A stretch of DNA of 64,000 bases from Robertkochia marina (lineage in GTDB: Bacteria > Bacteroidota > Bacteroidia > Flavobacteriales > Flavobacteriaceae): the NCBI RefSeq assembly GCF_004799345.1, contig NZ_SSMC01000001.1, positions 62,001-126,000 of the forward strand, given 5' to 3'. Position numbers and translations under genes: made by a program. Under the pieces are notes generated by a model. That model had not been told where the DNA came from. It did no database searches and worked only from the letters and a program-made list of their open reading frames with translations. Below, piece by piece: positions 1-64,000 of the stretch (positions within the stretch are counted from its first letter, which is position 1; each line of letters starts with the position of its first letter).

Positions 1-1
1 G

Positions 2-835
2 AGGTCAAAAGACGGGATACAAGACTCTAACCAGGAGGCCCTGGGCAATGTCCTGATCATTACCGAAGACTTTAGCAGACGGGATCCTGACGATAGTTTT
101 ATTGTAGGTTCGTACTATGAGTTTAATTTCACCAAATACGGTGATGGTTATGTGACTATGGAGTCTTTTCTGTTGATCGATGTAGACGAAGCAAGCCTTG
201 GAGAAGCCACTGTGGTAAATTTGTACGGAAAAGATGATGAACTGCTGTTAACCAAACCCATTCCTCTCGGACAAGATAATGAGGTTCGCCTGATCGACCT
301 GGAAAACACCGAAGGTGTAGAAAGAATGGTGATCAACCTGAACAATTCAGGAGCTATTGACAACATCACCTTTACCTGTAATCGCCAGGATGATTTTCAA
401 TGCCAAAGGATCTCTGCCGGAGATGAAAATGCACTTTGTTTTATAGATGAGCAAGGTATAAGCACAGACCAGTGGGGATGGACCAACTTAATACAAGATG
501 GATATGAGGGTACCCTGGAACTATGGATGGGAGCTGCCGGATGTGATATCTCTAATGGAGTTCTTGCGGGAGAACTCTATGTTTCTTACAAGGATTGTGT
601 CCTGGAAATCCGCTTTGAAATGCTGGAAGGCTTCTATTTAACCGAAGCATTGTTCTATGCCGGCGAAGATAAATTTCCTAAGGATGCCAATGGAAATTAC
701 ACCATAGATCCTGAGGCCTTCTCGCTGATACAGGATATTCAATACGCCACAGAAGGTGCTATTACCATAGACGATCTGAAGGGAGACATTTACCTGATTG
801 CTGGGGGGAGTGTGTGCAGGGATGTTGGGCAGTGA
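2..835 (+). CDS. Secreted/lipoprotein paralog, 5'-truncated by window edge
   Basis: The reading frame is open from base 2 and ends at TGA 833-835; the start and any signal peptide lie left of the window. The visible part matches, segment by segment, the downstream gene at 1488-2684 (for example PDDSF..GSYYE, LNNSGAID, WGWTN, GFYLTEALFYAGE), so this is a tandem paralog. The first part resembles a calcium-binding-like beta domain common in secreted proteins (LLIITED..PDD...GSGAID type pattern), followed by a Cys-containing beta-rich domain ending in a conserved Cys near the C-terminus. The second domain here lacks the VAPGQ stretch of its neighbour. Function is unknown; a cell-surface or extracellular role is inferred from the paralog's lipoprotein signal. 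Confidence 0.8.
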   Translation, partial: RSKDGIQDSNQEALGNVLIITEDFSRRDPDDSFIVGSYYEFNFTKYGDGYVTMESFLLIDVDEASLGEATVVNLYGKDDELLLTKPIPLGQDNEVRLIDLENTEGVERMVINLNNSGAIDNITFTCNRQDDFQCQRISAGDENALCFIDEQGISTDQWGWTNLIQDGYEGTLELWMGAAGCDISNGVLAGELYVSYKDCVLEIRFEMLEGFYLTEALFYAGEDKFPKDANGNYTIDPEAFSLIQDIQYATEGAITIDDLKGDIYLIAGGSVCRDVGQ

Positions 836-1487
836 TGAGAGTGAGTAGGGAGTATGAGTTTGAGGAACGAGCCTGCCTATCAGCTCTTAGGTATGTTTTT
901 TTTCGTCTTTGTGATCTCCGCTTAAACGGAGCGTGGCAATCTTCCAAATCTTACTCAATGCCTTTTCTGTATAGTAGACCAGGTTTGAACCAGAAGTAAG
1001 TTATCTTGATTCTTTTGTCTTGACTCTTTCATCTAAAAAAAAAGGTTACCCAAATGAGCAACCTTTCTAACCAACCAACTTAAATAATCAAAACCAACTA
1101 ATTATGAGATCGTAATTCGAATTCCAATGGGGCGGAATTCGGTCTTATCTCAAGTAGGATAAGTAATATTTTTTAGTGATACGGGATGCTTACGCTATTC
1201 TGATTCCCGCTCAACTCTCTATTCAAAAATTCAACACTGCAAATATACTATGCATGCATAGTATATAGATTGTAAAAAACGAATAAATATTTTCTTTTTT
1301 GAATATCAACAAGTTAAGCAGTTTGCAGAATAAAAATATTTGATTCACTACACCTGGTTACCATAAATTTCGATAATTCAAAACACATTATTCTTACAAC
1401 GTTTTTACTAGAACTAGAACGAATTTACTTACTTGACAATCAGCAATATATGTAATTTAAAGGGCTGTTAATCAATAACCTATTACA
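836..1487. other. Intergenic region with repeat, hairpin and palindromes
   Basis: No gene is supportable here. It holds a palindromic repeat at about 903-945 (GTCTTTGTGA...GCAATCTTCC ends, inner CTCCGC/GCGGAG-like stem), a hairpin at 1041-1066 (AAAGGTT/AACCTTT, with an A-run before it that would give a U-run on minus-strand RNA), a pyrimidine-poor stretch rich in AACCAAC, and GAATTC-flanked dyads around 1118-1140. The 24-bp palindrome at 1243-1266 is listed separately. The last 200 bases before the next gene are very AT-rich and probably hold its promoter. Confidence 0.5.
1243..1266. promoter_or_regulatory. Perfect 24-bp palindrome, candidate operator
   Basis: The arm ATATACTATGCA is followed directly by its exact reverse complement, with no spacer. 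It lies about 220 bases before the lipoprotein gene at 1488. The TATGCATGCATA core is of the kind bound by dimeric winged-helix regulators such as MarR-type proteins; that assignment is inference. It has no U-run, so it does not look like a terminator. Confidence 0.45.
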
Positions 1488-2684
1488 ATGAAACGAGTTC
1501 TCGGAGCGGCATTATTTGCAACTTTAATTATGTTTGGGTGTCAGACATCTGAACTCTCTGAAGAAGAAAAACTATTAGAGGTCTATTCAAAGGCCGTGAT
1601 CAGTGAACCAGCCACCATTACCTTTGACGAGGGGTATGCTGCAGGCGACCTTATTGAGGTCGTTGTTCCCGGCGGATGTACGGGAGAAATTAGCATTTAC
1701 GCTGAAAATCCCGATTTTCCGGGGCAAAATGCGGCAATGATCTTTGATTCCAACAACCCAACAGGAGAAGATATTGATCTGGGCACTCCCAATCAGCAAT
1801 ACGGTGGCCCCGGAGTATCTGATTCCAGCAGCGATGGAAATGAAGCCTCTAACGATACGGCTCAAAACAACCTCTTAATAATTACAGAAGACTTTGACAG
1901 TGAAGATCCAGACGACAGTTTTGTGGAAGGATCCTATTACGAGATTAACTTTTCCGGATATGGCAGCGGAAGCGTTACCATGGATTCCTTTCTGATGATC
2001 GATCTTGATGGAGAGAGCAAGGGAGAAGGCACCTTTGTAAGACTTTTTGACGGAGAAGACAACCTGCTTCTGGAAAAGGAGATCCTGCCTATGAATGATA
2101 ACGGAAAACAAATGGTTGACCTGGAAAGCACTCCAGGGGTGGTCAAAATGGTATTGAACCTCAACAATTCAGGAGCTATAGACGATCTGAAATTTCACTG
2201 TGAAAATATTATTACCGGTTGTGAAACCATGTTTGCCAAAGATACCGAAGGCATGTGCTTTAATGATACCGATCCGGCTTTTCAGCGCTGGGGGTGGACC
2301 AATCCGCTGGAGGAAGGCTTTGAAGGCAAACTGGAACTTTGGGCAGGAGCCGGACAGTGCGATACTGAAAAGGGAACCCTGGTGGGTTACCTCCATGTTA
2401 CCTATATGGAAGGTTCGCTGACAGCCACCTATGAAATGATGGATGGGTTCTATATCACCGAAACGCATTTCTATGCAGGCACCGAACTATATCCTGAAAG
2501 CAAAAACGGAAGGCCAACCGTTGCACCCGGTCAATATCCCGGTAAAAATGAAAACCTGGATTATGCAAAAGAAGACTCCTATACCGTTGACGGCCTGTCG
2601 GGATCTATATACCTCATCGCCCATGGAGAAGTCTGTGGCGACTTTGAAGATGACTCTTACGATAATGAGTATGAGGATGATTAG
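1488..2684 (+). CDS. Predicted surface lipoprotein with two beta-rich domains
   Basis: This is a 398-residue protein starting MKRVLGAAL with a lipoprotein signal peptide and lipobox ending at Cys18 (MFGC). Residues about 45-235 form a domain with PTGEDIDLGTP, ITED, PDD and LNNSGAIDD motifs, a pattern seen in many secreted calcium-binding-like beta domains. Residues about 245-390 form a second domain with WGWTN, GAGQCDTEKGTLVGYL, TETHFYAG and VAPGQ motifs, common in secreted flavobacterial proteins, and a terminal acidic tail. It is a tandem paralog of the truncated gene on its left. No enzymatic motif is seen; an adhesive or structural surface role is a guess. The start gives an intact signal peptide. 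Confidence 0.85.
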   Translation: MKRVLGAALFATLIMFGCQTSELSEEEKLLEVYSKAVISEPATITFDEGYAAGDLIEVVVPGGCTGEISIYAENPDFPGQNAAMIFDSNNPTGEDIDLGTPNQQYGGPGVSDSSSDGNEASNDTAQNNLLIITEDFDSEDPDDSFVEGSYYEINFSGYGSGSVTMDSFLMIDLDGESKGEGTFVRLFDGEDNLLLEKEILPMNDNGKQMVDLESTPGVVKMVLNLNNSGAIDDLKFHCENIITGCETMFAKDTEGMCFNDTDPAFQRWGWTNPLEEGFEGKLELWAGAGQCDTEKGTLVGYLHVTYMEGSLTATYEMMDGFYITETHFYAGTELYPESKNGRPTVAPGQYPGKNENLDYAKEDSYTVDGLSGSIYLIAHGEVCGDFEDDSYDNEYEDD

Positions 2685-2710
2685 TACTATGTAATCTCAT
2701 TGATCTCATA

Positions 2711-2743
2711 AACTGCCCCGGATAACCGGGGCAGTTTTTTTTT
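2711..2743 (+). terminator. Rho-independent terminator
   Basis: An 11-bp perfect stem, AACTGCCCCGG / CCGGGGCAGTT with an ATAA loop, is followed by a T-run. It lies 26 bases after the stop of the lipoprotein gene, which it should terminate. Confidence 0.9.
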
Positions 2744-3100
2744 GCAGTTTGCGAACTAATCGTCTTTGCGAGGAAGGGCAAATCCCTGACGCGGCAATCT
2801 TTTTTGTTTTACTGCGATGCTCTATGTTACATTAGTGAAACAACGATCATCAGGACAATCGAAGATCCTGAACACCGAAATGCTGGAAAAAATCCCCAGA
2901 ACTATTCATTACTTCAAATGAAATATATTCTTAGGTAGTCCGGACTGTTATAGGGAGATTGCCACGTCGCAACTTTTACGGCTCGCAAAGACACGCATAT
3001 CCTCAGCTTCTTCGCCTCTTCACATCTTTACTTCTTAGCTCCTTAGTTCCTTAGTTCCTTAGCTCCTTTGCTCCTTTGCTCCTTTGCTCCTTAGCTAAAA
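2744..3100. repeat. Intergenic repeats: two REP-like palindromes and an octamer satellite
   Basis: Two members of the GTCTTTGCGA...GCAATCTCCC palindrome family face each other: one at about 2761-2802 and one in the opposite orientation at about 2955-2996. At 3034-3097 there are eight consecutive 8-bp units of the form CTTAGCTC/CTTAGTTC/CTTTGCTC, ending 3 bases from the ferredoxin stop codon. No gene is visible. Confidence 0.7.
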
Positions 3101-3331
3101 CTAAATCATCTTCGTAACAATGATCTTTACCGGACAAGCCTTTTGAGCTTCCTTGCAAGGATCAAAGATGGTATTGTCGTGAGATTTAATGGTGAAGAAC
3201 CCCTTCTTCTCCTTAGAGTGCAGCAGTACGCTTTTTCCGTCCTTTTTAGACATCTGAAACTGCCCGGGGGCCAGTTCTACGCAGTAGTTACACCCGATAC
3301 ATTTTTCTCTTTGTAAGGTAACTACAACCAC
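3101..3331 (-). CDS. Small 4Fe-4S ferredoxin
   Basis: This is a 76-residue protein with CIGCNYC at residues 11-17 and a distal C...CP (DPCKEAQKACPV), the ligand pattern of a single-cluster 4Fe-4S ferredoxin. The start is GTG at 3331-3329, giving VVVVTLQREKC. It overlaps the TAG stop of the upstream U32 gene by one base (TAGTG), so translation is probably coupled. A role as electron donor, or in cluster supply, to the U32 protein is inferred from this linkage; U32-type tRNA hydroxylation proteins depend on iron-sulfur chemistry. An 8-bp-period satellite abuts the 3' end. Confidence 0.85.
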   Translation of the reverse strand: MVVVTLQREKCIGCNYCVELAPGQFQMSKKDGKSVLLHSKEKKGFFTIKSHDNTIFDPCKEAQKACPVKIIVTKMI

Positions 3332-4572
3332 TATGCAGAAACTATTTTATAAAGTTTGTCAGAAAGACGAACTCTGAAATCTGTTTTAAAGGTGGCAGAA
3401 TCTCCTTTTTTAGCCGATTCAGCCTTGTCATCATTCACCATCATTTCGGTGAGCTCAAACTCTTCTACCCCTGTTGTCGGACCGGTTACCAGCAGTTTAT
3501 CTCCTACCTTGATATCATAGGCCTCTATCTTGAACTGGGCAATACCGGCTTTTGGGAAGAAGTGCTCGCCTTTACCCACATATACTTTTTTCTGAGTGGC
3601 CTGCGACCCGGGTCCGTCACTCCATTCTCCGAGTTTCTGCCCCAGGTAGTACCCATTCCAGAACCCTCTGTTATATACCTTGCTCAGCTCCTCCATCCAG
3701 GCAGTTACCTTCTCCTTGTTGTAAGTTCCTTCGTCATAGGCATCAATAGCCTCCCGATAAGTTTTGATCACCCTGGCCACATACTCAGGAGCTCTGCCCC
3801 TACCTTCTATCTTAAGCACCTTGGCCCCCGAATCGATCACCTGGTCAAGAATGTCGAGGGTACACAAGTCCTTGGGCGACATCATATATTCGTTATCGAG
3901 TTCGATCTCGAACCCACTTTCCTGATCGATCACGGTGTATTTCTTTCTGCAGTTTTGCTTACAGGCTCCTCGGTTTGCAGACGAGTTATGAGAGTGAAGG
4001 CTCAGATAGCACTTCCCGGATACGGCCATACAAAGAGCTCCATGACCAAAGATCTCGATCTCTACCAGGTTTCCTGACGGACCTTTGATCTGTTCTTTTT
4101 CGATCTGATCACAGATCTTTTTCACCTGCCGCAGGCTCAACTCACGGCTCATCACCATGGTATCGGCAAACATGGCATAAAAGCGTACGGTCTCAATATT
4201 GGTAATATTGATCTGGGTAGAGATATGCACCTCCATCCCGATCTGTCGCGCATAGGCGATAACGGCCTGGTCCATTGCTATGACGGCTGTAATATCTGCC
4301 TCTTTGGCTTTATCCAGCAGGGTTTTGATCAGGGTGAGGTCATGATCATAGATAATCGTATTCAGGGTAAGATAGGTACGTACCTTTTTCTCCTTACATC
4401 TTCGGGTGATCTCCGGCAGATCATCCATGGTAAAGTTGATACTGGCACGGGCTCGCATATTGAGCTGTTCCACTCCGAAATACACAGAATCGGCCCCGTT
4501 ATCGAGGGCAGCCTGCAGTGATTCAAAATTTCCGGCCGGAGCCATTAGTTCTATCTTACCAGATTCGGTCAT
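3331..4572 (-). CDS. Peptidase U32 family protein, TrhP-like tRNA hydroxylation factor
   Basis: The 413-residue protein carries the U32 signature EIFGHGALCMAVSGKC at residues 173-188, plus further cysteines at about 204 and 208 that would complete an iron-sulfur site. The N-terminal IELMAPAG and ADSVYFG motifs are typical of the YegQ/TrhP-RlhA group. Those proteins act in prephenate-dependent hydroxylation of tRNA U34 or rRNA rather than as proven proteases, so a tRNA-modification role is favoured. I start at ATG 4572 (MTESGKIELMAPAG) rather than 26 codons upstream because homologs begin just before the APAG motif. It is first in a two-gene operon with the ferredoxin. Confidence 0.88.
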   Translation of the reverse strand: MTESGKIELMAPAGNFESLQAALDNGADSVYFGVEQLNMRARASINFTMDDLPEITRRCKEKKVRTYLTLNTIIYDHDLTLIKTLLDKAKEADITAVIAMDQAVIAYARQIGMEVHISTQINITNIETVRFYAMFADTMVMSRELSLRQVKKICDQIEKEQIKGPSGNLVEIEIFGHGALCMAVSGKCYLSLHSHNSSANRGACKQNCRKKYTVIDQESGFEIELDNEYMMSPKDLCTLDILDQVIDSGAKVLKIEGRGRAPEYVARVIKTYREAIDAYDEGTYNKEKVTAWMEELSKVYNRGFWNGYYLGQKLGEWSDGPGSQATQKKVYVGKGEHFFPKAGIAQFKIEAYDIKVGDKLLVTGPTTGVEEFELTEMMVNDDKAESAKKGDSATFKTDFRVRLSDKLYKIVSA

Positions 4573-4703
4573 AGCATAAAAATTTAGCGAGTGCAAAAAT
4601 ACATTTTTTTGTTGGATTTCAAAGTTGGTAAGAGTGAGAATACGATGCAAGATGCTGATTGGAGGATAGTTAGATTGTTACAGGGTACGAAGGTACGGAG
4701 GTA

Positions 4704-4777
4704 CGGAGGTACGCAGGCGGGAAGTACTAAACACTTTTTTGAAACGAAACTATTCCCCTCCTTTCCAAGGAGGGGTG
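4704..4777. repeat. 74-bp inverted repeat, left arm (partner 11796-11869)
   Basis: Read against the reverse complement of 11796-11869, this segment has 3 mismatches in 74 bases and no gaps. The core GAAGTACTAAACACTTTT is identical. The inner end contains a CCCCTCC/GGAGGGG hairpin. Its two arms bracket about 7 kb (tRNA-Leu to the membrane-TPR gene). Confidence 0.85.
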
Positions 4778-4956
4778 CCCGCAGGGCGGGGTGGTTTCTC
4801 GTCTTCGCGAGATGGCCCATTTGGGCCAACGTGGCGATCTGCCAAATGTTTTGACTCATCCTGAATGGGCTATTAATAAACAGAGAAATTAGTTTAACCC
4901 AACCCCTTCCGATCTGGATGCTATATGACTCCCACGCGCCAGCTGGCCCTTTCGCT

Positions 4957-4979
4957 AAAAAGGTCCACTGGACCTTTTT
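4957..4979. repeat. Hairpin AAAAAGGTCC/GGACCTTTTT with ACT loop
   Basis: A 10-bp perfect stem with loop ACT follows a GCGCCAGCTGGCCCTTTCGCT block. It looks like a bidirectional terminator, but no gene reads into it from either side. A second copy near 11585-11630, in the opposite orientation, keeps the flank and loop but has a different, still paired stem. Confidence 0.6.
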
Positions 4980-5307
4980 TTAACCGCTCAGTCCTCCCCA
5001 GCGGGGGAAGGGTAAGTACTTCTGAAATCATCCCGTAAAGGAGAAAAAAAACACTTTAGAAATTAGAATCCTTCTCCCTCAGGGAGAAGGTGGCCAGGCT
5101 AACAGCGTGGACGGATGAGGGATACTTCCTCAACAGAACCTTCAAGAAGGTGGCCACGCTCACAGCGTGGACGTCCCGAAAGCTTTCGGGAGAGGGCTTC
5201 CTTCACACAAGTAAAAAGAAAATCACCTTCTCTGCTTTCCCATTTCAAACAATTTATTTAGATTTGCCCCCGCCTAAAAACAAGTAACGTTCTTTACAAG
5301 GCAACAC

Positions 5308-5389
5308 GCACATGTGGTGAAATGGTAGACACGCTGTCTTCAGGTGGCAGTGCCTTCCGGGCGTGGAGGTTCGACTCCTCTCATGTGCA
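5308..5389 (+). tRNA. tRNA-Leu (anticodon CAG)
   Basis: The acceptor stem GCACATG (5308-5314) pairs with CATGTGC (5382-5388), followed by discriminator A5389. The D-arm region GTGAAATGGTAGACAC is typical of Leu tRNAs. The anticodon stem CTGTC/GGCAG encloses TTCAGGT, giving anticodon CAG. A long variable arm (class II) and the T-arm GGAGG-TTCGACT-CCTCT follow. CCA is not encoded. A strong terminator lies 4 bases downstream. Confidence 0.95.
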
Positions 5390-5393
5390 CATC

Positions 5394-5426
5394 ATCCCGG
5401 TCAACGTAAGTTGATCGGGATTTTTT
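5394..5426 (+). terminator. Terminator of tRNA-Leu
   Basis: A 12-bp stem ATCCCGGTCAAC / GTTGATCGGGAT with a GTAA loop and one G-T pair is followed by TTTTTT. It directly follows the tRNA. Confidence 0.9.
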
Positions 5427-5480
5427 GTTTTCAGACGTCACTAACTTGTTAGTGTAAGGCAGGAAACAAAAAATGCCGAG

Positions 5481-5732
5481 GGCTGCGAGAGCAGGCCCGG
5501 GATGATGGGTAAAGCACCCCCAAAAAGGTTGACCGAGCAAAGCGAGGTACTCCTCGATTAAGTTCGAGGTACAAGTTTCAGGGACGAGTTTGGAATTTAA
5601 GATTTGGACTTTCCCGAAAGGACTGCGTGAGCAGTCCCGGGATAATGGGTAAAGCACCCCCAATAAGGTTGACCGAGCAATGCGAGGTACTCCTCGAATA
5701 AGTTCGAGGAACAAGTTTCAGGGACGAGTTTG
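5481..5732. repeat. Direct repeat, two 112-bp copies at 140-bp period
   Basis: Copy 1 (5481-5592) and copy 2 (5621-5732) align without gaps with about nine differences. Shared blocks include GGGTAAAGCACCCCCAA, AAGGTTGACCGAGCAA and CAAGTTTCAGGGACGAGTTT. Each copy contains small dyads (CTGCG..GCAG; CTCGA..TCGAG). The tail GGGACGAGTTTG recurs elsewhere between genes. The long open frame crossing this DNA on the minus strand is an artefact of the repeats and the tRNA. Confidence 0.8.
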
Positions 5733-6089
5733 AGGGACCATGCCTCTTCCTACGGCAAATAAATTCGGCTTGGCGGGCGAGTTTGTCACCTTACGCTAAA
5801 GCTTCGGATGATGAAAAGGGACGAGTTAGCTTGTCACTCTATGGTTTTCAATTTTATTGCTGGAATTTGCCATTAGGCTCCACAGATAGAACCATACAAC
5901 TGCATATCCCCATATCCCTAAAATAACTATCCATCCCTGGCGCCAGCTGGCCCCTAAATCCCTGTATAACGGTATAACTGTTTAACTGTTTAACTGTTTA
6001 ACTGTTTCACCAACCGAAGCCTTGGCGCAGGTTGGCATTACCTCACAAACATTTCGTATTTTTAGTAAACATTTCTAAACCAATACGTT
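5733..6089. other. Intergenic region with octamer satellite
   Basis: No gene is seen. It contains a CGCCAGCTGGC palindrome (5941-5951) and, at 5963-6010, six 8-bp units progressing from TGTATAAC and GGTATAAC to TGTTTAAC (three copies) and TGTTTCAC. The satellite ends about 80 bases before the secreted-protein gene. A weak promoter-like TATTTTTA lies near 6056. Confidence 0.55.
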
Positions 6090-6800
6090 ATGAAGTCTTT
6101 CATTCTTGCATTATCCTCCATATTCTTTTGCAGCCCCTTATTTGCACAATCCCCTGTAGGCGCCTGGGAGGCCACTACCGTCAATGCCCATGGCGATGAC
6201 GTCCGGATCGTAGCCATATTTACGGAGAACTATCAATCGGTAGCCTATTACCAGGCCGACAACGGCAATTTTTTAAGAGCCAATGGTGGTAGCTGGCGCC
6301 TGGATGGCAATACGATGCATGAAACCGTGGAATGGGATTGCACCATCCCTCAGCGGGTAGGCAATACCGTGAGTATTGAGATCGAACTTACCGAGATGAC
6401 CCTAAAGGAAAAAGGCAGTGAGGTGGTCTTTAACCGCATCGATCAGGGAGATGAGACAAAACTTGCCGGCGCCTGGCTGATCTCCGGAAGAAAAAGAGAT
6501 GGAGAGATCCAAATGCGAGACACCGACGGGCCGCGAAAGACCATGAAGATCCTTTCAGGAACGCGCTTCCAATGGATCGCTTATAATACAGAAACCAAGG
6601 AGTTCATGGGTACCGGAGGAGGCACTTATACAGCAAAAGGTGGGAAGTACATTGAAAACATTGAATTCTTTTCAAGAGATGATTCCCGTGTCGGGGCCAG
6701 CCTTGATTTTAACTATGAGCTCAAGGACGGCAACTGGCATCATTCCGGTAAGAGCAGCAAGGGAGTTCCTATCTATGAGATCTGGGTGCCAAGAAAATAG
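6090..6800 (+). CDS. Secreted protein of unknown function, possible duplicated beta-barrel
   Basis: The 236-residue product has a cleavable signal peptide (MKSFILALSSIFFCSPLFAQ). The mature part looks like two similar beta-rich halves, each beginning with a GAW element (VGAWEATT near 24, AGAWLISG near 127) and containing GGSW/GGTYT turns, a layout that recalls lipocalin-like folds. No catalytic motif or lipobox is seen. It stands alone between repeat regions. The start is supported by the signal peptide. Function is not recognised. Confidence 0.75.
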   Translation: MKSFILALSSIFFCSPLFAQSPVGAWEATTVNAHGDDVRIVAIFTENYQSVAYYQADNGNFLRANGGSWRLDGNTMHETVEWDCTIPQRVGNTVSIEIELTEMTLKEKGSEVVFNRIDQGDETKLAGAWLISGRKRDGEIQMRDTDGPRKTMKILSGTRFQWIAYNTETKEFMGTGGGTYTAKGGKYIENIEFFSRDDSRVGASLDFNYELKDGNWHHSGKSSKGVPIYEIWVPRK

Positions 6801-7277
6801 AAAACTTCCTAAAAGTGTGGTGTATTGGGTACATTTCCGCATTATATTTTGTCGACACCATTCCAATTCCTGCATTACTACCACTGGTGAATTTTAAATT
6901 TGACTTCTCATGAATCATTAACCTTACTTTTTTGCATTGCCCAACCCAGTAGGGCTCACGAACACCTCTAAAACAATATAAAAGCTGTGAGTAAAAAAGT
7001 AACAAAAAAGTCTAGTCCTGGTTCTTCGGCCATCCGCTAACGATTCGTAGCCTAAGCCAGCTGAACCTGCCTACCGCAGGCAGGCTCACTACGCTTTCAG
7101 CGTGGCTCAAACAGCACCTGGCTTTTCACGGCAACTTCATCAAGCGGATCCTGGCCTGCCAGAACCTGAGGACGGCTTTTTTTCTTTGCTCCTTCGCTCC
7201 TTTACTCCTTTAAAAAATCGTCATCCCAATCCATAAGAAATCTGGATTTCAAAAATCTCGAAATATTCAACTACTTC
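6801..7277. other. Intergenic region holding a large structured repeat
   Basis: No gene is supportable. Most of the region is the nested palindromic element at 7004-7183 (separate entry), followed at 7184-7207 by three 8-bp units (CTTTGCTC, CTTCGCTC, CTTTACTC) of the same type as those at 3066-3089. Confidence 0.6.
7004..7183. repeat. Multibranched palindromic element, about 180 bp
   Basis: Nested complementary segments occur in mirrored order: AAAAAAG 7004 with CTTTTTTT 7176; GTCCT 7015 with AGGAC 7169; GGTTCT 7020 with AGAACC 7161; GGCC 7028 with GGCC 7153; ATCCGCT 7032 with AGCGGAT 7143; AAGCCAG 7054 with CTGGCTT 7118. Inside are two hairpins, CCTGCC/GGCAGG (7066-7084) and ACGCT/AGCGT (7091-7103). 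The whole could fold as a long stem with a three-way junction. It could be a non-autonomous mobile element or a structured RNA; the sequence alone does not decide. Confidence 0.6.
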
Positions 7278-7970
7278 TTACCACAACAGGCCTTTTCGTT
7301 GTTTCAGGTAATACCAGGTTACCCAGGGCAGCACTATGATCTGGTATAAAAAGATCACTACGGTCATGAACAGTCCGAGATCTTGTTGAGGGGCTACCTC
7401 CAGCCACTGCATTCCCAGCGGACCTTCAGAAAACACCACCACACTTACCAGGTTCCACCCGAGGTGCAGCCCTACCGGCAGGTAAAATGACCGGGTGAGC
7501 AAAAATGCATAGGCAAACATGAGCCCTCCGACCCCTGTAAGCACAAAGACTTCCAGCATTCTGGGAATATCCCCAAATACTCCATAGCTACCCCAATGGT
7601 AAAAACCGAAGGTCACAGCAGAGATAATACATGCCTTATGCACTCCGAGGTGACGGGCAATGAGGAGCAGTAAAACACCCCTGAACAAAAGTTCCTCAAT
7701 GAGTACCGACCGTAGGGTCCACCAGGCTGCTGTAAAAAACTGAAAAGAGCTGTAGGAATTTGTGATCACCCTGGCCTCTGTTTGCCAGATCAGGATGCCG
7801 AAACACAATACCCCGGCCACCGCTGAAGCTACGAAACCGATCAAAAAGTCCATCGAACGTAAGGTTTCCGGCTTCAGACCTAAAACGTCCCAACCAAAGC
7901 CCAGTCTTTTACCGAGAAGCAGGGTGGCTGAAAAAAGAAGCAAAAGTATCAGGTTAACAGACATCTCCAT
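7278..7970 (-). CDS. CPBP family intramembrane metalloprotease-like protein
   Basis: The 230-residue membrane protein has the CPBP (Abi/Rce1-like) motifs: EExxxR as E92-E93...R97 (IEELLFRG), FxxxH as FGFYH with H125, and HxxxN as H169...N173. These residues form the membrane-embedded active site of the family. Several hydrophobic segments surround them. The substrate is unknown; relatives process prenylated or peptide substrates or handle bacteriocins. It is a single gene on the minus strand with the palindromic element downstream. Confidence 0.85.
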   Translation of the reverse strand: MEMSVNLILLLLFSATLLLGKRLGFGWDVLGLKPETLRSMDFLIGFVASAVAGVLCFGILIWQTEARVITNSYSSFQFFTAAWWTLRSVLIEELLFRGVLLLLIARHLGVHKACIISAVTFGFYHWGSYGVFGDIPRMLEVFVLTGVGGLMFAYAFLLTRSFYLPVGLHLGWNLVSVVVFSEGPLGMQWLEVAPQQDLGLFMTVVIFLYQIIVLPWVTWYYLKQRKGLLW

Positions 7971-8100
7971 AGAATAACGGGACTAATGCCTTCGAAAATA
8001 CACAAATTCCTTGCTTTGGCTGGGCTAAATAATAAAATATCATTTCTCAGCAGCAGGGGTTCAGACATTTGCAACACGGGTTACAAACTACTATGTAAAT

Positions 8101-8448
8101 ATGAGGTATCTTTATAGGAGTACTTTGATGATTCCGATCAAAATGAAATACAAGGTCACGTTTAAATCACATTTGAGTTTAACTGATATTCTGGCCCTCG
8201 ACAGGACGCGCCTGGCCAACGAGCGTACCTTCCTGGCCTATTTCCGGTCATTTGTGGTGTTTCTCAGCTCCGGACTGGCCATTGTAAAACTGGATATTCT
8301 TAAAGATATACTTTGGATAGGTTATTTGCTTATAGTGATAGGTCCGGTGTTGCTTTTTATCGGGGCAATCCGTTTTTACTATGTAAGACGACATATTAAA
8401 AAAATGTATGATTATGATGGGGAGCTCCCCGAAACCGATCAACCATAA
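8101..8448 (+). CDS. DUF202 family small membrane protein
   Basis: The product carries the DUF202 signature LALDRTRLANERTFLAYFRS followed by two transmembrane helices, the size and layout of YidH-type inner-membrane proteins. Function is unknown in the family. The start is uncertain: ATGs at 8101, 8128 and 8143 are in frame. A TATCTTTA box at 8107-8114 resembles a -7 element, which would favour 8128 or 8143 as the real start; I give the longest form. Confidence 0.8.
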   Translation: MRYLYRSTLMIPIKMKYKVTFKSHLSLTDILALDRTRLANERTFLAYFRSFVVFLSSGLAIVKLDILKDILWIGYLLIVIGPVLLFIGAIRFYYVRRHIKKMYDYDGELPETDQP

Positions 8449-8624
8449 ATCACAGATCATTTCGCGCTTCTATAAAACGATCATTGGAATAAGATTATAC
8501 CAGACCGAACCTACATGCATCGGGATCGAAGTATTTTGACAGTCCCGTCATAAAATGAAAATAAATTTTACAAGCCTGTAAAGTCTACCCGGGGCTTTAC
8601 CGGCCATTTGAAATCCAAAGAAAT

Positions 8625-9323
8625 ATGAAAACCCTTGGACTTATTGGGGGCACCTCCTGGTACTCTACTCTGGAATACTACAAACTGATCAACGAAATGG
8701 TGGCCGAAGAGCTCGGAAGCCAAACTAACCCCGAACTCATTATTTACAGCATTAATATTGAGATCATGCGTTCTCAGGACTGGGACCGCATCAATGAAAA
8801 ATACCTGGAAGTATCCAAAAAACTGGAAGCAGCCGGGGCCGAAGGCATCCTGATCTGCGCCAATACCCCTCACAAGGTATACAACTTTGTTCAGCCCAAG
8901 ATCAGTATCCCCATCCTCCATATAGCCAGGTCAACCGGGAGGGCCGCAGAAGATCAGTCATTAACCACCCTGGGATTGCTTGGAAACCGCCCCACCATGA
9001 CCCTGGGTTATATTCCGGAGATCCTGAAAAACGAATATGGTATCGAAACTCTCATTCCCGACAACGAAGGCAGTATTAACAAATCACACTATTTTGTTAG
9101 CAAAGAGCTCACCCGGGGGCAGTTTACCGAGAAGGCCAGGGAGTTTTATAGGGAACAGATCGACAAACTTAGATCCAGGGGTGCAGAAGGAATTATCCTG
9201 GGCTGCACCGAACTCCCTATTTTATTAGCCGACGAACAGTCTGACATCCCCCTGCTACCCACCACCGACCTGCACGCGCGAATGGCCGCTGATTTTATTC
9301 TTGGCACCGGGGTTTGGGAATAA
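8625..9323 (+). CDS. Aspartate/glutamate racemase family protein with altered first motif
   Basis: The 232-residue protein begins MKTLGLIGGTSW, typical of the amino-acid racemase family that uses two opposed catalytic residues and no cofactor. The second catalytic site is intact (GCTELP, Cys194, Glu196). The first motif, usually CNTxH or TNTxH, is ANTPHK here (Ala79-Asn80-Thr81...His83), with a Cys one position earlier (Cys78). Loss of the first acid/base residue could make it one-directional or change its role. Its expected product would be a D-amino acid for peptidoglycan. It stands alone, convergent with the next gene. Confidence 0.82.
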   Translation: MKTLGLIGGTSWYSTLEYYKLINEMVAEELGSQTNPELIIYSINIEIMRSQDWDRINEKYLEVSKKLEAAGAEGILICANTPHKVYNFVQPKISIPILHIARSTGRAAEDQSLTTLGLLGNRPTMTLGYIPEILKNEYGIETLIPDNEGSINKSHYFVSKELTRGQFTEKAREFYREQIDKLRSRGAEGIILGCTELPILLADEQSDIPLLPTTDLHARMAADFILGTGVWE

Positions 9324-9365
9324 GATGGTTTGAGGAACGAGTATGAGGGACGAGTTTTGGAATTT

Positions 9366-9398
9366 GGAAGTTTGAAAATTGGAAATTTTCAAACTTCC
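9366..9398. repeat. Perfect 15-bp hairpin between convergent genes
   Basis: GGAAGTTTGAAAATT is followed, after GGA, by its exact reverse complement. It lies 43 bases after the racemase stop and 24 bases before the end of the convergent TPR gene. There is no U-run on either side, so it is not a standard intrinsic terminator, but it could block read-through or form a cruciform. Confidence 0.6.
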
Positions 9399-9422
9399 GG
9401 TCAAAAAATCAAGGTTTTGTAT

Positions 9423-11522
9423 TTACTGCCCCTCTACCTCGATGGTTCTGGGTTGTTTGATCTCCAGTTCTGAAGGATTGTATTCCCCCGGAATAGGAAA
9501 GCCATGTTTACGCAAAAAGTCCTTGTAACGCTCATCGTTTCGGTAAGGGTCAAATTCAAAACGACTGTTAACCAGCTCTGCAAAAATTTTCGGGTGATCT
9601 AAATAGAAATACATGGAATCACGGTTGCCTTGAATCGCATAATAAAACGCCCAATCATTCTGATTTAATTCCAAACGGTAATCGTTAATAAATTCATCAA
9701 TAGCCGCCTTATCCTTTAATTGGGCGAGTGTCCAAAATTTAGCACTCGTTCTTGATACTTTAGAAAATTCTTCAAGTTCCTTAAGGGCATCCTCATACTT
9801 ACCCTGTTGGTATAATACATTTGATCTCATCCGGTTTACCTCAAGTGCATTTCTCTCATAACGACTAATATCAAGGGTATCTAAAATACTCAACGCCTTC
9901 TCATAGGCTCCATACTCCGCCAGGGCCTGAATATATTCTGACAGTATACCCAGGTTTTTTTTATCTAATGCATAAGCCGACTTCGCATATTTAACATAAT
10001 TCTCATTATCATTAAAAACGCCATCGTAATACCTGGCTATTTGTTGATGCCATTTAGCATTGCCGGGGTCTTTTTCTAATTGTTCGATGAGGGCTTTCCC
10101 CGCATAGGTGGGGTCATTCTCTGCAACACCTGTCCACCAGGTATTCGCCCACCAGTGTTCATCTTCATCCCAACCAAGATCATGTGTCTTTAAATGATCG
10201 TAGGCGGCGTCATAATCTCCCTTTTGATTGAGGTAATAGTAATAGGTTCTATTTATAGAAGGAGAATACGGATCGAGTTTATGGGCTTTCTCCATATGTT
10301 GATAGGCACGAAGCGTATCAGGGGCAAAAGGGGAAGTATAAAGGTAATAGGCTATCTCATTAATTAACGGTTGGTTGGGATGGATAGCCAACGCCTTTTC
10401 AAGCCAATATTCTGTTTGTTCATAATTAAGTTCCCGATAACTCAGATCGCTTTTAAGGATTAAGGCATGCATATTCTGAGGATCAAGTTCCAGACTCTTC
10501 CTGGTAAGACTATCAATCTTGCCCAAGGTTTCCGTTTCTCCTCCATACTCCCAAACGTCATTCAGAAGCACCCAGGCTTTCAGCGCATAGACATCGGCAT
10601 ATCCTGAATCCAGGGCAATGGCTCTGTTCAGTAATTCTTTAACGGTTTTTTCATCTTCACGGTTACCTCTGTCTAATAACATCACAGCTCTGTTTACCAA
10701 TTCATAGGCCTGCAGGCTGGAAGTAGGTAACTTCACCAGTTCCCGATCTTCTTCAGTACTAATGGCTACTTTTAATTTTTCTGCAATAGCCCTGGAAATG
10801 CGCTCCTGAATATGATGCACTTCCTTAAATTCTTCCCTGAAAACCTCATTCCAAACAGGATGATCATTGCTATCAATGAGCTGCACATTGATACGCATGT
10901 ACCCGTCATGTATACTGACATTGCCTTCCAACACATAATTTACCCCGAGCTCCTGCATGATCTCAGGCACACTTTTTTCACTACTCTTATAGCGTGCAGC
11001 CGAGGTATTTGAGATAACGTTCAGTTCAGACAACAAAGCCAGATTGCTCTGTACATCGGTAGTCATGGCCTTGCTGAACCATTCACTGTCTTCCCCGGGG
11101 CTTTCATCATCAAAGGGCAGTACCACGATAGCGGTATTTCTGGATGGCTCTTCTGATTGATTATCAGCCTTATTCAAAACAGGGGTACCCATTAAAAGAT
11201 TTACTGCCACGGCTACCACTAACATAACCACAATAAGAATATTCAGCCTTTTGTTAATGACATGGCTCATACTCTCACCGGGTTGCACCTCTGAGGTTCT
11301 TTTAACTCCCTCTGTGGTGGCCTCATATACCCAGGAAAAAACGATCCAAATAGGAAAACCGATAAATAGTAAAACCGTTATGAATTTGGTAACCCCTGAA
11401 GGGACTTCAAAAAGGGGTGCCAGAATCGAAATCACCTGCAATACCACCCAGGCAACGACCACATAGGCAATGGCTGCCTTGATCACATTACGGCGCTTTA
11501 GCTCTTCGAAGAAGTTTTTCAT
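9423..11522 (-). CDS. Membrane-anchored TPR protein with TolB/FlgO-like domain
   Basis: The N-terminus FFEELKRRNVIKAAIAYVVVAW and helices to about residue 115 are the usual head of a widespread family of membrane-TPR signalling proteins, often annotated adenylate-cyclase-like. Residues about 130-260 carry IVVLPFDDESP...VQSNL, ELGVNYVLEGNV, the periplasmic FlgO/TolB N-terminal-like region. Residues about 270-600 are tetratricopeptide repeats. There is no cyclase or DNA-binding domain. I start at ATG 11522 (MKNFFEELKRR); an ATG 5 codons upstream is possible. The role is unknown, probably a scaffold or sensor. It is a single gene. Confidence 0.8.
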   Translation of the reverse strand: MKNFFEELKRRNVIKAAIAYVVVAWVVLQVISILAPLFEVPSGVTKFITVLLFIGFPIWIVFSWVYEATTEGVKRTSEVQPGESMSHVINKRLNILIVVMLVVAVAVNLLMGTPVLNKADNQSEEPSRNTAIVVLPFDDESPGEDSEWFSKAMTTDVQSNLALLSELNVISNTSAARYKSSEKSVPEIMQELGVNYVLEGNVSIHDGYMRINVQLIDSNDHPVWNEVFREEFKEVHHIQERISRAIAEKLKVAISTEEDRELVKLPTSSLQAYELVNRAVMLLDRGNREDEKTVKELLNRAIALDSGYADVYALKAWVLLNDVWEYGGETETLGKIDSLTRKSLELDPQNMHALILKSDLSYRELNYEQTEYWLEKALAIHPNQPLINEIAYYLYTSPFAPDTLRAYQHMEKAHKLDPYSPSINRTYYYYLNQKGDYDAAYDHLKTHDLGWDEDEHWWANTWWTGVAENDPTYAGKALIEQLEKDPGNAKWHQQIARYYDGVFNDNENYVKYAKSAYALDKKNLGILSEYIQALAEYGAYEKALSILDTLDISRYERNALEVNRMRSNVLYQQGKYEDALKELEEFSKVSRTSAKFWTLAQLKDKAAIDEFINDYRLELNQNDWAFYYAIQGNRDSMYFYLDHPKIFAELVNSRFEFDPYRNDERYKDFLRKHGFPIPGEYNPSELEIKQPRTIEVEGQ

Positions 11523-11901
11523 GTGGTTGAAATTCATTACAATATAGAAAATTTTTGTGTAGGGATGTGGGGGGACCGAGCGTTTAAAAATCAGCCAGTG
11601 GCTGTTTTTAGCGAAGGGGCCAGCCGGCGCGAGGGATGGATAGTTATTTTAGTGATATAGGGATGTAGGGATGGTAGATTATAAATGGTAAATGATAGAT
11701 TTCTTCGGGGAGTACCGCAGCCTTCGGCTATAACCACCCCACTCCTGCGGAGCACCCCTCCTTCAGAACCACCCCGCTCAAGCCGTTGGTGCGACCACCC
11801 CTCCTTGAAAAGGAGGGGAATAGTTTCGTTTCAAAAAAGTGTTTAGTACTTCCCTCCTGCATACCTCCGTACCCCGTACCCCGTACCACGTACCCCGTAC
11901 C
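11523..11901. other. Intergenic repeat cluster
   Basis: No gene is seen. It contains a hairpin copy with CAGCC/GGCTG stem and the GCGAAGGGGCCAGCCGGCGC flank (about 11585-11631), G+C-rich dyads around CCACCCCxCTCCTGCGGAGC (11700-11795), the right arm of the 74-bp inverted repeat, and a 7-bp-period stretch of GTACCCC units (about 11869-11900) that runs to the stop codon of the MBOAT gene. Confidence 0.6.
11796..11869. repeat. 74-bp inverted repeat, right arm (partner 4704-4777)
   Basis: The reverse complement of 4704-4777 is found here with three substitutions. The identical core includes AAAAGTGTTTAGTACTTC. A shorter relative of the CACCCCTCCTT...AAGGAGGG part occurs near 28430. Confidence 0.85.
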
Positions 11902-13560
11902 TTAAAACTGGAAATAAATAAACGGCTGAAAATCGCTCGAAAAGGCCTGGTAACACAGTACCCCGACTACAGCAACCGCCCCTACCTTCACCGGCATCGG
12001 ACTGCGGCCGTAGAGGCCCTGAAGACCGTCTTTTGTGGATTGGGGTAACCAATGGGTGATGTACCCAACCAGCATGACCCAGAACACCGAGCTATAAGCA
12101 CTCAGCACGGTTCCTGCCCCGGCCCAGTCAAAATTATTCCAGATCTGGTTGTAGAGCATACTGATCTGCTCCATGCTCTCTCCCCGGAAATAGATACGGG
12201 TAAAGGTGATAAAAATGAAAGTGACCAGGATCTTCCAGGCATGGACCAGCATTCCTGTTTTGTTTTCCCAGGGACTCACCTTTCTCCAGAATTTATACAC
12301 CACGATGCCAAGGCCGTTCAGACCACCCCAGATCACGAACTTCCAGGAAGCCCCGTGCCAGAGTCCGCCAATGAGCATGGTCAGCATCAGGTTGATATTG
12401 GTATTGATGTGATTCTTTACCGTGGGTGAAAACCGGGCACCTAACACGGCTACCCCTACTAAAGAAGGGATCAGAATATACGTCCATATGTTGCCAAAGG
12501 CAATCATCACCCCGAGAAGGATAACCCCTAAAATAATATAGGAAGCCCTGGTTCCTTCACGATTACCTCCCAGGGGGATATATAGGTAATCCCGCAACCA
12601 GGTGGATAAAGAAATATGCCATCGTTTCCAGAAGTTCCCGCAATTCTCTGCCTTATAGGGAGAGTTAAAGTTGGTGGGCAGCTTATACCCCATTAAAAGG
12701 GCCAGTCCGATAGCGATATCGGTATACCCGGAGAAATCACCATAGATCTGCAGGGAGTACCCTATCATAGCCATGACGTTCGTAAATCCGGAATACATAT
12801 CGGGGGTATCGAACACCCTGTCAAGAAAATGCATGGCAATAAAATCGGCAAAGATCATCTTCTTGATCAACCCTTTCAGGATCATAAAACTCCCCCGGTT
12901 AAAATCGTCACGAGTTATCCGGGTAGGTGCATCGATCTGGGGTACAAAATTCTCTGCCCGCACAATGGGTCCTGCCACCAGCTGGGGGAAGAAACTCACA
13001 TAAAATCCGAAATCGAGAATGGAGTTAAGGGGTTTGACCTTATTACGATAAATATCCACACTGTAACTGATGGTCTGGAAGGTAAAGAAAGAGATACCCA
13101 CCGGCAGGATGATCTTATCTACCGTAAAGTAATTTACCGTGGTAAAGCTATTACTCCATTGGGCCAACCAGTTAACTACCTCATAATCGGTCTGGAATAA
13201 ATAATTAAAGGAATCGGTAAAGAAATAGGCATACTTAAAGTAGCACAGAGTACTCAGGTTAACGATAACACTTAGGGTTACCAGCACCTTTCTTCGCAAG
13301 GGATCATCGCTCCTGTATATGCCCTTCCCTATAAAATAATCGACAATGGTGGAGAATATCAGCAGCCCGATAAACATGCCACTGGTCTTGTAATAAAAGA
13401 AAAGTGAAATGAGAAACAGGTATACATTCCTGATACGGATACGTTTGTATACAAAGGCAAAGATCAGGTAGATCACCCCGAAAAAGATCCAGAAATTCGC
13501 CTGGGTAAAAATGAGGGGGAAATCTTCTGTAAACGTGAAAATATCTTTAATTCTGTTCAC
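11902..13560 (-). CDS. MBOAT family O-acyltransferase (AlgI/DltB-like)
   Basis: The 552-residue polytopic membrane protein has the MBOAT hallmarks: YGDFSGYTDIAIG (273-285), FWKRWHISLSTWLRDYLYIPLG (His315) and GGLWHGASWKFVIWG (catalytic-type His402). This family moves acyl groups across the membrane to exported glycans, as AlgI does for alginate. It is the last gene of a three-gene operon and overlaps the upstream SGNH gene by 14 bases. The SGNH neighbours suggest they finish transfer in the periplasm, as AlgJ/AlgX do. The polysaccharide acceptor is not identifiable here. Confidence 0.92.
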   Translation of the reverse strand: MNRIKDIFTFTEDFPLIFTQANFWIFFGVIYLIFAFVYKRIRIRNVYLFLISLFFYYKTSGMFIGLLIFSTIVDYFIGKGIYRSDDPLRRKVLVTLSVIVNLSTLCYFKYAYFFTDSFNYLFQTDYEVVNWLAQWSNSFTTVNYFTVDKIILPVGISFFTFQTISYSVDIYRNKVKPLNSILDFGFYVSFFPQLVAGPIVRAENFVPQIDAPTRITRDDFNRGSFMILKGLIKKMIFADFIAMHFLDRVFDTPDMYSGFTNVMAMIGYSLQIYGDFSGYTDIAIGLALLMGYKLPTNFNSPYKAENCGNFWKRWHISLSTWLRDYLYIPLGGNREGTRASYIILGVILLGVMIAFGNIWTYILIPSLVGVAVLGARFSPTVKNHINTNINLMLTMLIGGLWHGASWKFVIWGGLNGLGIVVYKFWRKVSPWENKTGMLVHAWKILVTFIFITFTRIYFRGESMEQISMLYNQIWNNFDWAGAGTVLSAYSSVFWVMLVGYITHWLPQSTKDGLQGLYGRSPMPVKVGAVAVVGVLCYQAFSSDFQPFIYFQF

Positions 13561-14848
13561 CGATAGTCTTGAAATGGGTTAATAAACTGTTCACGGGTCT
13601 TGAGGTCATCTGCTCCCATTGCTTCACCAGGGCATCTAACAACAGGTCTGCTTTAACGCTATATCCGGGCAGGGTAAAATGAATACGGTCGTTGGGCATG
13701 AGCTCCTTCTGATACCATTGCCCTGAGGCTCCCAGGCCTCCCATGACCTCATAAAAATCCCACACAGCCATTTGGTGTCGTCTGGCAAGTTCATGAATGA
13801 TCTTTTGTTGCTTTTCAGTATGCGGATTGGGGTGCCGGCGCTTATAATAGGAATCGTTTGGTACGGTCAATAAAATGGCACATTCCGGGTTTACCCGCTT
13901 TACCATTTGCAGGAACTCTTCATACTGGGATTCAAACTTTTCAGGCTTAAAATTGGGGGTATAGGCATCGTTGGTACCAATGGAAATAATAAAAAGATCG
14001 GGCGAATACAGGGCAAGCTGTTCTTCAAAAAGATCACACCTGAAATAGGAATCAAATTTTGCCCCATTAGCTCCTATAGATGTGTATTCAATACCGGGTT
14101 CATCATTCATCATTTCAAGCCCCATGAGAAGAAATTCGGTATCTCTGCCTGCGTCAAATTTTCGTTCAACGACCAGTGATATTTCCTCGATATCACTGTT
14201 AAACCGAAATTCCCGGTATTTACCCTGATCAACAATGGTATCCATGACCACCAGGTCGGGTTCTGTAACCCTTACGTCATAATCGTCTGTCCAGGTATCG
14301 TAAAACACCCTTAACCGGTTAAAGCAGTAACGGGTATTAAGAACATCGTTCTTATAGTTGCTTTTTACCACTATGGTATCTCTTACCCTGCAAAAGGCAG
14401 CTGTAACTCCAGACAGGCCCCAGGTACTTTGATGATGATTGACCGAACACCGGTAGCCTTCCCAGAGATCGTTATTGGCCTCTACCCTGTAATTCAACGG
14501 ATTGTTAGTATGCGCAAGATGGTAAGGAAATACGAAGCCTCGCTGACTGGTGGCCACCTCGCTCATGTTCTGAAGGTAGGTTCTCAGTTTATTGGAATAA
14601 AAGTCGGCCTGAATGTGAGAACCGCCAATATGCATGATATGAAGCTTTTCCCGTTTGCCGCTGTACACACTGTCGAGCTTGGAGAAAAAGCGACTAAACT
14701 CAGGAGATTCTTCGGCATAGTACAAAGTATTCGCCTCCAGGTTCACCAAGTCCGGATACACGGTAATTACACTATCAAGCACATAGTTTTGGGAAAGGGC
14801 CGTAAATACCCAAAGCATAGCAGCAAGTCCCGGTAAAAGTTTCCTCAT
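13547..14848 (-). CDS. Periplasmic SGNH hydrolase-fold protein, acyltransfer partner
   Basis: The 433-residue protein has a signal peptide (MRKLLPGLAAMLWVFTALSQ) and all SGNH blocks: GGSHIQAD with the nucleophile-type Ser77, a Gly block near 259 (IGANGAK), GTND (291-294) and DRIH (Asp387, His390). These give a complete Ser-His-Asp set. It lies between a second SGNH gene and the MBOAT gene with a 3-base gap and a 14-base overlap, so it is likely to act as a periplasmic O-acetyltransferase or esterase on the same glycan. Confidence 0.85.
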   Translation of the reverse strand: MRKLLPGLAAMLWVFTALSQNYVLDSVITVYPDLVNLEANTLYYAEESPEFSRFFSKLDSVYSGKREKLHIMHIGGSHIQADFYSNKLRTYLQNMSEVATSQRGFVFPYHLAHTNNPLNYRVEANNDLWEGYRCSVNHHQSTWGLSGVTAAFCRVRDTIVVKSNYKNDVLNTRYCFNRLRVFYDTWTDDYDVRVTEPDLVVMDTIVDQGKYREFRFNSDIEEISLVVERKFDAGRDTEFLLMGLEMMNDEPGIEYTSIGANGAKFDSYFRCDLFEEQLALYSPDLFIISIGTNDAYTPNFKPEKFESQYEEFLQMVKRVNPECAILLTVPNDSYYKRRHPNPHTEKQQKIIHELARRHQMAVWDFYEVMGGLGASGQWYQKELMPNDRIHFTLPGYSVKADLLLDALVKQWEQMTSRPVNSLLTHFKTIGEQN

Positions 14849-14851
14849 GCA

Positions 14852-16303
14852 TTAGTCGTTTAGGTCCATGTTCAGGGCTGTATAGAACAATTCGGAGATC
14901 ACCTTGGTTCCGGAACGGGAAAAGTGGGTGTAATCGGCCTTCGCCAATTCCTGATCTACCCAGTGCTGCATGGAGTTGGAGCCACCCATGGCTTCAAACA
15001 TACTCCAGTAGGCGATCCCGTTCTCAAGACACACCTCCCTTAATTTTTCATTCAGATAAGGCAGGTGTTTATAGCTTATATATTGTCCGTTTTCCAGGGT
15101 CGACATATCAGAAGGTCCGATAAAGATCACACTGGCGTCCGGCTGTGTTCTGCGAACCCACTTCAGGTTAGTCATTACATATTTCGCATATTTATCGATG
15201 GCCTTTGGAGTGGTCAGATAGGGCACTGAATTTCCGCCATATTGAAAAATAAATATTTTAGGATCCAATTCAGCCATCATCGCACCGAAATTTTGTCGGT
15301 CTAATTTGGTAAATACCGTCCCTGATGCCCCCCTCATAGCTACATTATCCAGGGTTACTCCGGAGTTGCCATCAAAGGTTAGTCCGTAAAAATCAGGGCT
15401 GATCTGAGACCGGAGAACGATCTTCATATCGGTGGGGGCCGTGTCAAGGTCTATGCGGTAATTACGATATCTCAGATCGGCTTCCAGGCTGTCTTCCCGA
15501 ATCAGCTCTCCATTGTTATAGACTTCGATCTTTAAGGGGGTTTGTATATGCCCCATGTGCAAACCAACCCGGTTAAAGTTTCTTATTCTTTTATAAGACA
15601 CCCGGGTAGCAGCAATATCGATGGTGGCCTCAGTGATAGGAATGGTATCCAGAGACACACTATCGCGATGTACAAAAGGAGTAAAACGAGACAGGGAGGT
15701 AAAGGCTCCGTATTTCTTATGTTCAAATTTTTCCTGGTTCGGATCAAAGGCTGCGAAACGCAACCAATTCTCTGAAGGAGTAACCTTCGCTTTTAACTGG
15801 TGATAAAGCTGCTTTACCGGAACAAATCCGGGTCCTTCTCCGCCATATTGGGTTTGCAGCCTGTTACGAACATAAGCCGAAATACGGTCACCCTCTAACT
15901 GACTGTCACCGTAATGAATAATACGGCAATCTCCTGAGGCCAGTTGTTTTTTTAATCGGGCTATCAATTCAGGCTTATTATCGGGCCAGTCAACACGACG
16001 TATCCTGGAGGTATCTATTTTTCGGTAATCGATAACCGGCTCTTCTTCTATGGGTAACTCTTCATTTAAGACCACCTGTTCAATATTCGCTACAATGCTG
16101 TCGATCTCTCTGGTATCGGTTTTTGATCGCTTACCCGACATAAGAAAGGTGTCGGTAGTAGGGTATTTGATCACCTCATCAAAGACAGTGAACCCGTCCT
16201 GACTTTTACCCGCCTGATCCGTTTGGGCTTCACTGATATAGGTAAATCCAAACAATACCAGGAGGCAGGTAATAATAAATATGCTAATGGTCTTGGGGTT
16301 CAT
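14852..16303 (-). CDS. Membrane-anchored SGNH hydrolase-fold protein
   Basis: The 483-residue protein has an N-terminal hydrophobic segment (residues 5-24), a low-complexity acidic linker, then GDSQLEGDR with Ser134, YGGNS as the Asn block and DYTHFSRSG with Asp457 and His460. It is the first gene of the MBOAT operon. Its sequence differs from the second SGNH gene well beyond the motifs, so the two are not recent duplicates and may divide the work (relay versus transfer). The start codon has a hydrophobic signal right after it. Confidence 0.85.
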   Translation of the reverse strand: MNPKTISIFIITCLLVLFGFTYISEAQTDQAGKSQDGFTVFDEVIKYPTTDTFLMSGKRSKTDTREIDSIVANIEQVVLNEELPIEEEPVIDYRKIDTSRIRRVDWPDNKPELIARLKKQLASGDCRIIHYGDSQLEGDRISAYVRNRLQTQYGGEGPGFVPVKQLYHQLKAKVTPSENWLRFAAFDPNQEKFEHKKYGAFTSLSRFTPFVHRDSVSLDTIPITEATIDIAATRVSYKRIRNFNRVGLHMGHIQTPLKIEVYNNGELIREDSLEADLRYRNYRIDLDTAPTDMKIVLRSQISPDFYGLTFDGNSGVTLDNVAMRGASGTVFTKLDRQNFGAMMAELDPKIFIFQYGGNSVPYLTTPKAIDKYAKYVMTNLKWVRRTQPDASVIFIGPSDMSTLENGQYISYKHLPYLNEKLREVCLENGIAYWSMFEAMGGSNSMQHWVDQELAKADYTHFSRSGTKVISELFYTALNMDLND

Positions 16304-16504
16304 GCTCCAATTTTTCCAGTTGTTCGCAATTTAAAAAATAAATGATGTCTGCGGGTACCTGCAACCGATCAATATGCAGTTAACCGCTAAACAGGTTATA
16401 ATTCCAACTGAACAGAAGTTGCCGGAAAGATCACCCCAAAAGATGTATCTTTTAGTTCCCATTCCATGAGACTCTTCTGCTCTAAACAGTAAACTTTTGT
16501 TTTT

Positions 16505-17209
16505 ATGAGATATTGCGCAATCCTTCTGATTGTTTTCGGGGGTTTTGGCTCAAGGGCCCAGGAATCATCGGCAGAAACCCTTTTTCGGGAGTTACAGCTG
16601 GAGATCTGGCAGATCGAAGAACACCTGACCGACGAACTAGCCGATCGAAGTTTTAACTACTCTTACCTGATCATTAAAGAGGATGACACTACAAAATACG
16701 AGGCGAATTTTGACCCGAGACGTCCGTCAGAAGAACGCTGGCAATTAACAGCCTACAACGACAGCACCCCTTCAAAGCATCATAAAAAGGAATTCCGGGA
16801 ATTCAGAACCGCCCCTGTGGAGCGTCCGCATGCCCTTATCGATACAACACGCATCGCTATCCTGGAGAATTCGGAAACCAAGTTAGCAATAGAATTCTAC
16901 TACAATAAAGAAGAGCTTCCTGAACATTTAGAGTACCTGAAAAAGTGCAAAGGTGTTGCCTGGTTCAGTAAAACAAGTAAACACCTTGAGCGCACAGAGA
17001 TCTCTAACACGGCTCCCCTGGAATTCCGACTACTGCCGGTCCATTCATTCCACCGAAGCGTCTTTTTTGAACCTGCCGGCCGGGATAAAACCCTTCTTAT
17101 CAAGGAAGAACAAACCGAGATCATGGCCGATGTTTTTGGCAGAACCACCAGGGTTAAAGAGATCAAATCGTACAGCAATTACGAAATAATTTCAGAAGGG
17201 CATAAGTAA
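16505..17209 (+). CDS. Secreted protein of unknown function
   Basis: The 234-residue product has a signal peptide (MRYCAILLIVFGGFGSRAQ). The mature part is charged, with helices near residues 22-45 (SAETLFRELQLEIWQIEEHL) and a beta-rich remainder; no family motif is recognised. It is divergent from the MBOAT operon, with 201 bases between, and convergent with the DUF4130 gene 30 bases downstream. Confidence 0.7.
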   Translation: MRYCAILLIVFGGFGSRAQESSAETLFRELQLEIWQIEEHLTDELADRSFNYSYLIIKEDDTTKYEANFDPRRPSEERWQLTAYNDSTPSKHHKKEFREFRTAPVERPHALIDTTRIAILENSETKLAIEFYYNKEELPEHLEYLKKCKGVAWFSKTSKHLERTEISNTAPLEFRLLPVHSFHRSVFFEPAGRDKTLLIKEEQTEIMADVFGRTTRVKEIKSYSNYEIISEGHK

Positions 17210-17239
17210 AATTTTGGCGAGGCACTTATGCAACCCGAT

Positions 17240-17881
17240 TCAAGAAGTGTAAACCACCCTGGTCTCTACTTCCGGCGATGTATCCATTTCCATTACATGG
17301 CTTTCATAAACAGGCTCAAGTCCCGAGGAAGTATTGCGAAAACCGTAGTTTCTTTTAGTGTCATAAATAACCCATGGCCTATCTCCCTCAGAAACCTGCA
17401 GCCTTTTTGCGATAAGGGGTACCACATTAAAATCGGGAGCTACCCGTATCCATTTGTTTCCATGGTTGTTCATAGAGCGGCCAATCACCTCGAAACTACG
17501 CTCCTCTGAGCGAGTTACCATGGCCGCAGCATGATTGATATTCTTAATACAGGAATAGCCTGAATCTTGAGCATTGAACTGCTCTACCCCATATGCGGTT
17601 TTCACATACTCCAGGATACAATTCTCTGCACCTTTTAATTCACTCAAAAAAGCCCGGTAAATGCGGTCGGCTCCGGAAGACCCGGCTTTTAACCGAAGTG
17701 CCTTCCAAACCTTCAGCGCCTCTTGCGGATTGGTTTCTACCAGTACCTGCTCACTAAAGATATCAGGAGTACTCCTCCCTTTTCTGCTGATTCGCACTGA
17801 TTTCAAATTCTGATCAAAGACGCGGTAAACTGCCGTTAACAACCCCTTAAAACTTCCATCGTATACTAAAACACTATTCAT
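17240..17881 (-). CDS. DUF4130/TIGR03915-like DNA-metabolism-associated protein
   Basis: The 213-residue protein starts with VYDGSFKGLLTAV and has RIYRAFLSE and, near the end, PDFNVVPLI and PWVIYDTKRNYG, the conserved elements of the DUF4130 family. Family members normally sit next to a radical-SAM putative DNA repair protein, which is not adjacent here: the next gene upstream is a divergent regulator. The middle section, where relatives often show an E-x-H-R-like motif, reads VTRSEERSF. A DNA-repair-related role is a family-level guess. Confidence 0.7.
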   Translation of the reverse strand: MNSVLVYDGSFKGLLTAVYRVFDQNLKSVRISRKGRSTPDIFSEQVLVETNPQEALKVWKALRLKAGSSGADRIYRAFLSELKGAENCILEYVKTAYGVEQFNAQDSGYSCIKNINHAAAMVTRSEERSFEVIGRSMNNHGNKWIRVAPDFNVVPLIAKRLQVSEGDRPWVIYDTKRNYGFRNTSSGLEPVYESHVMEMDTSPEVETRVVYTS

Positions 17882-17986
17882 AATTCAGGTATTTTCAGGT
17901 TAAGAGAAAGCCCTTTGGATTTTAATGAACTTCCGCAAATAATTGTCTCAGGCTTGTTATATTTACCTGTTGACAATTCAAAAATA

Positions 17987-18016
17987 GGATTATTTCCAAT
18001 AAAAAGGAATATTTCC
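17987..18016. promoter_or_regulatory. Two direct GGAWWATTTCC boxes before the S24 regulator
   Basis: GGATTATTTCC (17987-17997) and GGAATATTTCC (18006-18016) are spaced 19 bases start to start, about two helical turns, and lie 24-53 bases before the start codon of the XRE/S24 gene in the divergent interval. Each box is a near-palindrome. Autoregulation, and possibly control of the DUF4130 gene, is inferred. Confidence 0.45.
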
Positions 18017-18039
18017 ATTTTTTTATTTATATTTACCCT

Positions 18040-18804
18040 ATGAAGTCTGACCTGCCCATAGAAGTCATCCGTTTTAAAGAGATCCGGGAGGAGCACAACC
18101 TCACCCAACAAGCCTATGCCGAAGCTCTGGGCATAAAAAACTCCACTGCAGATATCGAACGTGGTAAAAGCAAGATCTCCGGAGCGGTGGTTGCAGAGCT
18201 TTTGAACACTTTCGGGGTAAACCCTCTGTGGCTTTACGGGAAGAGTCATCGAAAAACCATTGAACTAACGGTAAACACCACTCCAAAGGTGGTTACCGTT
18301 GACAGTACCAACAATGACAACATCGTTCTGGTGAATGTTAAGGCTGCGGCAGGATATCCGCATAACCTGCAGGATGTAGACTGGTATGAAGAGCTTCCGG
18401 CTTTTCAACTCCCTTTGAATGAATATCGCAATGCCACCTACAGAGGTTTCCAGGTACAGGGAGATAGTATGCTACCCTCTCTTTATCCGGGAGAATGGGT
18501 ATTGGGAAGGGCTGTAGAAAGCCTCAGTATGTTAGACAATCATGCGATCTGCGTGGTAGTACTACAAGACAGTGTATTGGTTAAAAAGATACAGAAACAC
18601 CCAGAGAACGATCGTCTGTCTTTGATCTCTTTAAATACTGAATACCCTCCCATCACGGTGAATGCAAATGAAATACAGGAGATCTGGCAGGTGAACAGTA
18701 AGATCAGCATGGAGATCGACAAAGATCCCGGAAATGCTTCCCTGGAACAGATCCAGCAAGCCATTACGGAGATCAAAAAAGATATTGCTTCTCTTAAAAA
18801 GTAA
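18040..18804 (+). CDS. XRE-type HTH / S24 (LexA-CI-like) self-cleaving regulator
   Basis: The 254-residue protein has an N-terminal helix-turn-helix (about 8-65; LTQQAYAEALGIKNSTADIERGK) and a C-terminal S24 domain. The cleavage-type site is AAAG (Ala104-Gly105), the nucleophile motif QGDSMLP has Ser143, and VKKI supplies the base lysine (182 or 183). All three parts of the LexA/CI autocleavage machinery are present. A short C-terminal helical tail follows. It is expected to repress targets until DNA damage; the divergent DUF4130 gene and its own promoter are the obvious candidates. No prophage genes are nearby, so a host stress regulator is favoured. Confidence 0.85.
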   Translation: MKSDLPIEVIRFKEIREEHNLTQQAYAEALGIKNSTADIERGKSKISGAVVAELLNTFGVNPLWLYGKSHRKTIELTVNTTPKVVTVDSTNNDNIVLVNVKAAAGYPHNLQDVDWYEELPAFQLPLNEYRNATYRGFQVQGDSMLPSLYPGEWVLGRAVESLSMLDNHAICVVVLQDSVLVKKIQKHPENDRLSLISLNTEYPPITVNANEIQEIWQVNSKISMEIDKDPGNASLEQIQQAITEIKKDIASLKK

Positions 18805-18984
18805 TTATTGCTCCAGACTTTGAGCAGTAAAGCTGCTCAACGCTCCTTCTTCGAATGATACCGTGACCTCGATGGGGTTGCAACACACCTCACAATCTTC
18901 CACATAGGTCTGGTTATTAGAAGGGTCTAATAACATGGAAATGGTTTCCCAGCAATACGGACATTGAAAGAAGTGTTCGAGCAC
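18805..18984 (-). CDS. CPxCG-motif small cysteine-rich protein (GTG start)
   Basis: This is a 59-residue protein, first codon GTG at 18984-18982, reading (M)[28 protein letters not shown]..., with two zinc-ribbon-like cysteine pairs (C8, C11; C31, C34 with C35). The CPYCWE...EDCEVCC pattern matches a conserved family of small proteins of unknown function. It ends in TAA 18805-18807, back to back with the regulator's stop, and starts 13 bases after the TolC gene, so it is probably the last cistron of the efflux operon. The non-ATG start makes it easy to miss. Confidence 0.85.
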
Positions 18985-18997
18985 TGCAATTCAGCAA

Positions 18998-20323
18998 TTA
19001 AAATTCTGTGTTAAGAATTTGACCACTCACCTGAAGTACTGCCAATTCAGCTATTTTCGCCGTATACTTAGCCTGGTTTTTCGTAAGAATAGCATTCAGG
19101 TAATTGATCTGTGCCTGGCGAAATTCCAAAGAAGTGGCCCTTCCAAACTTGAAACGCTCGTCAGTTCTGTTAAAGTTATTACGGGTAGTTGCCACATTCT
19201 TTTTCTGGGCCTCGTAGATGTAGAGCGCATTTTTATACGTCTCCCAGGCATTGCGTATATCTCTTTCTACATTTAACTCAACCTGCTTTTTAGTCAGTTC
19301 CTGGTTCTTAAAGGCAATTTTAGCGTTCTTAAACTGGGTAATGGTTCTCCCTCCGTCAAAAAGATTCCAGGTCAGGTTTACTCCTCCTGAAAGACCGCTA
19401 GAAGTATTCTGTAAAAGGAAGGCCAGCGGGCTGTTATTCTCACTTCGGTTCCAGCCGTATGAACCGAACAAACCTACCGTAGGTAAAAATCCGCCCCGTG
19501 TTGCCTTGATCCCGAATTCGTTGATCTGTTCTCCGGACTCTGCCTGCAACAGATTGACATTATTCTCACTGGCATCATTCAGCATATCTTCCATAAGTAA
19601 TCCAGGCACGAAGGTTACCAAAGTATCTACCTGAAATTCTGCCTCAAGGTTGCGATTCATAATAAGATTCAAGTCCCTTTTGGTATTCTTCAAAATCTGT
19701 CGGACGTTGATCAGGTTAATACTATCGGTATTCACATCGACCTCTGCATTTAAGACATCCAACCCGGTACTCTGCCCGTATTCGAACTGGTAGCGGGCCC
19801 TGTCTAAACGGTCTTTTGAGATCTCTAATGCCTGCTCGAGGTTGTCTACGTTTTCGCTCAGTCTTGCTACTTCGTAATAGACCGTAAATAATTGCAACAT
19901 GGTGGTCTCAATGGTTTCCCGGGCCTGAAGCTCTGTAAGGTTCTGTTGTTCTTTTAAAGACTTGTAATTATACAACCTTCCCAAACCGTCAAACAAAACG
20001 TAATTAGCATTAACCGATGCATTGTAACGTTTGGTTTCGACCCCATCAGCCTGGCGTTCCTCCCCGTTGGCCAACTGCCCTTCTGTAGAGGTTCGGTCAA
20101 TGTTAAAGCCTGCATTACCCGTAAGGGTAGGCAAGTATCCTGAATTCAATACGCTGGCATTATTCTCAGCGATCTCCGTATTATTCTCAGCGATCTCAAT
20201 ACCCAGGTTATTACTCAGGGTAAGGTCTACAGCCTCTTCCTTGCTCAACAGCTCCTGGGAGCGTACGGTGAGTAGGGTAAAAAAAGAAAGTAGGAAAAAA
20301 GGTAGGGTTCTAGTACACTTCAT
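18998..20323 (-). CDS. TolC-family outer-membrane efflux protein
   Basis: The product starts with a signal peptide (MKCTRTLPFFLLSFFTLLTVRS) and has two related halves rich in heptad-like helices, with A-x(2)-L..N..I and LFDGG/LFDGLGR elements, the layout of TolC-type outer-membrane channels. I start at ATG 20323 because it begins the signal peptide; an upstream in-frame ATG would add 12 unlikely residues. This start overlaps the end of the RND gene by 14 bases. It is the exit duct of the tripartite pump. Confidence 0.9.
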   Translation of the reverse strand: MKCTRTLPFFLLSFFTLLTVRSQELLSKEEAVDLTLSNNLGIEIAENNTEIAENNASVLNSGYLPTLTGNAGFNIDRTSTEGQLANGEERQADGVETKRYNASVNANYVLFDGLGRLYNYKSLKEQQNLTELQARETIETTMLQLFTVYYEVARLSENVDNLEQALEISKDRLDRARYQFEYGQSTGLDVLNAEVDVNTDSINLINVRQILKNTKRDLNLIMNRNLEAEFQVDTLVTFVPGLLMEDMLNDASENNVNLLQAESGEQINEFGIKATRGGFLPTVGLFGSYGWNRSENNSPLAFLLQNTSSGLSGGVNLTWNLFDGGRTITQFKNAKIAFKNQELTKKQVELNVERDIRNAWETYKNALYIYEAQKKNVATTRNNFNRTDERFKFGRATSLEFRQAQINYLNAILTKNQAKYTAKIAELAVLQVSGQILNTEF

Positions 20324-23300
20324 GCTCTTCAGCCTTTTGTTCTTTAACTGCACGTTCAACTTCTCTCGGTTTAGGCAATTCGCCTTTTCTCAGCCAGAAT
20401 GTTCCCATCTTGATCTGGTTACTCAAAGTAAGCAACACAGGAAGCATCAGCAGCGTTAGCAAGGTGGCAATGGCGATCCCAAAAGAGATCGATATGGCCA
20501 TAGGTTTCAGGAATTGCGCCTGGCGGCTTTTTTCAAACAATAAAGGAGCCAATCCGGCAATGGTAGTCAGCGAGGTCAGGAAGATAGCTCTGAACCTTGA
20601 TTTACCGGCCATCAGGATCGCTTCTGCATAAGACGCCCCTTCTTTCAGATAACTGTTAAACTTACCGATAAGCACCAGTCCGTCGTTAACCATAATTCCA
20701 ATAAGGGCAATAATACCCAACATTGACAGGACGTTTATAGGGAAGCCCATCAACCAGTGCCCCCAACCGATACCGATCAGACTGAACGGGATCATCAGGA
20801 TAAGCAGCAAGGGTTGACTGTAGCTTCGGAAAGTGAATGCGATCACCGCATAGATCAGGAAGATCACCACCGGGAACACCTTCCCGGCAGAACTGGAAAG
20901 CTTTCCGGCCTCCCTGTTTTGACCACTGTCATAAGACACTCGTACTGTAGAGAAGAGCGATTGCATCTCCGGCACAATATTTTCCTGGATCGAGGTTAAC
21001 ACATCGGTAGACGACGCATTCGGGTTCACCAGGTCGGCTTCTACACGGATCTCTCTCACCCCGTCAAGGTGCTGAATAGATTCATCTCCACGGGCAATAC
21101 TATAGGTTGCGATCTCTGTAAAAGGCACTCGCTCTCCCGAAGGTGTGAGAATACGCATTTCATCCAGATCTTTGATCGAACCTCTGTCGGCCAGGTCGTA
21201 ACGCACCCATACCCTGATCTCATCCTGCCCGCGTTGAAAGCGTTGGGCCTGAAAACCAAAGAACCCGCTTCGCACCTGCCCCATTACTGTTCTCAGATCG
21301 AGTCCGAGGGCATAAGCATTTTCCTTGAGTTCAATGCGAATCTCCTTGATCCCTTCAGGATCAGTATCTACGATATCCTTTAATCTTGGATCTTTTTCCA
21401 GTTCAGCACGGAAATAATCTTTTGCAGCCTTTAGTTCTTCGGTATTGTTACTTAACAAAGAAACCGAAACGGGCGTTCCTCCGAAGTTACCTCCTGAACC
21501 AAAAGTCAGGCGCTCTACCCCATAAACCGGTCCGGTGGTATCACGAAGTGCGTTAGAGATCAGGAACGACTCAAAATCTCTTTCTTCACCAGGTAGCAGG
21601 TTAATATCTAAAGAGGCCTTATTGGTACCGGGCCCTACTCGTTTTACAATATTTTCAATAACCCGCTTATTCCCGGACTGCTTTGCAGTAAATTTATCAT
21701 TCACCTTCCAGGCATTTTCTTCAACCATGGTTATGATGGAATCGGTAACCCTGGGCGAAGTACCTTCAGGCATCAACAGATTCACACTAACCCTGTCACT
21801 CGCGATACTCGGAAACAGGGTGGTTCCGATAATTCCTCCACCAATAGAACCGAAGGTAATAACCAGGGCCATGATAAAGATACTCATGGTAAGTACCTGG
21901 TATCTCAAACAGAACTTTAAAGTAGGGCCATATAGCTTATCCCTCATATATTCCATCATGCGGTCACCGTATACATTAATGTTACGCATGGCCGAAAAGA
22001 ACTTCTGCAGGATATTCTGAGGCTTTTTCTCTTTGTTCTCCTCTTCCCTGTGCAGGGCTTTGGAGTGGGCTATATGCGAAGGCAAAATGATCAGGGCCTC
22101 GATAAGAGAGATGGTCAGGGTAATGATCACCACAGTTGAAACTTCTCCGAAGAACTCCCCAATTCTACTATCCAGAAACAGGAAGGTCGAGAAAGCCAGA
22201 ATGGTGGTAATAATAGCCGAAATAATGGCCGGAAGCACTTCCATGGTGCCATTAATAGCTGCCTGCACCGGGGTTGCTCCCTTCTCATAATGCTGGTAAA
22301 TATTTTCTGCGATCACGATCCCGTCATCTACCAGGATACCGATAACGATGATCATCCCAAAGAGGGAAAGCACGTTGATAGTGATCCCGAACATGCCCCC
22401 GAAAATAAACAGTCCCAAAAAGGAGATCGGCAATCCGAAAGCCACCCAAAAGGCCATTCTTGAATTCAGGAAAAGCGACAGGAACACCAATACCAGCAGG
22501 ATACCCTGCCAGGCATTTTTAAACAACAGGGCAGTACGCTGTTTCAGGGTAATTGAACGGTCTGCCACCACATCGAGACGTACATTATTGTATTTGCTGT
22601 TAAATTCATCTACGTACTCCTGTACCTTTTCGGCTGTAGGAATAAGGTCTTCACTATTGGTATTGCTAATGGCCATATTGACCGCCAGGTTACCATTAAA
22701 ATAAGAGGCATTTGGATTTTCCTCAAAACGGTCGCGAATATCGGCAACGTCTCTAAGTCTTACATTGGTTCCGTTAGGAAGGGCTTTTACCACCACGTTG
22801 TTCAGCTGGTCACCGTAATACGAGCGGTTATTTGCCCGGATCAGGTAATCTTCTGAATCGGTTTTAATATTACCCCCTGTTATTAGGAGGTTGGTTTCAG
22901 ACACCGCTTGTGCCACCTCAGAAAAGGTAAGTTCATAAGCCTGAAGGTCCTTTTCTCTTACTGCGATCTCGATCTCTTCTCTTGGAAATCCCGAGATCTC
23001 TATTTGCGACACACCATCAAACCCTCTCAGGTCGCGCTCTACCTGCCTGGCGATCTGCTTCAGGGTAGATAAAGCCACATCCTCTCCACTTACATTAAAA
23101 GTAATGGTTTCCCGGATGGCCCTTTGCTTTCCAACCACCAGGGGCTCCATTCCTGTTGGAAAACCGGGCACCTGATCTACCGCATTTTTTACCTCCAACA
23201 ACATAAAATCAATATCGTAACCCTTGAGAATCTCAACGGTTATATTTCCGCCGTTCTCCCTGGACGTGGAGGTTACACGGTCTATCCCCTCTATCCCTTT

Positions 23301-23516
23301 AAGATTATCCTCGATCTTAATAATGATCCCTTCTTCGATCTCCTGCGGAGCAGCTCCCGGATAGGTTACATTGATAGAAATGATCTTAGAATCAACCAGG
23401 GGAAAGAAGGAAGAACGCAGGGAAGATGCCCCTACGATCCCAAAAATAAAAAAGGCTATGATGACCACATTAACGGCCACATCATACTTAATAAAATACG
23501 CTAGGATCTTTCTCAT
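20310..23516 (-). CDS. RND efflux pump inner-membrane subunit
   Basis: The 1068-residue protein has the AcrB-type layout of twelve transmembrane helices and two large periplasmic loops. The proton-relay acidic pair is present in helix 4 (GILVDDGIVIAENIY). PGAxPxEIE near residue 55 and the GIMVNDGLVLI block in the second half are typical of HAE-type pumps. The ATGA overlap with the adaptor gene upstream and the 14-base overlap with tolC downstream show one operon. Substrate cannot be told from sequence. Confidence 0.93.
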   Translation of the reverse strand: MRKILAYFIKYDVAVNVVIIAFFIFGIVGASSLRSSFFPLVDSKIISINVTYPGAAPQEIEEGIIIKIEDNLKGIEGIDRVTSTSRENGGNITVEILKGYDIDFMLLEVKNAVDQVPGFPTGMEPLVVGKQRAIRETITFNVSGEDVALSTLKQIARQVERDLRGFDGVSQIEISGFPREEIEIAVREKDLQAYELTFSEVAQAVSETNLLITGGNIKTDSEDYLIRANNRSYYGDQLNNVVVKALPNGTNVRLRDVADIRDRFEENPNASYFNGNLAVNMAISNTNSEDLIPTAEKVQEYVDEFNSKYNNVRLDVVADRSITLKQRTALLFKNAWQGILLVLVFLSLFLNSRMAFWVAFGLPISFLGLFIFGGMFGITINVLSLFGMIIVIGILVDDGIVIAENIYQHYEKGATPVQAAINGTMEVLPAIISAIITTILAFSTFLFLDSRIGEFFGEVSTVVIITLTISLIEALIILPSHIAHSKALHREEENKEKKPQNILQKFFSAMRNINVYGDRMMEYMRDKLYGPTLKFCLRYQVLTMSIFIMALVITFGSIGGGIIGTTLFPSIASDRVSVNLLMPEGTSPRVTDSIITMVEENAWKVNDKFTAKQSGNKRVIENIVKRVGPGTNKASLDINLLPGEERDFESFLISNALRDTTGPVYGVERLTFGSGGNFGGTPVSVSLLSNNTEELKAAKDYFRAELEKDPRLKDIVDTDPEGIKEIRIELKENAYALGLDLRTVMGQVRSGFFGFQAQRFQRGQDEIRVWVRYDLADRGSIKDLDEMRILTPSGERVPFTEIATYSIARGDESIQHLDGVREIRVEADLVNPNASSTDVLTSIQENIVPEMQSLFSTVRVSYDSGQNREAGKLSSSAGKVFPVVIFLIYAVIAFTFRSYSQPLLLILMIPFSLIGIGWGHWLMGFPINVLSMLGIIALIGIMVNDGLVLIGKFNSYLKEGASYAEAILMAGKSRFRAIFLTSLTTIAGLAPLLFEKSRQAQFLKPMAISISFGIAIATLLTLLMLPVLLTLSNQIKMGTFWLRKGELPKPREVERAVKEQKAEEHEVY

Positions 23517-24670
23517 TGAGCCGCCATATTAGGGTTTGCTTCACCAACATTAACTCCGGAGTTCCCGGCCATTTTAACCACCATCCCGGGGTAGGCTCCA
23601 GGCACCGACTTACTAAGTATCATGGCGCCGTCTTCCAGCCCTTCAACAATAACATGTTTTTCAGAGAAGAACACAGGTTTTACCGGCAGCAACTCAAGTA
23701 CGGTATCTTTTACCGCATAAACCCTGGACTGATCTATTAGCAGTGATCGCTCTATTTGATATGAATTACTGGCATCACGGGCATGTATATGAGCCTCCAG
23801 GTACATTCCTTCTTTCAGCTCATCGGCGCTTACCTCTACAAAGGCGGTGATGGTTTGCGTTGCCTGATCGATCTTACCGTTTACTCTTGAAACGGTTCCT
23901 TTCCAGGTCTGTGTATTGTCAAGATTATTTAGGACTACTTCTTCCCCTACCCTCAGATAAGGGGCAAACGTTTTGTTTACAGCCACCTCAACCTCATAGG
24001 TGCTCGGATCTATAAATTCTCCCAGCTTCTGTCCGTTCCGAACCAAGGTCCCTTCGTTCACCAATGCCTCCGTTAAGATCCCGGTAAATGGCGCCCGAAT
24101 AATATGTTTTGAAAGGCGGTTTTCAACATTCTTTAAATTGTAATAAGCCGCATAGATCCCCCTTCCGATCAGGAAGTTCTTTACCTGGGGAGATGCGGGA
24201 TCCGGCAATGCCCTGGTCTGGCCATTCATTTCAAAATTTGCGAGATATTCTTCCCATGTAGGAAAGGCTTCAGGATAATCCAGCCTGAGATCGGGCATGA
24301 TCCCGGTGATCAGGTTGATCAGGCTACTTTTCTGAGATTGTACGGAGGCGGAAAACTCCTCATCATTCAATCGTAGAAGCACCTCTCCTTTTTGATAGGT
24401 TTGCCCCTCTTTGAAAAGCTTCGCACTGCTGAGAAATACACCCTGCACCTCTGAGAATAATTCGATCCTTCTCTTAGCTACAAGGTTACCGTTAGCATTA
24501 ATGATCACAGGCACCTCGCCATTTTGTACCGTATCTACATATACGGTTTTTACCACCTTCTGAACAACAGATTGGGGTCTTTTTTTATTTTTAATAAGAT
24601 ATGAGGCCCCAAAAAACCCTATAGCAATGAGGACAAGGCCTAAAAATGCAGATACGTACTTATGATTCAT
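23513..24670 (-). CDS. RND efflux periplasmic adaptor (HlyD/AcrA family)
   Basis: The 385-residue protein has an N-terminal membrane anchor (residues 4-24), a beta-barrel/lipoyl section with RIELFSEVQGVFLS and GEVLLRLND, a helical hairpin, and the return lipoyl half RAPFTGILTEALVNEGTLV. It links the RND pump to the TolC duct. I start at ATG 24670 (MNHKYVSAFLG); an ATG eight codons earlier lacks support. It is the first gene of the operon and shares ATGA with the pump gene. No TetR-type regulator gene is adjacent. Confidence 0.92.
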   Translation of the reverse strand: MNHKYVSAFLGLVLIAIGFFGASYLIKNKKRPQSVVQKVVKTVYVDTVQNGEVPVIINANGNLVAKRRIELFSEVQGVFLSSAKLFKEGQTYQKGEVLLRLNDEEFSASVQSQKSSLINLITGIMPDLRLDYPEAFPTWEEYLANFEMNGQTRALPDPASPQVKNFLIGRGIYAAYYNLKNVENRLSKHIIRAPFTGILTEALVNEGTLVRNGQKLGEFIDPSTYEVEVAVNKTFAPYLRVGEEVVLNNLDNTQTWKGTVSRVNGKIDQATQTITAFVEVSADELKEGMYLEAHIHARDASNSYQIERSLLIDQSRVYAVKDTVLELLPVKPVFFSEKHVIVEGLEDGAMILSKSVPGAYPGMVVKMAGNSGVNVGEANPNMAAQ

Positions 24671-24691
24671 CGTTGATTGTTTAACGCAATG

Positions 24692-24727
24692 CAAAGCTAT
24701 CTATATGACCGGCTTTAACAGGTTAAA
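24692..24727 (-). promoter_or_regulatory. Candidate promoter and operator of the efflux operon
   Basis: On the minus strand a TAGCTTTG box (24699-24692) matches the Bacteroidota -7 consensus TAnnTTTG, about 20 bases before the adaptor start. Just upstream, TTTAAC-AG-GTTAAA (24714-24727) is a perfect inverted repeat in the place of the -33 element, which suggests a repressor site. Confidence 0.4.
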
Positions 24728-24829
24728 ACTTTCTTAAATATGCAAGGATGACGCAACTATTATGCAATCACCGTCAAATACCAAAGACACTGACCATCAA
24801 CCAACTAACAACACTGATGTTGAAATTTA

Positions 24830-26743
24830 TTATTCACCCAGCTCTTCACTGAGTAGAAACCATTGTTCGGTTACCTCTTCCTGCTCCTTTTTAAGCGCCT
24901 CATAAGCCCCAAAAAACTCGGTATTGGCAGCGAGCTCGTCGTAGTTCTCAGCAAGCTCTTTATCACGAGCCTTGATCTCCTTTTCCAACTGAGCCATTCT
25001 TGACTCGAGCTTGCTGATCTTATTTTTCAGAGCCTTCTGTTTTTTCTGATCCTCATAACTCAACTTAGCAGGTTCCCTGACAGCAGGCTTTTCCTGAGGT
25101 TTTTGCTCCTCCCCTTTTTCTATCTGCCTGAAATCGGCAGCCTTCCGCTCCTCGAGGTAATAATTGATATCTCCCAGGTATTCGCGAATATTCCCATCCT
25201 TGAATTCATAGACCAGATTGGTTAACCCCTGAAGAAAATCCCGGTCGTGAGACACCAGTAAAAGAGTACCTTCAAACTCCCTGAGCGCCTCTTTAAGTAC
25301 GTTCTTCGATTTTATATCCAGGTGGTTGGTAGGCTCATCCATCACCAGAACATTAAAAGGCTCCAGCAGCATCTTACAAAGCGCCAGTCGATTGCGTTCT
25401 CCTCCCGAAAGTACTTTCACCTTTTTATCCACTTCATCACCCCGAAAAAGAAATGCTCCCAACATATCACGTACCTTGATCCTGTTGCCGTCGTTGGCGG
25501 CATCGAGCATGGTATCCAAAACCGTTTTATTACCATCAAGATATTCAGCCTGGTTCTGGGCAAAATATCCGATCTGTACATTATGCCCCAGTTTCATGAC
25601 TCCCTCATGCTCCAGCTCTCCTATGATCATCTTGGCAAGGGTGGTTTTACCCTGGCCATTCTGCCCTACAAATGCCACCTTACTATCGCGCTCTACAAGC
25701 AGATCAATATCTTTTAACACCTCTTTTTTTCCATACGACTTCGATACTCCTTCTGCTTCCACCACTACTTTCCCCGGCCTCACTGAAACAGGAAAACGAA
25801 CATTCATTACGGCATTATCTTCCTCATCAACCTCGATACGCTCTACACGTTCCAGTTTTTTAATGAGTGATTGTGCCATAGAGGCTTTAGAAGCCTTAGC
25901 CCTGAATTTCTCGATCAGTTTTTCTGTTTGCTGAATCTGCTTTTCCTGGTTCTTTTGTGCATTGAGCTGCAGTTGACGCATCTCCGAACGAAGTTCTAGG
26001 TATTCTGAGTAAGGCTTGTTGTAATCATAGATCTTACCTAAAGAGATCTCTATGGTACGATTGGTAACATTATCGAGGAACATTTTGTCGTGAGAAACAA
26101 TAACCACAGCCCCTGAGTAGGATCTCAAAAAGTCTTCCAGCCAGATAATAGATTCAATATCCAGGTGGTTGGTAGGCTCATCCAGGAGCAGCACATCGTT
26201 ATTTTGTAATAACAGCTTGGCCAGTTCGATACGCATACGCCACCCACCGGAGAAGGTGTCGGTAAGCTTCTCAAAATCGCTGCGTTTAAATCCAAGTCCC
26301 TGTAATACCCTTTCGGTATTTCCACGGTAATTATACCCTCCCAACACTTCGTACTGATGGGTATTATCACTAAGCTCTACCATTAAATCGTGATACCCTT
26401 CACTTTCATAGTCGGTACGTTCGGCAAGGGCAGCGTTGATCTCCTCCATACGAAACTCAAGCTTTCTGATCTCTTCAAAAGCCTTATATGATTCTTCGAG
26501 TACCGTAAATCCCTGTTCAAAATCTATATCCTGCTTCAGAAACCCGATCCTTACATCCTTATCGGTTGCCAGGGTACCCTCATCGGGCTGCACCTCCCCG
26601 GAAAGCAATTTCAGCATGGTGGATTTCCCGGCACCATTTTTTCCGATCAATCCAACCCGATCGCCCGGACTCAGTTTGAAGGATACTTGCTCGAATAGGT
26701 ATTCTCCTCCGAAGGAGATGGATAAATTATGTACGTTCAACAT
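24830..26743 (-). CDS. ABC-F family ATPase, Uup-like
   Basis: The 637-residue protein has two ABC domains: Walker A GKNGAGKST (34-42) and GQNGQGKTT, signatures FSGGW and LSGGERNR, and DEPTNHLDI twice. A linker between them and a C-terminal coiled coil (about 560-637, KALKNKISKLESRMAQLEKEI) fit the Uup group. There are no transmembrane segments, so it is not a transporter; ABC-F proteins act on the ribosome. It is divergent from the DUF983 gene, 65 bases apart. Confidence 0.93.
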   Translation of the reverse strand: MLNVHNLSISFGGEYLFEQVSFKLSPGDRVGLIGKNGAGKSTMLKLLSGEVQPDEGTLATDKDVRIGFLKQDIDFEQGFTVLEESYKAFEEIRKLEFRMEEINAALAERTDYESEGYHDLMVELSDNTHQYEVLGGYNYRGNTERVLQGLGFKRSDFEKLTDTFSGGWRMRIELAKLLLQNNDVLLLDEPTNHLDIESIIWLEDFLRSYSGAVVIVSHDKMFLDNVTNRTIEISLGKIYDYNKPYSEYLELRSEMRQLQLNAQKNQEKQIQQTEKLIEKFRAKASKASMAQSLIKKLERVERIEVDEEDNAVMNVRFPVSVRPGKVVVEAEGVSKSYGKKEVLKDIDLLVERDSKVAFVGQNGQGKTTLAKMIIGELEHEGVMKLGHNVQIGYFAQNQAEYLDGNKTVLDTMLDAANDGNRIKVRDMLGAFLFRGDEVDKKVKVLSGGERNRLALCKMLLEPFNVLVMDEPTNHLDIKSKNVLKEALREFEGTLLLVSHDRDFLQGLTNLVYEFKDGNIREYLGDINYYLEERKAADFRQIEKGEEQKPQEKPAVREPAKLSYEDQKKQKALKNKISKLESRMAQLEKEIKARDKELAENYDELAANTEFFGAYEALKKEQEEVTEQWFLLSEELGE

Positions 26744-26808
26744 ATTTTGTGACCAAGGTTACATCGCGCTTATACGGAAAGCGCTAATTTTATGGAAAAT
26801 TTCTGCAA

Positions 26809-27192
26809 ATGTTAAAAAAAGGAAGTAAACTATACAGCATTTTAACAGGAACTTGCCCCCGTTGCCATCAGGAGTCAATGTATACTTACAAAAACCCCTA
26901 TTTACTTTCACGAACCCTGAAAATGAATGAGACATGCTCGCACTGCGGCACCAAATACAAAATTGAACCTTCCTTTTTTTATGGCGCCATGTATGTGAGT
27001 TATGCGGTAGGAATTGCGTTTGCGGTGGCTGCCTTTGTTATTTCTTTCTTATTTCTTGGCTCAAGCCTTAAAACAGCCTTCATCAGCATCGTGGTGACCA
27101 TGATCGTTTTTATGCCGGTCATTATGCGCCTGGCCCGAAACATATGGATCAATTTCTTTATGAGCTACGACCCAAAGGCAGGCAAGCATTAA
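26809..27192 (+). CDS. DUF983 family membrane protein
   Basis: The 127-residue protein has an N-terminal zinc-ribbon-like region (CPRCHQ at 17-20; CSHCG) followed by two transmembrane helices and a short cytoplasmic tail, the arrangement of DUF983 proteins. Function is unknown; relatives are found near cytochrome oxidase genes in some bacteria. Its last four bases overlap the end of the convergent oxidoreductase gene. Confidence 0.85.
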   Translation: MLKKGSKLYSILTGTCPRCHQESMYTYKNPYLLSRTLKMNETCSHCGTKYKIEPSFFYGAMYVSYAVGIAFAVAAFVISFLFLGSSLKTAFISIVVTMIVFMPVIMRLARNIWINFFMSYDPKAGKH

Positions 27193-28247
27193 TTATTTTT
27201 CAGCCAACGTTTTTTAAACCGTTCGATATTGGTTTCTACAGGGACGGGCTCCCCGTTTTCTATGGACTGATATAACAGGGGAGCCACCCAGGGAGCGATC
27301 ATCACTCCGCGACTGCCCAGACCATTCAGGATATGTAATCCCTTGTTCTCAGGGTGAGTCCCCAGTAAAGGTCGCCTGTCGGCAACGGTGGGGCGTATGC
27401 CCGCCTGGTGGTTGACCACCTTGTAGGGGAGTTTCAGAAAACGCTCCAGTTTCTCAAGCAGTTCTACACGACATTCTTCTGTAGGTTCATTGGTCTTATC
27501 CTTCCATTTATAAGTAGCTCCCACCTTATAACGGTGCCCGCCCAAAGGAAGCAGGAAAACTGATGACTTTAGAATGAAATCTACATCAAGTCCGGGGATC
27601 TCAACCTCCAGCACCTCACCCTTGGTGCCATTCAAAGGAAGGTAATTGAAATACGGGTTGTGTTTAATACCGTATCCTTCACAAAATACCACATGTTTAA
27701 CAGGAATGTCTTTGTAGCGCAAATCGGAATCAACCCATTCCAGCCCATGGTAATCGAAAGCCTCTCGTTTTAACAGCCCCTCCTTCTCTAATAAAGCCAT
27801 ATAGGATTCCTGCAAACGTCTTGTATTCACCCATCCGGTATGCAACACCTCTCCGAAACCATGAGGCGCCTCAACACCCTGTAAATTCATATGATGCAAG
27901 GAGGTGTTCATATAAGGCTCCAGGAGGGGATTGTCGGCTGCATGAAACCATTCATTCTGCTCCTCAACGGAGACGAATCTTCGAAAGAGACGCAGTTTGG
28001 TATCAACGGTAACACCCAGTTTTTCTTCCAACCCTTTGTAATAGGCATCCAGGTGCCCCAATTGTTCACCCGCACGCCATACGGGAGTAAATCGTTTCAG
28101 AATAACGGGATTATACATACCCCCCGCAACATGGGAAGACACCTGGGAGCGATCATCATAAACCACAAAGCTTTTTCCCTGCTTTCTAAGCTCTTCACAA
28201 AAGGCGATCCCCGCGAGTCCGCAACCAACAATGATGTAATCTGTCAT
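27189..28247 (-). CDS. FAD-dependent oxidoreductase (DAO superfamily)
   Basis: The 352-residue protein begins with a dinucleotide-binding motif, IIVGCGLAGIAFCEEL, and an acidic residue at the end of the second strand (VVYDD). SSHVAGGMYNPVILKRFTP and the C-terminal GIRPTVADRRPLLGTHP...GLGSRGVMIAPW are typical of glycine/D-amino-acid-oxidase-type flavoproteins. The substrate is probably an amine or amino acid; a tRNA mnmC-like C-terminal oxidase is an alternative. An octamer satellite lies 34-73 bases upstream of the start. Confidence 0.82.
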   Translation of the reverse strand: MTDYIIVGCGLAGIAFCEELRKQGKSFVVYDDRSQVSSHVAGGMYNPVILKRFTPVWRAGEQLGHLDAYYKGLEEKLGVTVDTKLRLFRRFVSVEEQNEWFHAADNPLLEPYMNTSLHHMNLQGVEAPHGFGEVLHTGWVNTRRLQESYMALLEKEGLLKREAFDYHGLEWVDSDLRYKDIPVKHVVFCEGYGIKHNPYFNYLPLNGTKGEVLEVEIPGLDVDFILKSSVFLLPLGGHRYKVGATYKWKDKTNEPTEECRVELLEKLERFLKLPYKVVNHQAGIRPTVADRRPLLGTHPENKGLHILNGLGSRGVMIAPWVAPLLYQSIENGEPVPVETNIERFKKRWLKNN

Positions 28248-28561
28248 GATACAAAAGTAGGGAAAGTTAGGGGTTATAAAGTTATACGGTTATGCGGTTA
28301 TGCGGTTATGCGGTTATGCGGGTTAAGATATCCTAAGTCAGGTGAATGCATCGTGCCGCTAAAGCATTGGAGGTAAATTCAGGAGATCGCCACGACACGC
28401 CCTGCGTGTCTAACCACCCCGGCCTTCGGCCACCCCTCCTTTTTAAGGAGGGAGTATAATTGGATTCCAAAAAGATCTGCAGTACCAGAAGGGATTCAGG
28501 ATGATTCGGGATGTCACCACAACCTGCTCTGCAGGTTTCGCAAAGACGACTGATTAAAAAC
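28248..28561. repeat. Intergenic repeats: octamer satellite and palindromes
   Basis: At 28281-28320 there are five 8-bp units (GTTATACG, then four GTTATGCG). At 28378-28415 is a GGAGATCGCCACGACACGCC...GCGTGTC palindrome, at about 28415-28460 a CCACCCCGGCC/GGCCACCCCTCCTT...AAGGAGGG block related to the 74-bp inverted repeat, and at about 28508-28552 another REP-like copy (CTGCTCTGCAGG hairpin, TCGCAAAGACGAC end). No gene is seen. Confidence 0.65.
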
Positions 28562-28594
28562 AAAAAAACCGCCCGGAAGTACCGGGCGGTTTTT
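28562..28594 (-). terminator. Terminator of the gldKLMN operon
   Basis: ACCGCCCGG / CCGGGCGGT form a 9-bp G+C-rich stem with a five-base loop, flanked by A and T runs. On the minus strand it follows the gldN stop by about 32 bases and ends in a U-run, so it should terminate the gld transcript. Confidence 0.9.
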
Positions 28595-28626
28595 GTTATG
28601 ATATGTTTTGAATTGGATCTACAGAA

Positions 28627-29520
28627 CTAGTAACTCCACATGTCTTGCTCCTTGTCGCGAATATTCTCTTTGATTCGCTGAGCTTCAAGCAGCTGGAATA
28701 AGGCGTTATCTGAAATATATTCGTTGATCTCGCGGTCTTCCTGAACGTTCTCTTCCTTATAGATATAGGCATTGAACCTTCTTGCGTTAAGCAATTGATC
28801 AAAGGAGATAGGACGTGAAGAATTCTTATTGTTGAATGCTTTAGCTTCATGGAGAATATCCCTTACAGATGGGAACCATACCCAAAACAATTCAACCAGG
28901 TCAGGATTATCACTGTCAATAAAGTTCACATCGGGAGCAACAGGTGCAATTCCCAGTAAACGATACTTCAGTTCTCCCTGGCGCTTATCGAAATACCACA
29001 CACCTTTAATTCTCCACTCCTCGATCTCGGCAGCGGTCAGGTCACGACGGTTAATATACTCAGGAGAGATCTGCTCTCCGGCATTCAACTGGTCGTAACC
29101 CAAGTCGGTGGTATCTACCTTAGCAAGGGTAGCTTCGAGATCTTTCAGGGTACGCTTCTCCGTAAAATAAGAATCAGCATACAGATCAATCTCGCCTCTC
29201 TTGGCGTACTTCATCAGCACGTCGTATAACGATCTTCTGTCTTTCCCGATACCAACGGTATCGATAGGATAATAGAAGGGAAAGTTTACTCTTTCGTCAA
29301 GATCTATCCGTTCCCAGATAGTTTTTGACCAAAGGATATCACGGTCATCCACATAACCGTAAGGAAGCGGCTCATCGTTATCGGCCTCTTTCTGGGCCTC
29401 TGATTTTACCCCAACCATTTCCGGCGTGGTGGCGTTAAGCAGATTTGCCTGCGCCATTGCCGACCCTGAAATAAACAGGGCTGAGATTGTTACTAAAATT
29501 CCTTTCCAATTCATAAACAT
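28627..29520 (-). CDS. gldN: GldN, gliding motility/type IX secretion protein
   Basis: The 297-residue protein has a signal peptide ending GSAMA-QANLL and the GldN/PorN features: DRDILWSKTIWERIDLDERVN, PIDT, SLYDVLMKYAK and a C-terminal NARRFNAYIYKEENVQEDREI. GldN works with the GldK lipoprotein in the periplasmic ring of the type IX secretion system. It is last in the gldK-L-M-N order, 9 bases after gldM, with a terminator behind it. ATG at the third codon is an alternative start. Confidence 0.95.
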   Translation of the reverse strand: MFMNWKGILVTISALFISGSAMAQANLLNATTPEMVGVKSEAQKEADNDEPLPYGYVDDRDILWSKTIWERIDLDERVNFPFYYPIDTVGIGKDRRSLYDVLMKYAKRGEIDLYADSYFTEKRTLKDLEATLAKVDTTDLGYDQLNAGEQISPEYINRRDLTAAEIEEWRIKGVWYFDKRQGELKYRLLGIAPVAPDVNFIDSDNPDLVELFWVWFPSVRDILHEAKAFNNKNSSRPISFDQLLNARRFNAYIYKEENVQEDREINEYISDNALFQLLEAQRIKENIRDKEQDMWSY

Positions 29521-29529
29521 AAGTCTTTA

Positions 29530-31140
29530 TTAGTTTGTTAACTCCACAACAACCGGAGAAACCTTCTTAAGTTTATACGATCTGTTGTTGGTAATATAGG
29601 CTTCAATATCAAAGATCTGAACAGCTTCTCCTCTATCAGCTCGCTTAAGAGCCGCTTTTGCACGTCCGTCCAGCTTGTTACCGTTAACCTGCACGGTTGG
29701 CTGCCCCGGAACTTTAAATTTAAATCCGCTTACGGCGATATTCAGGTCAAAGTCAAAGTCTTCAAGCATGGCTCCGATGGTGGAGATCTCCAGGTTGGCA
29801 CGTGGCATCTTGATCTCTCCGAACTCTCCACGAACGGTTCCCGAAGGTCTTGGAATATCCTTGATACGGAACTCGGTAGACGATCCTACACGATCTCCTG
29901 TTGGAAGCACTCCGCTTGCAGTGATCTTCACCGTACGTCCTGTTCCGGGCTTCATGGCATATTTACTACCCGAAACTCTTGAAAGACCGGGAGCACTGGC
30001 ATTTACCTTATTGTCAGGAATTCCAGGGATAGAAATGGTTAGTGGGTTGGTAACTCCCCGATAAACCACATTCATCTTATCGGCAGAAATAACAGCTCCG
30101 TTCGGCTTGCTGATGGTAGCGAAGGTCTGACTTACAGGAACTTCGATCTCTTGACCATCTTCCTTAAAGATCAGGGTTCCCTCCAGGGTGTGATCTCCGG
30201 GACGTCCGGCATTTACCATCATTTTCACCTGGCCATTCTCAAACTTGTAATCCTCCCCTTCTTTCAGTTCTCTTCCGTCAAGGGTGAGCTCAGCTCTGTC
30301 AGGTACGGTAGTAGCATCTACACGTCCAAGAACGATAGCTCCATCAAATTCCTCTCCTGAATAATAAGCTGATTTTGGGGTTTCTAACAAGGTAGAATAA
30401 TTGCTGTAAGAAACATCAGAAGCCATCTGACCTGCCACCATAGAAGAAAGTATATCTTCCTGGGTAGTTTTGATGTCAGACTGAAGGTTGGTTAGCTTGG
30501 TCAGCGATGCGATCAAGGGGAACCCTTCATAATGATAGTTCAACCAAGGCTGCATCTTCTGATCACTTTTACGCTCAACCTCACCGTTCTCATCTCCTGT
30601 ATAGAAACGATCTGAGATCGTTGCCAATAAAGATTCTTTTTGAGTCGCGTTGATCAGGGTGTCAGGAATACTCTTTACAGTAGTAAGAGCCTGCTCTCTG
30701 TATTCATTAATATAGTCAACGAACTTCTTCCCTTCCTGAGAGTAGTTATCTCCCTGGAAAAACATCTGATCAAGCTCATCAGCTTTGTCCATCACCTCAT
30801 AGTTTCCGCTCTCGAGATCATCCGGATCAACTCTTTCGGTGATCTTGGTTTTAATCCCGTCTATGTAGGCATAGAACTCATCAGACATAGAGTTCACTCC
30901 GTTGTATTCTTCTAACATTCCGGCATACTTTTCAGGCTGGTCAGCAGCTTTCTGCTTAAGTCCTTCATAGGCCATCAGGTTATTTTGGGTCGCTTTCGTA
31001 TTTGAAGCCTCCAGCTTTTCGTTCAATAGTCCGAAAGCCGAAAGTACTTCTTTACTCATGTTTAACGCCAGCATTGCGATGAAAACCAGGTACATTAGGT
31101 TGATCATCTTCTGACGTGGTGATAAATTTCCTCCTGCCAT
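29530..31140 (-). CDS. gldM: GldM, type IX secretion motor subunit
   Basis: The 536-residue protein has an N-terminal MAGGNLSPRQKMINLMYLVF with one transmembrane helix; the conserved Arg9 that pairs with the GldL glutamate in known motor structures is present. The long periplasmic part folds in relatives into four domains reaching to the GldK-N ring. Together with GldL it converts proton flow into rotation that powers secretion and gliding. It is 34 bases downstream of gldL. Confidence 0.96.
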   Translation of the reverse strand: MAGGNLSPRQKMINLMYLVFIAMLALNMSKEVLSAFGLLNEKLEASNTKATQNNLMAYEGLKQKAADQPEKYAGMLEEYNGVNSMSDEFYAYIDGIKTKITERVDPDDLESGNYEVMDKADELDQMFFQGDNYSQEGKKFVDYINEYREQALTTVKSIPDTLINATQKESLLATISDRFYTGDENGEVERKSDQKMQPWLNYHYEGFPLIASLTKLTNLQSDIKTTQEDILSSMVAGQMASDVSYSNYSTLLETPKSAYYSGEEFDGAIVLGRVDATTVPDRAELTLDGRELKEGEDYKFENGQVKMMVNAGRPGDHTLEGTLIFKEDGQEIEVPVSQTFATISKPNGAVISADKMNVVYRGVTNPLTISIPGIPDNKVNASAPGLSRVSGSKYAMKPGTGRTVKITASGVLPTGDRVGSSTEFRIKDIPRPSGTVRGEFGEIKMPRANLEISTIGAMLEDFDFDLNIAVSGFKFKVPGQPTVQVNGNKLDGRAKAALKRADRGEAVQIFDIEAYITNNRSYKLKKVSPVVVELTN

Positions 31141-31174
31141 AACTAATTAGATTTTTAGGGTTAAGGGTTACTAA

Positions 31175-31828
31175 TTAGCTCTTGTTCATTGCAGAAAGCA
31201 TTCCACCATAAACTCCGTTCAGAGAAGACAAGTTGCTGGCAAGGGCCTGCATCTGATCTTTAAGGGCATCAGCATTCTGAGCCACTTCTTCCTGGATGGT
31301 TGCCTGGCGGTTAGCGCTTTCCAATTGTACTTTATAAAGGCTGTTTAGAGATTCCATTTGAGCAGCGGCCAAAGAAAGTTCTTCACTGTACTTCTTGGTA
31401 GAAGTCATAGCCTCTGCAGTTGGAGAAATGCTCTTGGCGGCACCTTCAAAATTCTTGATACTCTCACCAAGACTGGCCATCAACTGAGCATCTACCTTGG
31501 CTTCTTTAAGCATGTCATCCAGTTTCTTAGAAAGAAGACCTTCTGCTTCTTTAGCTTCAGCAGCTTCGTTCTGTCTAACACCGGTTGATTGACCTCCTGC
31601 CAATTCAGGATATACCAACGACCAGTCCAGATCATCATCTACAGGTTCAAACGCTGAGATAGCGAAAATAGCAGCCTCAGTAATAAGACCGAAGGCAAGT
31701 AATACTCCTCCGTCTACGGGACCGAATTCCCAGTGAAGGATCTTGAATAACGCACCGAGAATTACAACCGATGCACCCAGCCCGTAGGCCATGTTAAAAA
31801 GTTTCTTAGTTGATTTTGATTGTGCCAT
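31175..31828 (-). CDS. gldL: GldL, type IX secretion motor stator subunit
   Basis: The 217-residue protein has two N-terminal transmembrane helices (about 14-32 and 40-60) with the conserved GALFKILHWEFG between them and a membrane glutamate (Glu51, LITEAAIF) in the place of the proton-carrying residue of characterised GldL. A long cytoplasmic, coiled-coil-prone C-terminal region follows. It forms a pentamer around two GldM helices in relatives. Confidence 0.96.
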   Translation of the reverse strand: MAQSKSTKKLFNMAYGLGASVVILGALFKILHWEFGPVDGGVLLAFGLITEAAIFAISAFEPVDDDLDWSLVYPELAGGQSTGVRQNEAAEAKEAEGLLSKKLDDMLKEAKVDAQLMASLGESIKNFEGAAKSISPTAEAMTSTKKYSEELSLAAAQMESLNSLYKVQLESANRQATIQEEVAQNADALKDQMQALASNLSSLNGVYGGMLSAMNKS

Positions 31829-31870
31829 AGTTACTAATTTTTAGATAAGTTAAGTTATTAAGTTGGCGGT

Positions 31871-33226
31871 TTAGTTTTGGGTCGCTTCTGTACCCATGTA
31901 GTCCTGAACTGTCCTGAAGCCGATATAGCTTCTGGCCGAATCCTGGTACTCGTAATCTCTGGTACTTACCTGAAGAAAGTACGCTACGTCCTTCCACGAA
32001 CCACCTCTAATAACTCTTCGTTTATTTTCACCATCATAGGTGTTCGGGTTCATGGTTGAAACATATTCATAAGAATTGGGGTCATAAGATGAATTGGTCC
32101 ATTCTGACACATTTCCTGCCATGTTGTACAGGTTATAGTCATTAGGATCATATGATTTGGCCTCTACAGTATACAGGGCCTGGTCGGCTGCATAATCTCC
32201 TCGCAGTGGCTTAAAGTTAGCCATAAAACAACCTCTGTCGTTCAGGATGTAAGGTCCTCCCCAGGGATAGGTCCCTGACTCGATACCTCCACGGGCAGCA
32301 TATTCCCATTCAGCCTCTGTTGGCAGTCTGAACTGGTTAACCGGTTGTTTTCCTTTACCTTTATTAAAGTCATTCTTGTACTTGGATCTCCAGGCACAAA
32401 ATGCCTTGGCCTGGTGCCATGTTACGCCAACCACAGGGTACTCACTGTAAGCTTCGCTCCAGAAGTAATCATTGTGCATGGGCTCGTTATAAGAATAGCT
32501 GAAATCCTTGATCCATACCGTAGTATCAGGGTACACAAGGGTTTCTTCCTTACGGATGAAATCCTTACGGTCTCCCTGACCTTTAGCCCGGGCAGCCGCC
32601 TGAATATCCATCCAATTATAGGCGTATTTTAGTTTTGTTACATCAATGGATCTGCGACCGTTATAGGCCTCCTCTTCCGGAATGTACATAGAATCCATTA
32701 CCTCAGCATAGTACTGATCAGGATATCTGCTGGTATTCCAAACCAGATCAACATCTTTATTAAGTCTTCTTCCACGATAACCTTCCTCGTCAAAACTCTC
32801 GTAGTTGAAGAGCATATATTTTTCGTATTCTGATAGGTTGGTGGTATCAGCGTCTTTAAAAGCGTACTCACCAATACCGCCGTTGCCTGGAACTTCTCCC
32901 AGCTCCTCAGCGAAAATAGCAAGTCGGGTACGTACGATAGAGTCTTTTACCCATTCCACGAACTGGCGATACTCGCTATTCGTGATCTCAGTTTCGTCCA
33001 TGTAGAACGAACGAACGGTAACTGTTTTGGTTGGAGCGTTTAAAACGTTGGCTACATCGTCATCGGATTTACCCATAATAAAGGATCCACCGGGTACCAG
33101 TGACATGCCGTAAGGCTTCTCAGGATGCCAGCTTTTTCCGCGAACACCAACTAGTTCTCCTCTGTCATTTGACCCACAACTGGCCAATAGTAATGAAACA
33201 GACGCTAATAGAAATAGCTTTTTCAT
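31871..33226 (-). CDS. gldK: GldK, sulfatase-modifying-factor-like gliding lipoprotein
   Basis: The lipoprotein signal ends at LLLASC, followed by a formylglycine-generating-enzyme-like fold: LVPGGSFIMG, DETEITNSEYRQFVEW, PVVGVTWHQAKAFCAWR, RLPTEAEWEYAARGG and RVIRGGSWKD. GldK forms the outer ring of the type IX secretion system with GldN. I start at ATG 33226 (MKKLFLL); an ATG two codons earlier is possible. It is the first gene of gldKLMN, 141 bases after the arginase-like gene. Confidence 0.95.
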   Translation of the reverse strand: MKKLFLLASVSLLLASCGSNDRGELVGVRGKSWHPEKPYGMSLVPGGSFIMGKSDDDVANVLNAPTKTVTVRSFYMDETEITNSEYRQFVEWVKDSIVRTRLAIFAEELGEVPGNGGIGEYAFKDADTTNLSEYEKYMLFNYESFDEEGYRGRRLNKDVDLVWNTSRYPDQYYAEVMDSMYIPEEEAYNGRRSIDVTKLKYAYNWMDIQAAARAKGQGDRKDFIRKEETLVYPDTTVWIKDFSYSYNEPMHNDYFWSEAYSEYPVVGVTWHQAKAFCAWRSKYKNDFNKGKGKQPVNQFRLPTEAEWEYAARGGIESGTYPWGGPYILNDRGCFMANFKPLRGDYAADQALYTVEAKSYDPNDYNLYNMAGNVSEWTNSSYDPNSYEYVSTMNPNTYDGENKRRVIRGGSWKDVAYFLQVSTRDYEYQDSARSYIGFRTVQDYMGTEATQN

Positions 33227-33339
33227 ATGCATATACGAGGTTAAATTACATTCATAAATTCAGGATGGTAAACCTATCCAATAAATTCCAAAAAAACAAT
33301 ATTGCCATAGTTTTTGTTGTCAAACGCTTACAAAACACT

Positions 33340-33357
33340 GTGTAAAATATCTTACAC
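33340..33357. promoter_or_regulatory. Inverted repeat GTGTAA-N6-TTACAC before gldK
   Basis: Perfect 6-bp arms with an AATATC spacer lie in the 147-bp gap between gldK and the arginase-like gene, about 114-131 bases before the gldK start. No T-run follows, so a regulator site is more likely than a terminator; no regulator can be named. Confidence 0.3.
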
Positions 33358-33373
33358 GTTATTTTTAAGCACA

Positions 33374-34531
33374 TTACACCAACATCTTCTTGCAGGCTTT
33401 CCACCACCGTTCGGGCACAACGCCCTCACTGGCACGCAGATATTCTTCCTGCGTACAAGGTAATAACGTTTGTCTTTCAACATTATTATACGGATCATCA
33501 TTTTTAGGAACCTCTATCCACCAACGTCCGGAAATATTGCTTTTAAAGAAATGGATATCAAAATCGTCTATAGGTACGATATATTTCGTGAAGTTTTCTA
33601 TCGATGCGAATGGATAATCATTTTTACGAATATTCACCCCTTCTATAAAATACCATATCAGTTGAGCTGCCAGCTGAGCTCCCTGAGGGCTGGCCTCACA
33701 TTCAAAAAGACCAAAGGCACTCAGCTTATCACTAATACCTGCATAACGGGCTATGGCACAGATCTCCCTCCCGTCAAATCCGTTCGGGTTACAATGCGGC
33801 AAAGAACCAAGATCGGCAGCCCTTACTGCAGTAAGGTCAACACTCACCAAATCGGCATCTCTGAACACAGGTTCTACCACGGTTACATCAGCAATAACCT
33901 CTCCTAAACGGTAGGCGTCAAAAAACAACCGATCCATCAGGTCGATCTCTTCCTGCGCATTGCAATAGGTCTGAAAACCAATATTGGAAAAATTAAAGAG
34001 ATTGTTAGGGGGGTTAACGATGATCTTACTTAAATAGGACTCTGAAGAGATCAGGTCTTCTGCCTCCCCGAAATCAAACTTACTGTCAACCGACACCAGG
34101 TTTACCATCTGCTCCATATCGTCATAGGCGCGGTACATGGCATAGGTTAAATCCTGGCTTCCACCGATAACCACCGGAAGGATGTGCTGCTTCAATAAGG
34201 TTGAAACGATATTCGAAAGGGCAAAATAAGTATCCTCTACCGTCTCGCCGGGATGAATATCCCCCAGGTCGACCACTTTATGCGCCCAATTCCCCATAAA
34301 TAATTGGTAGAATTGTTTTCTGAATTCCTTGATCTTGAGATGATCGTGTTTTTGCACCTTGGCATTCCTGAATTCATTGACCCCGATAATCGCCATTTTA
34401 ACGCCTTCGAGATCTGGCAGTCCATCCTTTTCTGAATGGATCTCTATGCTGTTCCCAATAGCCTGAGAAGGCAGCAGTTCATTGTGGGCAAGGACCACAC
34501 TCTCTACAGGAGAGAGAAAGTCGGTGTTCAT
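33374..34531 (-). CDS. Arginase/formimidoylglutamase-fold protein with degenerate metal site
   Basis: The 385-residue protein keeps the ureohydrolase fold landmarks but not the manganese ligands. Where arginases have GGDHS it reads GGSQD (Gln126 for the His ligand); where they have DAHxD it reads DSKFD (Asp149, Lys151, Asp153); where they have DxDxxDP it reads DLTAVRAAD (Asp232, Thr234). Three of six usual ligands are lost, so hydrolase activity is doubtful. It lies between topA (3-base gap) and gldK on the same strand. A non-catalytic role is inferred; automatic annotation would call it formimidoylglutamase or arginase. Confidence 0.82.
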   Translation of the reverse strand: MNTDFLSPVESVVLAHNELLPSQAIGNSIEIHSEKDGLPDLEGVKMAIIGVNEFRNAKVQKHDHLKIKEFRKQFYQLFMGNWAHKVVDLGDIHPGETVEDTYFALSNIVSTLLKQHILPVVIGGSQDLTYAMYRAYDDMEQMVNLVSVDSKFDFGEAEDLISSESYLSKIIVNPPNNLFNFSNIGFQTYCNAQEEIDLMDRLFFDAYRLGEVIADVTVVEPVFRDADLVSVDLTAVRAADLGSLPHCNPNGFDGREICAIARYAGISDKLSAFGLFECEASPQGAQLAAQLIWYFIEGVNIRKNDYPFASIENFTKYIVPIDDFDIHFFKSNISGRWWIEVPKNDDPYNNVERQTLLPCTQEEYLRASEGVVPERWWKACKKMLV

Positions 34532-34534
34532 AGG

Positions 34535-37018
34535 TTATTTTTTAGCGTTGGTTTTTTTGGTCTTCTTTTTTGCAGGGGCTTTTTTCTCTAACAAGGCTTT
34601 GGCCTCTTCAAGGGTTACCTTGGTAGCATCTACATCTTTCGACAACTCTACCTTGACCTTTCCCTTAATAATATTGGAGCGGCCCCATCGGGCTTTTTCG
34701 ATCCTGATACCTTCATCATCCCAACTCTGAATGAGCTTATCTCTTTCTTTCTGCAGCTTATCCTCGATCAGCGTCTCAATATCCTGCTGACTCAGGTTAT
34801 CAAAATCATATTTCTTATTCACATTAATGAACATCCCATCCCATTTAATAAAAGGACCAAAACGCCCCTTACCCTTGGTAACGTCTTTTCCTTTATACGC
34901 CGCGATGGGCGCATCAGCCTTTTGCTTTTCTTTGATCAGTTCAGCAGCTCTTTTCATGTCTACAGAAAAAACATCTTCACCTTTGGCCAGAGACACAAAA
35001 GATTTACCAAATCGCACATAGGGCCCGAAGCGTCCTACGTTCACCTCAACCTCCTGACCTTCATAAACTCCTAATTTTTTAGGAAGCTTAAACAGATCGA
35101 GAGCCTCTTCAAAGGTGATACTGTCTATAGACTGATCTGGAAGAAGGCTGGCAAACTTCGGCTTTTCTTCTTCTTCTGAAGTACCGATTTGCGCCATGGG
35201 ACCGAAACGACCAAGACGCACACTTAACTGACGTCCCGTCTCAGGGTCTGTACCCAGAACACGCTCGCCGCTTTCGCGCTCGGCATTTTCTTCAACATCT
35301 TTTACATTAGGATGAAAGTCTTTATAAAACTCTTTCATCATCTGGGTCCAGTCTTCCTCTCCGGAAGCAATATTATCAAAACTTTCCTCTACTCTTGCGG
35401 TAAAATTATAATCAAGAATACCCGAAAAGTGATTTACCAGGAAGTCATTTACAATGGAACCTATATCGGTTGGCACCAGCTTTCCTTTATCTGAACCCAC
35501 CATTTCAGTAAGCTCCTTATCCTTAAGCTCACCCTTGAGCAGCACCAACTCCTTGTATGTACGCTCCTCCCCGTCAACAGTTCCACGCTCTACATAACCC
35601 CTGTTCTGAATAGTAGAAATAGTAGGTGCATAGGTGGACGGTCGGCCGATACCTAATTCTTCAAGTTTCTTCACCAAAGACGCCTCGGTATAACGATATG
35701 GCGGTCGGGTAAATCGCTGGGTAGCCGTAATGGCCTTATCCAATACTTTCTGCCCTTCCTTAAGAGGTGGCAGCATACCACTTTGTTCTTCATCCTCATC
35801 ATCAGTACCTTCGAGGTACACCTTCAGGAATCCTTCAAACTTTAGCACCTCTCCATTAGCCTGGAATAACTCCTGATGCGAATCTGCCTCGATTTTTACA
35901 TTGGTACGCTCTAAACGGGCATCACTCATCTGTGAGGCAAGAGTACGCTTCCATATCAGCTCATAAAGGCGCGCCTGGTCTCTTTCTATCTGAACCGTGT
36001 GCCTGCTCATATCGGTTGGGCGTATGGCCTCGTGCGCTTCCTGGGCTCCTTTTGATTTACTGCTGTAATTTTTAGGGTTACTATACTCATCGCCATAATA
36101 ATCCCTGATTTCTTTCTCTGCTGCGCTGATAGCTTCAGGCGAAAGGTTCACACTATCGGTTCTCATATAAGTGATGAGTCCGGCCTCATACAGCCGTTGT
36201 GCCATGTTCATGGTCTTGGCAACCGAGAAATACAGCTTTCTGGAAGCCTCCTGCTGCAAGGTGGATGTTGTAAAGGGCGGGGCAGGTGATTTCTTGGCAG
36301 GCTTGGTATCCAGAGACGCCACCTTAAAACCTGCACCTATATTCTTTTTCAGAAAAGACCTGGCCTCTTCTTCGGTAGCAAAGGTTTTTCCGAGTTTTGC
36401 TTTAAATGACTTTCCGTCTTCCGTGCTGAAAACAGCAGTTACACGAAAAGAGTCCTCAGGCGTAAATTCCCTGATCTCACGTTCACGCTCTACGATGAGA
36501 CGCACAGCAACAGACTGCACCCTACCGGCCGAAAGACCGGTTTTTATCTTTTTCCAGAGCACGGGAGATAATTCGTAACCCACCAGACGATCCAGTACCC
36601 GCCTTGCCTGCTGCGCATTGACCAGGTTGTAATCTATAGTTCTCGGATTATCTATAGCCCGTTGGATCGCACTCTTGGTAATAGAATTAAATACGATCCT
36701 CCTGGTTTTATCCTTATTCAATTTAAGCTCCTCTGCAAGGTGCCAGGCAATAGCTTCTCCCTCCCGGTCTTCATCACTGGCCAGCCATACAATTTCAGCT
36801 TTCTTAGCCAGGTCTTTTAATTTCTTTACAACCGATTTCTTATCGGAAGAGACAACATACTTCGGCTTAAAATCCTTTTCGACATTCACCCCTAACTCCC
36901 TGGCCGGAAGATCTGCAATATGACCAAAACTGGATTCAACCTGATAGTCTTTCCCTAAAAATTTTTCTATGGTTTTCGCTTTGGCAGGCGACTCCACTAT
37001 TACCAAATTCTTTGCCAT
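34535..37018 (-). CDS. topA: DNA topoisomerase I
   Basis: The 827-residue type IA topoisomerase begins MAKNLVIVESPAKAKTIEKFLG, has the Toprim acidic motif DEDREGE (82-88), the helix NAQQARRVLDRLVGYELSP, and the catalytic Tyr284 in GLITYMRTDSV. The C-terminus has repeated TopoI C-terminal modules (RFGPxxxxG...) and a Lys-rich tail instead of Cys4 zinc fingers. It relaxes negative supercoils. It is followed after 3 bases by the arginase-like gene, suggesting co-transcription. Confidence 0.96.
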   Translation of the reverse strand: MAKNLVIVESPAKAKTIEKFLGKDYQVESSFGHIADLPARELGVNVEKDFKPKYVVSSDKKSVVKKLKDLAKKAEIVWLASDEDREGEAIAWHLAEELKLNKDKTRRIVFNSITKSAIQRAIDNPRTIDYNLVNAQQARRVLDRLVGYELSPVLWKKIKTGLSAGRVQSVAVRLIVEREREIREFTPEDSFRVTAVFSTEDGKSFKAKLGKTFATEEEARSFLKKNIGAGFKVASLDTKPAKKSPAPPFTTSTLQQEASRKLYFSVAKTMNMAQRLYEAGLITYMRTDSVNLSPEAISAAEKEIRDYYGDEYSNPKNYSSKSKGAQEAHEAIRPTDMSRHTVQIERDQARLYELIWKRTLASQMSDARLERTNVKIEADSHQELFQANGEVLKFEGFLKVYLEGTDDEDEEQSGMLPPLKEGQKVLDKAITATQRFTRPPYRYTEASLVKKLEELGIGRPSTYAPTISTIQNRGYVERGTVDGEERTYKELVLLKGELKDKELTEMVGSDKGKLVPTDIGSIVNDFLVNHFSGILDYNFTARVEESFDNIASGEEDWTQMMKEFYKDFHPNVKDVEENAERESGERVLGTDPETGRQLSVRLGRFGPMAQIGTSEEEEKPKFASLLPDQSIDSITFEEALDLFKLPKKLGVYEGQEVEVNVGRFGPYVRFGKSFVSLAKGEDVFSVDMKRAAELIKEKQKADAPIAAYKGKDVTKGKGRFGPFIKWDGMFINVNKKYDFDNLSQQDIETLIEDKLQKERDKLIQSWDDEGIRIEKARWGRSNIIKGKVKVELSKDVDATKVTLEEAKALLEKKAPAKKKTKKTNAKK

Positions 37019-37132
37019 AAGCTCCTTGTTATTGAGTTTACAAAAGTATACAGATTTTTTAATATCCTCCTGTACACCTTCTCCGCAATTGCGATCCGCA
37101 CCTCTCGGAAGGTCACAATTTTCGGGCGATCT

Positions 37133-37912
37133 TTACACGTTAGTACCAATATTTATCCCGGGCTCTCCACCCTCATCACCTCCTGATACAACACCCTTAT
37201 ATATATTGTATATCGTCATATAAACAAAAGCAGATGTAAACAACACCCCTACTCCGCAGGCCAGAAATCCCACCATTTGCGCGATCAGGGAAGAAAGAAT
37301 GATGAGCACAAAGCTAACAATCCAGGTCTTATTTCCTAATCTGAATGCAGCCCTTACTATTTGTCCGGCACTGAAATCAGGATGAAAAGCAAATACCGCT
37401 GCAAAGAAATAGATAGGCACACTTACATAGATCACCGGAAGCACACACATCGCGGTTGCCAATAGAGCGATCAACATGGCAATGAGTGAAAGCAGAAAGG
37501 TTTTCCCAAGGTACCTCCCTTTTAAAAAGGTAAAAAGAATACCTGCTTTGACTTCCTCCCCTTTCTCCGCAGCAGCAAACAATCGGTACAGACCCGCCTG
37601 CAAAGCCATGACGATAGCCTGAACAAAGATCATGACCACAAGGAACAATAGGGTCATAGAAATGATGGATATGGCCGGCATCGACTCAATAACATCAGCC
37701 GGATCATACCCCTGGGCATCGAAGATGGCCGCCCCCAGTATCGGAAAATAAATGATAAGCAAGGCCGGCGCCACCAGGATAAAACTTAACAGCACATAAA
37801 GAAATCCGTGCAACCATGTTTTTTTATACAATTCGAAAGCATTGCCGAGTACATCGCCCAGATCCGGTATTTTGCCGGCATCGAGCCTTTGAAGAAGTTG
37901 TTCGTAAGTCAT
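37133..37912 (-). CDS. Polytopic membrane protein of unknown function
   Basis: The 259-residue protein has an N-terminal cytoplasmic segment (LQRLDAGKIPDLGDVLGNAFELYKK) and about six transmembrane helices. The D/G-rich head followed by F..YKKTW resembles a family of uncharacterised flavobacterial membrane proteins (DUF975/DUF4013-like layout) that are sometimes misnamed carotene oxygenases. No catalytic motif is seen. It sits 114 bases before topA on the same strand and could be co-transcribed. Confidence 0.75.
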   Translation of the reverse strand: MTYEQLLQRLDAGKIPDLGDVLGNAFELYKKTWLHGFLYVLLSFILVAPALLIIYFPILGAAIFDAQGYDPADVIESMPAISIISMTLLFLVVMIFVQAIVMALQAGLYRLFAAAEKGEEVKAGILFTFLKGRYLGKTFLLSLIAMLIALLATAMCVLPVIYVSVPIYFFAAVFAFHPDFSAGQIVRAAFRLGNKTWIVSFVLIILSSLIAQMVGFLACGVGVLFTSAFVYMTIYNIYKGVVSGGDEGGEPGINIGTNV

Positions 37913-38438
37913 TTTAGTTGGATTAGTTGAAGTAAATGTAGAGATAAAATTTGAGTTCGAGGGACGAGCCTGCCTGCCGCAGGCAGGTTTGAGTTTGAGT
38001 TTGAGTTTGAGTACCGCGTCACCCCGGGTGCTTGCCCAGCAATTGTATCGAGATGGAGGGTGAGGCTTGAGGGTGAGACTCGGGGGTGAAGGAAAATCTT
38101 ATGATCTGGAATTTACCCCTTTACCAGTTTGCCTCCCTGGCTGGCGGCACGCAGGTTTACCCCTTTTCTTCTTCGCCTTCCCCATGTTAAGGGAGGCCCG
38201 AGGGTTAACAAAAACAACCAGCAGCTGTTCTTAGCGTGGGGGCATCCCGATGGCTATGGGGAGGCGTGCAGGCAGCGCTGATGAAAGGAGTATTCCTAAA
38301 CGGGCAAGCTGATTAATGCATACAGAACACCTCCACAACACCCTGCCCTGCGGCTCATACTCACGGTCAAATCACAGACTACCTGCTATTTATTTACTAT
38401 ATTTAATAGGTTATATCTACAGTAATAATGCATTTTAA
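37913..38438. other. Intergenic repeat region before the DUF285 cluster
   Basis: No gene is seen. It has a CCTGCCTGCCGCAGGCAGG palindrome (about 37968-37987), a 6-bp-period GTTTGA run (about 37986-38010), GGGTGAGGCTTGAGGGTGAG direct repeats near 38058, and a weak third relative of the TTAGCG-type hairpin element near 38210-38235. The right end runs into the DUF285 remnant. Confidence 0.5.
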
Positions 38439-38489
38439 AAACACTTCTGGACCCTGCCAAAACCTAATTTTACAAATTGTTCCCTCTAA
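38439..38489 (+). pseudogene. Decayed 3' end of a fourth DUF285 gene
   Basis: From TGG 38448 the frame reads WTLPKPNFTNCSL and stops at TAA 38487-38489. All three neighbouring DUF285 proteins end the same way (NWTLPKPNFTNC, NWTLPKPNFALC, SWTLPKPDFTNC). Just before the TGG the bases AACACTTC fit Asn-Thr-Ser with one base lost, and a stop lies in frame at 38436-38438. This is best explained as the relic of a deleted upstream paralog. Confidence 0.75.
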
Positions 38490-38534
38490 CATAATACTCC
38501 CCTGGCCTACAAGTAAATTTTAATATCAAACCGG

Positions 38535-39815
38535 ATGAATCTTAAATTTAAAGCTTATCAGTTCGTCTGCCTACTCATAATAACAACGCTTACGAGCTGC
38601 AATAAAGAGGAAGAGGATATAAATTACAAAGATGCCTGCGCTAATAATCTGATTAGTGGTTGCAGCAAAAATGCTGTTTATCTTGACGATAATGGAGTTA
38701 CCCTAAAAGCCTACGATTGGGCCGAACCCGGATTTACCGGCACCATTCAGGGAAAAACATATACTGTCGTGAATCGCTATCAATTGGAAACACTAATCAG
38801 AAACGGAGCCAATCTGGACCTGGCGGTTACCACCAAGATTACAGACATGAGCTATCTCCTTAAAGATGCATGGACCTTTAATGGTGATATAGGATCCTGG
38901 GATGTAAGCAACGTCAAAAATATGGAAGGAATGTTTAATAAGGCATACGCTTTTGACCAGGACCTCAACTATTGGAACGTGAGCAGTGTAACCAATATGA
39001 ATAGTATGTTTTCTAAAGCCACCAGCTTTAATGGCGACATCGGGAGTTGGAATGTTTCGAATGTGGAAACGATGCGCGGCATGTTTAGCGAAGCAGAAAG
39101 TTTTAATCAGGATCTCAATTTCTGGGTTGTGGAGAACGTTACAGATATGAGCTGGATGTTCGATCAAGCGACCGCTTTCAACGGAAACATCAGTAATTGG
39201 AAAGTTGCCAAGGTTAGAAATATGGAATTCATGTTCAGATGGTGCGAACATTTTAACGCTGACATATCCGAGTGGGATGTAAGCACCGTAACCAACATGG
39301 AGGGAATGTTTTATGGATCTGTATTTAACCAAAACATTGGTGACTGGGATGTATCGAAGGTGACAAATCTGAAAGGAATGTTTGCCGACGCAACATTATT
39401 CAACGCCGATATTGGCAACTGGAACGTATCAAACGTATACCAAATTAGTGCAATGTTTAAGAACGCATCATCCTTTAACCAAGACATCAGCAAATGGCAG
39501 CTTGAAAAAACAGAGAATCTTTCATTCCTATTTTCGGGCGCAACCACCTTTAACCAAGACATAAGCAACTGGAACATAAGCCATGTAACATCCATACGGA
39601 ATATGTTTCAAAATGCCAGCAATTTCAACCAATCTCTTGAATCATGGAACGTATCCAACACAACCAATATGGCCCAAATGTTCGAAGGGGCTATTTCTTT
39701 TAACCAGGATCTCAGCAACTGGGATGTGATTAAGGTTGATTTTTGCCCTTTATTCAGTAACAACACTCCTAATTGGACCCTGCCAAAACCCAATTTCACG
39801 AATTGCACGCCTTAA
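38535..39815 (+). CDS. DUF285/BspA-like repeat lipoprotein 1
   Basis: The 426-residue protein has a lipoprotein signal ending LTSC, followed by NKEEEDI, which fits the acidic export signal placed after the lipid-bearing Cys in flavobacterial surface lipoproteins. A head domain with VYLDDNGVTLKAYDWAEPGFTG and YTVV leads into 12 units of 25 residues of the form FNxDIsxWdVSnVtnMxxMFxxA, the DUF285 (BspA-type, LRR-related) repeat, and a C-terminal NWTLPKPNFTNC. Such repeats serve adhesion or surface display. It is first of three paralogs. Confidence 0.92.
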   Translation: MNLKFKAYQFVCLLIITTLTSCNKEEEDINYKDACANNLISGCSKNAVYLDDNGVTLKAYDWAEPGFTGTIQGKTYTVVNRYQLETLIRNGANLDLAVTTKITDMSYLLKDAWTFNGDIGSWDVSNVKNMEGMFNKAYAFDQDLNYWNVSSVTNMNSMFSKATSFNGDIGSWNVSNVETMRGMFSEAESFNQDLNFWVVENVTDMSWMFDQATAFNGNISNWKVAKVRNMEFMFRWCEHFNADISEWDVSTVTNMEGMFYGSVFNQNIGDWDVSKVTNLKGMFADATLFNADIGNWNVSNVYQISAMFKNASSFNQDISKWQLEKTENLSFLFSGATTFNQDISNWNISHVTSIRNMFQNASNFNQSLESWNVSNTTNMAQMFEGAISFNQDLSNWDVIKVDFCPLFSNNTPNWTLPKPNFTNCTP

Positions 39816-39964
39816 GGGAGGCAGGTAGACGGGTAAGCGGGCAAACACCCCTAAACCCCCTGTCACCTTTGCACCCCTGTAACTCCTGCAATTCTTGATA
39901 TTTCCACTTTCTTTTTGTTATTTATTTTCTATATATTTACAGGAAAAACCTAACAATCAACATT

Positions 39965-41758
39965 GTGAAGATCCATTTCACCCTCCCCCTGTGCCTGCTT
40001 ATGCTATCGGCATCCTGTAAAAAAGACGAAATCCCATCCTACTCCCTTAGAGTAACCGCAGAACAAGGCGGGGTAGCCACCCCTGCCGAAAAAGTGTTTA
40101 CCGAGGGGCAACAGGCCACCATCAGTGCCACCCCTGATGAGTTTTACCAATTCTCCAAATGGTCGGGCGATGTTACCGGCAGCAACAATCCCTTTTCGTT
40201 TAAAATGGACGGCAACAAAACCGTCCGCGCCCATTTCACCAAGCTCGACAGCGACGGTGACGGGGTTACCGACGATATCGACCTGTGTACCTCCTCAGCT
40301 CCTGGAGTCGAAGTCGATGCCAATGGGTGCTCTGCTTCTCAAAAGGACAGTGATAATGACGGGATAACAGACGATAAGGACATCTGCCCGGAATCGCCCC
40401 AGGGCGAAACCGCAGATGAGAACGGATGCGCCCCATCTCAAAAGGACAGTGACGGAGATGGCATCTCTGACGACCTGGACCAATGTAATGACACCCAGCC
40501 GGGAGATACCATTGATGAGAACGGGTGTGTGTTACAACCCGTTTACCTGGATACCAACGGGGTCACTGTTAAAGCCAGGGATTGGGCACAGGCAGGCGAC
40601 ACCGGCATGATCAATAACATTGTTTATACTGTAGTTGATGAAACCACCTTGAGAGATATGGCTGCCAATGATGCCGATGTACGTCATGTGGTTACGACCA
40701 TGATCACCGACATGAGTCAGTTATTTCAAGGTAATATCGATTTTAACCAGGATATCGGTAGTTGGGATGTAAGCAATGTCAACATGATGGTCGAAATGTT
40801 TAGGGGAGCCAGCAGTTTTAATCAGGACCTGGCCTTCTGGGATGTCAGCCAGGTGGTTAACATGGCAGGCATGTTCTTTGACGCTACGGCTTTCAATGGA
40901 GACGTCAGCACCTGGAACGTTGGTAAAGTAACCGATATGACAGCCATGTTTTCCGGAACCAAAAATTTCAATAAAGATCTGAGTAATTGGGATGTCGGAG
41001 AGGTCACTTACATGGCCCATATGTTTTCAGGAAACACCGTATTTAACAGCGACATCAGCAAATGGAATGTAAGTAAGGTCATCAGTATGGCCCTAATGTT
41101 TTCAGGGAATCACGCCTTCAACAGCGATATCAGCAATTGGGACGTCAGCAATGTGAAGGCCATGAGTTTCATGTTTTCCTTTTGCACAGCATTCAACCAG
41201 GATCTTTCATCCTGGGATGTAGGCATGGTTACGACCATGCGCTCCATGTTTGCCAAAGCGAGCAATTTCAACTCCCCGCTTAATACCTGGAACGTAAGCA
41301 ACGTTCAAGATATGAGGGATATGTTTCAAGGCGCTACCAGCTTTAACCAGGATCTCTCCCAGTGGGATGTGAGCCAGGTAACCGACATGCAATTCATGTT
41401 TGACGGCGCCAGATTCTTCAACAGTGACCTAAGCAACTGGAATGTAAGCAACGTTACCGACATGCAAAACATGTTTGGCGGGTGTGAATACTTTAATGGT
41501 GATCTCAGCAATTGGGATGTCAGCAAGGTAACCAACATGAAGGCTATGTTTGCTAATAACTATGCTTTCAACCAGGATCTCAGCAATTGGAATGTAAGTA
41601 GCGTTAACAATATGCAGGCCATGTTCTTTAGTGCGAAAAACTTTAATCAGGACCTCAGTAACTGGGACGTCTCCAGAGTAGACAATTGCAGTGCCTTTGC
41701 TTTTGACACAGGGAACTGGACACTTCCTAAGCCCAATTTCGCGCTTTGCGTGCCTTAA
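39965..41758 (+). CDS. DUF285/BspA-like lipoprotein 2 with added N-terminal modules
   Basis: The start is GTG at 39965 (MKIHFTLPLCLLMLSASC lipoprotein signal; KKDE after the Cys). Residues about 25-93 form a bacterial-repeat/InlB-B-like module (GGVATP...YQFSKWSGDVTG...VRAHF). Residues about 95-190 are three thrombospondin type-3 calcium-binding repeats (DSDGDGVTDDIDLC, DSDNDGITDDKDIC, DSDGDGISDDLDQC). The same head domain as the neighbours (VYLDTNGVTVKARDWA) and 13 DUF285 units of 25 residues follow, ending NWTLPKPNFALC. The extra modules would extend the repeat domain from the cell surface. Confidence 0.92.
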   Translation: MKIHFTLPLCLLMLSASCKKDEIPSYSLRVTAEQGGVATPAEKVFTEGQQATISATPDEFYQFSKWSGDVTGSNNPFSFKMDGNKTVRAHFTKLDSDGDGVTDDIDLCTSSAPGVEVDANGCSASQKDSDNDGITDDKDICPESPQGETADENGCAPSQKDSDGDGISDDLDQCNDTQPGDTIDENGCVLQPVYLDTNGVTVKARDWAQAGDTGMINNIVYTVVDETTLRDMAANDADVRHVVTTMITDMSQLFQGNIDFNQDIGSWDVSNVNMMVEMFRGASSFNQDLAFWDVSQVVNMAGMFFDATAFNGDVSTWNVGKVTDMTAMFSGTKNFNKDLSNWDVGEVTYMAHMFSGNTVFNSDISKWNVSKVISMALMFSGNHAFNSDISNWDVSNVKAMSFMFSFCTAFNQDLSSWDVGMVTTMRSMFAKASNFNSPLNTWNVSNVQDMRDMFQGATSFNQDLSQWDVSQVTDMQFMFDGARFFNSDLSNWNVSNVTDMQNMFGGCEYFNGDLSNWDVSKVTNMKAMFANNYAFNQDLSNWNVSSVNNMQAMFFSAKNFNQDLSNWDVSRVDNCSAFAFDTGNWTLPKPNFALCVP

Positions 41759-41907
41759 GTGGGGTGTGGTGAATTGTGGGTTGTAAGTGTTGAGTCGATG
41801 AGAGAACCCAAAAAAATAACAATCTCAATAGCAGTGAATATTTAATGTTCTTTAACGGAATTCATCTTTCAATAAAGAAAGACCACACTTAATCAATTCC
41901 AACAGTT

Positions 41908-43005
41908 ATGAAAGTCAATACCTGTATCACCCTCTTATTTGTTCTGTTATTTACAGGATGTACAAAGGAGGAAACCCAAAACAAGGAAGAAGAAATCGCA
42001 AACAATCCTGTTTACCTCGATACCAACGGGGTTACTGTAAAGGCAAGGGATTGGGCAAAACCCGGGGATACAGGAGAGATCAACGGGGTTACCTATACCG
42101 TTGTGGATGAATCTACCCTCAGAACCATGGTTGCCCATCATGAGGATGTAACCACATTAGCTACCACCTTAGTCACGAATATGAGTAATTTATTCAAAGA
42201 CAAAGATACTTTTGAGCAAGACATCAGCAACTGGGATGTGAGCAACGTAACCAATATGGATTACATGTTTTTCAATGCAGACATCTTCAACCAACCGCTT
42301 AACAATTGGGATGTAAGTAAGGTAACCAGCATGAAGCAAATGTTCAGAGGAGACTATTTATTCAACCAAAACCTGAACAGCTGGGACGTGAGCAGTGTTA
42401 CGAATATGGAGGGAATGTTCTGGAATGCCGCCTCCTTTAATGGAGATATCAGTTCATGGGATGTAGGTAATGTGTCCGATATGGCCGTCATGTTTGACGC
42501 TGCCAGAAGTTTCACAGGAGATCTCAGCAAATGGAACGTGAGTTCTGTAACCCGTATGACCCTGATGTTCTATTCTGCAGATTCGTTTAACGGCGACCTC
42601 AATAATTGGGACGTAAGTAACGTGACCAATATGAACAGTATGTTTTCCTATTGCCCGATGTTTAACGGGAACATCAGCAACTGGAATGTGAGCCAGGTTG
42701 TTGATATGGCAGGTATGTTTGCCTATGCCTATGAGTTCAACAGGGATATCAGCGAATGGGATGTTAGTAATGTTATTTTAATGCCCGGCATGTTCCACTC
42801 TGCATACCGCTTCAACCAGGACATCAGCTCCTGGAATGTATCCATGGTTGATGACATGGCAGGTATGTTTACTGAAGCATACGATTTTAACCAGAACATA
42901 AGCAATTGGATGGTAGAAAGCGTAACCAAATGCGCCTACTTCTCTCTGAATGCCTCCAGCTGGACCCTGCCCAAACCAGATTTTACCAATTGCGATCCGT
43001 TTTAA
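41908..43005 (+). CDS. DUF285/BspA-like repeat lipoprotein 3
   Basis: The 365-residue protein has lipobox LLFTGC with TKEET after it, the head VYLDTNGVTVKARDWAKPGDTG, 10 DUF285 units of 25 residues, and the C-terminal SWTLPKPDFTNC. It is the shortest of the three paralogs and its head is closest to that of paralog 2. The three genes are separated by about 150 bases each and so may be separately transcribed. Variation in repeat number between paralogs indicates slippage or recombination at 75-bp units. Confidence 0.92.
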   Translation: MKVNTCITLLFVLLFTGCTKEETQNKEEEIANNPVYLDTNGVTVKARDWAKPGDTGEINGVTYTVVDESTLRTMVAHHEDVTTLATTLVTNMSNLFKDKDTFEQDISNWDVSNVTNMDYMFFNADIFNQPLNNWDVSKVTSMKQMFRGDYLFNQNLNSWDVSSVTNMEGMFWNAASFNGDISSWDVGNVSDMAVMFDAARSFTGDLSKWNVSSVTRMTLMFYSADSFNGDLNNWDVSNVTNMNSMFSYCPMFNGNISNWNVSQVVDMAGMFAYAYEFNRDISEWDVSNVILMPGMFHSAYRFNQDISSWNVSMVDDMAGMFTEAYDFNQNISNWMVESVTKCAYFSLNASSWTLPKPDFTNCDPF

Positions 43006-43073
43006 CAGAAAGATCTTCTCCACTGTCTTTTCGTGAAGAAGCCCCCACCTTTGCATAGCGTACTGATTAAATT

Positions 43074-43200
43074 TCGGGAGATTGCCTCGTCCCGCAAGAG
43101 CATCGGAGGTGAATTCGGGAGATTGCCACAGGCCTTCAAGAAGGCCTTCGCGAAGACACAACCTCGTAACCTCGTAACTCCGTAACCTCGCAACTTATTT
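43074..43200. repeat. REP-like palindromes and octamer satellite before miaB
   Basis: Two partial copies start TTCGGGAGATTGCC (43076 and 43115); the second is complete, with a CAGGCCTTC/GAAGGCCTTC hairpin and a TCGCGAAGACAC end (to 43158). At 43160-43191 are four 8-bp units, AACCTCGT, AACCTCGT, AACTCCGT and AACCTCGC, ending 20 bases before the miaB promoter. Confidence 0.7.
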
Positions 43201-43210
43201 TTCCTGCCAA

Positions 43211-43243
43211 TTTGTCACTGCTCCACAATAAATTTTATCTTTG
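43211..43243 (+). promoter_or_regulatory. Promoter of miaB (Bacteroidota type)
   Basis: TTTG (43211-43214) and TATCTTTG (43236-43243) match the -33 and -7 elements (TTTG, TAnnTTTG) with a 21-base spacer, 23 bases before the miaB ATG. Confidence 0.6.
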
Positions 43244-43266
43244 CAGTCTAATTGAACTTACGGGTT

Positions 43267-44712
43267 ATGGAGAAGATCATAGATGAGAACAAGCAGGGCG
43301 ATTCGCTGGTGCTTGATCAGAAGAAGGACAACACACGAAAATTATACATAGAAAGCTACGGCTGTCAGATGAACTTTTCTGATAGTGAGATCGTTGCCTC
43401 TATCCTTGCCAAAGAAGGATTTAATACCACCCAGCAAATGGAAGAGGCCGACTTGGTACTGGTAAACACCTGTTCTATCAGGGAGAAGGCAGAACAAACC
43501 GTTCGAAAGCGACTGGAGGCCTTTAATGCCGTTAAGCGCATCAATCCTAAAATGAAGGTGGGAGTTCTGGGCTGTATGGCCGAACGTCTTAAGAGTAAAT
43601 TCCTGGAAGAAGAAAAGATCGTCGACATGGTGGTGGGGCCTGATGCCTATAAGGACCTGCCTAATCTGGTTGCCGAGGTTGATGAAGGGCGTGATGCCGT
43701 TAATGTGATCCTTTCTAAGGAAGAGACCTATGGAGACGTTGCTCCGGTGCGTCTGAACAGCAACGGAGTAAGTGCTTTTGTATCCATCACCAGGGGGTGC
43801 GACAATATGTGCACCTTTTGCGTGGTACCTTTTACCCGCGGTCGTGAAAGGAGCCGTGACCCACAAAGTATCATTGAAGAGATCAACGACCTGTGGAACA
43901 GAGGTTTTAAGGAAGTTACGCTGTTGGGGCAGAATGTAGACAGTTATCTCTGGTACGGAGGCGGACTTAAAAAAGACTTTGCCAAAGCCAGTGAAATGCA
44001 AAAAGCCACCGCAATCAATTTCGCAGGCCTGCTGGATATGGTAGCCCAGGCGCAGCCTAAAATGCGTTTTCGTTTTTCCACTTCCAATCCACAGGATATG
44101 ACCCTCGATGTGATCGAGGCCATGGCCGAACATAAGAATATCTGTAAATACATCCACCTGCCGGTTCAAAGCGGAAGCAACCGTATTTTGAATGCCATGA
44201 ACAGGCTTCATACACGGGAGGAATACTTTGAGCTGATCGACAACATCAGAAAGATCATTCCCGATTGCGCCATTTCTCAGGATATGATCGCCGGATTCCC
44301 TACAGAGACCGAAGAAGATCACCAGGATACCCTGTCTCTGATGGAATACGTGAAATATGATTTCGGGTTCATGTTCGCTTATTCAGAACGCCCCGGAACC
44401 CTGGCAGAAAGAAAGATGGAAGACGACGTTCCACAGGATGTCAAAAAGAGACGTCTTACAGAGATCATTAACCTGCAGCAAAAACACAGTCTTTACCGCA
44501 CCCAACAGCATCTTGGCAAGGTAGAAGAGGTACTTATTGAAGGCCCCTCCAAAAAATCTGACGCTCACTGGATGGGCAGAAACACCCAGAACACCGTAGT
44601 TGTATTCCCCAAGGAAAACTACAAGGTGGGCGACTTTGTAAATGTAAAGATCAACGATTGTACCTCTGCCACCCTTATCGGGGAGGCCGTGGGATACAGC
44701 GACAACAACTAA
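43267..44712 (+). CDS. miaB: tRNA-2-methylthio-N6-dimethylallyladenosine synthase MiaB
   Basis: The 481-residue methylthiotransferase has the N-terminal cluster cysteines C33 (YGCQMN), C69 (NTCSIREKA) and C103 (GCMAER), the radical-SAM triad C178-C182-C185 ([10 protein letters not shown]), and a C-terminal TRAM region. It adds a methylthio group to i6A37 of tRNAs reading U-initial codons. I start at ATG 43267 (MEKIIDENK), downstream of a good promoter, rather than at a TTG 15 bases earlier. It heads a run of co-directional genes reaching secG. Confidence 0.96.
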
Positions 44713-44740
44713 ATTCTATTAACCCCGGCAAAATATAACC

Positions 44741-46012
44741 ATGGAATCTGTACAGGCCATCAAACAACGCTTTGGTATTATCGGAAACGACATTAAACTG
44801 AACCGTGCCATTGAAAAGGCCATTCAGGTGGCTCCGACAGACATCTCCGTTCTGGTAACAGGAGAAAGTGGTGTTGGTAAAGAATCAATCCCTAAGATCA
44901 TTCATGCCCTCTCACACAGAAAACACGGAAAATTCATAGCCGTGAACTGCGGTGCCATTCCTGAGGGCACCATAGATTCGGAACTTTTCGGACACGAAAA
45001 AGGAGCCTTTACCGGTGCCACCCAAACCAGAAGCGGATATTTTGAAGAGGCTGATGGGGGAACGATCTTTCTCGACGAGGTGGGAGAGCTGCCCTTAACT
45101 ACCCAGGTAAGGCTATTGAGGGTATTGGAAAACGGTGAGTTCTTAAAAGTCGGATCTTCTAAGGTACAGAAAACCAATGTACGCATCGTAGCAGCCACCA
45201 ACATCAATATGTTCGAGGCCATTAAAAAAGAGAAGTTCAGAGAAGATCTTTACTACCGTTTAAGCACTGTGGAGATCCACCTTCCTCCCCTGAGGGATCG
45301 CAAGGAGGACATTCACCTGCTTTTCAGAAAATTTGCGGCAGATTTTGCCCAGAAATACAAGATGCCTACCATCAGACTGGAGGATGATGCTGTACGAATG
45401 CTCAACGCTTACCGATGGCCCGGCAATATACGTCAGCTAAGAAATGTAGCAGAACAAATATCCGTTCTCGAACAGCAAAGAGGCATCAAAACCTCTACCC
45501 TTTCAGGCTATCTTCCTAATGCAGGAAATAATCTGCCGGCAGTGATCAGCCACGAGAAAAAAGACACCGACTTCAGCAGTGAACGAGAGATCCTGTACAA
45601 GGTGCTCTTTGACATGAAGAGCGACCTCAATGACCTTAAGAAACTTACGATGGAGCTCATGAAGGAGGGCAATAAGGAGAAGGTGCAACGCGACAATGAA
45701 ACCCTGATCAAAAAGATCTATGGTGATGAAGATGTTGTAGACTACACTGAGGATGAACCTTCTGACCTTGCCATACTCGAACTCGATCAACCCCGGGAAG
45801 ATGTCTCTGCACCCGCCCCGATCACCCAGGAAGACAAGTATCATTTTGCCGAAGAGATCCAAGAAGAAGAAACCCTTTCTTTGCAAGACAAGGAACTGGA
45901 ACTTATTAAAAAAGCCCTGGATCGCAATAAAGGAAAGCGAAAGGCAGCTGCTAACGAACTGGGCATTTCAGAGCGTACCCTTTATCGCAAGATCAAGCAG
46001 TACGATTTATAA
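44741..46012 (+). CDS. Sigma-54-dependent activator without receiver domain
   Basis: The 423-residue protein starts almost directly with the AAA+ domain: Walker A GESGVGKE (41-48), sigma-54 contact loop GAFTGA (88-93), Walker B GGTIFLDE, and the arginine-finger region FREDLYYRL. A Fis-type helix-turn-helix is at the C-terminus (about 386-423, GISERTLYRKIKQ). No phosphoreceiver, GAF or PAS domain precedes the AAA+ part, so activity is likely set by abundance or a partner protein. Position 49 is Ser in GKESI where ET/EL is common. Targets are unknown; it is 28 bases after miaB. Confidence 0.92.
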   Translation: MESVQAIKQRFGIIGNDIKLNRAIEKAIQVAPTDISVLVTGESGVGKESIPKIIHALSHRKHGKFIAVNCGAIPEGTIDSELFGHEKGAFTGATQTRSGYFEEADGGTIFLDEVGELPLTTQVRLLRVLENGEFLKVGSSKVQKTNVRIVAATNINMFEAIKKEKFREDLYYRLSTVEIHLPPLRDRKEDIHLLFRKFAADFAQKYKMPTIRLEDDAVRMLNAYRWPGNIRQLRNVAEQISVLEQQRGIKTSTLSGYLPNAGNNLPAVISHEKKDTDFSSEREILYKVLFDMKSDLNDLKKLTMELMKEGNKEKVQRDNETLIKKIYGDEDVVDYTEDEPSDLAILELDQPREDVSAPAPITQEDKYHFAEEIQEEETLSLQDKELELIKKALDRNKGKRKAAANELGISERTLYRKIKQYDL

Positions 46013-46047
46013 TTTTTTTCGTTCTTTTGAACCTTATCCTGACCTTC

Positions 46048-46539
46048 ATGAAAAGATTTTTTTGTTTATTTATCTGCTGTGTAATGCTAAGTGGCTGCGG
46101 TGTATATGACTTCACAGGAGTCAATACCACTGCAGAGAGCTACCAGGTGAATTTTTTCCAAAACAACGCCCCCATTGTTGAACCCGGCCTTGACATCCTG
46201 TTTACCAACACCCTGCAGGACCTGATCCTGAATCAGACCAACCTGCAACTGGTAACCGACAATGGCGACCTCATTTATGAAGGTGAGATCACCGAATACC
46301 GGATAGCCCCGATGTCGGCAACCGCCGACCAGCGTGCTGCACAGAACAGGCTCACCATTGGGGTAAGGGTACGATTTACCAACACAGACAATGAAGAAGA
46401 AAACTTTGAACGTACGTTCTCGTTCTTCTACGATTACCCGGCCAGCACTCAGCTGGTAACGGTCAGAGATGCTGCTTATGAAGAGATCTTTGAGCGTATT
46501 ACACAGGATATTTTTAACGCCTCCTTGGCTAATTGGTAA
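46048..46539 (+). CDS. lptE: LptE-family LPS-assembly lipoprotein
   Basis: The 163-residue lipoprotein (MKRFFCLFICCVMLSGC) has the Bacteroidota LptE pattern: GVYDFTGVNTT, a long helix ending TLQDLILNQTNLQLV, GEITEYRIAPMSATAD and a C-terminal amphipathic helix. LptE plugs the LptD barrel that inserts lipopolysaccharide. I start at ATG 46048; a TTG 21 bases upstream only lengthens the head. It begins 35 bases after the sigma-54 activator gene. Confidence 0.88.
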   Translation: MKRFFCLFICCVMLSGCGVYDFTGVNTTAESYQVNFFQNNAPIVEPGLDILFTNTLQDLILNQTNLQLVTDNGDLIYEGEITEYRIAPMSATADQRAAQNRLTIGVRVRFTNTDNEEENFERTFSFFYDYPASTQLVTVRDAAYEEIFERITQDIFNASLANW

Positions 46540-46542
46540 ACT

Positions 46543-47487
46543 ATGAACGTTTCAAGGTTTTCATTTTTATTACACAAACCGGAGAAAGTAACGGCAGATC
46601 ACGCCAGGGAGTTCCAGGAGGTGATCAATGAATATCCGTATTTTCAACCCGCCCGGGCCCTGCAATTAAAAGCCCTGAAACAAGACAAAAGCATTCAGTA
46701 TAACAACAGCCTCAAGGTGGCAGCAGCCTATACCTGCGATCGGTCTATCCTTTTTGAATTTATTACCTCCAAGGAATTTATTCAGAATCAGGTAGCCAAC
46801 AGGATCATGCAGTCGGCAACGGGAATGACAGTTGAACAACTGGAGGTGGAAGACCAGGAAGAGGTGATCGTAAAAGACAATAAAACCGCTTTCGACTTCA
46901 ACCACGTCGATTCAGAAACGGTGATGGACCCGGAGCTGTTTCAACCTAAAGACCCCATTCGCACTTCTTCAGACGCAAAACCAAAGGCGGATGAAGATGA
47001 AGAAGAACCGAAAACGCCGGAAGCAACATTAAAACTGGGGCAGCCCCTTGATTTTGATCGATCAGAGACACATTCGTTCAGTGAATGGCTGCGCCTGTCA
47101 GGTAAACTCAGCCCGGTAGACCGGAAACCCGAAGAGGAAATAGTTTCACCAACCACACCCCTTCCATCAGAAGAAAAGCAGGAGGAAAAACAAGAACAGG
47201 CATCCGGCCTGAAAAGCAAACTTGACCTCATAGACAAGTTTATAGAAAACAACCCTAAGATCTCTCCGATCAAAAAAGACGGTCCGTCAGAAAGCCTCAT
47301 CAAAGAAGAAGAAGCACCTCGTTCTGTCCTTATGACAGAAACCCTGGCGCGGGTATACCTTGAGCAGAAGAAATACAAGAAGGCCATTCAGGCTTATAAA
47401 ATATTAAGTTTGAAATATCCGGAAAAAAGTATTTTATTTGCAGACCAAATTCAAGCGATTAAGAAATTAAGAGATAGTAATAAATAA
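46543..47487 (+). CDS. Conserved protein with C-terminal TPR-like helices
   Basis: The 314-residue protein has a helical N-terminal third (MNVSRFSFLLHKPEKVTADHA...YPYFQPARALQLKALK), an acidic, proline-rich, probably disordered middle (about 135-215), and a C-terminal TPR-like hairpin (ETLARVYLEQKKYKKAIQAYKILSLKYPEKS). No signal peptide. It is 3 bases after lptE and 4 bases before secG, a neighbourhood common in this phylum, so an envelope or secretion-linked role is inferred. Function is not known. Confidence 0.78.
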   Translation: MNVSRFSFLLHKPEKVTADHAREFQEVINEYPYFQPARALQLKALKQDKSIQYNNSLKVAAAYTCDRSILFEFITSKEFIQNQVANRIMQSATGMTVEQLEVEDQEEVIVKDNKTAFDFNHVDSETVMDPELFQPKDPIRTSSDAKPKADEDEEEPKTPEATLKLGQPLDFDRSETHSFSEWLRLSGKLSPVDRKPEEEIVSPTTPLPSEEKQEEKQEQASGLKSKLDLIDKFIENNPKISPIKKDGPSESLIKEEEAPRSVLMTETLARVYLEQKKYKKAIQAYKILSLKYPEKSILFADQIQAIKKLRDSNK

Positions 47488-47491
47488 CGAT

Positions 47492-47851
47492 ATGAGTACT
47501 TTTAATATTTTCATGGTTCTGATCATTATTGTGGCGTTCCTGTTGGTGTTGGTGATTATGGTTCAAAACCCAAAAGGAGGAGGACTTTCTTCTTCATTTG
47601 GAGGCGGAGGCAACCAGGTTGTTGGTGGAGTAAAGAAAACAGGTGATTTTCTTGATAAAAGTACCTGGACCCTGGCTACCATTTTGGTAGTGCTGATCCT
47701 GCTTTCAAACATCACCCTTGTTTCTAATAACGGGATTGGAAGCGACTCTAAGCTTCTGGAAGATTCACAGATCGAAACCACCGTTCCTGAAACAGTTCCA
47801 ACTGAAACTCCTGCCACCACTACAGGTGAAGATACTACAGGAGCAGAATAA
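47492..47851 (+). CDS. secG: Preprotein translocase subunit SecG
   Basis: The 119-residue protein has the SecG layout: helix 1 (about 6-22), the QNPKGGGLSSSFGGG loop, helix 2 with STWTLATILVVLILLSNI, and a Thr/Glu-rich C-terminal tail that is longer than in E. coli. SecG assists SecYE in protein export. It closes the gene run from miaB and has a terminator 20 bases downstream. Confidence 0.95.
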   Translation: MSTFNIFMVLIIIVAFLLVLVIMVQNPKGGGLSSSFGGGGNQVVGGVKKTGDFLDKSTWTLATILVVLILLSNITLVSNNGIGSDSKLLEDSQIETTVPETVPTETPATTTGEDTTGAE

Positions 47852-47870
47852 TATAGGTTACAACAATAGC

Positions 47871-47908
47871 AAAAATGCCAGCTTGTCAGAAAGCTGGCAT
47901 TTTTTTTT
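47871..47908 (+). terminator. Terminator after secG
   Basis: AATGCCAGCTT / AAGCTGGCATT form an 11-bp perfect stem around GTCAGA, followed by eight T residues. It separates the secG run from groES. Confidence 0.92.
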
Positions 47909-47912
47909 GCAT

Positions 47913-47946
47913 TTTGTCAGGCCTTGAGCATTGGCATAGTTTCTGC
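47913..47946 (+). promoter_or_regulatory. groES promoter; overlapping housekeeping-type and sigma-54-like elements
   Basis: TTTG (47913-47916) and TAGTTTCT (47937-47944), 20 bases apart, resemble the Bacteroidota -33/-7 pair. The same DNA also reads TTGGCATAGTTTCTGC (47931-47946), with GG (47933-47934) and GC (47945-47946) separated by exactly ten bases, as in -24/-12 promoters. Which is used cannot be told from sequence. Confidence 0.4.
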
Positions 47947-47996
47947 CTCTTAGGAGGAAGTGAATTTTAAAAGTTTCATTAACTAAAATAAAGCAT

Positions 47997-48275
47997 ATGT
48001 CTAAAGTGAACATTCAACCATTAGCAGACAGAGTTCTGGTAGAACCTTTAGAAGCAGAAACCAAAACTGCTTCAGGTATTATTATTCCTGATACCGCCAA
48101 AGAAAAGCCACAAAAAGGAACTGTGGTTGCTGTTGGCCCGGGAACCAAGGATGAAAAAATGACTGTGAAAGTTGGAGATACCGTACTTTACGGGAAATAC
48201 TCAGGCACAGAATTAAAACTGGAAGGCAACGACTACCTTATGATGAGAGAGAGCGACATTCTTGCTATCGTATAA
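47997..48275 (+). CDS. groES: Co-chaperonin GroES
   Basis: The 92-residue protein has the full GroES length and pattern: [14 protein letters not shown], the mobile loop [27 protein letters not shown] and [26 protein letters not shown]. It caps GroEL. It lies 58 bases before groEL; the promoter is within the 145-base gap after secG. Confidence 0.98.
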
Positions 48276-48330
48276 ATCTCAACCAGTATAATCATACCGT
48301 TTCATAGAAACAAAATCAAAAAAACATTAG

Positions 48331-49965
<1,635 letters not shown>

Positions 49966-49989
49966 TCACATTTCAGACAGAATTCAAAG

Positions 49990-50017
49990 AAAAGAGCCGT
50001 TCGCGGCTCTTTTTTTT
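49990..50017 (+). terminator. Terminator of groES-groEL
   Basis: AAAGAGCCG / CGGCTCTTT closes a TTCG tetraloop and runs into T residues, 25 bases after the groEL stop. The UUCG loop makes the hairpin very stable. Confidence 0.92.
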
Positions 50018-50066
50018 ATTGTAACACAACCTCCCTAAAGTCGTCTTTTTAATAAAGCGACAGGAA

Positions 50067-51038
50067 TTGACCTTAAGGCACTTATATATCTTATGCTTCT
50101 TCATTATTTTGAACAGTCATGCCTGTCCCCCGGCCATATGGACTGCCATGATAGGTTTTCCTGAAGCCGAAGTCCTCTCTGAAAATACTGTTCGTATTCC
50201 CTTTCAACTTGCCGACCATCTCATCATCCTTAAAGGCAGTATTAACGGCCAGCAAGGCAATCTGATCCTCGATACAGGCTCGAAGAACCTGGTGATCAAT
50301 AAAAATCACTTCAAACAACGCCACACTCAGATCAAACAAGGAGTTGGGTACAGTGTAACCGGAAGCCTGCAGTCTGTCTCTGCTCAACGCATAGAAAGTT
50401 TCAACTTTAATTCCTTTGAAATACCCTATAAACTTGGTGATCTCTTAGACCTCTCACATATCGAAAAAAACAAAAAACTAAAGATCCTTGGGGTGATGGG
50501 CAAAAGTGTGCTTTATGATTTCGAGATCTATATTGACTTCTATCTTAAACAGGTTACCCTGTTCAGAACTGACAATGTAGGAAACCGCATTGACGATCAC
50601 TTTTTTATAGACACCCCCACAGCAGAAATACCCTTTCTCGATCACGGACATTGCATTGTATTGAATACCACTCTTGGTACCACGCCCTTAAAAATGGCCC
50701 TTGATACCGGGGCTGAGATCAACTTTCTCGATTCTGATATTTCGGGGGAAGCCCTGAAGAAATTCAGAGGCATCAAACGTATTAAACTAAGAGGTATGGG
50801 CCATAAAAAAAGTGAAATGCTGGCAGGAAGACTCTATGATCTGCGACTGGATGACTCCTACCCCATCGGCGTAATGAGAACCATTCTTGCCGACCTGAGC
50901 GATATGAAAGAAGCTTACGGGACCCGGGTTGACGGTGTATTGGGATACGACTTCATTGCCATGAAAAGATTACTGATCAACTACAAAAAGAAACTCATTA
51001 CTTTTGTGAAGCTACCCTATAAGACCACGAGAACATGA
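50067..51038 (+). CDS. Two-lobed retropepsin-like aspartyl protease homolog, secreted
   Basis: The 323-residue product contains two active-site-type motifs, LILDTGSKNLVI (Asp69-Thr-Gly71) and MALDTGAEINFL (Asp213-Thr-Gly215). Each is followed by a hydrophobic-hydrophobic-Gly segment (LGVMGKSVLYDF near 141; GVLGYDFIAMKR near 290). Single-DTG retropepsin-like proteins dimerise; here one chain supplies both, as in pepsins. The start is TTG at 50067, which gives a signal peptide (LYILCFFIILNSHA); the first ATG, 27 codons later, would remove it. Its stop overlaps the next gene by 4 bases (ATGA). Substrate unknown. Confidence 0.8.
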   Translation: MTLRHLYILCFFIILNSHACPPAIWTAMIGFPEAEVLSENTVRIPFQLADHLIILKGSINGQQGNLILDTGSKNLVINKNHFKQRHTQIKQGVGYSVTGSLQSVSAQRIESFNFNSFEIPYKLGDLLDLSHIEKNKKLKILGVMGKSVLYDFEIYIDFYLKQVTLFRTDNVGNRIDDHFFIDTPTAEIPFLDHGHCIVLNTTLGTTPLKMALDTGAEINFLDSDISGEALKKFRGIKRIKLRGMGHKKSEMLAGRLYDLRLDDSYPIGVMRTILADLSDMKEAYGTRVDGVLGYDFIAMKRLLINYKKKLITFVKLPYKTTRT

Positions 51039-51985
51039 AGCTGACCCGGATTCTCATATTACTATTCTCTGTAAGCACCTTAGTTGGGACTGCCCAGCAA
51101 AAGGGCTATGAGATCGTTAACGATTCGGTGGTCTTTACCTTTAACCTCAAGGACTATAAAAAGTATACGAACGACCAAGACGGAAGGCGCATCTCAGCCG
51201 AAGACCTGGATGTTAACAATGTGTATTTGACAGGTGAATTTAATGACTGGTCCCGTCAGGGCTGGAAGATGAAAAGGGTTTCTGCAACCAAATTTCAACT
51301 GGTAAAAAGCATCAAAGAATTGAACGATCATATTGACTGGGAGTTCAAATACCTGGCAAACCAATCTTTCTGGGCAGAGCCCGACACCAATTTTGAGAAT
51401 ATCACCCTATCTGAACAGAGCGATTTCTGGAATAGCGTATACAACCTGAAACTTCACACCGTTATTCCCAACCCGAACGGCAATGCTACTTTCACCCTGG
51501 AAGGTCATGAAAATGCCACAGTAGTCATCTTGTCCGGCAGTTTCAACAAATGGAATGAAGAAGCCCTCAGGATGCATAAAAACGGGGATACCTGGCAGCT
51601 TACCCTGGATCTTCCTCCGGGTCAATACACCTATAAGTTTATCATTGATGGAGAGTGGCAGCATGATGTTAAAAATCCGATCAAGATCACGAATGAGTAC
51701 GGAGGTTTTAATTCTGTAAAAGAGATCACCAAGCCTACGTTCTTCGAACTTTACGATCACATACAGGCCCAAAGGGTATATGTTTCCGGAACCTTCAACA
51801 ACTGGAACCCTGAAGCCACACCTATGACCAAAAACGGAGATCACTGGGAAGCCTGCATAGACCTAACAGGCGGTAAGCATCAATACAAATTTATTGTAGA
51901 CGGCAATTGGATCATTGACCCTGACAATGAGATCAAAGAAATTGACCGATATGGCAACCTGAATTCGGTCATCATGGTTCAATGA
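51035..51985 (+). CDS. Secreted protein of three glycogen-binding-like (CBM48/E-set) modules, copy 1
   Basis: The 316-residue protein has a signal peptide (MKLTRILILLFSVSTLVGTAQ). Three modules follow, each with G-x-FN-x-W (near 71, 170 and 252), a W, then YKF-h-h-DG-x-W and a DP/N..GG/GNxNSV end. This is the pattern of AMPK-type glycogen-binding and isoamylase N-terminal domains. No catalytic domain is attached, so it may bind an alpha-glucan or have become a protein-interaction module. The ATGA overlap with the aspartyl-protease-like gene shows coupling. Confidence 0.85.
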   Translation: MKLTRILILLFSVSTLVGTAQQKGYEIVNDSVVFTFNLKDYKKYTNDQDGRRISAEDLDVNNVYLTGEFNDWSRQGWKMKRVSATKFQLVKSIKELNDHIDWEFKYLANQSFWAEPDTNFENITLSEQSDFWNSVYNLKLHTVIPNPNGNATFTLEGHENATVVILSGSFNKWNEEALRMHKNGDTWQLTLDLPPGQYTYKFIIDGEWQHDVKNPIKITNEYGGFNSVKEITKPTFFELYDHIQAQRVYVSGTFNNWNPEATPMTKNGDHWEACIDLTGGKHQYKFIVDGNWIIDPDNEIKEIDRYGNLNSVIMVQ

Positions 51986-52175
51986 GGAAATTGCCCCTTA
52001 TTTTGTCAGATAAAAACAAAGTTCAACGGAATTCCTGTTCAGCTGTTACTATAATTCGGTAAATTTCCTAATTACTCCCACCCCCCTTTCCTACAACGTC
52101 GCTCTCAACCTGCTAAACGCCATGGGCAGCCCGATTTTCCCTTCACAATGAACTCATTGCCGCCAAGAACAATGC

Positions 52176-53150
52176 ATGAAAACTAAAAGATGCATACCTT
52201 TTTTTTCGGCCCGGTTCATTATTCTGATCCTGATGATGACCCCATGCATTTCTTCGGCTCAAAAACTGGGTCACTACATAAAGGACGACCAGGTGATCTT
52301 TGTCTTTACCCCCGAGGATTACGAAACCTTTCAGAGACTTAAGAACGGGCGGTTTAAAAAACCTTCACGAGTGAAGGTGAAGGAAGTATGCATCTCAGGA
52401 AATTTTAATAACTGGAGCAAGGAGGGGGTCTACATGGAACCATTGGGAGATGAGGTTTTTGTATTATCGCAGCCCCTTTCCTTTTTTAAGGACGAGCTCA
52501 CCTGGGACTTTAAATATGTTGTGAATGGTAAATTCTGGGCAGAACCGGACCCCAGTTTTCGAGATCACGTGGTTGCCGGGACCCACCCTGACGGGAGTCC
52601 CAGCTATTTTCTTCAACTCAACACCTTCACGGCCGACCCCATGGGTAACACCCTGTTCAGATTACCCGGATTCATCGAAGCCAGTGAGGTTGTAGTTACC
52701 GGCAGCTTTAACAACTGGAACAACCATAACCTGGTCATGAATAAGACCCAGAACGGCTGGAACCTGGCGGTTGACCTCGAACCCGGATACCATCAATACA
52801 AATTCATTGTAGACGGCACCTATATGCCGGACCCTTTTAATGACAACCTTATTAAACACCAGGAACTGGATCTTGTCTCTGTACTTCGCGTAACCAGGGA
52901 AGTGCGCTTTTTTCTTCACACTCATAAATCTGCCGGTAAGGTGGCAGTAGTAGGCACTTTCAATAATTGGAAACCTGGCATTGATGTGATGCAACGAACC
53001 CCGGAAGGCTGGGAACTAAAAATAGAACTCACCAACGGCAAACACCATTACAAATTCGTTGTTGATGACATCTGGATCACCGACCCCGCAAACCCTACCC
53101 AGGAATACGATGTAAACGGAAACATCAACTCAGTGATCATTGTAAACTGA
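52176..53150 (+). CDS. Secreted protein of three glycogen-binding-like modules, copy 2
   Basis: The 324-residue paralog of the preceding gene has a signal peptide (RFIILILMMTPCISSAQ), the same opening (DDQVIFVFTPEDYETF against NDSVVFTFNLKDYKKY) and the same three FNNW...YKFIVDG modules. It is 190 bases downstream of copy 1, so it may have its own promoter. Module 1 in both copies is divergent (WDFKYVVNGKFWAEPDPSF), while modules 2 and 3 are closer to canonical glycogen-binding domains. Function unknown. Confidence 0.85.
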   Translation: MKTKRCIPFFSARFIILILMMTPCISSAQKLGHYIKDDQVIFVFTPEDYETFQRLKNGRFKKPSRVKVKEVCISGNFNNWSKEGVYMEPLGDEVFVLSQPLSFFKDELTWDFKYVVNGKFWAEPDPSFRDHVVAGTHPDGSPSYFLQLNTFTADPMGNTLFRLPGFIEASEVVVTGSFNNWNNHNLVMNKTQNGWNLAVDLEPGYHQYKFIVDGTYMPDPFNDNLIKHQELDLVSVLRVTREVRFFLHTHKSAGKVAVVGTFNNWKPGIDVMQRTPEGWELKIELTNGKHHYKFVVDDIWITDPANPTQEYDVNGNINSVIIVN

Positions 53151-53213
53151 CCCAAAAAAACTGTAAGGTATTTTGCGGAAGAAAGACTACCTTCACAATT
53201 TTTAATAAACGCT

Positions 53214-53669
53214 ATGGAATTCGAAACCCTGAAACCAGAAATAGACCGTATTATTGCCGGCACTTCCGGGAATACTGAAGAAAAATTAACCGCCATCTGC
53301 GAATTACTTCGCAATTCTGTACCCTATTATGACTGGGTTGGTTTTTACTTTAAGAATGGCGATAAAGAGGAATTAAAACTACGCTCCTATGCCGGAGAAC
53401 CGACAGACCACACGATTATTCCTTTTGGAAAAGGAATTTGCGGACAGGTGGCTGTTTCAAATGAGAATTTTGTGGTACCTGATGTAAAAGCACAGGACAA
53501 CTATATTGCCTGCAGTATTCATGTAAAAGCAGAGGTGGTCATACCCCTGTTCGTTAATGGTGAGAACATAGGCCAGATCGATATTGATTCTCATACTCCT
53601 GATCCATTTACCCCTGAAGACGAAGCCTTTTTGGAATACGTGAACCGGCAGGTGGCCACCATACTTTAA
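53214..53669 (+). CDS. GAF domain protein, free-methionine-(R)-sulfoxide-reductase-like
   Basis: The 151-residue single GAF domain has DWVGFYF, the GKGICGQVA motif (Cys76), YIAC (Cys100) and GQIDIDS, which align with the fRMsr family that reduces free methionine-R-sulfoxide. Two of the cysteines in expected places are kept, but the stretch after the second reads SIHVKAEVVIPL where reductases usually have a DxxSxSEIV form, so activity is plausible but not certain. It is a single gene 64 bases after the CBM48-like protein. Confidence 0.8.
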   Translation: MEFETLKPEIDRIIAGTSGNTEEKLTAICELLRNSVPYYDWVGFYFKNGDKEELKLRSYAGEPTDHTIIPFGKGICGQVAVSNENFVVPDVKAQDNYIACSIHVKAEVVIPLFVNGENIGQIDIDSHTPDPFTPEDEAFLEYVNRQVATIL

Positions 53670-53712
53670 TGCTCGGGCGTTGTTTAAAATAATAAGGTAT
53701 TTAAATACCTTA

Positions 53713-53747
53713 TTTGCAATGATTCTTATCAAAAAAATTTATTTTTG
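53713..53747 (+). promoter_or_regulatory. Promoter-like pair before purH
   Basis: TTTG (53713-53716) and TATTTTTG (53740-53747) match the -33/-7 consensus of this phylum with a slightly long spacer (23 bases), 24 bases before the purH start. Confidence 0.45.
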
Positions 53748-53770
53748 CACCCTTAAACAACGCAATTCAA

Positions 53771-55303
53771 ATGAGTGATATTAAAAAGGCACAATCTGCT
53801 TTAATTTCCGTATTTAGTAAAGAGGGGCTTGAACCCATTGTGAGGAAACTTGACCAGCTGAGAGTAACTATTTATTCTACAGGTGGTACCGAGGCTTTTA
53901 TCAAGGATCTGGGAATCGATGTGATCGCCGTTGAAGACGTTACCAGCTACCCTTCTATTCTGGGTGGCAGGGTTAAAACACTGCATCCAAAGGTATTCGG
54001 AGGTATTCTGAACAGGCAAGACCACGAAGGAGATGTTTCTGAGATGCAAAAATACGAGATCCCTCAGTTGGATATTGTGATTGTAGACCTCTACCCATTT
54101 GAAAAAACCGTTGCCAGTGGCGCCGGAGAACAAGACATAATTGAAAAGATCGACATTGGTGGTATTTCATTAATTCGGGCTGCAGCTAAAAACTTCAAAG
54201 ACGTATGGTGTGTCTCTTCGATGGAGCAATACGGTGAAGTTTTAGACATTCTGAACCAGGCAGAAGGCAGCATCAGCCTTTATGACCGTAAGCGTTTTGC
54301 CGCCAAAGCATTTAATGTATCATCTCACTACGATACGGCTATTTTTAACTATTTCAACAGAGATGCTGAAGAAACTGTCCTAAAGATCAGCCAGGACAAA
54401 GGAAAAGAGCTGCGCTATGGAGAGAACCCACACCAAAAGGGTGTTTTCTTTGGTGACCTTGAAGCCATGTTCGACAAGCTTCATGGAAAAGAGCTTTCAT
54501 ACAATAACCTGCTTGATGTAGATGCCGCAGTGAATCTTATTGGTGAGTTCAAAAATGACGACCCCACCTTTGCCATTCTGAAACACAACAATGCTTGTGG
54601 TATTGCCACGAGATCTACCATAAAAGAAGCCTACATTGACGCCCTCGCGGGAGATCCTGTGTCGGCTTTTGGAGGAATCCTTATCTCAAACACCACCATT
54701 GACGCCGCTACCGCAGAGGAGATTCACAAATTATTCTGCGAGGTGGTTATCGCTCCTGCTTTTGAAGACGAGGCACTTGAGCTGCTGAAAGGAAAAAAGA
54801 ACAGAATTCTTCTGGTCCAAAAAGACGTTGAACTTCCTCAGAGCACAGTAAGAACCTGCCTGAATGGTGTTTTAGTACAAGACAAAGACCTGAAAACCGA
54901 CACTGTAGAAGACCTGGAATATGTAACCAATGCAAAGCCGGGAGATTCTTCTTTAGAAGATCTGATCTTTGCCTCCAAGATCTGTAAGCACACCAAGTCT
55001 AACACCATCGTACTCGCAAAGAACAAGCAATTATGTGCCAGTGGCACCGGACAGACCAGCAGGGTGGATGCACTCAGACAAGCAATAGAAAAAGCAGCTT
55101 CCTTTAAATTTGACCTCAATGGGGCCGCCATGGCCAGCGACGCATTCTTCCCATTCCCTGATTGTGTGGAGATTGCAGACAAGGCAGGTATTACTTCAGT
55201 GATACAGCCGGGGGGTTCGATCAAGGATCAGCTGAGCATTGATTATTGCAATGAAAATAATATGGCCATGGTGTTTACAGGAACCCGCCATTTTAAACAT
55301 TAA
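53771..55303 (+). CDS. purH: Bifunctional AICAR formyltransferase/IMP cyclohydrolase
   Basis: The 510-residue protein has the N-terminal MGS/cyclohydrolase domain (STGGT near 36-40; GGRVKTLHPK 65-74) and the C-terminal formyltransferase domain with the catalytic KHNNACG (Lys271, His272) and the end motif FFPFPDCVEIADKAGITSVIQPGGSIKD. It performs the last two steps of de novo IMP synthesis. It precedes mreB by 53 bases on the same strand, a common order in this phylum. Confidence 0.97.
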   Translation: MSDIKKAQSALISVFSKEGLEPIVRKLDQLRVTIYSTGGTEAFIKDLGIDVIAVEDVTSYPSILGGRVKTLHPKVFGGILNRQDHEGDVSEMQKYEIPQLDIVIVDLYPFEKTVASGAGEQDIIEKIDIGGISLIRAAAKNFKDVWCVSSMEQYGEVLDILNQAEGSISLYDRKRFAAKAFNVSSHYDTAIFNYFNRDAEETVLKISQDKGKELRYGENPHQKGVFFGDLEAMFDKLHGKELSYNNLLDVDAAVNLIGEFKNDDPTFAILKHNNACGIATRSTIKEAYIDALAGDPVSAFGGILISNTTIDAATAEEIHKLFCEVVIAPAFEDEALELLKGKKNRILLVQKDVELPQSTVRTCLNGVLVQDKDLKTDTVEDLEYVTNAKPGDSSLEDLIFASKICKHTKSNTIVLAKNKQLCASGTGQTSRVDALRQAIEKAASFKFDLNGAAMASDAFFPFPDCVEIADKAGITSVIQPGGSIKDQLSIDYCNENNMAMVFTGTRHFKH

Positions 55304-55356
55304 TTTATTACATTTGGAAGATTAGATTACATCCAAATTAATACCAAATTTTATCC

Positions 55357-56385
55357 ATGGGATTTTTTGACTTCTTAACCGAAGAGATCGCTATAGATCT
55401 TGGTACTGCTAATACCCTGATCATCCATAATGACAAGGTGGTGGTAGACAGTCCTTCCATTGTTGCCCGAGATCGTATCTCCGGGAAAATTATTGCAGTT
55501 GGAAAGGAAGCGAATATGATGCAGGGGAAGACCCATGAAAACATCAAAACGATTCGTCCGCTTAAGGATGGAGTAATCGCTGACTTTGATGCCTCTGAGA
55601 AGATGATCAATATGTTCATCAAAGGAATTCCCGCGCTTAAAAAGAAATTTCTCCAGCCTACCCTGCGTATGGTTATCTGTATACCCTCAGGGATTACAGA
55701 GGTGGAGATGCGAGCGGTAAAGGAATCTGCAGAACGCGTTAACGGTAAAGAAGTCTATTTGATACACGAGCCCATGGCTGCAGCTATTGGTATCGGACTT
55801 GATATCATGCAACCCAAAGGAAACATGATCGTTGATATAGGTGGTGGTACCACAGAGATCGCGGTGATCGCCCTTGGAGGAATCGTATGTGACAAATCGG
55901 TAAAGATCGCAGGAGATGTATTTACCAATGATATCATTTACTACATGCGAACCCAACACAACCTTTACGTTGGGGAAACCACTGCTGAAAACATTAAGAT
56001 CGCCATCGGAGCCGCAACAGAAGACCTCGAGGTGCCGCCGGAAGAAATGAGTGTTCAGGGTAGAGACCTCCTTACAGGAAAGCCTAAGCAGGTGCAGATC
56101 TCTTACCGGGAAATTGCCAAAGCGCTTGACAAATCGATCCTTCGAATTGAAGATGCCGTTATGGAAACCCTTTCTCAAACTCCTCCTGAACTTGCTGCAG
56201 ACATCTACAATACCGGTATTTACCTGGCCGGTGGGGGATCTATGCTGCGAGGACTGGACAAACGAATCTCACAAAAAACAGACCTCCCGGTTTACATCGC
56301 AGAAGATCCGCTGAGAGCTGTTGTTAGAGGTACCGGTATTGCACTGAAAAACCTGGAAAAATACAAACCGATTCTTATCAAATAG
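55357..56385 (+). CDS. mreB: Rod shape-determining actin homolog MreB
   Basis: The 342-residue protein has the actin-fold phosphate loops IDLGTANTLI (13-22) and VDIGGGTTEIAVIALGG, the MAAAIGIGLD segment, and the C-terminal LAGGGSMLRGLD. It forms filaments that guide cell-wall synthesis. It heads mreB-mreC-mreD-mrdA-rodA; gaps are 15 bases or less and later genes overlap. Confidence 0.98.
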   Translation: MGFFDFLTEEIAIDLGTANTLIIHNDKVVVDSPSIVARDRISGKIIAVGKEANMMQGKTHENIKTIRPLKDGVIADFDASEKMINMFIKGIPALKKKFLQPTLRMVICIPSGITEVEMRAVKESAERVNGKEVYLIHEPMAAAIGIGLDIMQPKGNMIVDIGGGTTEIAVIALGGIVCDKSVKIAGDVFTNDIIYYMRTQHNLYVGETTAENIKIAIGAATEDLEVPPEEMSVQGRDLLTGKPKQVQISYREIAKALDKSILRIEDAVMETLSQTPPELAADIYNTGIYLAGGGSMLRGLDKRISQKTDLPVYIAEDPLRAVVRGTGIALKNLEKYKPILIK

Positions 56386-56400
56386 GAGAACAGCTGATAC

Positions 56401-57231
56401 ATGCAACAGATCATCAATTTTCTAATAAGGAACAAAACCTTTATTACATACTTGGTGCTTCTGTTTATTGCCCTGGGATTAACATTTAATGCCCACTCCT
56501 ATCACAATACTAAATTCGTAAATTCGGCAAACTGGCTTACCGGAGGCATTTATAATACCTCCGATGCCATTACCGATTATTTCCATTTAAAGAGCTACAA
56601 CGAACAACTGGTCAAAGAAAACCGGGTACTTCGAAGCATGCTGCTCAATGCCGGTGTAGACACCGCACAGGCAAAACCCCGCTTTGGAAAGGACAGCCTT
56701 TTGAATGACTACAGGGTATATAATGCCTCTGTCATTAAAAATTCATATTCCAAACAGCGAAATTACCTCCTTATAGATCGGGGTGAAAAAGACAGCATCT
56801 CACAAGACATGGGAGTCATTACCAGTCAGGGTATTGTAGGTATCATTGAGAATACCTCTTCGGGCTACGCCACCGTGCAATCGGTCATGAACACGCTGTC
56901 TGAGATCAATGCCAGTGTAAAGCACACCAATAATTTCGGGTCACTGCAATGGGATGGAAAGTCGCTTAACGTAGTACAACTGGTAGACATTCTGAGAGCA
57001 GCCCCCATAAAAGAAGGAGACACTATTATTACCGGAGGTATGTCGAGCATTTTCCCGAAAGGCATCCCTATCGGAACGATAAAAGACTTTAGCCTGGATG
57101 TTTCTGAGAATTACTATATCATTAATGTCAATCTCTTTAATGACATGGCAACCCTTGACCATGTTTATGTGTTGGAAAACTTAAACAGAGAGGAGATCCT
57201 GAAACTTGAAAGCACTATCGATGAACAATAG
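56401..57231 (+). CDS. mreC: Rod shape-determining protein MreC
   Basis: The 276-residue protein has one N-terminal transmembrane helix (about 14-33), a short coiled-coil (YNEQLVKENRVLRSM) and a periplasmic beta domain with VITSQGIVGIIENTSSGYATVQSV and the GDTIITGGMSSIFPKGIPIG motif. MreC connects MreB, MreD and the synthase PBP2-RodA. It starts 15 bases after mreB. Confidence 0.95.
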   Translation: MQQIINFLIRNKTFITYLVLLFIALGLTFNAHSYHNTKFVNSANWLTGGIYNTSDAITDYFHLKSYNEQLVKENRVLRSMLLNAGVDTAQAKPRFGKDSLLNDYRVYNASVIKNSYSKQRNYLLIDRGEKDSISQDMGVITSQGIVGIIENTSSGYATVQSVMNTLSEINASVKHTNNFGSLQWDGKSLNVVQLVDILRAAPIKEGDTIITGGMSSIFPKGIPIGTIKDFSLDVSENYYIINVNLFNDMATLDHVYVLENLNREEILKLESTIDEQ

Positions 57232-57730
57232 CAGCCTCTCAAATATCATCTTTTTCCTGGTGCTCATCTTTTTACAGACCACCTTATTCAACCAGATCGA
57301 TTTTTTGGGGTATCTCAACCCTTACATCTATATCATCTTTTTGGTGTATTATCCCTATGACCGGGACAACACCATTATTTTTATCTTCTTATCTTTTTTA
57401 CTGGGGTTAAGCATTGATATTTTCAGTGACAGCGGCGGCGTTCATGCTGCAGCAACCCTTACAGCAGCCTATCTCAGGCCGGTGCTCATGCGTTGGTCGT
57501 TCGGGGTTAGCTATGATTATCACACTATAAAAATAAGCAAGACCACCTTCGGGCAGCGTATTAACTATTTGACCTTGTTAATTTTAACACACCATTTAGT
57601 GCTTTATAGCCTGGAGATATTTAGTTTTGCGCACTTGGTAAGTATTGTGAAAAAAACTATTTTCTCGGCAATTTTTACGCTTATACTTAGTTTGATCTTC
57701 ATATCGCTATTCAGTAAAAAGAAAACATGA
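57221..57730 (+). CDS. mreD: Rod shape-determining protein MreD
   Basis: The 169-residue integral membrane protein has about five helices and the MreD-like stretch GLSIDIFSDSGGVHAAATLTAAYLRP. I start at ATG 57221 (MNNSSLSN), inside the last 11 bases of mreC, rather than at a TTG 15 bases earlier. Its stop region shares ATGA with mrdA. It is less conserved than its neighbours, as usual, and is called partly from its place in the operon. Confidence 0.9.
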   Translation: MNNSSLSNIIFFLVLIFLQTTLFNQIDFLGYLNPYIYIIFLVYYPYDRDNTIIFIFLSFLLGLSIDIFSDSGGVHAAATLTAAYLRPVLMRWSFGVSYDYHTIKISKTTFGQRINYLTLLILTHHLVLYSLEIFSFAHLVSIVKKTIFSAIFTLILSLIFISLFSKKKT

Positions 57731-59712
57731 AGAAACTACTGCTATCGTCCTTTATTCTTATCACGGCCATTACCTACATTGGCCGGCTGTCGTATTTACA
57801 GCTAATTGACAGCAGTAACAAAAACCCTTTAGAAGACACTGCTATCAAAGCGGTTTATGATTACCCGGAGCGAGGTCATATCTATGACCGTGATGGCGAC
57901 CTGCTGGTAGCCAACCAACCCTCCTATGACGTCATGGTTATTCCCAGAGACGTAAAACCATTGGACACTATAGAGTTTTGCAACTTATTGCGTATTACAG
58001 AAGAAGATTTTAAGAGAAAGTTCAAAAAAGCATACACCTATTCTCCACGACTACCCTCCGTATTCGTACCTCAACTTTCAAAACTGGAGTACGCCCGCTT
58101 GCAGGAGAAAATGCGAAAGTACGAGGGCTTCTACATTCAAAAGAGATCGCTCAGACACTACCAAACGCATGCGGGGTCCAACTTTCTCGGCTATATCAGT
58201 GAGGTAAATGAACGTGACCTGAAGAACAACCCCTACTACCAATCGGGAGAACTCATAGGCCGACAGGGAGTGGAGCAACAATACGAGGAGGTACTTCGGG
58301 GCCAGAAAGGCGTGAAATTCATTCAGAAAGACCGGTTTAACCGGGTGATCGGACCATACAAGAATGGCATCTATGACACCCTGCCGGTTCAAGGGCAGGA
58401 CATTACCCTAACCATTGACATTGACCTGCAGGAATACGGTGAAAAACTCATGCAAAATAAAAGAGGGGGTATCGTAGCTCTGGAACCTTCATCGGGAGAG
58501 ATCCTGGCTTTGGTTTCTGCACCAAGTTATGATCCGTCGCTATTAGTTGGCCGCCAGCGTTCAGAAAATTATACCCGACTCTATTACGATTCTATTGCCA
58601 AACCCCTTTACGACAGAGGACTCATTGCGCAATATCCTCCGGGATCACCATTTAAAACCTTGAACGCCCTTATAGGCCTTCAGGAAGGTGTCATTGACGA
58701 ACAGACCACTTTTACCTGCTACCACGGGTATCGCTACGGTAGAAATTCTTTTATGGGCTGCCACTGTAATTCAGGGTCAAGAAACAATCTTAACCGTGGT
58801 ATCTATGAATCCTGTAACGCTTATTTCGCGAATGTTTACCGAAGAATCATAGAGAAATACCCCAATGCCTCAGAGGGAATGAAGCGCTGGGAGGAACACG
58901 TTCGCAGTTTCGGCCTTGGAAGTTACCTCGGGTACGACCTGCCCAACGGTAAACCCGGTAAAGTACCGTCGCCGGAATTATACCACCGTTATTATGGTGA
59001 AAACCGTTGGTTTGCCACCAATACCTTATCCAACGCCATTGGTCAGGGAGAGGTGCTTACTACACCCATACAGTTGGCCAACCTTACCGCCATCATTGCG
59101 AACAAAGGATATTACTACACTCCTCACATTATCCGGGAGATCGAGAATGACACTATTGAAAAGTCTAAATACGAGATCAAACACGAAACCACTATTGATC
59201 CGGAACATTTTGAACCTGTTATACAGGGTATGAACGACGTATACAACAAGGGTACGGCAAAATGGATCAAAATTCCCGGGATAGAGATCGCCGGAAAAAC
59301 GGGAACCGCAGAGAACTTCACGAAAATAGACAGTGTAAGGGTACAGCTTACTGACCACTCCATTTTTGTTGCCTTTGCGCCGGTTGACAACCCGAAGATC
59401 GCTATGGCTGTTTTTGTTGAGAACGGGTATTGGGGAAGTCGCTGGGCCGGTAGAATTGCCGGTCTCATGATCGAGAAATACCTGAAGGGAGAGGTAGAAA
59501 GCACCCGAATGGAAGAATATGTATTGGAAGGAAGCCTGGAAGAAGAATACCAAAAGCCTCTTTCCGGAAAACCTTTCAGTATTAACGACGGATCGAAAAT
59601 GATGTACCCTCCGGGCTACGGACCATACAAGCCAAAACCCACCAGGAAAACAACCGTAATCGATTCGACAAAAACAACCCCAACTACCAAATCGACCGAA
59701 ACAAGCGAATGA
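57727..59712 (+). CDS. mrdA: Penicillin-binding protein 2 (elongation transpeptidase)
   Basis: The 661-residue class B PBP has an N-terminal anchor, a dimerisation/pedestal region (ERGHIYDRDGDLLVANQPSYDV), and transpeptidase motifs SPFK (Ser307, Lys310), SCN (362-364) and KTGT (524-527). It crosslinks lateral-wall peptidoglycan with RodA. A Thr/Lys-rich low-complexity tail of about 40 residues extends the C-terminus. It overlaps mreD and rodA by 4 bases each. Confidence 0.96.
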   Translation: MKKLLLSSFILITAITYIGRLSYLQLIDSSNKNPLEDTAIKAVYDYPERGHIYDRDGDLLVANQPSYDVMVIPRDVKPLDTIEFCNLLRITEEDFKRKFKKAYTYSPRLPSVFVPQLSKLEYARLQEKMRKYEGFYIQKRSLRHYQTHAGSNFLGYISEVNERDLKNNPYYQSGELIGRQGVEQQYEEVLRGQKGVKFIQKDRFNRVIGPYKNGIYDTLPVQGQDITLTIDIDLQEYGEKLMQNKRGGIVALEPSSGEILALVSAPSYDPSLLVGRQRSENYTRLYYDSIAKPLYDRGLIAQYPPGSPFKTLNALIGLQEGVIDEQTTFTCYHGYRYGRNSFMGCHCNSGSRNNLNRGIYESCNAYFANVYRRIIEKYPNASEGMKRWEEHVRSFGLGSYLGYDLPNGKPGKVPSPELYHRYYGENRWFATNTLSNAIGQGEVLTTPIQLANLTAIIANKGYYYTPHIIREIENDTIEKSKYEIKHETTIDPEHFEPVIQGMNDVYNKGTAKWIKIPGIEIAGKTGTAENFTKIDSVRVQLTDHSIFVAFAPVDNPKIAMAVFVENGYWGSRWAGRIAGLMIEKYLKGEVESTRMEEYVLEGSLEEEYQKPLSGKPFSINDGSKMMYPPGYGPYKPKPTRKTTVIDSTKTTPTTKSTETSE

Positions 59713-60980
59713 GTAACAAGATTGACTGGCTAAGCATATTGATATACATCCTGCTGGTAGCTATCGGCTGGGTTAACATCTATTCGGCAACCTATACAGG
59801 AGACTCCACTTCCATTTTTGATATCGGAACCCTTTACGGGAAACAATTCATGTTTATTGGTGTCAGTCTTGCTTTTGCGGTCGTACTCCTTTCGATTGAA
59901 GCCAAATTTTATGAGAGATTTGCAGGAGTCATTTACCTGGCCTCTATCCTGTCATTACTGGGCCTCTTTATTTTTGGGAAAAATGTAAATGGAGCCACCT
60001 CCTGGTATGCTATAGGAGGGATGACGCTTCAACCTTCGGAATTTGCCAAGGCTGCCACAGCACTCGCCCTCGCAAAGTATCTGAGTGACATACAAACCAA
60101 TATTACCGATCTTAAAGACCTGATAAAAGCTGTAGGTATCATGTTACTGCCGGCCCTGGTGATCATCCCACAGCCCGATCCGGGTAGTGCCCTGGTATAC
60201 GCCTCGCTTTTCTTTGTTCTTCACAGAGAAGGTGTTTCTGCCGGCTATCTCTATGTAGGCATCTATGGCGTAATCCTTTTTGCCCTTACCCTCATATACG
60301 GACCATTAGTGGTCATCCTGGGCATCTCAGCGCTTTTGGGACTGATCTACTACTTCATGAACCGTAAAAAGAAAAAGGCGAGTCCGCTATTGTTTATTGC
60401 GATAGCTATCGGGACTGCCTTAACCACTTTTTCGGTAAACTTTATTTTTGAAAATGTCTTTGAGCAGCGCCACCGTGACCGCTTCAGCCTTTGGCTGCGC
60501 CTGGAGGACGACCCTGCCAAACTTGATGAAATACGCAAAACCATTGGGTACAACACCTATCAGAGTGAGGCCGCCATTGGTTCAGGAGGCCTTGAAGGAA
60601 AAGGCTTCCTGGAAGGCACCCGCACCAAGGGTGACTTTGTACCGGAACAACATACCGATTACATTTTTAGTACTGTGGGCGAAGAATGGGGCTTTATTGG
60701 CTCAACCGTCGTCGTGGTGCTTTTTGCCATTCTCATATTGAGGCTTATCTATCTGGCGGAACGGCAAAAATCATCCTTCAGCCGCATGTATGGCTATGGG
60801 GTGGCCTCTATTCTATTCTTTCACTTTGCCATCAATATCGGCATGGTGATAGGGCTGCTTCCCACTATCGGGATTCCCCTGCCCTTCTTCAGCTACGGAG
60901 GCTCCGGATTACTGGGCTTTACCATGTTGCTCTTTATTTTCCTCAAACTCGACTCTAACCGGATCAATGAGTGGCTGTAA
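59709..60980 (+). CDS. rodA: Rod shape-determining SEDS glycosyltransferase RodA
   Basis: The 423-residue polytopic SEDS protein has GATSWYAIGGMTLQPSEFAK, the long periplasmic loop with FVPEQHTDYIFSTVGEEWGFIG, and the C-terminal LPTIGIPLPFFSYGGSGLL signature. It polymerises glycan strands in the elongasome with PBP2. Shared ATGA with mrdA; it is the last gene of the operon. Confidence 0.96.
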   Translation: MSNKIDWLSILIYILLVAIGWVNIYSATYTGDSTSIFDIGTLYGKQFMFIGVSLAFAVVLLSIEAKFYERFAGVIYLASILSLLGLFIFGKNVNGATSWYAIGGMTLQPSEFAKAATALALAKYLSDIQTNITDLKDLIKAVGIMLLPALVIIPQPDPGSALVYASLFFVLHREGVSAGYLYVGIYGVILFALTLIYGPLVVILGISALLGLIYYFMNRKKKKASPLLFIAIAIGTALTTFSVNFIFENVFEQRHRDRFSLWLRLEDDPAKLDEIRKTIGYNTYQSEAAIGSGGLEGKGFLEGTRTKGDFVPEQHTDYIFSTVGEEWGFIGSTVVVVLFAILILRLIYLAERQKSSFSRMYGYGVASILFFHFAINIGMVIGLLPTIGIPLPFFSYGGSGLLGFTMLLFIFLKLDSNRINEWL

Positions 60981-61557
60981 GAACAGTTTGCAGCCTACCT
61001 ACCGGAAGGCAGGTTTGCAGATAGCAGTGTCTTTGCGTGGAGCCCGAAGGGCTACGAAGCAATCTGCTTAAATTCAACACTCCTCTAAGGATTAAAACAC
61101 ATGTGAAATTACATTTCTTGATGAGGGTGAACACAGATGTCACCTTAATTAGGTAAGAGGTTACTTCAGAAGATCCTTCACCCTATAATACAGGGCTCAG
61201 GACTTTCCTTTCCGTGGATGAAATGATAAGTGAAGGGTGGTAAGTTAGCTGTATTACCAGATTCGGGAGATTGCCACGGCCAATTTATGGCCTACCACTG
61301 ACGGATTTAAAATTTGACTTTTCATTAGAGTAGTTCATCGTCATCCCACTCCACAAGAAATCAAATTTCAGCGGTCCTGTCTACCGACAGGTAGACTCGC
61401 AAAGACGAGTGCACAAAACTCGCCACTCAAACCTGCCTCCGATAGGCAGGCTCGTCCCCAAAGATTATCCAGCTATATCCCCGAAACTACGTCATATCCG
61501 GCCAATGCGCCAGCTGGCTCTTAGCTCCGTACATCCCGATATCCCTATATCTCTACA
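60981..61557. other. Intergenic repeat region after rodA
   Basis: No gene is seen. It has a REP-like copy GTCTTTGCGTGGAGCCCGAAGGGCTACGAAGCAATCTGC (split: ends 61029 and 61066, inner GAGCCC/GGGCT hairpin), direct GTTTGCAG repeats (60985, 61011), a second copy in the opposite orientation opening GGGAGATTGCCACGGCC (61265), CTACCGACAGGTAGACTCGCAAAGACGAG (61380-61410), and a GCGCCAGCTGGC palindrome (61506-61519). The AT-rich part 61080-61250 shows nothing recognisable. Confidence 0.55.
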
Positions 61558-61591
61558 TAAAAAAACCCCGGATGAACGAACAACCGGGGCT
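61558..61591 (-). terminator. Terminator of the Prc-like protease gene
   Basis: On the minus strand CCCCGG / CCGGGG (61589-61584 with 61571-61566) closes a 12-base loop and runs into a U-run (A residues 61565-61559 on the plus strand), 27 bases after the protease stop. Confidence 0.8.
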
Positions 61592-61617
61592 TCTAGAATT
61601 ATAATTTAATCTTCTCT

Positions 61618-63732
61618 TTAGTTCTTAACATCTGCCAGTTTACCTGATTTGATGTTATTCACTTTAATATCTTCTAATACATTAATAGCTTCCTCCATAT
61701 ACACATCTCCTGCCAGGTCTTTATACCAGCGCTCTCTTTTCTGTTTAAGCACAGAATCCTTTTCCATCAGCGCGATCTCGTAAGCGAGAGGCTTGAAGGT
61801 AAGTCCCGTTTCATATTCTGAGATCTTATTGAACTTCTTGGCAGCTTCCTCATCGTGCTCCAATACAGCCTCGAACTGGGACAGGTTCAGAGAGAATTCC
61901 TTCTCTTCTCTTCTTTCCTTGATCCAAAGTGCATTTTCCTCAATAAGGTCAAGCTGCTCATTCGTAGCCATACGCTCTTTTGATCGGGCCACTGTAGCTT
62001 CAATATCCATATATCCTTTCCATTTTTGGTAAGGCACTGCATCTATCTTATCCCAAGGCAGCGGATTCTCCTGATCTCTTTCTCCAATGGGACTGTAACT
62101 ATACTTGTCCGGAACTACCACATCACTCTTCACCCCTTCCAATTGGGTAGACCCACCATTGATACGGTAGAATTTCTGAGTGGTTAATTTCAACGCCCCT
62201 ACGTCACCGAACTCATCTCCTCCTCTGAGGAACTGATTCAGATCGATAAGGTTTTGTACGGTTCCTTTACCATAGGTCTGTTTACTACCTATAATGATAG
62301 CTCTTCCATAATCCTGCATAGCTGCGGCAAGGATCTCTGAGGCTGAGGCAGAAAGCTCGTTCACCAGAATAACCAGGGGTCCGTCCCATTGAATACGGTC
62401 ATCCTCATCGGCCAGCACTTCTTTTCCACGGCCTGTTGAACGCACCTGTACCACAGGACCTTCTTTTATGAATAAGCCGGCAATATCAACAACGGTCTTC
62501 AAAGATCCACCCCCATTGTTTCTAAGGTCCATTACCAGACCTTCAGCACCACTTTCTTTCAAGCGCTCTATTTCTGTAGCCACGTCGGTTGCAGCATTCC
62601 GCTCGTCGTAATCTTTAAAGTCTACATAGAATTTCGGCAGGTTGATCAACCCGTATTTTCTTCCGTTCCTTTCAATAACGGACGACTTGGCATAGGTTTC
62701 TTCGATCTCTACCACATCTCTTGTGATGGAAACCACATCAGTAGTACCATCTACTCGTCTCACAGTCAAGCGCACCTCCGACCCTTTTGGCCCTTTGATA
62801 AGTTTAACCGCATCATCGAGTCGCATGCCCACAACACTTACAGGAGTTTCACCTCCCTGGGCAACCTTAGTGATCACGTCGCCCACCTCAAGATGCTCTC
62901 CTCTCCAGGCAGGGCCTCCGGAAATGATCTCAACAATACGAATATTGTCACTTCGTTTCTCCAGACGCGCTCCGATACCCTCAAACTTACCGGACATCGA
63001 CATATCAAACTTATCCTTATCCTCCGGCGCAAAATAATACGTATGCGGATCAAATTCTTCAACAACTGCATTCAGGTATACCCCAAACCAGTCTTTACGT
63101 TCCATATCGTCGTAGATATCGAAATTATCATCCAACATCTCAGCAACACCTTCTCGTGCCGACACCTCTAATTCTGCAAGGTCATAAGATTCGTTATTCT
63201 CTTCCTTCTCCTGCTTTGAAGAAACTACCCGCTCCAGGCTGTACCATTTAAGCTGCTTTCTCCAACGCTCCCAAAGTTCATCCCTGTCTTTAGCGTAGTC
63301 CAGGTTTTCGAAATCAAGATTGATGACCTCATCTTTCGTAAAATCAAAGGGCTCTTCCAGCACTTTCTTGTACATCACACTAGACTCATCCATTCTTTTC
63401 AGAAGGCGTTCGTAGGTCAGGTTAAAAAAGCTCAGGTCTGAAGTTTTTAATTGATCATCGATCGCCTCCCTGTATGCTTCAAATTCTTCAATATCCTCCT
63501 TTAAGAAGTATCTTTTCGCCGGATCAAGATTTTCGATATAGCTGTCAAACACCCTGCTGGAAAAATCATCATCAAAATCCTGCGGATTGTAGTGTCCTTT
63601 CTCAAGCACATAACTAATCAGGTCGATCAATAATTTATCCTTATCAGGATTATCGAAATTCTTATTGGTAAAACTGCATGAAGCAGCAGAGATCAGCATT
63701 GCTGCCAATAAATAAACAAATTTCCTTTTCAT
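61618..63732 (-). CDS. prc: Carboxy-terminal processing protease (Prc/Tsp-like lipoprotein)
   Basis: The 704-residue S41 protease has a lipoprotein signal ending ISAASC (Cys19), a long N-terminal helical domain, a PDZ domain (about 245-335, FEGIGARLEKR), and the catalytic part NELSASASEI...MQDYGRA...TYGKGTVQ with the Ser463/Lys489 dyad by alignment to E. coli Prc. A C-terminal DUF3340-type extension follows. It degrades or trims envelope proteins with exposed C-termini. I start at ATG 63732 (MKRKFVYLLA), giving a clean signal peptide; an ATG 13 codons upstream would bury it. Confidence 0.93.
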   Translation of the reverse strand: MKRKFVYLLAAMLISAASCSFTNKNFDNPDKDKLLIDLISYVLEKGHYNPQDFDDDFSSRVFDSYIENLDPAKRYFLKEDIEEFEAYREAIDDQLKTSDLSFFNLTYERLLKRMDESSVMYKKVLEEPFDFTKDEVINLDFENLDYAKDRDELWERWRKQLKWYSLERVVSSKQEKEENNESYDLAELEVSAREGVAEMLDDNFDIYDDMERKDWFGVYLNAVVEEFDPHTYYFAPEDKDKFDMSMSGKFEGIGARLEKRSDNIRIVEIISGGPAWRGEHLEVGDVITKVAQGGETPVSVVGMRLDDAVKLIKGPKGSEVRLTVRRVDGTTDVVSITRDVVEIEETYAKSSVIERNGRKYGLINLPKFYVDFKDYDERNAATDVATEIERLKESGAEGLVMDLRNNGGGSLKTVVDIAGLFIKEGPVVQVRSTGRGKEVLADEDDRIQWDGPLVILVNELSASASEILAAAMQDYGRAIIIGSKQTYGKGTVQNLIDLNQFLRGGDEFGDVGALKLTTQKFYRINGGSTQLEGVKSDVVVPDKYSYSPIGERDQENPLPWDKIDAVPYQKWKGYMDIEATVARSKERMATNEQLDLIEENALWIKERREEKEFSLNLSQFEAVLEHDEEAAKKFNKISEYETGLTFKPLAYEIALMEKDSVLKQKRERWYKDLAGDVYMEEAINVLEDIKVNNIKSGKLADVKN

Positions 63733-63977
63733 AGATCTCGTTATTTTTAGATCCGCACTCGGCGGCATCATTTACCGGCATCTTAAAACCGGGTATTTTT
63801 ATTAATCTCCAAAAACCGGGCAGTCCTTTAATAATGAGCCCTGCTCAAAGCGGAGAACATCTAAAATAAGGAAAAAATCATGCCATACGTTCCGGTGCCA
63901 ACTAATTTTTTGTTAAATAGAACCTACAGAATTCATAAACCATAAAATCATTAATTTAGCAGCTAAGTTTTTACCCT

Positions 63978-64000
63978 ATGAAGAAGAGACCGCTTATCCT
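63978..64000 (+). CDS. surE: Start of a divergent gene, possibly surE (cut by window end)
   Basis: ATG 63978 opens a frame reading MKKRPLI before the window ends. This is the usual beginning of SurE (MKKRPLILVTNDDG-like), a 5'/3'-nucleotidase that is often found beside a carboxy-terminal protease gene in this phylum. Seven residues are too few for proof. The 245-base divergent gap to the protease contains a TAATTTAG box about 20 bases upstream of the ATG. Confidence 0.4.

Follow-up and report, generated by a model that had tools for sequence, protein, structure and literature searches.

Within the 64,000-nucleotide stretch of the Robertkochia marina genome analysed here (the window), three forward-strand genes sit between groEL and a GAF-domain gene, the first for a two-lobed protein of the aspartic protease type and the other two for tandem arrays of CBM48 modules of the kind found in the AMPK beta subunit. 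The question that this locus raises is whether a protease and a putative glycogen-binding protein make up one functional unit and, if so, what such a unit would do. The tight pairing of the first two genes across genomes, described below, suggests a machine linking the binding of a sugar polymer to the cutting of protein. Such a pair would connect polysaccharide binding with proteolysis in the Bacteroidota, which are noted as a phylum for breaking down polysaccharides.

Results and discussion

The protease carries two homologous lobes in one chain

The three open reading frames of the first-pass annotation are present, including the overlap of the first two, and their coordinates are given with those of their parts in Table 1.

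Table 1. Features of the protease/CBM48 locus, in window coordinates.
Feature	Coordinates	Strand	Basis
Gene 1, two-lobed retropepsin-like aspartic protease, predicted exported, 323 aa, TTG start	50067..51038	+	ORF; Pfam Asp_protease_2 above cut-off; R. sediminum ortholog
Lobe 1 DTG, D69-T70-G71	50271..50279	+	Sequence; DTG in 50/50 paired rows
Lobe 2 DTG, D213-T214-G215	50703..50711	+	Sequence; Asp in 50/50 paired rows
ATGA 4-nt overlap, protease stop / CBM start	51035..51038	+	ORF positions; same in 29/35 family loci
Gene 2, three AMPK-beta/CBM48 modules without catalytic domain, predicted exported, 316 aa	51035..51985	+	Pfam AMPK1_CBM 140.7 bits, 3 stretches; model and fold match
CBM48 module 2 of gene 2 product	51506..51736	+	Pfam AMPK1_CBM genome match C1:113506-113736
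CBM48 module 3 of gene 2 product	51764..51982	+	Pfam match; fold match to AMPK beta1 glycogen-binding domain
Gene 3, paralog, three CBM48 modules, 324 aa	52176..53150	+	ORF; Pfam; seen only in window and R. sediminum
CBM48 module 2 of paralog, binding-site residues partly lost	52677..52892	+	Pfam match; residue tally
CBM48 module 3 of paralog, binding-site residues kept	52923..53153	+	Pfam match extends one codon beyond stop; residue tally

The Pfam profile Asp_protease_2 matches the gene 1 product with 38 bits (cut-off 24.3) in two stretches, placing it among the retropepsin-like proteins of clan AA, and each lobe has a D-T/S-G triplet, which is DTG in both. Comparison of the two lobe profiles by hhalign reveals that they are homologous (probability 99.2%, E 1.7e-19, 124 columns), so that the second DTG is part of a duplicated lobe and not a chance triplet; the presence of both DTG lobes in one chain, as first annotated, is thereby borne out. 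The ortholog in R. sediminum is 66% identical and likewise begins with TTG. The window protease has no PDZ match in Pfam (E up to 1), and the profile of pepsin family A1 (Asp, PF00026) is absent from the five Pfam matches (E up to 1). An AlphaFold model built from a two-row alignment reached a pLDDT of 32, too low to place the two DTG loops relative to each other. A PDB search with the single protease sequence returned three matches, namely two designed barrels and one ribosomal protein; the protease profile finds the solved chain 9iy9 ('Exported protein', E 2.5e-10) and Ddi1, and these serve only as a precedent.

The catalytic motifs were compared across 50 aligned rows of paired proteases, which represent 49 distinct genomes, L166 (genome G722) and L083 being counted as one R. 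sediminum locus. Lobe 1 reads DTG in every row. The catalytic Asp of lobe 2 is equally invariant, as is the Glu that follows the motif (E217), and its triplet varies: DTG in 17 rows, DSG in 7, DTA in 19, DSA in 6 and DFG in 1, with Gly and Ala each occupying the third position in 25. The one paired protease with DFG in lobe 2 lies at L148:5710-6660. Since half of the rows carry DTA or DSA, and one DFG, activity is not assured, and from these residues proteolysis by the paired proteases appears likely rather than certain. This natural DTG/DTA variation lends itself to testing how strictly the aspartic protease motif must be kept.

Two-lobed chains are not rare, and the paired kind falls in one group with two solo copies

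The expectation that two lobes in a single bacterial chain would be uncommon does not hold for these bacteria. The same genome encodes a second two-lobed protease, of 445 aa and with a PDZ domain (PDZ_6, 49.8 bits; L082:2166-3503), and Asp is present in both lobes of all six comparable generic two-lobed ORFs, this one included; a seventh, L111, was truncated. Of 12 generic loci tried, six yielded an ORF under a crude rule, and L111, one of these, was left out of the tree. In the phylum survey the protease profile found a match at E 1e-10 or better in 96 of 395 genomes, many of them in ORFs of ~390-520 aa and others in ORFs of single-lobe size (~145-175 aa).

In the tree, the generic ORFs split from the window's kind on a branch with 100/99 support, to which a long-branch warning applies, and the 15 paired proteases taken from the first survey form one group together with two solo copies (97/94, midpoint root). 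These solo proteases are the second copy of genome G067 and that of G116, a genome without the pair. With paired and solo proteases in one group, a single origin of the pairing followed by at least one loss is the simplest history; the solo members also indicate that the protease does not depend on having the array beside it, although its context is then a different one.

Solo relatives at L076:7690-12000 and L080:3657-7980 both adjoin a TonB-dependent receptor gene (Pfam), with a DUF4249 gene also beside them (Pfam on L080, sequence likeness on L076); their N-termini contain a Cys and have a lipoprotein-like look, with the strict lipobox pattern unmatched. A different two-lobed protease, ~410-420 aa long and extended by an additional N-terminal region, was seen at L202:798-3262, L203:2398-4841 and L205:900-3411. 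It adjoins a gene for an AraC-family regulator (HTH_18; its hydrophobic N-terminal part identified by reading) in three of the four loci read, which makes another conserved-looking linkage.

The array proteins are built mostly of CBM48 modules with conserved glucan-contact residues

Both array proteins of the window match AMPK1_CBM in three stretches, with 140.7 bits for the gene 2 product and 119.3 for the gene 3 product (cut-off 26.8), and Pfam finds no catalytic domain in either, which agrees with the initial description of two proteins made of three CBM48 modules each. The first module is diverged in both. The mean pLDDT of the AlphaFold model of the gene 2 product is 68.8, and most of modules 2 and 3 exceeds 70. 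Module 3 superimposes on the glycogen-binding domain of AMPK beta1 (1z0m) with Z 14.6 and an rmsd of 1.1 over 80 residues; the comparison of beta-sandwich folds concerns this module, modules 1 and 2 being barely covered.

The candidate glucan-contact residues were scored by correspondence to W100, K126, W133 and N150, which we take to be the contacts of AMPK beta1, in 17 arrays with 57 modules, a set that leaves out the 35 family loci used for the overlap analysis below. The site (W, K/R, W/Y, N) is present in 46 of the 57 modules and incomplete in 11, among them the first modules of three-module proteins, and the W/K/W/N set is complete in the last module of every one of the 17 arrays. Array relatives in families f7 and f18 have four modules behind a different N-terminal region, and those in f19 have two. 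Binding of alpha-glucan by the array is plausible from the contact residues together with the predicted fold of module 3.

Protease and array are paired across four families

A strong association of the two genes is evident from the genome surveys. In the family survey (299 genomes) the array is present in 38, and the protease lies directly upstream in all 38 by checked coordinates; this statement is limited to arrays that match the array query A2 at E 1e-25 or better. Protease matches at E 1e-30 or better occur in 42 of these genomes. Six family protease loci have no array: five are in ORFs of 413-437 aa with a different architecture (four as read, and G787:C9 as classed by its length of 413 aa), and one is in G638. 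Across the 299 genomes an array of this class was never found alone, and neither was an intact paired-type protease; the two extra arrays that do not touch a protease are accounted for by gene 3, the paralog present in the window and in G722. The G638 locus is a remnant (L204:2008-2565) in which a 185-aa open frame joins lobe 1 of the protease to the last ~31 residues of the array; it looks like the product of a single deletion spanning lobe 2 of the protease and most of the array.

The wider surveys extend this association. In the order survey (148 genomes), nine genomes besides the window's have a protease match at E 1e-18 or better, and in seven of them the array is next door. The two without it are G116 and G103, and of the two protease copies in G067 one is paired and the other solo. 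In the phylum survey (395 genomes), 9 of the 13 genomes with a protease at E 1e-30 or better have the pair, the window's genome included, and G403, G354, G306 and G180 do not. Taken over the three overlapping surveys, the pair is present in 49 distinct genomes: 39 from the window's family, 5 from f7, 3 from f18 and 2 from f19. Looser array searches matched at least 132 of the 395 phylum genomes (A2 query, E 1e-10) and 52 of the 148 order genomes (array protein 2 query, E 0.001), most of these rows being single stretches within ORFs that differ in size from the arrays; the order survey also lists ORFs, 447 to 2525 aa long, in which several short matches occur. A scan of genome contigs with a single sequence returned R. 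sediminum only.

Conservation of the trio order had been named as a check on the proposed system. Linkage is conserved for the protease and the first array, which stay together in all 38 array genomes of the family survey and in three more families, but not for the second array (gene 3), which the order, phylum and family surveys turned up in no genome besides the window's and that of R. sediminum; the trio as a conserved unit is rejected on this ground.

The junction between the two genes is also conserved. Among 35 family loci, a set that includes R. sediminum a second time as L166, the overlap is exactly 4 nt in 29, and the distance measured on longest ORFs lies within -35 to +5 nt in 34; the remaining locus has a gap of 44 nt. 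What surrounds the pair differs from genome to genome. Gene order at the R. sediminum locus L083, from the same genus, matches the window from 43252 to past 57727. The neighbours in G079, G350 and G638 are genes for a Sua5-like protein and for an alpha/beta hydrolase (Pfam for G350, sequence reading for the others), and f7 has a fatty-acid-hydroxylase gene (Pfam for L079). The pair travels or persists as a unit across differing neighbourhoods. An operon with groEL is thought unlikely, given the stem-loop and following T residues behind groEL at ~49990-50017 and the other neighbours outside Robertkochia; the stem-loop comes from sequence reading, and a scan scored it on the other strand only.

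In the loci read, a minority of whose neighbours were run against Pfam, no gene for alpha-glucan use was noticed immediately next to the pair. Elsewhere in the same genome, L009:1120-3219 encodes a lipoprotein-like protein of the alpha-amylase type (GH13) with a CBM48 module, beside another such enzyme, both named by sequence reading; the locus is probably a Sus-like alpha-glucan locus, and with such a protein in the genome, alpha-glucan from outside may be used.

Both proteins are probably exported to the periplasm

A crude hydrophobicity scan finds a hydrophobic N-terminal stretch in all three window proteins, in keeping with the signal peptides first assigned to them, and the same scan finds no lipobox pattern in any. 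Given such N-termini, protease and array are probably exported by the Sec pathway to the periplasm. Type IX export of the array was considered and rejected: neither window array protein matches the sorting domain (TIGR04183 / Por_Secre_tail), nor do the two other array proteins scanned, those of L074 and L145, and the same model does detect neighbours in L078 and L079. These neighbours, at L078:11775-13430 and L079:13481-15694 in two f7 genomes, each combine a CBM48 domain at the N-terminus with a type IX sorting domain, and are separated from the pair by 2.6 and 4.3 kb.

A proposed joint function and its alternatives

As the best explanation of these results we propose, tentatively and as something possible rather than probable, that protease and array are a two-gene envelope unit in which a protease and a glycogen-binding adaptor act together. 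Gene 1 would provide the Sec-exported, single-chain two-lobed protease, and gene 2, probably translationally coupled to it, a Sec-exported adaptor of tandem glycogen-binding modules of the AMPK-beta type. The two would act jointly, probably as a periplasmic complex; the adaptor would bind alpha-glucan, for example imported fragments of starch or glycogen or a glucan of the envelope, and, when glucan-bound, would position the protease on its protein substrates or switch it on them. In the window's genus the paralog would be a second adaptor. A sharper form of this proposal is glucan-gated proteolysis, in which the supply of alpha-glucan would determine how an exported AMPK-beta-like glycogen sensor switches or aims the single-chain aspartic protease dedicated to it; we consider it unlikely.

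Several other accounts of the pair can be weighed against the same data. The array could be the substrate of the protease, which would mature or shed it, the array itself being the working part. Fixed order, overlap and co-occurrence would suit an enzyme made with a dedicated substrate, as would a module number that varies between families (2 to 4) with a protease of roughly constant size; however, no conserved linker resembling a cleavage site and no conserved pro-region was noticed in an unsystematic look, and we regard this account as unlikely. Similarly improbable in our view is an E-set array that binds protein in place of glucan and serves as inhibitor, chaperone or substrate adaptor of the protease, since the glucan-contact residues that the last module retains in every array scored would be superfluous for binding protein alone. 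This is said in the knowledge that in three-module proteins the first module is without a full glucan site, and that the NCBIfam model of the type IX secretion plug gives weak matches to the modules (18.8 to 34.4 bits against a cut-off of 100), a likeness that allows similar E-set domains to have other roles.

The variable second lobe invites a different account, namely that the protease is catalytically weakened in many members and acts as a scaffold, the unit being a glucan sensor or binder without proteolysis. Replacement of Gly by Ala in half of the rows, and the single DFG, would fit such a protein, whereas pseudo-enzymes often lose a catalytic residue and here both Asp residues and the lobe 1 DTG are kept throughout; a scaffold is therefore, to our judgement, decidedly improbable. 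That the two are unrelated exported proteins brought together by chance or shared expression is the least credible account, and a very improbable one indeed: the patchy occurrence in the family survey (38/299) and the solo protease copies in f7 would fit it, but the intact genes are always together in that survey, usually overlapping, they decayed jointly in G638, and the pair has persisted over four families in different neighbourhoods.

Comparison with known systems

We found no published description of the protease/CBM-array pair in the open-access literature searched. The Asp_protease_2 plus PDZ proteins of Bacteroidota, such as L082, are likewise single chains with two lobes, an Asp in both and a hydrophobic N-terminus; the window protease differs from them in having no PDZ domain, in lying across the 100/99 branch and in being paired with a CBM array. 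PDB entry 9iy9 resembles it in that two stretches match the protease profile (at 164-281 and 301-417), and is longer, at 420 aa; a literature search for this code gave papers with unrelated titles only. The closest studied exported bacterial retropepsins found are the Rlo enzymes: Pseudomonas RloA (and RimB) are dimeric bacterial retropepsins, and the Rlo enzymes have signal peptides, one of them being operon-encoded, and are homodimers tied to ATP-grasp and inactive-transglutaminase partners (PMC12239564). They and the window protein are both retropepsin-like, but the window protein joins its two lobes in a single chain, and its partner is a CBM48 protein.

The array shares the fold of its module 3 and the contact residues with the AMPK beta glycogen-binding domain and CBM48; it differs in being tandem, probably exported and not joined to a kinase or glycoside hydrolase. 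The CBM48 domains of carbohydrate esterases (such as PDB 6rzn and 8bbp) also match in fold (Z 12.3, rmsd 1.7, 82 residues), and in contrast to those proteins the array has no esterase domain. Both parts belong to known families, and it is their tight pairing that stands out; it would give the two-lobed retropepsin-like proteins of Bacteroidota a defined partner setting.
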